Source: Deltaproteobacteria bacterium (GTDB taxonomy: Bacteria; Bdellovibrionota_C; UBA2361; SZUA-149; JADLFC01). Taken from it: a stretch of 33,404 nucleotides of DNA. Below are positions 1 to 33,404 of the stretch, in pieces (position 1 is the stretch's first letter; every line of letters begins with the position of its first letter). Under the pieces are notes generated by a model. That model saw only the letters and a list, made by a program, of their open reading frames with translations, was not told the origin of the DNA and made no database searches. The DNA lies in contig JADLFC010000001.1 of assembly GCA_020845775.1 (NCBI GenBank), positions 1 through 33,404 on the forward strand, written 5' to 3'. The translations under genes were made by a program, and so were the position numbers.

Positions 1-47
1 CAACCTACTTTTGGGTTTTCGACTCTTAATGGTTGCGACTGCTTCAC
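1..47 (-). CDS. Possible 5' end of a gene running off the left edge
   Basis: A GTG codon at 45-47 (minus strand) is preceded by AAAGGAG at 57-63 with a 9-nt spacer. This is one of the better Shine-Dalgarno sequences in the window. The frame stays open to the window edge and begins VKQSQPLRVENPKVG. It lies about 230 nt downstream of fliD on the same strand, where a flagellar gene such as fliS is often found, but 15 codons are too few to identify it. The call rests on the ribosome-binding site and the open frame only. Confidence 0.35.
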   Translation of the reverse strand, partial: MKQSQPLRVENPKVG

Positions 48-256
48 GACTAATAACTCCTTTGCTTAAATGCTATTCCAAGCTCTGGAGTCATTATCGA
101 AAAATTTAGCAACGATGTTCTTACTATCTCACGCTAAGGAGCTTGGTAACTAGAAAGCATGTGTGATTTTAGTATGTTAAGATGCGGCACTTTAAGTAAG
201 TTGTATTAACGCAGGGGCTCCGAGGGTAGTTTTTGGGGCGACGCTTTAAGGACGTG

Positions 257-291
257 GCAGTTATAACGCCCTTAAACAGCGTTATAGCTGC
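257..291 (-). repeat. Stem-loop overlapping the fliD stop codon
   Basis: Two 13-nt arms (257-269 and 279-291) pair at 12 of 13 positions around a 9-nt loop. The fliD TAA (282-284) lies inside one arm. No T-tract follows on the minus strand, so this is not a standard intrinsic terminator. It may protect the mRNA 3' end or help termination in another way. Confidence 0.6.
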
Positions 292-1679
292 AATATGGAT
301 GCAATGGCATTGGCGCCGGAGTTAAGCTTGCTCATGGTTGTTTCCAGATTCGTAAAAATGCGCCTAAGCCTTTCAACTTCACCATCTATGTTGCGCTCGA
401 TGCGAGCTATTTTTTCGTTCAAATTTTCTGTTCCACGCTTGTTCGCATCGACAGCGACGTCTATTAAGCCTTGATACTTTGTATATTGACTAATAGTGCC
501 GTTAGTCCCAGCAACAGTATCGCCAAGCGTGTTTAGCAGTTTCTCCACTGCCTCAGGACTCTTCCCCATACCCTCCCTAAACTTTTCGCTATCAAAATCC
601 AATGTCCCATCGCGTGCCGTCGTTACCCCCAAATCAGCAAAAATCTGAACCTCGCTATCGGCTATGCCGGAGTTTGCAGTAGCAATTGCGGACTTTAGCT
701 CCGAAATGGCGCGCTCATCTATGGAATTTCTCGCAAGCGAGCCAAACACGTTGATAATCTCCCCCTCCTCATCAGTATCCTGCTCTACTTTACTCTCCTC
801 TCGAGCGTATTTAATCAGCTCATTATATGCATCTATTACAGTTTGAAATTTTGCAACGGTAGCATCAACATCTTCTTGAACACTCAGCATGACGCCGCTA
901 GCGTTAGCTTGCTTTAGTTCAAACGTCACTCCGGGAAGCAAATCACTAACAATATTGCTCGAACGCGATATGTCACCGAGCCCAGAAACATTGAACCTAG
1001 CATCACTAGCCTGCTCTAAAGTGGAGCTCTGAAAAATCCCCTCACTAGTAATCGCACTGGCAACGCTGACCTGCAATAATCCCGCCTCAGTCCCAGATTT
1101 CAAACCGCTAATTAACAATGCATATTGGGGAGCCTCTTCCGTAGAGGTATTAATTATAGAGCTACTTATACCAATATCGCTATTTTCGTTTATTTTATTA
1201 GCTAATTCGCTCAGCGTAGTAGTCTTATCAATTGCAATGCTCACAGTCTTTGCCGATTCACCACTACCTATGGCAATATCTATAGATGCCTCACCTGCTA
1301 AATTGGGAACGAGAGGCTCCTCATAGGATGAGAATCGGTCGTTAAAGGAAAACGTAGCAGCACTGGCTAAACTGGTTACGCTGACTTTCGTCGAACTCGT
1401 CAAAGCGCCACTTCCTGCAGAAATCGATACCGCCTCCGGATTTGAGCTCGTTCCGGTTTTGGATATGCCGCCTCCATTAAGCGTCATAAACCCCTTGAGC
1501 GCATCCTGCAAGGCAAGTAGCTTCGTATTAAATTCCTCCAAGGAATCAGTTTCGGATTCATTGCGCTTGACTTCGTTCTCTAACGGAATAATCGCGGTTC
1601 TTCGAGCATCGACCGTGGCCTTAATTATCGAATCCGTGTCGATCCCCGAGGCTAACCCCGCAAATGTTATTGTAGGCAT
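282..1679 (-). CDS. fliD: Flagellar hook-associated protein 2 (filament cap) FliD
   Basis: FliD forms the cap at the tip of the growing flagellum and helps exported flagellin subunits fold into the filament. The 465-aa product has the family's N-terminus (ITFAGLASGIDTDSIIKA, from residue 4), which forms the FliD_N domain. The variable middle is rich in Ser, Thr and Ala. The C-terminal FliD_C domain ends in a long helical region (about residues 405-465) with the Asn/Leu heptads expected for packing against HAP3 and flagellin. The length is typical. The start is supported by GAGGAG 6 nt upstream of the ATG. The gene lies downstream of flaG on the same strand, the usual flaG-fliD order. A 50-bp palindrome sits between them. 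Confidence 0.95.
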   Translation of the reverse strand: MPTITFAGLASGIDTDSIIKATVDARRTAIIPLENEVKRNESETDSLEEFNTKLLALQDALKGFMTLNGGGISKTGTSSNPEAVSISAGSGALTSSTKVSVTSLASAATFSFNDRFSSYEEPLVPNLAGEASIDIAIGSGESAKTVSIAIDKTTTLSELANKINENSDIGISSSIINTSTEEAPQYALLISGLKSGTEAGLLQVSVASAITSEGIFQSSTLEQASDARFNVSGLGDISRSSNIVSDLLPGVTFELKQANASGVMLSVQEDVDATVAKFQTVIDAYNELIKYAREESKVEQDTDEEGEIINVFGSLARNSIDERAISELKSAIATANSGIADSEVQIFADLGVTTARDGTLDFDSEKFREGMGKSPEAVEKLLNTLGDTVAGTNGTISQYTKYQGLIDVAVDANKRGTENLNEKIARIERNIDGEVERLRRIFTNLETTMSKLNSGANAIASILQL

Positions 1680-1730
1680 AAGACTCTCCTCAGCTAAGGC
1701 GCTACCTAAGGGAAATTTCTCGCAATATTT

Positions 1731-1780
1731 ATACCATTTACAAAAAGTAAAATATTTAACTTACTTTTTGTAAACGGTAT
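1731..1780. repeat. Palindromic repeat, copy A
   Basis: A 50-bp element with 20-nt arms (1731-1750 and 1761-1780) that match at 19 of 20 positions, around a 10-nt AT-rich loop. It is the same element as the perfect copy at 26210-26259, in inverted orientation: the reverse complement of this loop is gttaaatatt against gtgaaatatt there. It lies between flaG and fliD, about 50 bp upstream of the fliD start, and could form a strong hairpin in a flaG-fliD transcript. Confidence 0.85.
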
Positions 1781-1956
1781 ATTCCTACTAAGGCAGCCCT
1801 ATCAGAATATAGAAGGAGAATCGAAAGTTATAGCAATTGGCATTAGCGGAAAAGACAAACGCGGTTCGCAACGCGAATCCAAACGACATGTTCCTAGGCA
1901 CATATTGCAGTGTAAGCAGGAAGAAATTACAGTCTAAACCTTACTATAATTTCAGC

Positions 1957-2451
1957 TTAGGCAATCTCCTTGACAAGTCCTATCCCACCGTTTTCGCGAA
2001 GGCTGTCGCGCATTTCGAGCACCTTCTCGGGAGGAAATTGCCGAATGATCTCGCCATTCTCGTCGACCACTTCGAACTGAAACTTCCCTTCGTCATCTTT
2101 GGTAAACCGAACCGACTTTGGAGATATCAAATCAGTAAGCTCCGAAGATAGCTCCTTAGCTTCATTAAGGGTTTGTTCGGCAGATTTATCCGTCTGACTA
2201 CTTTCTCGAGGTGAGGACGATCCTTGCTCTACACTCTCTACATTGCTGTTTTCACTAGCAGAATTGGTTCCCAGCGCCACTCTAACCGCGTCCGAATCCT
2301 CCTCCACCACACCATTCGCATCGTCCCTGTGCGAGTTAAAGCGCGATGTCGCAGCCGCAACGTCGTGATCCCTCGTAATCGTAGGCGAACTTTTAACGCT
2401 GCTTACTGCGCGACCGTCTTCCACCGTGATGACGGTACTTTGAGCGTCCAT
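1957..2451 (-). CDS. flaG: FlaG family flagellar protein
   Basis: The last ~55 residues carry the FlaG domain: positively charged strands with KFQFEVVDENGEIIRQFPPE, followed by a C-terminal helix. FlaG proteins affect flagellar filament length and are usually encoded beside fliD, as here. The N-terminal two thirds are low-complexity, rich in Ser, Glu, Asp and Thr, and probably disordered. The frame is open up to 2511, but the ATG at 2449-2451 is the better start: it has AGGAG 11 nt upstream, and the 20 extra residues of the longer form look like translated leader. That gives 164 aa. The gene is likely cotranscribed with murU/amgK upstream and fliD downstream. Confidence 0.85.
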   Translation of the reverse strand: MDAQSTVITVEDGRAVSSVKSSPTITRDHDVAAATSRFNSHRDDANGVVEEDSDAVRVALGTNSASENSNVESVEQGSSSPRESSQTDKSAEQTLNEAKELSSELTDLISPKSVRFTKDDEGKFQFEVVDENGEIIRQFPPEKVLEMRDSLRENGGIGLVKEIA

Positions 2452-2565
2452 TGCTCTATTTACTCCTAAAAAAGTCCAAATGAGACTGGTTATTACAGAA
2501 CCAAATCTCACGGAGTTCCCATGAAGAGTAATTCGACCAGCTATTCACTAAACTTTAGGTGTTTC

Positions 2566-3330
2566 TTAGTTGGAAAAATTTTTGGCATCATCCCTTGCCT
2601 TGTCTAAGCGCTTAGGGGTGCCCACGTCATTAAAATATCCACTGTAAATATAATAACTTAGCCATCCTCCGCTATCTAATACCTTGGCAAAGGTATAATC
2701 TGCTAGCCCAAAAAAAATTCCCACAGGTGGCATATATGAGAAAATTGGTCTAGCGAGCACAGCGACTCCAACATACATGTAACCGCCCACTACATCACAG
2801 CCTTTCAAGTCGCCACTCAATAATCTGCTAATTCGACCCGCTCGGCAATCTATGCCTATATCCGTAAAATCACCTTCTCCCACACTAAACGGCCTTAAAA
2901 CAAGCGTTGCAAGTGGATTTCTAGCGTCGCCTAAATGTTTTGCAAGAACATCCCGTAAGGGGAAATCAGCACCAAGCAGTATGTCGCTGTTAATGGTAAG
3001 CAGTTGTGCCCCACTAAAACGCGTCTCTATGTTCTTTACCGCTCCACCAGTACCCAATATAACGGGCTCATATAAGCACTCAATTTCGAGCCCCCAACGC
3101 GAGCCGTCACCCAGATGAGCCTTTAACTGCTCAGCCTCATAATGCAGATTTACAAACACCTTCCTAAAACCACATCTCGCTAACAGCTCCAAGTTCCAAT
3201 CTATAATTGGCCTACCACCAACCTCAATCAGCGGCTTTGGCTTTCCAGCAGAAACACTGGCAAGGCGCTTTCCAAAACCCGCTGCCAACACCAAGGCTTC
3301 CATATTGGCTACTACATCACTCATACGCAC
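2566..3330 (-). CDS. murU: Nucleotidyltransferase, N-acetylmuramate-1-phosphate uridylyltransferase type (MurU)
   Basis: MurU converts MurNAc-1-phosphate and UTP to UDP-MurNAc, the last step of a route that recycles cell-wall sugar past the fosfomycin-sensitive MurA step. The 254-aa protein has the nucleotidyltransferase signature LAAGFGKRL (15-23), then GKPKPLIEVGGRPIIDW (29-45), a metal-binding Asp at 116 (INSDILLG) and a C-terminal NDVGTPKRL. The assignment over other sugar-1-phosphate nucleotidyltransferases rests mainly on the amgK partner 3 bp upstream. The outer start is GTG at 3330. ATGs at 3324 and 3303 are alternatives, and 3303 sits directly before the conserved MEALVLAAG; none has a clear ribosome-binding site, so translation may be coupled to amgK. 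Confidence 0.85.
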   Translation of the reverse strand: MRMSDVVANMEALVLAAGFGKRLASVSAGKPKPLIEVGGRPIIDWNLELLARCGFRKVFVNLHYEAEQLKAHLGDGSRWGLEIECLYEPVILGTGGAVKNIETRFSGAQLLTINSDILLGADFPLRDVLAKHLGDARNPLATLVLRPFSVGEGDFTDIGIDCRAGRISRLLSGDLKGCDVVGGYMYVGVAVLARPIFSYMPPVGIFFGLADYTFAKVLDSGGWLSYYIYSGYFNDVGTPKRLDKARDDAKNFSN

Positions 3331-3333
3331 ATT

Positions 3334-4383
3334 TTACTTTATTTTTGTCTGCACTAAGTTTAGCAAATCTCCAAACGGGGTATCCCAGCCAACGTTCTGC
3401 ACAATGGCATTTAAAGAAACGCCAATTCTACGCAAAGTCCCAGGAATCCATTGCTTGTACGAAACCAACCCGCGCTGAGTAGCGAGCTTAAAAAAACGCC
3501 CAACTACCTTTAAATCTCGCTGCAACAACACCATTCTATAGTCATTATCAAACGAGCTGCCATAAGCAGTCTTCTCACAAAAATATTTCAACAACATATC
3601 GTACCGCCTTGCGCCAAGCCCAACATCTGTATCGCGATCGTTTAACAATGCTACTAAATCGTAACATCGAGGGGCAAGCAAAGCATCCTGAAAGTCTATC
3701 ACTCTAATGTTGCCGCCACTGTCGACTAGTAGATTCCACGAATGGAAATCGCGATGGCTTAAAACGTTTTCCTGAACCATGAGTTCACTGGCAATGCTCT
3801 CAAATATGCCCTCCAGTAAGGCACTAATCCATTCCTTGTCTTGCTCACCTTCCTGCAGAAAATCCTTAAATTCGTTCATCTCCTTTACATAAAGCGATTT
3901 GGTAAAACTTCTCGATAACGCAAAATGTTCTGCTGGCCGAACAACACTATGAATCTTGACTAACTCATCAACTGCACGGCGATACATAGCGTCTACACCT
4001 AAAACCTCTCCACCTGCCACATCGCCTGAAACGCTCTCCCTAAGAGCAGTCGCTAGTAATCTGTCGCCCAAATCTTCAATCAGCAAAATAGCTGGCTCAT
4101 AATTGCGAAAATAGAGTTCTGGCACAGCAACCGAGTTTTCTCTTAGCAGCTCAGTAAGCCGCACATAAGCCTCATCGCAATTTAACACCTCGCCACCATC
4201 AACTTCGGCGCATTTGAGAGAATCAAACACCATCGCAACTATTGTTTGCGGCACACATTCACTCCCTTCTAGCGCAATTCTAAAATAGCGCCTCAAGGAC
4301 GCATCCGGCGTAAGCGGAGAAATGCCGACTACGCGAATTCCACCTTGCCACTCGTTAACCACATTTCTTATAATATCGTCCAT
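3334..4383 (-). CDS. amgK: Aminoglycoside-phosphotransferase-fold sugar kinase, AmgK type
   Basis: AmgK phosphorylates N-acetylmuramate (and GlcNAc) at the anomeric carbon, feeding MurU in peptidoglycan recycling. The 349-aa protein shows the phosphotransferase fold: N-lobe start with DASLRRYFRI (27-36), catalytic loop HRDFHSWNLLV (210-220, with D212 as predicted base and N217 for metal), and VIDFQDA (228-234) with D230 as the second metal ligand. The length fits the family. The stop codon is 3 nt from the murU start, the arrangement known for amgK-murU in Pseudomonas. It diverges from rsmI with only 28 bp between starts, so promoters must overlap or lie inside genes. Confidence 0.88.
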   Translation of the reverse strand: MDDIIRNVVNEWQGGIRVVGISPLTPDASLRRYFRIALEGSECVPQTIVAMVFDSLKCAEVDGGEVLNCDEAYVRLTELLRENSVAVPELYFRNYEPAILLIEDLGDRLLATALRESVSGDVAGGEVLGVDAMYRRAVDELVKIHSVVRPAEHFALSRSFTKSLYVKEMNEFKDFLQEGEQDKEWISALLEGIFESIASELMVQENVLSHRDFHSWNLLVDSGGNIRVIDFQDALLAPRCYDLVALLNDRDTDVGLGARRYDMLLKYFCEKTAYGSSFDNDYRMVLLQRDLKVVGRFFKLATQRGLVSYKQWIPGTLRRIGVSLNAIVQNVGWDTPFGDLLNLVQTKIK

Positions 4384-4411
4384 ACTTATAACTCTAACGC
4401 CTTAAGCCCCT

Positions 4412-5113
4412 ATGAATCAACAAGAAGACTTTTTTCTAACATCCGGCACATTATACGTCGTCTCGACCCCTATAGGAAATTTATCAGATCTGTCTCCTCG
4501 AGCAATTCAAGTCCTAACACGAGTTGATGAAATTTTAGCTGAAGACACTAGGTCTTTTTCCAGAATTGCACGAAAATTTTCCATAGCAACGCCAACAAAG
4601 AGTTTCTTTGAGCATAACGAACGAAACCGCACTAAGTCCATAATTGAGCAATTGCAGAGCGGCAAGACATTTGCTTTAGTCTCCGAAGCTGGCACTCCGC
4701 TAATTAGCGACCCGGGCTATCACTTAATTAAGCAATGCCATGACATGGGCATTCCGCTGACAAGCATTCCAGGCCCCTGTGCCGCAATAGCAGCGCTTTC
4801 TCTATCTGGCTTTGAAATTTCGCGCTTCTGCTTCGAAGGCTTTCTTCCCGTAAAATCCGGCAAGCGCATAAAAAAACTTAAAGAAATAATAGATAACGAA
4901 GTTACGACGATAACATTCGAATCGCCCTTTAGGATTCTAAAAACTGTTAAAGACATTGAGTCGATAGACCCAACGAAGGAAATATTCATCGCTCGAGAAT
5001 TGACCAAGATTCACGAAGAGCTACTTCGCGGCCCAGCCTCGGAAATTCAAAAAAACCTAGCCAAGCGAGACAGCATTAAAGGCGAAATCGTCCTCATAAT
5101 AAGCGCAAAATAA
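4412..5113 (+). CDS. rsmI: 16S rRNA 2'-O-ribose C1402 methyltransferase RsmI (short form)
   Basis: RsmI methylates the 2'-OH of C1402 in the ribosomal decoding centre using SAM. Conserved SAM-methylase (tetrapyrrole methylase fold) blocks are present: LYVVSTPIGNLSDLSPRAI near the N-terminus, then ILAEDTRSFSRI, LVSEAGTPLISDPGYHL and IPGPCAAIAALSLSG, ending in a conserved ARELTK segment and GEIVLII. The protein has 233 aa. E. coli RsmI has about 286; the missing part is the C-terminal helix-turn-helix-like domain, while the catalytic domain looks complete. No strong ribosome-binding site precedes the ATG. It converges with the beta-oxidation gene. Confidence 0.92.
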   Translation: MNQQEDFFLTSGTLYVVSTPIGNLSDLSPRAIQVLTRVDEILAEDTRSFSRIARKFSIATPTKSFFEHNERNRTKSIIEQLQSGKTFALVSEAGTPLISDPGYHLIKQCHDMGIPLTSIPGPCAAIAALSLSGFEISRFCFEGFLPVKSGKRIKKLKEIIDNEVTTITFESPFRILKTVKDIESIDPTKEIFIARELTKIHEELLRGPASEIQKNLAKRDSIKGEIVLIISAK

Positions 5114-5164
5114 TAGTTAGCACTGACTAACCCACTTGGCACGCAATCGCACTAGAACGAACCA

Positions 5165-7348
5165 CTAAGCAACACTTTCTAAAAAAGTCTTGCGTTTTTT
5201 AGCTCGCGCCGCAATTCCGGAGCAGGGCGTAAAGCGCTCTCCGTGTTCTCTTTCTAAGTTTGTTAGCTTTTCCAGTATTACTTTGGCACCAACAGTATTG
5301 GCGTAATGCAAAATGCCACCCCTAAAGGGCGCAAAACCAAGACCCATCACTGTAGCTAAATCAATTTGTCCCGCTGCCTCGGGGCCAGCAAGACCAGCAA
5401 CTTCCTCGTCGAGACACATTACCGCCTCATTTAACAGCCTAAGAATAAGTCTATCCGTAAGAGCGGCCCTCTTCTGCCTGTCGATAGCTACAGGTGCTGA
5501 CACCTCAAGAACGCCTCTAACCGAGTTATCTAATACGGCTTTATTGCCATCTTCATACAAATAAAATCCCTTACCGCCCTTCTTCCCCTTGCGCCCTGCA
5601 GCAAGTAGCTTCGCAACGTAATGTGGGCCCGACATGCGCGAACCATAACTGTCCTCGATAATGCCAGACACTTCGGCTGCAACATCTAAACCTATCTCGT
5701 CTAGTAAACGAAACGGACCCATCGGCATACCAAATGAAGTTGCGAGTTCGTCTATTTCGGCTATACCAAAACCTTCCTTCAACAAGAAGGCTGCCTCAAC
5801 TAGATAGGGTGTTAAAATGCGATTAACCAAGAATCCAGGAACCTCACTCACGATGACAGGATACTTGCCCATAGAAACTGCGAGCGCCGACGTAAATGCT
5901 ATTGTGCGTTCATCAGTGTGCTTAGTGCAGACTACTTCGACTAATGGCATTTTCTCGACTGGATTAAAAAAATGCATTCCTACAATTCGACCGCGATGAC
6001 TCACATCGGCCGAGAAATCGCTGATGGGAAGAGAGGACGTATTGCTGGCTAAAATTGCCTTGCTGTCTAACGTCCTATCGAGCTCTTCGAATATTTTCTT
6101 CTTTAATTCAAATTTTTCTGATACAGCCTCAACTACTATATCGACATTGGAAAGATTCCGCACATTCTCAACTAGTTGGAGGTTGCTAAGCACGGCCGCT
6201 ACGCGATGCTTATGGCGCTTGCCTACTATGCCTTCGATAAGCGAAGCCGCCCGTGCACGCACTTCACTAATCGGCTCAACCACTGTCACTCTTAAGCCAG
6301 ACATAACCATCGATGCCGCAATTCCAGCCCCCATCGTTCCGGCACCGATAACAGCCACGTGGGAGTTATTGAGCTGGAGTTTTGACGAACGCCAACGCTT
6401 GCTTGCCTCATCAGTTAACATGTATACGTGGACAAGAGATTTGCTTTCGGGAGTAACCAACAACTCGCCCAGCTTTTCTGCCTCCCTTTTAAGCCCAACT
6501 GTCATTCCCGCGCGCAAGCCAAACAAAGCTACATCCAGTGCGAGCAATGGCGCTGGATAATGTCCCTTAGTGCTAGTTAGCACTTGCTGCCTTGCCTTCT
6601 TAGCAACAAGTGCACGCCCTAAACCAGAATGGGTGAGCAATTTGTCTCTAACCGACAGCGGTCGGCGAGCAATCCGCTTTTTCCCCAAAATTATTTCGGC
6701 AGCCTTCTCTTCCAGCAACTCCAACATTCCACGCTGATTTGCGCCCCTTGCCTCATTCCGCACCAAAAAGTCCACCAACCCCAATTGGACCGCTTTATCT
6801 GCCGATACTACCGAACCTTTTAAAATAATATCTAAAGCCGCTGGCAAGCCAATCAACCTAGGAAGCCTTTGAGTCCCACCAAAACCAGGCAAAATACCTA
6901 GCTTTATTTCTGGCAATCCAATCTTCGTGACAATTGAATCACTAGCAATGCGATAATCACATGCAAGCACTAACTCGCATCCCCCACCAACACATGCTCC
7001 GCTAATAGCTGCGATAGTTACACAAGACAAAGCATCGAGCTTATCAAAAACCGCTTGCCCCCTCTGAGCTAATTGCGTAGCTAATTTCCGATCTGAAATC
7101 TCTTTTATTAGATTAATATCAGCGCCGGCGCAAAAGATGTTTTCGTTGCGGCCAACAATTATGAGACCACGAACATCTTTTGCCTCACTTATTGCTGCTA
7201 TAGCTTTTTCAAGCGAAGAAAGACTATCTTCTTTAAGTGTAAATACACTCTTATCGGTGGATCCCAAGCGAATAGTAGCAACGCCACCGATAATCTCAAG
7301 AAACACCTCTCCGCCAAAATCAGTACCCTTATCTCTTTTTGTATCCAT
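5165..7348 (-). CDS. fadJ: Fatty-acid oxidation protein: enoyl-CoA hydratase / 3-hydroxyacyl-CoA dehydrogenase (FadB/FadJ type)
   Basis: This bifunctional protein hydrates enoyl-CoA and then oxidises 3-hydroxyacyl-CoA with NAD, steps 2 and 3 of beta-oxidation. The N-terminal crotonase domain has AGAD (74-77), the oxyanion-hole region GACVGGGCELVLACDYRI (117-134) and both catalytic glutamates (E125, E147). The dehydrogenase domain begins at the NAD fold VAVIGAGTMGAGIAASM (331-347) and has the catalytic His in GMHFFNP (H459) and PGFLVNRIL (504-512), then a C-terminal 3HCDH repeat. At 727 aa it is typical. No thiolase (FadA) gene is adjacent, as for many FadJ-type genes; fadB remains possible. 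A TATAAT (minus strand, 7410-7415) lies about 60 bp upstream of the start. Confidence 0.9.
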   Translation of the reverse strand: MDTKRDKGTDFGGEVFLEIIGGVATIRLGSTDKSVFTLKEDSLSSLEKAIAAISEAKDVRGLIIVGRNENIFCAGADINLIKEISDRKLATQLAQRGQAVFDKLDALSCVTIAAISGACVGGGCELVLACDYRIASDSIVTKIGLPEIKLGILPGFGGTQRLPRLIGLPAALDIILKGSVVSADKAVQLGLVDFLVRNEARGANQRGMLELLEEKAAEIILGKKRIARRPLSVRDKLLTHSGLGRALVAKKARQQVLTSTKGHYPAPLLALDVALFGLRAGMTVGLKREAEKLGELLVTPESKSLVHVYMLTDEASKRWRSSKLQLNNSHVAVIGAGTMGAGIAASMVMSGLRVTVVEPISEVRARAASLIEGIVGKRHKHRVAAVLSNLQLVENVRNLSNVDIVVEAVSEKFELKKKIFEELDRTLDSKAILASNTSSLPISDFSADVSHRGRIVGMHFFNPVEKMPLVEVVCTKHTDERTIAFTSALAVSMGKYPVIVSEVPGFLVNRILTPYLVEAAFLLKEGFGIAEIDELATSFGMPMGPFRLLDEIGLDVAAEVSGIIEDSYGSRMSGPHYVAKLLAAGRKGKKGGKGFYLYEDGNKAVLDNSVRGVLEVSAPVAIDRQKRAALTDRLILRLLNEAVMCLDEEVAGLAGPEAAGQIDLATVMGLGFAPFRGGILHYANTVGAKVILEKLTNLEREHGERFTPCSGIAARAKKRKTFLESVA

Positions 7349-7409
7349 CGCCTCTATAATCTTGTCTTTAATAAGCCACTAATTTGCTCAACACCTTTTG
7401 AGATATACT

Positions 7410-7415
7410 ATTATA
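7410..7415 (-). promoter_or_regulatory. Possible -10 box for the fadJ-like gene
   Basis: An exact TATAAT on the minus strand about 62 bp upstream of the ATG at 7348. No convincing -35 hexamer is visible at standard spacing. Confidence 0.3.
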
Positions 7416-7511
7416 CAATGACTGGCTCAACAAAAGTTTAAAACCATCTATAAACATTAACTGCACTGTCTATAGTATTACAGTAGAATCAGCGCTAAGT
7501 AAGTATTGCAA

Positions 7512-7541
7512 TTGCCAAAAACTAAGCAGTGAAGCTATATA
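7512..7541 (+). promoter_or_regulatory. Possible sigma70-type promoter for the lipoprotein gene
   Basis: TTGCCA (7512-7517) and TATATA (7536-7541) are separated by 18 bp and lie about 32 bp upstream of the ATG at 7574. TTGCCA matches the -35 consensus at 5 of 6 positions and TATATA matches the -10 at 4 of 6. Confidence 0.35.
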
Positions 7542-7573
7542 TTTTAGTTATAGTCAATTGAGGATCTCAATAA

Positions 7574-8158
7574 ATGAAAATGAGAAAAACTGAGCTCACC
7601 TTCGGCCTGATAATAGCTATCTTGCTGCTACTGTCTATAGGATCAAGCCTTATCTCTTGCAATAGAGGAGAGAGGAATTCTAATACTGTAGATTCGGCGG
7701 AACTAGAAGAAAGCGAAGAGACAAAAGTTAAATCGCTAACAGTTAAAGTAGCAGGAGCCATGCAGCAAGAATTCGCCATCACCGCAGAGGATTCAGCATC
7801 CCTAAACGGAACCTGCAACCCCGACATGTGGGCTAATTTTGGCATACAGTTCAGATCTCCGGGCTATTCATGGCTCGCTGTTACGTTGATGACGAAAGAA
7901 GCCATTCAAACCGGACAAACCGGTGATATTCCCTTAGATTGGATTGATTTCTCATATTTCGATGAGCAAAATAACTCTGTAACTTATAAGGGCAAGGGAA
8001 CTTTTAACATTAGCGAGCACATTGGCAAGGCAAGCGATAGAAGGCTTAAGGGCATACTAAAGGGAACAAAGCTAGAAGGGCAGAGTGGGGCGGAAGGCAA
8101 GAATATCGATCTAGAAGCTGAGTTTGATTTAAATTACTCCTGTGGAGTTGAAAAGTAA
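7574..8158 (+). CDS. Putative lipoprotein of unknown function
   Basis: The 194-aa product starts with a charged n-region (MKMRKTE), a hydrophobic stretch (residues 9-27) and a lipobox LISC with C29 as the predicted lipidated cysteine. The Asn at +2 (C-N-R) is compatible with outer-membrane sorting. Residues 35-55 are acidic and probably a linker. The rest looks like a small beta-rich domain with only two cysteines (in LNGTCNPDMW and LNYSCGVEK), which could form a disulfide. GAGG lies 11 nt upstream of the ATG. The stop codon directly abuts the start of the TIMP-like gene, so the two are very probably translated together. I do not recognise the family. Confidence 0.8.
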   Translation: MKMRKTELTFGLIIAILLLLSIGSSLISCNRGERNSNTVDSAELEESEETKVKSLTVKVAGAMQQEFAITAEDSASLNGTCNPDMWANFGIQFRSPGYSWLAVTLMTKEAIQTGQTGDIPLDWIDFSYFDEQNNSVTYKGKGTFNISEHIGKASDRRLKGILKGTKLEGQSGAEGKNIDLEAEFDLNYSCGVEK

Positions 8159-8647
8159 GTGAAATCTATATTGGCCGTTTTATTTCTGAGCGTGAGCACC
8201 TTCTCGCTCCCACTTCAGGCGCTAGCGTGTTCTTGTACCGAACCTGCATCGATAGAACAGGCCTTTAATGAGGCGTCGCTAGTATTCCTAGGCCGCGTTA
8301 AAAAAATTAGAGAAAACCCGCTTAGAAAAGGCCAAAGAGAAGTTACGTTCGCCATCACGACTTTATTTAAGGACGACACAGAAACCGAACAGAAGCTAGA
8401 GCAAGTCTTGATATATACGCCTATGGATGAAGCAATGTGCGGGGTTAATTTTGCGATTGAATTTGACTATTTAGTCTTCGCCAATGGCACTCCAGCTCAC
8501 TACAAGACTAATCTTTGCATGAACAACAAAGCTATCGACATAGCGACAGACGACGTCAAAGAACTTGAAAAACTCACTAACGCCAGTCAAGCAGAGTCGG
8601 CACAATTACCGATGCCGCAAAGCAAAAATAGATCATTGGGAAATTAA
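8159..8647 (+). CDS. Secreted TIMP/netrin-like (NTR) domain protein
   Basis: The start is a GTG directly after the TAA of the lipoprotein gene. Residues 1-23 form a signal peptide ending in ALA, which predicts signal-peptidase-I cleavage just before C24-S25-C26, so the mature protein would begin Cys-X-Cys. The only other cysteines are C94 and C120. The spacing (C24 to C94, C26 to C120) closely matches the C1-C70 and C3-C99 disulfides of animal TIMPs. The segment FDYLVFANG (102-110) resembles the conserved beta-strand of NTR domains. In TIMPs the free N-terminal Cys chelates the metalloprotease zinc. A bacterial role as protease inhibitor is an inference. The last ~25 residues are a polar tail. 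Confidence 0.75.
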   Translation: MKSILAVLFLSVSTFSLPLQALACSCTEPASIEQAFNEASLVFLGRVKKIRENPLRKGQREVTFAITTLFKDDTETEQKLEQVLIYTPMDEAMCGVNFAIEFDYLVFANGTPAHYKTNLCMNNKAIDIATDDVKELEKLTNASQAESAQLPMPQSKNRSLGN

Positions 8648-8659
8648 CTTTTGCGAACC

Positions 8660-8700
8660 ATCTAACCTCTACTCAGCAGAGTGCCGAGTAGAGGTTAGAT
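8660..8700. terminator. Perfect 15-bp stem-loop between convergent genes
   Basis: The arms at 8660-8674 and 8686-8700 are exact inverted repeats of 15 nt, with an 11-nt loop. It lies between the stop of the TIMP-like gene (8647) and the stop of metK (8708), so it is placed to end both transcripts. No T-run follows on either strand. Confidence 0.55.
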
Positions 8701-8707
8701 ATTCGAA

Positions 8708-9880
8708 CTACAATAGGTTTTGAAGTTTCTGACTCAATCCAGTTCCTTCCCAGCTAAAGCTGCCATCAGCTTCGACTTCTCGGCCAAAATGCCCATAAGT
8801 AGCTGTCTTCTCGTATATTGGTTTTAATAAACCAAGCGCCTCAATAATACCTCTAGGGCGTAGGTCAAAAGTCTCTCTTACCCGTTCTACGATTCTTTCC
8901 TCGTCTACCTTGCCAGTTCCAAAAGTATCGACATATACGGACACTGGCTGCGCTACGCCAATTGCATATGCTACCTGCACCTCACAACGAGACGCCAGTC
9001 CCGCATGGACGACATTTTTCGCAATATACCTAGCTGCATAACAAGCCGAACGATCCACTTTGCTCGGGTCTTTCCCTGAGAAAGCTCCTCCACCATGCCT
9101 GCTATACCCACCGTAAGTATCGACTATTATTTTTCGTCCGGTTAAGCCAGCATCGGCAAGCGGCCCTCCTAAAACGAAACGCCCTGTCGGATTAATAAAA
9201 TATTTAGTTGCCGATGTTAAAAACCTATCTGGAATTACCGCGCGAACTACTTCTTTAATTACGAAGTCAGAAATGGTGCTGAGATCTACTTCCGGCGTAT
9301 GTTGCGTAGAAACAACAACTGTATCGACGCATTTTGGCTTTCCATTTTCATAGTGCACGGTAACCTGCGACTTGGCATCCGGTCGCAAGTAGTCTACGAT
9401 GCCGGCACGCCTTACGTCCGCTAAGCGATGAACCAACTTGTGACTAAGAGAAATAGGAAGCGGCATTAGCTCTGGGGTCTCGTCACACGCAAAGCCGAAC
9501 ATCAAGCCCTGATCACCTGCTCCCTGCTCCTTAGATGCGCCGTCCTTTTCGTCCACACCCATCGCTATATCCTGTGACTGCTTGCTAATATGTACCAAAA
9601 CTGCGGCACTGTCGGCATTGCAACCGCAATCCTCAGAAACATATCCGATCTTTTTAAGCGTATTGCGAACTACAGTGTCGTAATCGATGTGACCATTTGA
9701 CGTAATTTCGCCGGCTAAAAGCACCAAGCCCGTCTTTACCAAAGTCTCGCATGCCACGCGACTCCTGGGATCCTGTTTTAGAAGCGAATCCAAAACCGCA
9801 TCGCTGATCTGATCCGCCACTTTATCCGGGTGTCCTTCAGAAACCGATTCTGAAGTAAAAAGAAAATTCTTAAGAGCCAT
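8708..9880 (-). CDS. metK: S-adenosylmethionine synthetase
   Basis: MetK makes S-adenosylmethionine from methionine and ATP in the cytoplasm, the methyl donor for RsmI and many other enzymes. The 390-aa length is typical. Signatures are [20 protein letters not shown] from residue 8 (H17 and D19 for ATP and metal), the hexapeptide region [11 protein letters not shown] (120-130) and the P-loop-like GGGAFSGKD (263-271). The start is supported by GGAGG about 9 nt upstream. The leader carries a T9 tract and a doubtful small ORF but no SAM riboswitch I recognise. Confidence 0.97.
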
Positions 9881-9905
9881 TACATTATTCCTCCAAAGTT
9901 AAGTT

Positions 9906-9940
9906 AAAAAAAAACAACACTCTGTCGTTTGCCGACAAAC
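9906..9940 (-). promoter_or_regulatory. Weak hairpin and T9 tract in the metK leader
   Basis: On the minus strand a 5-bp stem (TGTCG-GCAAA-CGACA) is followed 8 nt later by nine T residues (positions 9914-9906), then the metK ribosome-binding site. It could be a leaky terminator or attenuator before metK, or the terminator of the small ORF upstream. The stem is short, so this is tentative. Confidence 0.3.
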
Positions 9941-9966
9941 AAACATTATTAAAGTTCACATTTTTG

Positions 9967-10221
9967 CTAAGGACCGAGATAACTTCTCAAAAACCCCAGG
10001 CAGTGATAAGAGTTACCTGCAAATGCAAGCGTCGTGCTCCCGTGGAACGACTTAGCAAACTCAGATATGAAATATTTCAGAAAACTTAAAGCGGCAAGAT
10101 GCGCATAATCGGTAGGAAGTTCGCAATCGCAGCACGAGAACGGCGGAGAACTCCCCGACCCCAAACTTCTTACCGACAATTCAGAAAAACGAGACGGCGA
10201 CAGCATTCTTACGTTATCCAC
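9967..10221 (-). CDS. Doubtful small ORF upstream of metK
   Basis: An 84-codon frame opens with GTG (10219-10221; first ATG at 10206) and has no clear ribosome-binding site. The product is Ser/Leu-rich with a short Cys cluster (CCDC) and a possible amphipathic helix, and matches no family I know. It fills most of the 532-bp gap between metK and the sigma-factor gene and is read in the same direction. It may equally be a long untranslated leader of metK. Confidence 0.25.
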   Translation of the reverse strand: MDNVRMLSPSRFSELSVRSLGSGSSPPFSCCDCELPTDYAHLAALSFLKYFISEFAKSFHGSTTLAFAGNSYHCLGFLRSYLGP

Positions 10222-10293
10222 TCACGATTATTTAGAGAAAGCCAACAAAGGGCATACCGTCCGACACACCCTTAGATGCAATGTGAAGTGCTA

Positions 10294-10322
10294 GGAATAA
10301 CTAGAATCCGATGACTCGTCAA
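10294..10322 (-). promoter_or_regulatory. Candidate promoter for the metK transcript
   Basis: On the minus strand TTGACG (10322-10317) lies 17 bp from TATTCC (10299-10294), just after the terminator of the sigma-factor gene. The -35 matches well (5 of 6) but the -10 only at 3 of 6. If used, metK would have a leader of about 400 nt. Confidence 0.3.
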
Positions 10323-10345
10323 GTCTAGTTCATCGAAGTTATTAA

Positions 10346-10371
10346 AGGGGCGTGTTTTCGGACACGCCCCT
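10346..10371 (-). terminator. Terminator of the sigma-factor gene
   Basis: A perfect 10-bp GC-rich stem (10346-10355 with 10362-10371) and a 6-nt loop. On the minus strand it is followed by a short TTTAAT. It lies 42-67 nt beyond the stop codon of the sigma gene and separates it from metK. Confidence 0.6.
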
Positions 10372-10412
10372 CAGGCCGGACAACAAATGAGGCCTAAAAG
10401 ATCCAACCTAAT

Positions 10413-11054
10413 TTATGCGGCAGAACGCATACTCTGTTTCGTAGCGGGGAAGATTTGAGTGTCGCTACTGTAATCTTGGTAAAATTTAACAAGGCGCTTT
10501 CTAAGCATTAATCGAGCTCGGTGCAGGCGGGATTTAATGGCGGGAATGCTTAATTTAAGGAGCTCGCCAACTTCCTTATTTGACAGCCCATCTACATCCC
10601 TAAGTATAAACACTGCGCGATAATCGTCGGGTAATTTATTAATGGCACTCTCGAGCGCCATCTTTATCTCGTTGTTAAACGCTAACGAGTCGCTGCGCGC
10701 TCCGTAGGTGAAGTTGTCGGCAACTTCTTGCTTTTGGAGCTGCGGTAGCAGGTCAGTCAACGATACGCTTTTGTCCTGCTTTTTCTTTCTTAGCTTCATA
10801 AACGAAGCATTAACGGTAATGCGATATAGCCAGCTAGAAAACTTAGCTTTGCCCTCAAAACTAGCAATCTTCCGATATACCGTCACAAATACGTCCTGCA
10901 ACACTTCCTCTGCATCCTCACTATTGCGCGTTAGTCGCAAAGCAAGATTGTGCGCCTTAGTCTCATAGCGGCTAACTAGCTCTTCAAAACTCGCGTTGCA
11001 ACCCCTTTTAAACCTTTCGATAAGCTCGTTATCGCTAATCTGTATAGATGCCAT
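10413..11054 (-). CDS. RNA polymerase sigma factor, sigma-70 family, ECF type
   Basis: The 213-aa protein has the two-domain ECF layout. Sigma region 2 (about residues 10-100) includes the core-binding stretch NSEDAEEVLQDVFVTVYRKI and the -10-recognition end FSSWLYRITVNASFMKLRKK. Region 4 (about 130-190) has LPDDYRAVFILRDVDGLSNK and a helix-turn-helix ending RLHRARLMLRKRL. A ~20-residue tail follows. I place the start at the ATG at 11052-11054 because GGAGG lies 5 nt upstream; the frame continues to a TTG at 11066 that overlaps this site. No anti-sigma gene follows: the next feature is a terminator. The neighbouring envelope lipoprotein could hint at envelope stress, but that is only inference. 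Confidence 0.92.
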   Translation of the reverse strand: MASIQISDNELIERFKRGCNASFEELVSRYETKAHNLALRLTRNSEDAEEVLQDVFVTVYRKIASFEGKAKFSSWLYRITVNASFMKLRKKKQDKSVSLTDLLPQLQKQEVADNFTYGARSDSLAFNNEIKMALESAINKLPDDYRAVFILRDVDGLSNKEVGELLKLSIPAIKSRLHRARLMLRKRLVKFYQDYSSDTQIFPATKQSMRSAA

Positions 11055-11211
11055 AATATCCTCCAAACAAGTCCAGTCCGTATTGCACTACTTTGCGGCA
11101 TTCGCCTTCCTCACAGAGGGAACACTACACAAAGAAAACTAAAGACTTGTCATGGATTTGTAATAATTATGAAAAAGTTTGGTAAAGAATGCTATTGGCG
11201 AGTCGAAAACA

Positions 11212-11225
11212 CGCCTGCACAGGCG
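11212..11225 (-). terminator. Possible terminator downstream of the glycine-zipper gene
   Basis: A GC-rich palindrome (CGCCT-GCAC-AGGCG) is followed on the minus strand by TGTTTT. It is about 80 nt beyond the stop codon at 11306, and could end that transcript before the sigma-factor promoter. Confidence 0.4.
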
Positions 11226-11305
11226 CTATAAATTAAGAAAACAACAAGAGAGCCTAAAGAGTTCTATAGATATGTCTCAGGAATGGCCCATTATGGCCCA
11301 TTATC

Positions 11306-11743
11306 CTACCGAAAAGTAGGCGATGCCGGGCCTTGATATGGAATATTCGGATTTTTGCCCAAGTATCTTTCGTTCCAAGATTTAGTCTCGTTATTTCCCC
11401 AGCTAGACGAATCGTAGACCTGATTCCTAATTGCATCAATCTGCTTTGAAGTATCGCTAACTGGCAAGGACTTCCGAACAACTACTTCATGCCTCGATAG
11501 TTGCGCATCGTCATACATCAGTCCACCAGCCAATAGCCCAAGACCCGCACCTACAGCTCCACCGGCGATTGCCCCCTCCTTGGCTACGTCCGCCTGATCC
11601 CCTAAGAAATAACCCAAACCTCCGCCAACCCCTGTGCCAATTAGAGTACCAATGAGCCCCTCCGAACTATAACTGCTCCGCATAGAACAACCACTCATGG
11701 CAAAAAAGCCAACAAACACAGTCACAAACCATACGCGTCTCAT
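11306..11743 (-). CDS. Glycine-zipper outer-membrane lipoprotein (Rcs/SlyB-like architecture)
   Basis: The 145-aa product has a short signal peptide ending AMSGC (C19 as predicted lipidation site). Two Gly/Ala-rich hydrophobic stretches follow (about 29-48 and 58-75, with GTGVGGGLGYFLG and GGAVGAGLGLLAGG), the glycine-zipper pattern of small envelope lipoproteins that insert in or pack against the outer membrane. The C-terminal 70 residues are polar and end in a Pro/Tyr-containing tail. A G6 run lies about 7 nt before the ATG as ribosome-binding site. The gene precedes the ECF sigma-factor gene on the same strand, about 250 bp apart. The exact family and function are unknown. Confidence 0.8.
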   Translation of the reverse strand: MRRVWFVTVFVGFFAMSGCSMRSSYSSEGLIGTLIGTGVGGGLGYFLGDQADVAKEGAIAGGAVGAGLGLLAGGLMYDDAQLSRHEVVVRKSLPVSDTSKQIDAIRNQVYDSSSWGNNETKSWNERYLGKNPNIPYQGPASPTFR

Positions 11744-12056
11744 CGCGATTCCCCCCGAGGTGTTGCGTTAACTATTTAATATTACAGCTTATTTTGGCAC
11801 CTGACGAGAACTCAACTCAGACAAGAGCCACCTTCTGTATCTATCCCTTTAAGGAAAGTTATGCTTTTACCCAACCCCATCGTATACTTTTCTTTCAGGC
11901 AAACTCTTAACTTCTGAACGAGGATAAGTTGCGCTCCACCAGTTAATTGCTATAACAAAGCAAATATTTAAACGGTGGAGTCATATAGAAGGTTTCATGA
12001 GTAACTAATGCTGTTATTTTAAACAATTCTACTAGAAATAATCACGAATAATTTTT
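11744..12056. other. 313-bp divergent intergenic region
   Basis: It separates the glycine-zipper gene (minus) from the glutamate dehydrogenase gene (plus). I see no gene. A 7-bp inverted repeat (CTCCACC 11934-11940, GGTGGAG 11974-11980) flanks a TATAAC at 11951-11956, so a regulated promoter is possible. The -35 is weak. The 75 bp before the dehydrogenase ATG are AT-rich and contain no clear Shine-Dalgarno sequence. Confidence 0.4.
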
Positions 12057-15000
12057 ATGAAAGATGACAGTTGTACGGCGTTTTATGGTGAACAAGTGCA
12101 AGAAAAATTAATTGCGTTGCACAATCACATTGCAAAAAGCTTCTCAAGGGAAAACGTGAAAAAGAATCTAGATTTAAAAGAAGACCTATCTAATATTCTG
12201 TTTAGGCGAGCACCAGAGGATTTTCTCGAATATAGGAGTGTCGTCACACTTGGCCTGATAGCGGACGAAGCGAGCGCAGTGTTCGAGCAGTTCATTAACG
12301 GCACTGACCCGTATCGCTTAGAAGCACAAAGCTTCCCTACAGACAATGAACGCGCAACGGTTACTGCGTTTTTAGTGGCGATGCTTGATAGACCCTTTGT
12401 CGTTGACACCATCACTAGCCTGTTTGCGACATACAATTGTCATCCGCGCGTAATGTTGCACCCAATAGTTACTACCGAGCACGGCCAGCAAGTGTCAGTC
12501 GTATATTTAGAAGTAGATGCCATAGAATCTCAAGCCACTCTCGACGAAATAATTTCTTCGCTCCATTATGCCATTAGAGATTTACTGGCCATTACGGACG
12601 ATTACAGCACAATGACTTCGCGCACCGAAGCGCTAGCCAAGTCGTTAGAAGAGAAGAACCCTCACGCTAGAGCACTTAAGGGCGATGCAAAAGAAATTAG
12701 CGAGCTACTAAACTGGTTAGTTAACGGTGGATTCGTATTTCTTGGTTACAGGCAGTGGCGCGCCAATGCACCGCGTTTAGATAATGATGGCGAATGTTTT
12801 GCCGAAGTACTTCGTGCGGAAGATCTTGGCCTTTTCCATTCTACAAATATTCTAACCTCCTCATCTCTGGACGACCTTACCGAGGATGCCAATTTTATCC
12901 TCAATAAACAAGTCATCATGACTTTTGCAAAAACTCTGCACAAGAGCCCCATCCGCAGATCCGACCGGATGAACATTCTTTTGATTAAGACATATTCGGC
13001 CGATGGCAGCGCTATAGTGATTCACGGCCTGCTTGGCCGACTAACCTCTCGCACTGCAACGATGGAGTCAGAGACCATACCAGTTATACGCCACAAGCTA
13101 GAAGAAATAATTGACCTTGAGGGAATGTTGCCCAATTCCCACGACTATAAGGAAGTTCTTTCCATTTTTGACTCCACACCTAAGTATGAACTCTTACAGT
13201 TTAACGTCGAAGCCATCAGACAAAACGTCAATATTATCTTAGGCATACCGCCTCGAGGCGAAACGAAGATAAATTTCTATCGCGATGCGATGAACCGCTC
13301 AATTTCGCTGATGGTGGTAATGCCAGAAGAGAGATTTGTTGGCGGGGTTCATATTAAAATTAGAGATTTCATTGAGAGTTCCTTAGGGATAGAGCCAAAA
13401 TCAACAGAATATCGCTTTGCGAAGACCGAAGGAGCGCTTGCGAGAATTCATTACTTTATACCAAATACACACAACGCCAACCTAGCGATCGATCGATTAG
13501 CTTGGCAACGCGAGATAGCGGAGCTAACTCTCACCTGGGACGATCGCCTTTTTTCTCTATTGCGCGCTGCAAGTTCTGAGCAACGCAAAGTAGACGCTGG
13601 CCAATTAGCTGCCTTCTACAGCAAGGCATTCCCCCAGCACTACAAGGCGATCACTTCACCGGAGGAAGCTTTTTTCGATATTGGCGTTCTGGAATCCCTA
13701 AGCAACGAAAACGCACTACAACTTGCTCTGCGCCATCCGGCACGCGAAGACAAAGCAGAATACTCAGATCTAAAGGTCTTTAAGTTTGGCGGGGGCTTAA
13801 CGATTAGCTCTACGGTGCCATATCTGGAAAATGCTGGCCTAGAAATTCAGCACGAAACTTCGACTATTATCAAGAAGAAAAACTCCGTGTGGGCCGAAAT
13901 ATATATTTTCCGCATCAGAGCTAAATCTTCTCCAGAGAGCCTAAACGACGAGCGCATTATTAACGATATTTTCTTGCCAGGACTTACCGAAGTGCTATTG
14001 GAACGCGCGGAGAACGACGCACTAAACCAACTGATGTTAGTGCCTGGACTAAGCATTTCAGAGGTCGCGTTATTGCGAGCGTTAAAGCGCTACATCCGCC
14101 AAATTAACGCATTCGCGACAATGCGTTCGATAATCGGAGCTTTGGAAAGCAACCCGGATCTCGTAAAACTATTGGTAGCGTATTTTCATGCAAAATTCGA
14201 CCCAAACGCCGATTATGCATGCCAGGCGGAACGCTTGACCAGGCTCGAGAAAATTTCAGCAAGTTTTGAACGAAAGTTAAAAGAAGTAAGTCTATTTGCC
14301 CACGATCGCGTATTGAGATCCTTGCTCAATGTACTGCAGGCAACAGTCCGCACAAATTTTTACCACACAGACAGCGACAAGCGAATCGCGCTAAAAATTG
14401 AGTGTAAAAAAGTCGAACAAATGCCGAAACCGCGTCCGCTATACGAGGTTTTTATCAGTGCGCCTGATTTTGAGGGCGTCCATCTTAGAGGTGGCAAGAT
14501 TGCGCGGGGTGGAATTCGTTGGAGCGAACGGCCGGACGATTACAGGACCGAGGTTTTGGGCTTGATGAAAACCCAAATGGTTAAAAATGCAGTAATAATT
14601 CCCGTAGGGGCAAAAGGCGGTTTCATCGTTAAAAATCAGCCCACTACTTTTGAAGCTGTTAAGAACTGCTATCGGAGATTTGTTCAGTGCCTCTTGCAAA
14701 TTACAGATAACATTTCAGATGGCAGAGTTCAGCATCCTGCGTCGCTAGTTGTTTACGATCAGGACGATCCTTACCTCGTCGTCGCAGCCGACAAGGGAAC
14801 GGCTACTTTTAGCGACTTGGCTAACGAAATCGCGACTAAAGATTTCAACTTCTGGTTGAGCGATGCTTTTGCTTCAGGTGGCAGTTATGGCTACGATCAC
14901 AAGAAGCTTGGCATAACGGCACGCGGAGCTTGGGAGGCGGTAAAGCATCATTTCCGCGAAATCAATCTAGACTACAATTCGAATACCTTCACGGTTGTTG

Positions 15001-16895
15001 GAATTGGCGATATGTCAGGAGATGTTTTCGGCAACGGACTCATCTTGAGCAAAAACGCGAAGCTGCTTGCAGCATTTGATCACCGGCATATTTTTATCGA
15101 TCCCAATCCAGATTCCGAAGCATCGTTTGACGAACGGATGCGCCTTTTTAAGTTGCCCAAGTCTAGCTGGCAGGATTACGACCAGAGTTTGATTAGCAAG
15201 GGCGGCGGAGTCTTCGATCGCAACGACAAGGAGATTCGCCTGAGCAAAAAGGCGCAAGTTGCCCTCGGCGTTAGCGCAGAGGCCTTACCAGGTCACGAGC
15301 TGGTTCAAGCTATCTTGAAGGCTCCCGTAGACCTATTGTGGAACGGAGGCATTGGAACCTACGTAAAGGCATCATTTGAGGATAACGCCAAGGTTGGAGA
15401 TCGCACCAATGACGACTGTCGCGTTAGCGCAAGCGACTTGCGCGCGAAAGTAATAGGAGAAGGCGGGAATTTAGGTTTTACGCAGCTTGCTAGAATCGAG
15501 TATTCAAAACTCGGCGGACACCTAAATACCGATGCGGTAGATAATTCTGGTGGCGTTAATTGTTCCGACTTGGAAGTAAATCTTAAAATTCTCCTACAAC
15601 TTCCCCTCAAGCGCGGAGAACTTTCCTTTGAGGATCGAAACGCTTTGCTTACCTCTCTTTCGGAGGAGGTTTGCGAGAAGGTAGTAAACCGCAATCGCCT
15701 ACAGAGCGAGATCTTAAGCCTCGAAGTACCGCGAAGCCGAAAGCACCTTGAGCAATACAAGGATCTAATCGACTATCTGGAAAATAACGGACCGCTCAAA
15801 CGAGAAACCGAATATTTACCAGATTACGAGGAGCTTGAAAAACGCGCCCAGTCTAAGAAAGGCTTAACCCGCCCGGAACTTGCTATTTTGATGGCTTATG
15901 TAAAGATGGCGCTTTACGACTCAATACTCGCATCAAATCTTCCGGATAATGACTTCCTACAGAAACACTTGGCTGCATATTTTCCGGCCGAAATAAACAG
16001 ACGCTTTCCAGCTGATGTTTCCAAGCATCCGCTTTGTCGGGAGATCATTGCCCGGCAAGTATCAAACGTGCTGGTAGAGAGGATGGGCATTACGTTTGTG
16101 CTTCGCCTAACTCAGGAATTCGCATCTTCGGTCGCCGATATCATTTGCGCCTACTTGCTCGCCACTGAAGTGATTGAGCAGTCTGGCTTTTTAGACGAAC
16201 TCGACGATCTCAAAAAATCGCACGGCGATGTAAGAGCTCAAAGCAAGGCATCTGTGGCACTTACGTTAGCGGTTGAGGGCATGACGAGATGGTTTTTGCA
16301 AAATGGCCTGACGAACGGCCTTTCCTGCACTGAGTGTGCCGCAAGCTACGCCGAAGCTTTTCAACTACTTATGGAGAGCACTAGCGGAATACTTAGCGCG
16401 GGCGATAAGTTGCGTTACGACGAAACTGTGGCTCAATTTTTGAGCAGCGGATTCCCCCAAAAACTGGCGAGCATGACTACCTGTCTTTACTACGCTGTTG
16501 CCTATTTGGACGCTATAAAAATTGCGTCTTCAACCGCGCTCCCTCCGCTTTCCGTGGCAGCGCTATATGGCAGTTTGGTAGCGGAATTCCAAATTCCCTT
16601 TCTTCTTGAGGCGGCTTCAAAACTCGATTCTGCGGACAAGTGGGATGCCTTGGCCATTCGCAGTGTAACTACGCAGCTTAGAAGCAACGTATGCCTGCTG
16701 GTTAAAGACGTAATTAGGCAAACCGGTTGTGCAAGCGGCGAGGCCATATCGAGCTATCTAGCCAATAGGAGCAAGCTCGTTACTCATTACAAAAAAACGA
16801 TCGCGGAATTTCGCATATCTACGAACTCACTCGCGTCGCTCTTGGTAATAGCAAACGAGTTGTCAGCAATCGCGACAAGAGAGGTAATGGCTTAG
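12057..16895 (+). CDS. gdhB: NAD-specific glutamate dehydrogenase, large (~180 kDa) class
   Basis: It deaminates glutamate to 2-oxoglutarate and ammonia with NAD, linking amino-acid catabolism to the TCA cycle. The 1612-aa length is the norm for the large proteobacterial class. The N-terminal ~500 residues correspond to the ACT-like regulatory segments. The catalytic core starts near residue 800 with GGKIARGGIRWSERPDDYR (812-830), then TEVLGLMKTQMVKNAVIIPV and GAKGGF (K853), followed by a nucleotide-binding part with VVGIGDMSGDVFGNG and LWNGGIGTY. The C-terminal helical domain contains KKGLTRPELAILMAYVK. No good ribosome-binding site precedes the ATG, so a slightly different start is possible. 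It stops 7 bp from the convergent glycosyltransferase gene. The symbol is the one used in Pseudomonas. Confidence 0.95.
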   Translation: MKDDSCTAFYGEQVQEKLIALHNHIAKSFSRENVKKNLDLKEDLSNILFRRAPEDFLEYRSVVTLGLIADEASAVFEQFINGTDPYRLEAQSFPTDNERATVTAFLVAMLDRPFVVDTITSLFATYNCHPRVMLHPIVTTEHGQQVSVVYLEVDAIESQATLDEIISSLHYAIRDLLAITDDYSTMTSRTEALAKSLEEKNPHARALKGDAKEISELLNWLVNGGFVFLGYRQWRANAPRLDNDGECFAEVLRAEDLGLFHSTNILTSSSLDDLTEDANFILNKQVIMTFAKTLHKSPIRRSDRMNILLIKTYSADGSAIVIHGLLGRLTSRTATMESETIPVIRHKLEEIIDLEGMLPNSHDYKEVLSIFDSTPKYELLQFNVEAIRQNVNIILGIPPRGETKINFYRDAMNRSISLMVVMPEERFVGGVHIKIRDFIESSLGIEPKSTEYRFAKTEGALARIHYFIPNTHNANLAIDRLAWQREIAELTLTWDDRLFSLLRAASSEQRKVDAGQLAAFYSKAFPQHYKAITSPEEAFFDIGVLESLSNENALQLALRHPAREDKAEYSDLKVFKFGGGLTISSTVPYLENAGLEIQHETSTIIKKKNSVWAEIYIFRIRAKSSPESLNDERIINDIFLPGLTEVLLERAENDALNQLMLVPGLSISEVALLRALKRYIRQINAFATMRSIIGALESNPDLVKLLVAYFHAKFDPNADYACQAERLTRLEKISASFERKLKEVSLFAHDRVLRSLLNVLQATVRTNFYHTDSDKRIALKIECKKVEQMPKPRPLYEVFISAPDFEGVHLRGGKIARGGIRWSERPDDYRTEVLGLMKTQMVKNAVIIPVGAKGGFIVKNQPTTFEAVKNCYRRFVQCLLQITDNISDGRVQHPASLVVYDQDDPYLVVAADKGTATFSDLANEIATKDFNFWLSDAFASGGSYGYDHKKLGITARGAWEAVKHHFREINLDYNSNTFTVVGIGDMSGDVFGNGLILSKNAKLLAAFDHRHIFIDPNPDSEASFDERMRLFKLPKSSWQDYDQSLISKGGGVFDRNDKEIRLSKKAQVALGVSAEALPGHELVQAILKAPVDLLWNGGIGTYVKASFEDNAKVGDRTNDDCRVSASDLRAKVIGEGGNLGFTQLARIEYSKLGGHLNTDAVDNSGGVNCSDLEVNLKILLQLPLKRGELSFEDRNALLTSLSEEVCEKVVNRNRLQSEILSLEVPRSRKHLEQYKDLIDYLENNGPLKRETEYLPDYEELEKRAQSKKGLTRPELAILMAYVKMALYDSILASNLPDNDFLQKHLAAYFPAEINRRFPADVSKHPLCREIIARQVSNVLVERMGITFVLRLTQEFASSVADIICAYLLATEVIEQSGFLDELDDLKKSHGDVRAQSKASVALTLAVEGMTRWFLQNGLTNGLSCTECAASYAEAFQLLMESTSGILSAGDKLRYDETVAQFLSSGFPQKLASMTTCLYYAVAYLDAIKIASSTALPPLSVAALYGSLVAEFQIPFLLEAASKLDSADKWDALAIRSVTTQLRSNVCLLVKDVIRQTGCASGEAISSYLANRSKLVTHYKKTIAEFRISTNSLASLLVIANELSAIATREVMA

Positions 16896-16902
16896 CAAAA
16901 GA

Positions 16903-18249
16903 TTAGTTTTGTCTGCTATTTGTGCTGCTATTTAGCAAGACATCTGCTAAGCGATGGTGAATGCTGTCCGTCATTTTCGGAGCTTCTGCTAAGAGCTTTT
17001 CAGGTTCATGGGAAATTTCTCTCGCCAGCGCGAACGCTTGTTCTATGAGACCATGTTCTAATAGACTGGCTACTAGACTAACGGCTAGCGACGTGTCGTG
17101 ACATGAGTATTGATAGATTTCACAAACGAAGTTCAGTGCTTCAAGATTTAGCCCTAGTTCGCGCAGAAGATAGTTTGTCAAATGCACGGCATTTATAAAT
17201 CCGTCGTTTACAACTTCGTTTACTTCTGCACTTTTTGACAGTCCTTCGGCCGCTGCTTTGACGAATAACTCGTACACTCGTGGGCTTCTTCCACGCGCCA
17301 TTTTTGCAGACGTCAAGTACGCGATTGCGGCACAATAGTGCCTACACGAGTTTTGTTTCTTTTCAAGAGAAAGAAGTATGCGCTCCAGATCTCGTCCTCG
17401 CTTTTTGGCCGTGTGCCGCTCGATTATTGTTTTTCGCCCCGCCGCGGCGATTTTCTCTCGCTCGACTTCGTTCTCGAGGTAGTAGCGGATTTTATTCGCC
17501 GCATCTTCTGCATCGCCATCCTCATAGACAACTAACTCCTTGCCAATCTCAAACAACTCGCCTAAGCCGTTTTCCGTATTTGTAGTTAGCATAAAGGCAC
17601 CGCACATCATGCCCTCAAACACTCTAAAATTGACATCCCGCTTTACCGCCTGGTTTACTACAATTCGCGAGGCTGGATAGATATCGCGATAGCGCCCCTC
17701 ACTGGCATCGATCTCTACATCGACCAACTCCCGCAGTTTTTTAAAAAACTGCACCCTTTTGGGATGAGCTCGCGAACACAAGTTACCACGAAATGACACC
17801 TCGCATGTCTTTTCGCTCTTAGGCTCGATAGAAACTGGAGCCCACAGCGGGAACCACGTCACGGAGTTATTGAACTTTTTAAACTCTGGTATGTAGTCCT
17901 TCTGGGCCACTAACGTCTCATCAAAGGCACATGCAAAGTGCGAGTGCCAAGCACTATGATGATGCGCATCGACCGAAAAAAAAACCTTTGGTATATCGCA
18001 TTTCTCTAAGCCTAGAACAGTTATCGGACCGCTATCGTCGTAATATATTAAACAGTCTGGATAAAAACCCGCGGGCATCTGCGCGAGAATCTCTTCGATG
18101 TGCGTGCCAGGTCGCGCTATGCAAATGTCCGCCCCTTTTGAACGCGACGCTGCAGAGATAACTCTATGCCCCTGAGCGCGCAATTCTTCCTGAAACCATA
18201 GCTGGTTTAGCAAGACTATCGACAATGGAAATTTTATTTTTCCAAGCAT
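16903..18249 (-). CDS. CgeB/GT4-like glycosyltransferase with helical C-terminal tail
   Basis: The 448-aa protein resembles the CgeB/DUF3880-type glycosyltransferases. An N-terminal half (1-140) has YDDSGPI and VFFSVDAHHHSAWHSHF. A GT-B C-terminal half has FRGNLCSRAHPKRVQFF (153-169) and the donor-site-like NFRVFEGMMCGAFMLTT (207-223), then ENGLGELF. Residues ~290-448 form an all-helical tail that may be TPR/SEL1-like. The gene begins 14 nt after the stop of the giant triple glycosyltransferase gene on the same strand, so the two probably form one operon. Acceptor and sugar are unknown. No signal peptide is seen, so the protein is likely cytoplasmic. Confidence 0.8.
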   Translation of the reverse strand: MLGKIKFPLSIVLLNQLWFQEELRAQGHRVISAASRSKGADICIARPGTHIEEILAQMPAGFYPDCLIYYDDSGPITVLGLEKCDIPKVFFSVDAHHHSAWHSHFACAFDETLVAQKDYIPEFKKFNNSVTWFPLWAPVSIEPKSEKTCEVSFRGNLCSRAHPKRVQFFKKLRELVDVEIDASEGRYRDIYPASRIVVNQAVKRDVNFRVFEGMMCGAFMLTTNTENGLGELFEIGKELVVYEDGDAEDAANKIRYYLENEVEREKIAAAGRKTIIERHTAKKRGRDLERILLSLEKKQNSCRHYCAAIAYLTSAKMARGRSPRVYELFVKAAAEGLSKSAEVNEVVNDGFINAVHLTNYLLRELGLNLEALNFVCEIYQYSCHDTSLAVSLVASLLEHGLIEQAFALAREISHEPEKLLAEAPKMTDSIHHRLADVLLNSSTNSRQN

Positions 18250-18263
18250 GGCGACATAATGAA

Positions 18264-21200
18264 CTATATTCCAAGCCGCGCTCCATCTACCGAGCCAGCC
18301 GCGATCCTGTCAATTAATTCTCTAGCCAGAGCGTGTTGTGGCTCAAAAATGAGAATTTTACTTAGCTGTGCAAGTGCCTTTTCCCTCTGTCCCTGAAAAT
18401 ATAGAGCACCTGCACTAGCATATAAAATAGACACATTTGCCGGGTGAATATCTAGATAAGCGGCAAGAGCAGCCTCAATTTCCCCTACCCTATTAAGTTT
18501 GTACCCAACTTCAACAACTCCGAGAATAGCTCTCATGTTTTCGGGATTTACGTTTAGTGCTTCTCGAAAATAATTCCACCCTTGTTCCAAATTGCCTTCC
18601 CGCACGAAGCATAGCCCGAGTCCCGCCAAGCTAGCATCATTGCGAGAGTGCTTCTCCACAGCAGTTTGAAAATTCCTTTTGGCATCTTCCCATAAACCCT
18701 TTTCGGCTGATATGACCCCTCGCCCGGTCAAAGCACGAGAGGCATAAATCTTATCGTCCATAACCAACGCAAACTCGCGCTCAGCCAAATCAAGCTGGCC
18801 CGCGTGTGCGAGACACTCAGCTTTTAACACTCGCGCCAGTGCCCGCTGAGAAGACGATGCTTCACCAGATATTACTATTCTCTCTGCTCCGGCAATTGCT
18901 CTTTGCAACTCTCTGCTTCCCTTTAACTCCTCGACCTCCCGCAATAGACACTCGATTTCATCCGAATGTCTCAACACGATATTATCCTCCGCCGTTCCCT
19001 TTGCGATACCATTAGTCTCAATTAATGTTTTTAGCTCTAATGCGTTTTCGTGGCCGGGGTCTCTTAGCAGTATGCAATCGACGGTCTTGCTCGCAGCCGC
19101 GTACTTTCCTTGCTTAAAATAACATCCGGCCAGGCAGTAGCGAATTTCTAAATTGTCGGGATTATGCTCCAGACATCGCGCTACTATCCTCTCAAGCTCT
19201 ACCAATTCATTAAGTGGATAGGCGATATTTACGACCTGGAGCAGTATGTTTACATCATCTGGGGCCCTTTCGCTCGCCGCTTTGCACTTTAAAAACGCCT
19301 CGCGCGGCTTCCCGTCATATAGTTCGCATAAACCTAAACCCGCGTAGGCTCTGGCATCATTAGCATCTAGGTCGATTGCTATCTCAAAGGCTCTCCGTGC
19401 AAGTTCGAGATTATTTTCCTCCAGCGCCGCAATCCCTTTTCCCCTATAAGCTCGCCCACACTGAGAGTCTATCGCTATGGCGCGGTCATATCTCTCACGT
19501 GCCCCGATAACATCTTTGCCCCTTAACAAGTTATCCGCCTGCTCGCATAGCGAGGCGGCCTGAGATAAATTCGGCCGCTCGACAATCGCCGTAGCAATCT
19601 TAGACACGGCGCTTTGAGCAGTTTCTGCTGTCCTTTGAACCTCCTCAAGCGACCTCTGGATAGTATGCACTGGATCACTATTGCTCCAGGATGATAGCTG
19701 ATAGCTACTTCGACTACCAGCTCGAGCACAAGATAGCACTCTATCATAAAGGGCTTGAATTGCTTCTGCCGTATTGCTCCACGTGCAATTTGCCACCGAT
19801 TCTCTAAGGCCTCTACGCATCGGTGCGTAGTAAGCTGCAACTATGGCGTTCGCGATGCCGTCAATGTCGTCGGGCTTGCAGTAATAAGCACTCTCGCCGA
19901 AATAGTCTCTGGCCGTTCCGAAATCAGTTACCACGATATTAGTTCCAAGACGCGCAGCCTCCATAGAGGCAATGCCGGGGAGTTCATACCAACTTGCGAG
20001 CGCGTGAACTCTTGCTCCGCTATATGCACTCGCCAGCATCTGTGGCGTCACTCGCTCAAGGAATACTGTCCGCCCCAGTCGCCTAAATCTACGACAAGCT
20101 TCCTCGTAATCTGGCTGATAGGTAAAACCTCCAGTCGCAAATACCAGCGTCAAGTCGCTGTCTTCCAACGCCCTTAAAATACTAAGCTGATTTTTCCTGG
20201 TTTCTAGCCTTCCAACGCACAACACAAAGTCCTTGATGCCGGTCTCACGGAAAAACATATTTCCAGCATCTCCCTCCCCCTCTAAATCGCAACCCCATTT
20301 ACACACGGCGATGTCAGCATGTCGTGGATAATCTCGCTCGATAACCGCCTTTTCGTGCTCACCTGATACTATTAGAGCCTCAGCATTCTCGGCAACCCAG
20401 GCATTGTTGTAACTGCCGCTGGGTTTACTCCTCTGCGCCAACTCAAACAGGGATTCCCACTTATCTCTTTTTTGACCAACTTGAATGTATCCCCTCAAGA
20501 CCTCATAATGGGCAAGCATTTGGTTATAAAACCGCGGCAGGTCCTCATATAGAGCACTCACTATAAACGGCACGCCGTTTTCGCTGGCTTTTTTCGCATA
20601 ACTCTCTGTGACCTGTGGAGTTGCAAAATTATAAAGGTGAACCAAGTCATACTCCTTGGGGTCTTTTCTGCCATCCAAGTCAACATCGACCACTAGTCCC
20701 CGTTTGATTAGCTCTTGGCGAACTCGTTCCATCAACACGGTATCGCCTCCAGGATGCGTTAGTGCGTTACTGCGATTTTGCATTAGGATTTTCATAGCTC
20801 TTCCCCGCTGAGTAAAAGATTGATCCTTTCGGTGCTGATTGTCTCGTTTGCTTTCATCCACCCATTTGCCGTTATCGGCTGCTACCTCTCGGCATAATTG
20901 CAACACCGCGCCCGCTACATTCTCCCAACAATATTGCCTAGCCCATTTGACGGCGTTCTGGCGCAGTTCGTTGTTTAACACTTCGTTCGACACCACGGCC
21001 TCAATTGCAGTAGTTAGCGGATAGCCAGCCGTAACGTGGAACACCGCATCTTGCATTCGAGCAAAGGCCGGGGCTGTCGACGTAACTATTGCTGCCCCGC
21101 ACCCGAGCGCCAACGCTATTGCGCCGGAGGCCTCGAAATAGTTCGAGCGATAATTCATAACTACCGCATCGGCTATACTGAGGTAATCAGTAACTACTGA

Positions 21201-23144
21201 TTCATCTACAAATTCTCCTAGAAAAGTGACTTGTCCACTTAATCCATTGCTGCTTACTAGCTCTCTTAGGTAGCTGCTATAAGCATGGCCGTTAGGATCC
21301 TCCTTATGTGGCTCACCAATAATATAAAGGTGGATATTCGGCAAACGCCTTTTTAAATCAGCTATGGCCTTAATCACCTCATCAATTCCCTTGTGTGCCT
21401 GGATGAATCCAAAGCACACGACTGTGTTTTCACTAAGCGGGACATTGCGACGAATGCGCACCTTATGTCTCGCTTCTTTTGAGACATCCGAAGCAACAGC
21501 TTTCACACCGTGTTCTATAACCACCACATTGGCCGGCTCAGCCCCGTTTGCAATCACTTCGAGCCTATTTTCTGCAGTATGAACTATTACTTTTGACGAA
21601 ACAGCAACTAGCGCGGCGAGTCCGTCGTCAATTGTAAAGGGATTGTGGATGTGCGAAATGGTCTTAACGCCATAGGATTTGAGCTTCAACAGGAACTTTG
21701 CGAATTCCGGTTGTTTAAAAAACCTATAGTGACAGTTTAGGTAGAGTATGTTTATTTTTTCTGCTTTGATTACTTGCTCTAACTCGACAAAGTCCGATGC
21801 GTTTCGCTTCCAGCAACGCTTAACAAAGGGTTCGTCGGGTTTAGTGAGACTATTATCGCTAGTTTCTTCCGCAAGAACCGCATAGCTTACGTCACCAAAG
21901 TGACTTAGCAAGTGAGACGCATACGTAGCTAAGCCGCAACGCTGATTAAAAGTGCTTAGTATCCCAATTTTTGGTTCAAGCAGTTCGACTTGTGGCGCTC
22001 TTTGTCCTGCACTGATGCACTTAGAAGCGGAGCTTGCCGCACGATTGTCTTCCTCGCATTCTCTAATTACGCACTCTATTTCTAGAGCGGTTTTATCCCA
22101 ACTATATTTTGGCCTCATTAGTTCCAGGCTTGCTAGGCTCATTTTTCGCAAAACTTCTGGATTTGCAATGAGCTGGCGAATTTCTCGAACTAGACTATCT
22201 ACCGATATCTCCTCTAACAGTTTTCCGGTAACGCCATCCAAGACTATTTCGCCCATGCCACCGTTTTTGGCGGTTAAAGCCGGAAGACCTGTACTTTGAG
22301 CTTCAGCGACTGCTAGTCCGAAGGATTCAAAGTATATGGATGGGGACACCAATAAGCCAGCCTCACTAAAAGCCTTTGCGATGACTGCTTGTTGCACTGC
22401 GCCATGAAATGTGAGGCCAGAAACGGCCTTTTCAACATCGCTCACATTAAAGTAATCACCTCTCCCCCAAAGAGCAGCTGAGCCATAGATATCCAGTGTC
22501 AGTTGTGGGAAGAATCGTTTAAGTTGGATAAAGGCTTCAAGGAGCAAATGAACGCCCTTATCTATCACTAAGGCTCCGACAAACACTAATCGTTGATAAT
22601 TTCTGGTATCGGCATCGCCTGGTAAAAATGTCTCGAGGTCTACGCCATTTTGCACCACTACAATGTTGTCGGCTCTACACCCGGCATCGACCATGCCTGC
22701 TTTTTGTGCTTCTGAAACGCAGATTACCCTATCGGCAACGTTTCCTATCACTGCGGCTTGCACGCCAAAAGCCGTTGCCGATGGTTCGTGGGTGATAAAC
22801 AGCCGCGATAGCACTTGGGATTTATAGCGGCTCTCTAGCAAAGCTTGCCCTCGACAGGCTACTATTAAGTTAAAATTCGGCAGGGCATTCGGACCACGTT
22901 CAAGAGTCTCAAAAACGCGAGTTGTATCGAAGTTTTCCGAGAAATCTATAAAAGTTACGCCTCTTGCGCTTATAGAAGTTGCTCCATTGACGTTTGAGAG
23001 ATTTGCCGCCACAAATACCTTATTGCCTCGCCTAGCAAGGGCTGTAGCGAGCATTACTGTTGCAGTCTCTGCTCCAGCATTTGCGCCCAAGGGGTCCAAT
23101 GGGTGATCCTTGTGAAATATAACTATTGGAGCTTTAGCTGGCAT
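18264..23144 (-). CDS. Giant protein with three GT4-like glycosyltransferase domains and TPR repeats
   Basis: The 1626-aa frame encodes, in order: GT-B domain 1 (about 1-365) with VQNGVDL, VFVGALVIDKGVHLL and the E-x7-E motif E273/E281; domain 2 (about 390-755) with HGV, CFGFIQAHKGIDEVI and E671, where the second Glu is replaced by A679; domain 3 (about 784-1140) with LCVGRLETRKNQ and E1054/E1062; then TPR repeats (1200-1375 and 1435-1614). The two TPR blocks are colinear duplicates. Such proteins add several sugars in a row, often for surface glycans or flagellin. That role here is an inference: fliD/flaG are about 16 kb away. M784 has GGGGAAG 4 nt upstream and could be an internal start. 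The downstream neighbour is another glycosyltransferase. Confidence 0.88.
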   Translation of the reverse strand: MPAKAPIVIFHKDHPLDPLGANAGAETATVMLATALARRGNKVFVAANLSNVNGATSISARGVTFIDFSENFDTTRVFETLERGPNALPNFNLIVACRGQALLESRYKSQVLSRLFITHEPSATAFGVQAAVIGNVADRVICVSEAQKAGMVDAGCRADNIVVVQNGVDLETFLPGDADTRNYQRLVFVGALVIDKGVHLLLEAFIQLKRFFPQLTLDIYGSAALWGRGDYFNVSDVEKAVSGLTFHGAVQQAVIAKAFSEAGLLVSPSIYFESFGLAVAEAQSTGLPALTAKNGGMGEIVLDGVTGKLLEEISVDSLVREIRQLIANPEVLRKMSLASLELMRPKYSWDKTALEIECVIRECEEDNRAASSASKCISAGQRAPQVELLEPKIGILSTFNQRCGLATYASHLLSHFGDVSYAVLAEETSDNSLTKPDEPFVKRCWKRNASDFVELEQVIKAEKINILYLNCHYRFFKQPEFAKFLLKLKSYGVKTISHIHNPFTIDDGLAALVAVSSKVIVHTAENRLEVIANGAEPANVVVIEHGVKAVASDVSKEARHKVRIRRNVPLSENTVVCFGFIQAHKGIDEVIKAIADLKRRLPNIHLYIIGEPHKEDPNGHAYSSYLRELVSSNGLSGQVTFLGEFVDESVVTDYLSIADAVVMNYRSNYFEASGAIALALGCGAAIVTSTAPAFARMQDAVFHVTAGYPLTTAIEAVVSNEVLNNELRQNAVKWARQYCWENVAGAVLQLCREVAADNGKWVDESKRDNQHRKDQSFTQRGRAMKILMQNRSNALTHPGGDTVLMERVRQELIKRGLVVDVDLDGRKDPKEYDLVHLYNFATPQVTESYAKKASENGVPFIVSALYEDLPRFYNQMLAHYEVLRGYIQVGQKRDKWESLFELAQRSKPSGSYNNAWVAENAEALIVSGEHEKAVIERDYPRHADIAVCKWGCDLEGEGDAGNMFFRETGIKDFVLCVGRLETRKNQLSILRALEDSDLTLVFATGGFTYQPDYEEACRRFRRLGRTVFLERVTPQMLASAYSGARVHALASWYELPGIASMEAARLGTNIVVTDFGTARDYFGESAYYCKPDDIDGIANAIVAAYYAPMRRGLRESVANCTWSNTAEAIQALYDRVLSCARAGSRSSYQLSSWSNSDPVHTIQRSLEEVQRTAETAQSAVSKIATAIVERPNLSQAASLCEQADNLLRGKDVIGARERYDRAIAIDSQCGRAYRGKGIAALEENNLELARRAFEIAIDLDANDARAYAGLGLCELYDGKPREAFLKCKAASERAPDDVNILLQVVNIAYPLNELVELERIVARCLEHNPDNLEIRYCLAGCYFKQGKYAAASKTVDCILLRDPGHENALELKTLIETNGIAKGTAEDNIVLRHSDEIECLLREVEELKGSRELQRAIAGAERIVISGEASSSQRALARVLKAECLAHAGQLDLAEREFALVMDDKIYASRALTGRGVISAEKGLWEDAKRNFQTAVEKHSRNDASLAGLGLCFVREGNLEQGWNYFREALNVNPENMRAILGVVEVGYKLNRVGEIEAALAAYLDIHPANVSILYASAGALYFQGQREKALAQLSKILIFEPQHALARELIDRIAAGSVDGARLGI

Positions 23145-23308
23145 ATTAGTAGCTAATGACTAAGCGTCTACAAAATGGGTTTTCGGTTACTCACATGTTT
23201 TTTTTTACAGTCCGTTTTGTTAGGATGGCTAATAATTATAAATGGATGCAGCTCGCCAACGCCTGCAACTCAGCAATTCGCTACTAATCACTGCGGTATT
23301 ATGTATCA

Positions 23309-24163
23309 ATGACGGAGGAAAGGTCGCTTGTATTGATATCTGATGCCGAGGTTGGCGACTATGCTGTCTGCCCCGAAAGCTGGCGACTAAAGTACGTCGA
23401 TAAAAAGTTGTTTAGGCGGACTGAGCGCAGTGCCACCACACAGAAACAGCGCAGTAATTGGGTTAAGGTTCAGGATTTATCCACACAGCTAAAGCGGTAT
23501 GCCGGCATTGCCTATGGTCTTTTAGTCATATTTGTCTTCGTCGTTTTTTTACTAGATCGGCACAATGAGCTGCAAGAGGACAGTATAATATACAAGGCTA
23601 GTAACTTATGGAGCGAATCGAATGGTCATCATTGGGATAGAATATATATTATCATTATTATTCTTGGAGTAATAATTTTTGTATGGGATCTATTCGATCG
23701 CAAAAGCAAAGTCTCAAAAAAAGAGGCGGGAATTGATGAAAACGCTAGAGCCTTAGCAGTAAAAGACAGCTCGCTTATTCCGGAACGACAATATTTGTCT
23801 GAAGAAAATGGATTATCGAGCAAACCCGATGCTGTTTATAAAATAGATAAGCACATTATCCCTGTAGATCGATACACCAGTACGAACAAGGTGCGAGACA
23901 GACATGTCCTTAGGCTACTACTTCACATGCGCCTCATAGGAGACGTCGATGGGATTGAGCCACCTTATGGATTATTGATTATGGGCCCCAAGGCGAGGAC
24001 GGTTCGCATCGAAAGCAACGACGAGCGCCGAAGGTGGCTAGATTCGGTAATTGCCGAGATGAGAGCAATTATCGACGGAGTTCCTGCCGAACCCTTGCCA
24101 TCAGAAGTGAAGTGCCTTCATTGCGACGTTAAGAGCATCTGCAAATTTCGCTTTAGCAAGTAA
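23309..24163 (+). CDS. Membrane-inserted Cas4/RecB-like PD-(D/E)XK family protein, probably inactive
   Basis: The 284-aa protein starts like Cas4 (LISDAEVGDYAVCPESWRLK, C21) and ends like it (P-x-KCLHCDVKSIC, with C269, C272, C278). One N-terminal Cys plus C-x2-C-x5-C is the Fe-S pattern of Cas4. Between them, two transmembrane segments are inserted (about 64-83 and 112-128). The nuclease core follows: D174 (SKPDAVY) fits motif II, but motif III reads PVDRY (D187, Y189) in place of E-x-K, and the QLxxY motif appears as R202...H206. I infer a membrane-anchored, Fe-S-bearing protein that has probably lost nuclease activity. No cas genes or repeats are nearby. It converges with the GspE-like/receiver gene, with 28 bp between stops. 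The ATG has only a weak ribosome-binding site. Confidence 0.75.
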   Translation: MTEERSLVLISDAEVGDYAVCPESWRLKYVDKKLFRRTERSATTQKQRSNWVKVQDLSTQLKRYAGIAYGLLVIFVFVVFLLDRHNELQEDSIIYKASNLWSESNGHHWDRIYIIIIILGVIIFVWDLFDRKSKVSKKEAGIDENARALAVKDSSLIPERQYLSEENGLSSKPDAVYKIDKHIIPVDRYTSTNKVRDRHVLRLLLHMRLIGDVDGIEPPYGLLIMGPKARTVRIESNDERRRWLDSVIAEMRAIIDGVPAEPLPSEVKCLHCDVKSICKFRFSK

Positions 24164-24191
24164 ATAATTGACGCCGATCGAGCACAAGGCC

Positions 24192-25841
24192 TCACTTGCT
24201 TAGTAGTTTTTGGACTCGTTTTAGCAGCACCTTGCGATTGACGGTTTTTGAGCAATAATCGTCGGCACCAACTTCAAGCAAATTGCATTCCGCATCGGAA
24301 CCACCCACTGCGGTTAATATCAGAACTGGAAGGCGTTTTAGTTTTTCTGAAGCGCGCAGCTCTTTTACAAACTGTTCGCCATTCATGATTGGCATCATGA
24401 GATCGCATACGACGATGTCTACGGGCTTAAAATCCAGTATCTCGAGGGCCTCTTTGCCGTTAGTGGCCTGTAGAATTTCATACTGTTCTTTTTGAAAAAC
24501 TATTTTTAGAATTTCCATCTGATCGCGATCGTCCTCGACGAGGAGAACGCGCCGCGAACCCTTTGTCGAAGCAGCAGAATCGACAAAAAACTCATCTCCC
24601 ACTGAGCTTAGGGCCGCATTAATTTCTCTATCTATAGGGGTCTCATCGCTATCCGATTTACTGCTCGCTATAGAGGCTACAAATGCGCGGCTAATATCGG
24701 CGACGACCCCAAATAGTTCTTCAAAACTCGTATGCCCATGATATACCTTATCCAGGCCATCTTCCATTAGGCTCCTGGCGCCCTTGCGATAGGCAATTTG
24801 CGTAATATCTGTAATGGACTTGTCTTCACGCATCTTTTGGCGCATCTGTTCGTCTACATATACAAGGCTATCGAGGCCAATGGTGCCCTTATACGCTAGT
24901 TCCCCACACTCGCTGCAACCTCGTCCAAAGAGATACGTCCTGTTTTTAGCAGGCCTAATTGCCATAGGAAGTCGCTCTAATAGTTTTGGATCTGCCGCAG
25001 ACGAGCGGGCGCAGGCATGACAGACCCGGCGAACGCGCTTATGCACGTAGGCCAGCCTAAGAGCCGAAAAATACTGCTGCTTCAGATCACGCGAATCGCC
25101 CAGTAAACCAGCGAAGTTAAAAATCATCTCGACAGGATCTTGCGAGGCCAGGCTAACTACGACTAAGTTCCTAGTCGCCTTTTCTAAAGCATCTACTGCC
25201 TTGGTAAAAGAATGAACATTGTGAAACAATAAAGCATCAGGCCTGCACGCCAAAGTTCTTGCGCCTGCACTCACAGCAGCAGATCGTTCACCATCACTGA
25301 CTAAGACAATACCGGTTGCTTGACTTAGGCCTTGCTCAAAAAACTCCTTATTCCGCTCGCTAACTCCGTCCAGCGTAAGAGACATTCCGTGCGGGTGCTC
25401 GAGTACTCTAAGCTTTAGCACATCAACTTCTTCGCCATCTTGCGCCTGGCTATCAATTGCAATATCGATAAGCAATTTTCCATACTGCTTGTTGTCAATA
25501 GCTAATCGCTTAGACCTGTTTTGGTTCGTGCACCAAAGTACGTCTCCAGGATCCGGCCAATAAACGGCGCGAGCTAGCACCACATCTCTCAGCAAGGGAA
25601 AAAATTCAGTACTAACTTTAAAAACATCGATTGGAGAAGAATCCCTATTGGTTCTAAAACAAACGGACTTGTAAAATTGAATCTCAAGTGCTTCGGTGCT
25701 GTGTGCAAAAACTACCTCTTTTGCACTATTCGCAACGAGTCTTTGAAGTAGCCCTTCAAAACATTTTACGGCCTGAAGCGAGTCAGCATAAAAACGCGAT
25801 AGCCGTAAAGAAGCAGTGCCAGTATCCGCCTTTGATCCCAT
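24192..25841 (-). CDS. GspE/PilB-like pseudo-ATPase fused to a response-regulator receiver domain
   Basis: The 549-aa protein has two parts. Residues ~20-390 follow the type II/IV secretion ATPase plan: GMSLTLDG then GIVLVSDGERSAAVSAGA (177-194), where GspE has GxxGSGKT. PDALLFHNVHS (201-211) stands where Walker B should be, and SLASQD (230-235) where the His box STLHTND should be. The tetracysteine zinc motif is kept (C274, C277, C309, C312), with YKGTIGLDSLVYVDEQMR and the end ARSLMEDGLDKV typical of GspE. All three nucleotide motifs are lost and the gap between the Walker positions is far shorter than normal. Residues 431-548 are a receiver domain with D437/D438, phospho-acceptor D480, T510 and K532, all intact. 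The likely role is phosphorylation-dependent regulation or scaffolding, not ATP-driven transport. Confidence 0.82.
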   Translation of the reverse strand: MGSKADTGTASLRLSRFYADSLQAVKCFEGLLQRLVANSAKEVVFAHSTEALEIQFYKSVCFRTNRDSSPIDVFKVSTEFFPLLRDVVLARAVYWPDPGDVLWCTNQNRSKRLAIDNKQYGKLLIDIAIDSQAQDGEEVDVLKLRVLEHPHGMSLTLDGVSERNKEFFEQGLSQATGIVLVSDGERSAAVSAGARTLACRPDALLFHNVHSFTKAVDALEKATRNLVVVSLASQDPVEMIFNFAGLLGDSRDLKQQYFSALRLAYVHKRVRRVCHACARSSAADPKLLERLPMAIRPAKNRTYLFGRGCSECGELAYKGTIGLDSLVYVDEQMRQKMREDKSITDITQIAYRKGARSLMEDGLDKVYHGHTSFEELFGVVADISRAFVASIASSKSDSDETPIDREINAALSSVGDEFFVDSAASTKGSRRVLLVEDDRDQMEILKIVFQKEQYEILQATNGKEALEILDFKPVDIVVCDLMMPIMNGEQFVKELRASEKLKRLPVLILTAVGGSDAECNLLEVGADDYCSKTVNRKVLLKRVQKLLSK

Positions 25842-25936
25842 AAATAGCCCTAAAAACAGAGTGCTACTTAACTTAATCGGCGAATAAGCGGCTTAGCTTG
25901 AAAGCCTAGCAAGAATCTTTATTAGGACATTCGCTA

Positions 25937-25976
25937 TCTAGCCTAAAGGCCTATAACAAAAGGCTTTTTTTAATAT
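25937..25976 (+). other. Hairpin with T7 tract, antisense to neighbouring genes
   Basis: In the 144-bp gap between tatA and the GspE-like gene, the plus strand reads AAAGGCC, a 10-nt spacer, then GGCTTTTTTT, which looks like a short intrinsic terminator. Both flanking genes are on the minus strand, so it would only stop antisense transcription. Confidence 0.25.
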
Positions 25977-25985
25977 TGATATTAT

Positions 25986-26180
25986 TTAGCTGGATTTAGA
26001 TTCCTCCTCCTTGGTCTCCTTTGGCGTTACGTCCAGCATCTTTGCATCCTTGTAACTCTTCTTAAAATTCTTTATGCCCTCTCCTAAAGCTCCACCCAAT
26101 TCTGGCAGTTTCCCGACGCCAAAAACGATTACTATTATCACTAATATTATCAATAACTCCGAGGTGCCAAGACCAAACAC
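25986..26180 (-). CDS. tatA: Sec-independent protein translocase subunit TatA/TatE
   Basis: TatA oligomers form the pore of the twin-arginine pathway for folded proteins. The start is GTG at 26178-26180, giving VFGLGTSELLIILVIIVIVF with GGAGGGG upstream. The 64-aa protein has one N-terminal transmembrane helix, the FG(V)GKLPELGGALGEGIKNF hinge and amphipathic helix, and a charged C-tail. The frame is open to 26252, but those extra 24 codons are translated palindrome and lack a ribosome-binding site. No tatB or tatC is adjacent, as for some stand-alone tatA genes. It diverges from the TonB-like gene across repeat copy B. Confidence 0.93.
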   Translation of the reverse strand: MFGLGTSELLIILVIIVIVFGVGKLPELGGALGEGIKNFKKSYKDAKMLDVTPKETKEEESKSS

Positions 26181-26209
26181 TTTAATTCCCCTCCATAAGC
26201 TACTATTCG

Positions 26210-26259
26210 ATACCGTTTGCAAAAAGTAAGTGAAATATTTTACTTTTTGCAAACGGTAT
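26210..26259. repeat. Palindromic repeat, copy B (perfect)
   Basis: The arms at 26210-26229 and 26240-26259 are exact 20-nt inverted repeats around the 10-nt loop gtgaaatatt. It fills the space between the divergent tatA and TonB-like genes, 30 bp from the tatA start. Copies A, C, D and E are related elements. Confidence 0.9.
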
Positions 26260-26277
26260 TAGTTGTTTATTACAGTT

Positions 26278-27318
26278 ATGCGCCACTATATAGACCATCG
26301 AATGGACAGCCAAGCACACTCTAACACAGCCTTCGCTACAGCATTATTTATGTCAGTAATGCTTCACGGCTGGATATTATACGTCGTGCCTGTACAAAAA
26401 GACATAGGAAGTGCAAAATCCCCTATTATCTCATTAATTAAGCTTAAGTCGGAACGAATTGATGCAAACGACCCACAGCAAATAGTTTCGCTCCCCAAGG
26501 AGGACGACTCGCAAGTGAGTACTACAGCTAAATTTCTTAGCGATGAGAATCGTTTTACGAAGCGAGAGCAAATAAAGCGCGGGATGCCATCAAAAGTTAC
26601 TAATCCCTCGCCAGCTATCCCGTCAACAAAGGCTTCTAAGATAAGCAAAGCTGTTAGCAAGGGAACAGAAGGTGCAGATAGAATTGCAAAAAAAAATAAG
26701 CAACCGAGCCTAAAGCTCGAGGATACGTCTGTTCTCGCCAGCTTATCCGATAAAGGCCATTTAAGACCGACTAAGAATGATAAAACTGCAACCAAAACGA
26801 CAACGCTTAAGAGCAATGCGCAGCTAATGGCTAGATATCAACCTTTTTCTCATGGAAACTCAGCTAATTACCTTAGCGGTGACGGTGGTCAGCCAGATTT
26901 TTTGCCAAACATTCCCGACGGGGATATCACCTTTTTAAACACCAAAGCTCATCGCCACGCCGTTTTTGTGCGGCGCGTTGCAACGCAAGTGTTTGCTGCA
27001 CTTAAACAGACGAGCGAAAGAAATCTCGCACCTAGAGATCTGCGAAATATTAGTTCTTTTGCAACTGTTGACGCGATGCTTTCCCCGACTGGCGAACTAA
27101 TATCAGTTACGCTGACAGATTCCTCTGGAAGTCGAGCGTTTAACGACTCATTGCTTAAAGCTGCTAAGAGAGGCGCCAGGGATCAAAATCCTCCTTCCGA
27201 TGTCGTGGCATTAGATGGTAATATTCACTTTATTTTCAAGGCGCGCACCTGGAGTCGTTTTTCCCCTGATAGTCTACATGAGCAGCGCTGGATATTATTA
27301 GCAACGGGATTACTTTAA
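26278..27318 (+). CDS. TonB/TolA C-terminal-domain protein
   Basis: The product (346 aa from ATG 26278; TTG at 26263 and ATG at 26302 are alternatives) has one N-terminal transmembrane segment (FATALFMSVMLHGWILYVVP). A long linker of about 180 residues rich in Lys, Ser and Thr follows, then a C-terminal TonB/TolA-like domain: FVRRVATQVFAALKQTS, SFATVDAMLSPTGELISVTL, SSGSRAFNDSLLKAAKRGA and a closing HFIFKARTWSRF. This is the layout of proteins that span the periplasm and couple inner-membrane energy or signals to outer-membrane partners. The linker lacks the usual Pro-Glu/Pro-Lys repeats, and no exbB/exbD is nearby. It is 2 nt upstream of the SH3b gene, so an operon is likely. Confidence 0.82.
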   Translation: MRHYIDHRMDSQAHSNTAFATALFMSVMLHGWILYVVPVQKDIGSAKSPIISLIKLKSERIDANDPQQIVSLPKEDDSQVSTTAKFLSDENRFTKREQIKRGMPSKVTNPSPAIPSTKASKISKAVSKGTEGADRIAKKNKQPSLKLEDTSVLASLSDKGHLRPTKNDKTATKTTTLKSNAQLMARYQPFSHGNSANYLSGDGGQPDFLPNIPDGDITFLNTKAHRHAVFVRRVATQVFAALKQTSERNLAPRDLRNISSFATVDAMLSPTGELISVTLTDSSGSRAFNDSLLKAAKRGARDQNPPSDVVALDGNIHFIFKARTWSRFSPDSLHEQRWILLATGLL

Positions 27319-27320
27319 CA

Positions 27321-27935
27321 ATGAACCTCAAATATTACACAGTCGGTATATTCACTGTCGTCGTTTTTACATGCAGTTTAGCATTTGCCGAAGACACAAA
27401 AGTTCACTACTACGTTCAAACGCCTGGGCAGCGGGTATTAAGTAGCCCGAATGGAGAAGAATTGGCCATTGCTAACCAGCGAACCCCTGTAGAAATTCTC
27501 GAAGAAAAGGATGGCTGGGTTAAGGTTAGCATTACGGGCTGGATGAGGGATGCGTCGCTAGCGAGCAATTTAAGCGCACCCATGCCAAGCGATAAGCCTC
27601 TGCAACCGGTCGAACATTTAAGAATTGTAGGTTTTGATGTTAAGCATATCTCGAGAAAAGAGTCTGGGAATCCGTCAAAAGTTATATTAACCATTCAGAT
27701 TAAAAATTTGCAGAAGACAACTATTGGAAAGTGGGATGCTATTTTAATCGTCCAGGACGCAAGTGGCAACCTGCTCTTTCGCACGCGCATAACTCCCGAA
27801 AAAACAAGAATGACAGCCGGCGAAACTGCGGAATTTAGCTATTTTTGGATCTACGGACAAGAAATCTACGACCACCTAGCGTCGAAAGATAAGAATGACC
27901 TTAAACTCCTACTCCACAACGTGGTTCTCGAGTGA
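27321..27935 (+). CDS. Exported SH3b-domain protein
   Basis: The 204-aa protein has a signal peptide cleaved after AFA (residue 23). An SH3b (bacterial SH3) domain follows, about residues 28-82, ending ILEEKDGWVKVSITGWMRD, the usual GWVxVxxxGW signature. The C-terminal ~110 residues are a beta-rich domain (VILTIQIKNLQKTTIGKWDA) resembling Ig-like FxLyD domains, but I cannot name it. SH3b domains often bind peptidoglycan or peptides, so periplasmic action is likely. The ATG lies 2 nt after the stop of the TonB-like gene. It converges with the ferredoxin-NADP reductase gene. Confidence 0.82.
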   Translation: MNLKYYTVGIFTVVVFTCSLAFAEDTKVHYYVQTPGQRVLSSPNGEELAIANQRTPVEILEEKDGWVKVSITGWMRDASLASNLSAPMPSDKPLQPVEHLRIVGFDVKHISRKESGNPSKVILTIQIKNLQKTTIGKWDAILIVQDASGNLLFRTRITPEKTRMTAGETAEFSYFWIYGQEIYDHLASKDKNDLKLLLHNVVLE

Positions 27936-27976
27936 TTTTTTTAGCTGATTTCTCTCCTAGCTTATTTTGGCATTGA

Positions 27977-28789
27977 TTACCAATATCGCTCAAAGTGAAT
28001 GTTGCCAGGCATCTTTCGGGAATGCTTTGAGAAGCCTTTGCTTTCCAGACTCGAGCTTACCACCTCTATCATGTCTGGATTGCCACACATAAACACCTGA
28101 CACTTGTCAGCACTTAAAGAGTCCCCTACCAATTTCTCGTAAACGCTGTCTTCTAGGAGCGTTTGAACTCGTCCGCGATGCCCTGCCCAGGTAGAACCTT
28201 GTGGTTCGCGCGTAACCGTAGGAATATAGACGACGCTCTTATCTTCGCGGCTCACTGACGTTAGCTCTTCGCGATACCCTAAATCACCAGAAACGCGCGC
28301 CGCATGAATTAAGACAAGTTTCTCCCAGCGATTTTGCCCCCTGTAGTGTCGCAACATTGAGATAAAGGGAGCTATCCCGGTTCCAGTCGAAATCATCACT
28401 AGATGTTTTCGAGCTGGAATTTCTTCCATCGTAAACTTACCCTTCATCTTGGGCCCTATCCACAATCTATCCCCTTCAGCCAGCTCATAAAGCCTTGGAG
28501 TTAGTCGCCCTTCCGGAACTAATACCAAATAAAACTCTATGCCCTCCTTATCTCGCGGGCTGGAAACTATAGAATACTGCCGACGCACGAAACCACTCGA
28601 CTTAACCTCAGCAGGTTTATCACTGCTTGTAGAGCACTGCTCCACCGGCAAGAAAAGGCCAAGTTCTGCATACTGGCCCGGCAAGAAATTGATAAGCGAC
28701 AAATCGTCCGGCTTAAGCCGGATTGTCCAAAGGCCAGCGTTAATTACTCGCTTGTAAGTGATTGTAGAGTTGAGTTCATAGGGACCCAA
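27977..28789 (-). CDS. fpr: Ferredoxin/flavodoxin-NADP+ reductase
   Basis: It transfers electrons between NADPH and ferredoxin or flavodoxin. The 270-aa protein has the FAD-binding RRQYSIVSSP (69-78), the NADP-binding STGTGIAPFISMLR (134-147), CGNPDM (235-240) and the C-terminal FERYW typical of the bacterial Fpr family. The start is an unusual TTG (28787-28789) with GGAGG 6 nt upstream; no ATG fits in the following residues before conserved sequence. A 20-residue acidic/Ser-rich insert (about 49-66) lies before the FAD motif. Confidence 0.9.
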   Translation of the reverse strand: MGPYELNSTITYKRVINAGLWTIRLKPDDLSLINFLPGQYAELGLFLPVEQCSTSSDKPAEVKSSGFVRRQYSIVSSPRDKEGIEFYLVLVPEGRLTPRLYELAEGDRLWIGPKMKGKFTMEEIPARKHLVMISTGTGIAPFISMLRHYRGQNRWEKLVLIHAARVSGDLGYREELTSVSREDKSVVYIPTVTREPQGSTWAGHRGRVQTLLEDSVYEKLVGDSLSADKCQVFMCGNPDMIEVVSSSLESKGFSKHSRKMPGNIHFERYW

Positions 28790-28871
28790 AGCAAACCTCC
28801 GCGCTTAATTAGGGGCTAACAACTACAAAGCCTGAACATTTTTTTTCATACTATAATCGATCTAGACATCA

Positions 28872-28899
28872 TTACAAAGCTCTAATTTTAGGCTATAAT
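28872..28899 (+). promoter_or_regulatory. Promoter with overlapping inverted repeat
   Basis: TTACAA (28872-28877) and a perfect TATAAT (28894-28899) are separated by 16 bp, and the ATG of the small membrane protein follows 38 bp later. A 7-bp inverted repeat TCTAATT (28881-28887) / AATTAGA (28897-28903) overlaps the spacer and -10 box and may be an operator. Confidence 0.45.
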
Positions 28900-28937
28900 T
28901 AGAATTACTTGGCTATATAGCACAAACCACAAGCAAA

Positions 28938-29231
28938 ATGACGAAATCCTACATTGATGAAAAAGATGCGCCTAGTCTTAAAACGATTAACGAGCGGCTT
29001 GCCGTCACCGACGACCACTCGAATAACATTCGAATTGTTCACCCCGATGACCTTCGTAGGCTAGAAAGAGAAGACAAGAGTACGCCAACGATGTTTATTT
29101 TTATTGCGATTACTGCATTTATTTGCCTTGTGGATGGCTTGTATCTTTTTGGGATCATTGAAAGGATAAGGCGCGGAATCGAGACTTTTATGGCGCACGT
29201 CCCAGAATATATCGACAGGCTTCTTAGCTAA
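28938..29231 (+). CDS. Small single-pass membrane protein, unknown
   Basis: A 97-aa product with a polar, charged N-terminal half (residues 1-49), one transmembrane helix (about 50-74, TMFIFIAITAFICLVDGLYL) and an amphipathic C-terminal segment. The basic residues after the helix (RIRRG) and the acidic N-half do not decide topology. A good -10 box lies upstream. Repeat copy C begins within its stop codon (29229-29231). No family is recognised. Confidence 0.65.
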   Translation: MTKSYIDEKDAPSLKTINERLAVTDDHSNNIRIVHPDDLRRLEREDKSTPTMFIFIAITAFICLVDGLYLFGIIERIRRGIETFMAHVPEYIDRLLS

Positions 29232-29278
29232 ACCGTTTTCAAAAAGTAGGTAAGTATTTTACTTTTTAGAAACGGCAG
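29230..29278. repeat. Palindromic repeat, copy C (degenerate)
   Basis: It aligns with copy B over the whole element, with a 9-nt loop and several mismatches in both arms. Similarity runs on into the right flank (TTGTTTATT in both). It starts at the stop codon of the small membrane protein gene. Confidence 0.7.
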
Positions 29279-29291
29279 TTGTTGTTTATTG

Positions 29292-29311
29292 GCAAGTGCT
29301 TACGCACTTGC
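29292..29311. terminator. Perfect 8-bp stem-loop between repeat copies C and D
   Basis: GCAAGTGC, a TTAC loop, then GCACTTGC, followed on the plus strand by TGTTTAT. It may end transcripts of the small membrane protein gene. The T-tract is weak. Confidence 0.45.
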
Positions 29312-29316
29312 TGTTT

Positions 29317-29351
29317 ATACCATTTACAAAAATCCTTTTTCTAAATGCTAT
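29317..29351. repeat. Palindromic repeat, copy D (loop deleted)
   Basis: The left arm (29317-29332) is identical to the first 16 nt of copy A, and the right arm matches loosely. The loop and the inner arm ends are missing. It lies 4 bp from the 3' end of tRNA-Gln. Confidence 0.6.
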
Positions 29352-29354
29352 AAA

Positions 29355-29428
29355 TGGCTCGCCCACAAGGACTCGAACCTCAATTTCCAGAGTCAGAATC
29401 TGGCGTGCTACCATTACACCATGGGCGA
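29355..29428 (-). tRNA. tRNA-Gln (anticodon CUG)
   Basis: The acceptor stem TCGCCCA/TGGGCGA pairs perfectly, with discriminator G and an encoded CCA (29357-29355). The anticodon stem CCAGA/TCTGG encloses the loop TTCTGAC, so the anticodon is CUG. The T-arm GGTTCGAGTCC is normal. The U1-A72 pair and G73 fit glutamine identity. Confidence 0.95.
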
Positions 29429-29485
29429 ACAAACTAGGCGCGCTGAGAGGCGCTGATACTTAAACCGGGGAATATAGTATTTTGC

Positions 29486-29502
29486 TTACTTTGTGTAAAT
29501 GG
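29486..29502. repeat. Remnant of the palindromic repeat, copy E (right arm only)
   Basis: TTACTTTGTGTAAATGG differs by one base from the arm found in copies A and B (in A's inverse orientation). No clear left arm is present. It lies on the other side of tRNA-Gln from copies C and D. Confidence 0.4.
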
Positions 29503-29666
29503 AGCTATCAAAAAACAGTTCTCCTCCCACCGCACTGCGGAGCCAATAGATTTTTTTATTTCATCCAAAAGAAAGCCTTTTATTCTTAATAATAACGTAT
29601 TATAAGTATACGTCTTTAGCACCTAAATTATTTAAGAGCTAAACCATGCTTTTTATCGCATAGCTT

Positions 29667-29741
29667 GGCCCCTTCGTCTAGCGGTTAGGACAGCGGCCTC
29701 TCACGCCGCAAGCACGGGTTCGATTCCCGTAGGGGTCACCA
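29667..29741 (+). tRNA. tRNA-Glu (anticodon CUC)
   Basis: The acceptor stem GGCCCCT/AGGGGTC has one G-U pair, with discriminator A and an encoded CCA. The anticodon stem GCGGC/GCCGC encloses CTCTCAC, so the anticodon is CUC, which reads GAG only. The D-arm (TCGTCTAGCGGTTAGGACA) and T-arm (CGGGTTCGATTCCCG) are typical of tRNA-Glu. The gene ends 25 bp before the next ORF. Confidence 0.96.
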
Positions 29742-29766
29742 TTTTCTTGAGGGTATCTTTAACGGC

Positions 29767-30330
29767 ATGTACTTTGGTCAAGAAACTAGGCGAAGCAGCA
29801 GAAACCAAAAAGTCGTTGAAATTAAAGTAAATGAGCTTAAGCAGCTTTTCGACGAAAGGGATCCAGCACCTTTTCGCGAAAAGGATTTGGACGACGATGC
29901 GGTAAGCTATATAGTATCGTCTGTCCAGGACATTTCTCCTGAAAAAGTCGAAAAACTACTCATCCACGTAAACAAGGAAATGCACACTGCTGTGCAAAAG
30001 GAAGATGCTATTAAAGCTATTCACGAATTTTTTCTATACGAAAGCGAGCAAATGGCTAAGAAAATCAGGGCCGAACTGCGCGTAGGCGTAAAATCCCTTA
30101 TCATTGGGGCCGCATTCCTAACAATTGCCGTTTCTTTTGCTCTATTAATACCGGAAAATACAAAGTCATTTTGGCCTCTCTTCTTTAAGGAGGGTCTTTT
30201 CCTGACTGGCTGGGTTTCGATGTGGAAACCCATTAATATTTTTCTTTATGAATGGTGGCCTTTATACGATATTAAAAAGACTTATATATGTCTTTCAAAC
30301 ATTAATATCGATTTTATTGAGGCCCCCTAA
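29767..30330 (+). CDS. Membrane protein with an N-terminal DP-x-PF-x-EKDLD motif
   Basis: A 187-aa protein. The soluble N-terminal ~105 residues contain DPAPFREKDLDDDAVSYI (32-49) and helical segments. Two transmembrane helices follow (about 107-127 and 136-157), with a WKPINIFLYEWWPLYD patch after the second. I recall proteins with this motif and helix pair beside GCS2/RimK genes, but I do not know a function. GAGG lies 13 nt before the ATG. It starts 25 bp after tRNA-Glu and is followed 88 bp later by the RimK-like gene on the same strand, so it could be a membrane partner of that cassette. Confidence 0.7.
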   Translation: MYFGQETRRSSRNQKVVEIKVNELKQLFDERDPAPFREKDLDDDAVSYIVSSVQDISPEKVEKLLIHVNKEMHTAVQKEDAIKAIHEFFLYESEQMAKKIRAELRVGVKSLIIGAAFLTIAVSFALLIPENTKSFWPLFFKEGLFLTGWVSMWKPINIFLYEWWPLYDIKKTYICLSNINIDFIEAP

Positions 30331-30418
30331 AATGGCGCTGGCCCATAGGTGGTGAATGAAATTTTTATGCTTGTCCTTTCTTGTTTTTTCCTAATCATGA
30401 GACTCTGTACCTAGGCAG

Positions 30419-31861
30419 ATGAAGACCGTCATAATAGTCAACAAAAAATCAGATATCGATTTCGATGACGCCCAAGTGGACATTCTCGAAGCCGATGAAT
30501 ATCTCGTTAACGCAAACCACTTGCGGCATTCGGTTCGCGTATTTAATCTTTGTCGCGACTTGTCGTATTGCAAAAAAGGTTACTATGTATCCTTAATCGC
30601 TGAGGCAAGAGGGCATCGCCCTTTACCTAACGTGCTAACGATGATGGATCTGCAACTCCAGTCCGTCACCCGCTTTATAGCTGAAAACTTTGAACTGCAA
30701 CTAGAAAAACTCTTCTCGTCCATAAGCAGTAACACATTTGAGCTTAGCATCTATTTTGGGCAGAACCTCGCTCAGAAGTACAACCAACTTAGCAGACAAA
30801 TTTTTTCGCAATTTAAAGCCCCTTTAATGCGGGCCTTCTTTATCAAAAAGGGTGGTTTTTGGAGCATTCAGCGCGTTAAAGTCCTTTCGCTAAAGGACGT
30901 TCCAGAGAATCACAAAGAATTCTTATATTCTGCAATGCGCAATTACTTTGCCAAGAGCAATTCCATTTCCAAACGTCGAAAACTTACGCGCTATGATTTA
31001 GCAATTTTGCTGAACCCAGAAGAAAAACATCCTCCGTCGGATCGCGGTGCAATAAAGAAATTTATTTCTGCTGCACAAGATTGTCGCATAGCAGCAGAAA
31101 TCATTACCCCAAAAGATTTGCCACTATTGCCACAATTCGATGCACTTTTTATTCGAGAAACTACAAGTGTTACCGATCACACGTTTCAGTTCGCACGCCT
31201 TTCGGAAGAAGATGGCTTAATATGCATCGACGATACCACTTCTATTCTGAGATGCTGCAATAAGATTTATCTAAACTATTCACTGCAAAAGCGCTGCATT
31301 CCAATTCCAGCAACTCAAATCATTGCCAAGGGAACCGATCTATCTTCGTTGAAACTACCCTTCCCCATAGTAGTAAAAAAGCCAGACAGCGCATTTTCTC
31401 TGGGAGTAAAAAAAGCCGAAGACAAGGATGAACTACAAGATATTTGCAAGGAATATTTCAAGCATACTGACCTAATTATTTGCCAAGAGTTCATGCCCAC
31501 AACTTTTGACTGGCGCATTGGCATAATAGATGGCGAACCCATTTATGCATGTAAATACTACATGGCAAGAGACCACTGGCAAATAATTAACCAGTCTAAA
31601 ACAAAAATGGATTCTGGCGATGTCGATGTATCCTCCATTGGAGACGCACCTAAGGAGGCTATAAAACTTGCCATAGAAGCCTCGCGATGCATAGGAAACA
31701 GTTTATATGGCATAGATATTAAAGAAAAAAATGGGAAATTTTATATTATTGAAGTAAATGACAATCCAAGTATCGAAAAAGGGTATGAAGACAAGATTGC
31801 CCAGGACTACCTATATCGCCGCATCATGGAAACCTTCTACAAACGCCTGGAAATGAGGTAG
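30419..31861 (+). CDS. RimK-like ATP-grasp ligase with RLAN N-terminal domain
   Basis: The 480-aa protein has an N-terminal RLAN-type domain (about 1-185) including YYVSLIAEARGHRPLPNV (55-72), and a C-terminal ATP-grasp domain with FPIVVKKPDSAFSLGV (315-330), WRIGIIDGEPIYACKYYM (365-382) and YIIEVNDNPSIEKGYED (442-458), where E445 and N447 are predicted Mg ligands. ATP-grasp enzymes of this type ligate amino acids, often glutamate, through acyl-phosphate intermediates. The gene lies 14 bp upstream of a GCS2 gene, a pairing known in amidoligase gene clusters thought to make small peptides or modify proteins. Substrates are unknown. Confidence 0.87.
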   Translation: MKTVIIVNKKSDIDFDDAQVDILEADEYLVNANHLRHSVRVFNLCRDLSYCKKGYYVSLIAEARGHRPLPNVLTMMDLQLQSVTRFIAENFELQLEKLFSSISSNTFELSIYFGQNLAQKYNQLSRQIFSQFKAPLMRAFFIKKGGFWSIQRVKVLSLKDVPENHKEFLYSAMRNYFAKSNSISKRRKLTRYDLAILLNPEEKHPPSDRGAIKKFISAAQDCRIAAEIITPKDLPLLPQFDALFIRETTSVTDHTFQFARLSEEDGLICIDDTTSILRCCNKIYLNYSLQKRCIPIPATQIIAKGTDLSSLKLPFPIVVKKPDSAFSLGVKKAEDKDELQDICKEYFKHTDLIICQEFMPTTFDWRIGIIDGEPIYACKYYMARDHWQIINQSKTKMDSGDVDVSSIGDAPKEAIKLAIEASRCIGNSLYGIDIKEKNGKFYIIEVNDNPSIEKGYEDKIAQDYLYRRIMETFYKRLEMR

Positions 31862-31875
31862 TTTATCGACACCCG

Positions 31876-33090
31876 ATGGGAGCTTACAAACTTCTTGAAG
31901 TTTTCGGCATTGAGTTAGAGTACATGATAGCAGACAAGCTATCATTAGATGTTATGCCAATTGCCGACAAACTATTTATGGCAGCATCTGGCTCATTCCT
32001 CGACACCGTAGAGAGAGGAATAATTGATTGGTCAAACGAGCTAGCTTTGCACGTAGTCGAACTTAAAAATCCCCTGCCATCTAAAAATGTCTTGGATCTC
32101 TGCTCTGCGTTTAGTGATGAAATTAATACTATCGATTCATACCTCGACAAATTTGGCGCAATCTTGTTGCCGTCTGGAGTTCACCCTTGGATGAATCCGG
32201 AAAGAGAAACTAAGTTGTGGCCACACGACGGTGGAGAGATTTATCGCACCTACGATAGACTCTTTGGATGCAAACGCCATGGGTGGGCAAATCTCCAGAG
32301 CATGCACGTGAATTTACCCTTTGGCAATGAGAGCGAATTTGAACAATTGCACTCTGCCATTCGCTGCATATTGCCCCTCATTCCGGCTCTTTCGTCTAGT
32401 TCTCCCATTATAGATGGCCAAGTAAGTGGGATTCACAGTAACCGCTTGCAACACTACCTAAAAAATCAAAAAAAGATTCCATCGATTATGGGCCTTGCGA
32501 TACCGGAACGCATATCTACTAAGCAGGAGTACGGCGACAAAATTCTTCAGCCGATGTATGCTGACATTGGGGAAATAGACGCTTCGGGCTTACTAAAAAA
32601 CGAGTGGCTAAACTCGCGAGGGGCAATAGCTAGGTTTGACCGAAATTGCATTGAAATTCGCCTTTTCGATGTGCAGGAAGCGCCGTTTATAGATTTAGCT
32701 ATAGCGGAATTTTGGATAACCACCTTAAGACACATAATACTCGGCAAATTTTGCGACTTCAATAGAGTGCGCAGCTTAGAGACGATGCGACTACGAGAAG
32801 TATTGGATGCCACTATTAGAGACGGCGAAATGGCACAAATAAGCTATGGCGAATTATTAAATATATTTGGCCTAAATAATCCCTGTACCGCTTTTCAATT
32901 ATTAGAAACTATTCTCGAAAAGGTCTCTTGCTGTAATGAAAATGTTTTATCTGTAATCACATACATATTGAGGCACGGCACTCTTTCTACTCGTATTCTC
33001 AGGCGCTATCGCGAAAGCGGCAATCTAGTAAAGACATTTTTACCCCTATCAGAGTGCCTGCGAAACGGCCAGTTTTATGAAGCGTACTGA
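31876..33090 (+). CDS. GCS2-type carboxylate-amine ligase (glutamate-cysteine-ligase-like)
   Basis: The 404-aa protein shows GCS2 family blocks: FGIELEYMI (10-18), HVVELKNPLPS (59-69), GVHPWMNPERETKLWP (101-116), WANLQSMHVNLPFG (137-150), SSSSPIIDG (173-181) and RFDRNCIEIRLFD (253-265). These form the ATP/glutamate site of gamma-glutamyl-type ligases. It probably joins an amino acid through a carboxylate together with the RimK-like protein upstream; glutathione synthesis itself is possible but is not implied. The nearest GAGG is about 18 nt before the ATG, so translation may be coupled to the upstream gene. A long stem-loop begins at its stop codon. Confidence 0.9.
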   Translation: MGAYKLLEVFGIELEYMIADKLSLDVMPIADKLFMAASGSFLDTVERGIIDWSNELALHVVELKNPLPSKNVLDLCSAFSDEINTIDSYLDKFGAILLPSGVHPWMNPERETKLWPHDGGEIYRTYDRLFGCKRHGWANLQSMHVNLPFGNESEFEQLHSAIRCILPLIPALSSSSPIIDGQVSGIHSNRLQHYLKNQKKIPSIMGLAIPERISTKQEYGDKILQPMYADIGEIDASGLLKNEWLNSRGAIARFDRNCIEIRLFDVQEAPFIDLAIAEFWITTLRHIILGKFCDFNRVRSLETMRLREVLDATIRDGEMAQISYGELLNIFGLNNPCTAFQLLETILEKVSCCNENVLSVITYILRHGTLSTRILRRYRESGNLVKTFLPLSECLRNGQFYEAY

Positions 33091-33152
33091 CTAGAAGTTC
33101 ATCCAACAATCATCCGAAAGAGCATAAATGTCAGATGAACCATAGTCAGTAC
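33084..33152. terminator. Long imperfect stem-loop across the GCS2 stop codon
   Basis: Two paired blocks, GTACTGACTA (33084-33093) with TAGTCAGTAC (33143-33152), and GTTCATC (33097-33103) with GATGAAC (33134-33140), form a 17-bp stem interrupted by a 3x2 internal loop, with a 30-nt terminal loop. It lies between convergent genes and has no T-tract. Confidence 0.5.
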
Positions 33153-33167
33153 AAGCCCACCTAGCTC

Positions 33168-33404
33168 CTAGTTAACGCCACAACGACTGTCTTGGCTGCT
33201 GTAGATTTTAATAGAAAAGACGTACCCAGTATCGGTCACAGGATCCCTTCGATTCCAACCGTCTACAGCGCTAATCCATTTGTCTCCAATACACCACGGG
33301 TCAAACTGATGCATGCCCTCTTGGTTCCAGGGATTTGACTCAACAGTGGCGATTTCATCACTTACTAACTCATTAGCCCTTAAGATTGGGCCTTGATCGA
33401 TTTC
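33168..33404 (-). CDS. 3' end of an unknown gene (cut by the right edge)
   Basis: An uninterrupted frame on the minus strand from the window edge to a TAG at 33168-33170 encodes at least 78 residues, ending KIYSSQDSRCGVN. It contains NPWNQEGMHQFDPWCIGDKW and AVDGWNRRDPVTDTGYVF, with four Trp and two Cys in this stretch. This composition suggests an extracellular or periplasmic protein, but the family cannot be named from this fragment. It is convergent with the GCS2 gene. Confidence 0.6.
   Translation of the reverse strand, partial: EIDQGPILRANELVSDEIATVESNPWNQEGMHQFDPWCIGDKWISAVDGWNRRDPVTDTGYVFSIKIYSSQDSRCGVN

What the first reader, a model, noticed from the sequence alone, without database searches (positions are those of the whole stretch)
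29667..33090. tRNA-Glu, membrane protein, RLAN-RimK and GCS2 in one directional run
Two amino-acid ligases that commonly use glutamate follow a tRNA-Glu and a two-TM protein, all on the plus strand within 3.4 kb. RimK/GCS2 pairs are known from amidoligase surveys, but the product is unknown. Linkage with the membrane protein suggests a product made at or moved across the membrane.
Basis: partly seen in the sequence, partly recalled or inferred. Interest (0 to 1): 0.55.

Follow-up and report, generated by a model that had tools for sequence, protein, structure and literature searches.

The report
Stripped-down two-ligase peptide operon
Two neighbouring enzymes that probably join amino acids into a small peptide or tag are the core of an operon common in other bacteria; this copy looks transferred in and seems to have lost the usual pair of peptide-cutting enzymes, while the nearby tRNA gene is a bystander.

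Summary
In detail: tRNA-Glu, a 187-aa membrane-type protein (MEM), RLAN/RimK-like ATP-grasp and GCS2 ligase lie on the plus strand at 29667-33090. Comparison changes the interpretation. The ligase pair is the core of a four-gene operon: C39-like cysteine peptidase, RLAN-ATP-grasp, GCS2, N-formylglutamate-amidohydrolase-like enzyme (FGase). Of 63 relatives with the pair (Bdellovibrionota, Planctomycetota, Legionella), 55 show the peptidase and 43 the FGase. The window lacks both, and neither was found elsewhere in its 95.8%-complete assembly; four of the 63 also lack both. MEM lies near the operon in 2 of 63, so it is not generally co-conserved; yet in G243, of the window's own four-member group, MEM overlaps the peptidase start codon, so the link is real but clade-restricted. 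tRNA-Glu is near none of the 63 and is a bystander. Among sampled relatives of the genome, RLAN is in 0 of 44 others and MEM in 0 of 37, which suggests joint transfer. Likely function: glutathione-style serial peptide ligation; product unknown. A new, shortened member of a known kind.

The parts
29667..29741 (+). tRNA-Glu (CTC); bystander, not part of the system
   Evidence: no tRNA-Glu in the fetched flanks of 63 related loci
29767..30330 (+). MEM: 187-aa membrane-type protein of a widespread unnamed family; clade-restricted accessory gene
30331..30418 (+). 88-nt gap where the nearest MEM-bearing relative (L091) carries the C39-like peptidase gene; no peptidase remnant recognised by eye in the three forward frames
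30419..31861 (+). RLAN-ATP-grasp ligase, 480 aa (RLAN residues 26-170, RimK-like ATP-grasp about 289-455)
31876..33090 (+). GCS2-family carboxylate-amine ligase, 404 aa

Best explanation
A horizontally acquired, shortened copy of a conserved peptide-ligase operon whose full form is C39-like cysteine peptidase, RLAN-ATP-grasp ligase, GCS2 ligase, N-formylglutamate-amidohydrolase-like enzyme (FGase). Most likely the two ligases act in series as in glutathione synthesis: GCS2 activates the gamma-carboxylate of glutamate (or a like acid) and joins an amine, and the ATP-grasp enzyme then adds a further residue, giving a small soluble gamma-glutamyl peptide. In most relatives the two hydrolases trim or recycle it; here they appear lost and the ligases alone would have to suffice. 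MEM is a membrane accessory that belongs to the operon only in this small clade. Shown: gene identities, conserved order, kept conserved residues, hydrolases not found in the assembly, clade and phyletic pattern. Inferred: order of reactions, substrates, product, role of MEM, transfer as one block.
For: Conserved order: in 43 of 43 loci known to have GCS2 it is on the RLAN strand, its open frame beginning less than 250 nt after RLAN ends; 20 of 20 further loci have GCS2 (one, G460, had been seen with it). C39 in 36 of 43 and 19 of 20; FGase in 27 of 43 and 16 of 20; some misses are contig ends, so these are lower bounds. Both hydrolases missing in 4 of 63 (L094, L097, L098, close relatives of each other, and L107), so the pair is the steady core. 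Window ligases keep 81 of 85 and 61 of 64 near-invariant residues, among them K320, D433, E445, N447 of the ATP-grasp and E13, E15, R262 of GCS2 (that they are catalytic rests on family knowledge and the RimK alignment). Nearest solved ATP-grasp: RimK ligases. Own genome: no operon-type C39, no FGase. RLAN tree: window + L010 100/99, with L103 and L091 100/100. RLAN absent from 44 of 44 and MEM from 37 of 37 other sampled relatives. No small ORF near the window pair resembles one near the 43 relatives.
Against: No substrate or product is known; RimK-like ligases also act on proteins and coenzymes. This GCS2 matches no NCBIfam family above cut-off and solved structures only very weakly. The assembly is incomplete, the contig ends 314 nt after GCS2, and the tool warns that an empty answer without a positive control shows nothing. 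A cysteine peptidase beside a ligase also fits a protein-tagging cycle.
Confidence: 0.5

Rival explanations
1. Peptide-tagging cycle: the ligases add glutamate or gamma-glutamyl residues to a protein (as RimK does to ribosomal S6) and the C39-like peptidase and FGase-like enzyme remove them. In the window the tag would not be removable by these enzymes.
For: RimK is the nearest solved ATP-grasp; ligases and hydrolases are encoded together; the peptidases keep a Cys, His and Asp that a C39 peptidase would use (C12, H168, D186 of the aligned L091 domain; their role is family knowledge).
Against: No small tag gene found by the ORF clustering; a GCS2 enzyme is not known to me as a protein ligase (recalled).
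Confidence: 0.25
2. One reading: a glutamate-based product made at or moved across the membrane with MEM as exporter or anchor.
For: MEM overlaps the peptidase start codon in G243 and lies 88 nt upstream of RLAN here; in the Planctomycetota-phylum sample 22 of 30 MEM-bearing genomes have a hit to the RLAN-ATP-grasp protein, against 94 of 392 overall, Fisher p 3e-9 (some hits cover part of the protein only).
Against: MEM near the operon in 2 of 63 loci; in the Bdellovibrionota phylum co-occurrence is 10 of 46, p 0.27. The Planctomycetota count ignores phylogeny: on the RLAN tree MEM-positive genomes are 7 of 8 in one branch, 2 of 3 in another and 0 of 14 in a third. There MEM and the ligase are on different contigs in 20 of 22 genomes and about 94 and 797 kb apart in the other two. 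MEM neighbours show no recurrent partner, best families in 4 of 92 (the two neighbours in G243 were left out of the 92).
Confidence: 0.12
3. Decaying remnant: the operon lost its hydrolases and is on the way out, with no present function.
For: Two of four usual genes not found; only copy in the sampled phylum.
Against: Both ligases full length, no stops, 142 of 149 near-invariant residues kept; four other loci keep the pair alone too.
Confidence: 0.1

Closest known systems
C39 / RLAN-ATP-grasp / GCS2 / FGase operon of Bdellovibrionota, Planctomycetota and Legionella (L010, L022, L091-L130, L183-L202)
   Same: Same two ligases, same order and strand
   Different: Window lacks the C39-like peptidase and FGase; carries MEM
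GNAT-DUF3335 (PF11814) peptidase + RLAN-ATP-grasp, as in Azospirillum and Tistrella (L026, L024)
   Same: RLAN-ATP-grasp ligase, 34-39% identical; C39-like peptidase beside it
   Different: GNAT fusion; no GCS2 found in either locus by tblastn
RimK, ribosomal protein S6-glutamate ligase
   Same: ATP-grasp domain aligns over residues 236-454
   Different: Nothing of RimK aligns to the RLAN part; score far below the NCBIfam rimK_fam cut-off (71.2 against 143.4 bits); no GCS2 partner (recalled)
Glutathione route: GshA of GCS2 type + ATP-grasp synthetase
   Same: A GCS2 ligase paired with an ATP-grasp ligase (recalled logic)
   Different: ATP-grasp is RimK-like, GSH-S_ATP only 11.7 bits; GCS2 is under every listed glutamate-cysteine ligase cut-off
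Graspetide loci (ATP-grasp RiPPs)
   Same: ATP-grasp ligase, often with a C39 peptidase-transporter (passages of PMC8939145)
   Different: No precursor peptide recognised; the C39-like gene of relatives is a single short peptidase

Membership tests
RLAN/GCS2 amidoligase operon | RLAN domain fused to RimK-like ATP-grasp | tested here: met
   PF14401 148.8 bits, PF08443 46.9 bits
RLAN/GCS2 amidoligase operon | GCS2 gene directly downstream on the same strand | tested here: met
   14 nt apart; so in 43 of 43 loci known to have GCS2, and GCS2 present in 20 of 20 more
RLAN/GCS2 amidoligase operon | C39-like peptidase upstream (usual, 55 of 63; not defining) | tested here: not met
   Not in the window; the one own-genome C39_2 hit is a different protein that the operon C39 profile does not match. 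4 of 63 relatives lack both hydrolases
RLAN/GCS2 amidoligase operon | FGase-like gene downstream (usual, 43 of 63; not defining) | tested here: not met
   Not in the 314 nt left of the contig, nor in the assembly
RimK S6-glutamate ligase | Curated rimK_fam score | tested here: not met
   71.2 bits against cut-off 143.4
Glutathione synthesis pair | Glutamate-cysteine ligase equivalog score for GCS2 | tested here: not met
   gshA_cyano 33.8 against 249.05 bits; best hit PRK13515 54.4 against 371
Glutathione synthesis pair | Makes gamma-glutamyl-cysteine, then adds glycine | not testable with these tools
   needs enzymology
Graspetide RiPP | Conserved precursor peptide gene | tested here: not met
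   No ATG-started 20-100 aa ORF within 900 nt of the window genes resembles one of the 43 relatives by blastp; GTG/TTG starts and ORFs inside genes not tested

The most novel reading that the evidence does not exclude
The operon makes an undescribed glutathione-like gamma-glutamyl peptide used across Planctomycetota and Bdellovibrionota, and in one clade a dedicated membrane protein handles it; the window shows the minimal set, two ligases and the membrane protein, without the recycling hydrolases.
Probability: 0.15. Interest if true: 0.65.

Novelty: new member of a known kind. Interest (0 to 1): 0.3.

Why it matters
Hits to the RLAN-ATP-grasp protein at E<=1e-30 occur in 57 of 368 Bdellovibrionota-phylum and 94 of 392 Planctomycetota-phylum genomes (the weakest cover only part of the protein), and the product is, to my knowledge, unknown. 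The window copy and four of 63 relatives suggest that the ligase pair can persist without the hydrolases, which makes a two-enzyme in vitro test a fair first experiment.

Tried and rejected
tRNA-Glu as part of the system: rejected, 0 of 63 relatives in the flanks fetched. tRNA as island attachment site: a 19-base piece of the tRNA 3' part has no second copy in the window within 3 mismatches; the contig ends, so open. Base composition: block about 40-43% G+C against mostly 43-49% upstream, not decisive. Peptidase remnant in the MEM-RLAN gap: none by eye in three frames. Precursor peptide: none shared with the window; the largest small-ORF clusters hold 4 close relatives. MEM partner genes: best families in 4 of 92, small clusters only. 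MEM as defence or phage gene: one weak DndF hit, E 0.0034, and no PHROG. Structures: MEM pLDDT 51.4 and RLAN-ATP-grasp pLDDT 52.8, judged too weak; no fold search was run. MEM tree: window's place unresolved among 11 rows, shortest path to G243. Viral contigs: 63 pattern matches, none a relative. Relatives of the genome: the whole RLAN protein also hits 6 other genomes of 37, but only over its ATP-grasp part. Literature: nine searches listed no paper that by title or start of abstract treats this operon; I saw passages of three papers only. Iyer 2009 is cited there but not held, so what it says of RLAN-GCS2 is recalled.

Full report
What is there. The window is the whole contig C1 of a 2.57-Mb, 189-contig, 95.8%-complete assembly. 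At 29667-29741 lies tRNA-Glu(CTC), then on the same strand MEM (29767-30330), RLAN-ATP-grasp (30419-31861) and GCS2 (31876-33090). MEM matches no Pfam or NCBIfam family. The contig ends 314 nt after GCS2, with an open frame of no known family on the other strand.

The ligase pair belongs to a conserved operon. The nearest relative found, L010 (Bdellovibrionaceae MAG, 60% identical RLAN protein), reads C39-like peptidase, RLAN-ATP-grasp, GCS2, FGase. Legionella L022 reads RLAN-ATP-grasp, GCS2, N-formylglutamate amidohydrolase as annotated. In 43 relatives known to have the pair, C39 was found in 36 and FGase in 27. In 20 more loci, 19 of them not looked at for GCS2 before, GCS2 was in 20, C39 in 19 and FGase in 16. 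Misses include contig ends (L095, L022, the FGase side of L188), so the counts are lower bounds. Four of 63 lack both hydrolases: L094, L097, L098, which are close relatives of one another, and L107. A sister layout, GNAT fused to a PF11814 C39-like peptidase beside RLAN-ATP-grasp with no GCS2 found, occurs in Azospirillum and Tistrella, and a GNAT-C39 gene lies near RLAN in 16 of 30 Bdellovibrionota-phylum loci.

The window copy is short of two genes. No FGase and no operon-type C39 was found in the assembly; the one PF13529 hit is a different protein that the operon C39 profile does not match. The assembly is incomplete and the profile searches had no positive control in the same call, so loss is likely, not proved. 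Both ligases are full length and keep 81 of 85 and 61 of 64 residues that are at least 97% conserved in the panel; the changed positions are 262, 269, 273 and 428 of RLAN-ATP-grasp and 19, 102 and 174 of GCS2.

MEM. It is near the operon in 2 of 63 loci: in L091 (G243) the MEM stop codon overlaps the C39 start codon, and in L099 (G067) it lies about 1 kb upstream with another open frame between. The RLAN tree puts the window with L010 (100/99), and these with L103 and L091 in one group (100/100); so 2 of the 4 members carry MEM at the operon. MEM occurs in 46 of 368 Bdellovibrionota-phylum genomes and 30 of 392 Planctomycetota-phylum genomes. Co-occurrence with hits to the RLAN-ATP-grasp protein is 10 of 46 (p 0.27) and 22 of 30 (p 3e-9); with the 13 Bdellovibrionota-phylum genomes in which I saw the pair it is 4 (p 0.065). 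The Planctomycetota figure is not corrected for phylogeny: on the RLAN tree the MEM-positive genomes are 7 of 8 in one branch, 2 of 3 in another, 0 of 14 in a third, and MEM is not linked to the ligase there (different contigs in 20 of 22, 94 and 797 kb apart in two). Several MEMs of genomes without an RLAN hit are 45-50% identical to the window's, as is G243's (49%), while the operon-near G067 copy is 35%. MEM's immediate neighbours share no recurrent family. In the window's own sampled relatives neither MEM (0 of 37 others at E<=1e-3; seven have chance-level matches, best 0.019) nor the RLAN domain (0 of 44 others) is found, which fits joint acquisition.

How it may work. GCS2 enzymes form amides through a gamma-glutamyl phosphate, and ATP-grasp enzymes extend acids through an acyl phosphate (family knowledge). 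A GCS2 and an ATP-grasp in one operon is the logic of glutathione synthesis, so I favour serial synthesis of a small gamma-glutamyl peptide, with the hydrolases as trimming or recycling enzymes where present. A protein-tagging cycle is the main rival. The lack of a recognisable precursor gene speaks against a graspetide.

Known or new. The RLAN-GCS2 association is, from memory, described by Iyer et al. 2009 (cited in papers whose passages I saw; the paper itself is not held). PMC10318531 (passages) notes DUF3335 fused to GNAT domains that might act as peptide ligases, citing that paper. Nine searches of the held library listed nothing on this operon. I file the window as a new, shortened member of a known kind.

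Noticed in passing
window 23309-24163 +: Cas4/PD-(D/E)XK-like nuclease domain in the C-terminal part of a 284-aa protein whose middle has hydrophobic stretches; CRISPR context not examined.
   Followed up: no
window 24192-25841 -: Partial type II/IV secretion ATPase match (profile positions 267-368 of 370) followed by a C-terminal response-regulator receiver domain.
   Followed up: no
window 8159-8647 +: 162-aa protein matching the TIMP family, 27.5 bits against a cut-off of 23.1.
   Followed up: no
L011 5728-7998: In the planctomycete relative a 756-aa open frame lies between the C39-like peptidase and RLAN-ATP-grasp, so the operon can be interrupted.
   Followed up: no
L163-L182 and the places: In the Planctomycetota-phylum sample MEM and hits to the RLAN-ATP-grasp protein co-occur (22 of 30) without being linked; may be phylogeny or function.
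   Followed up: partly
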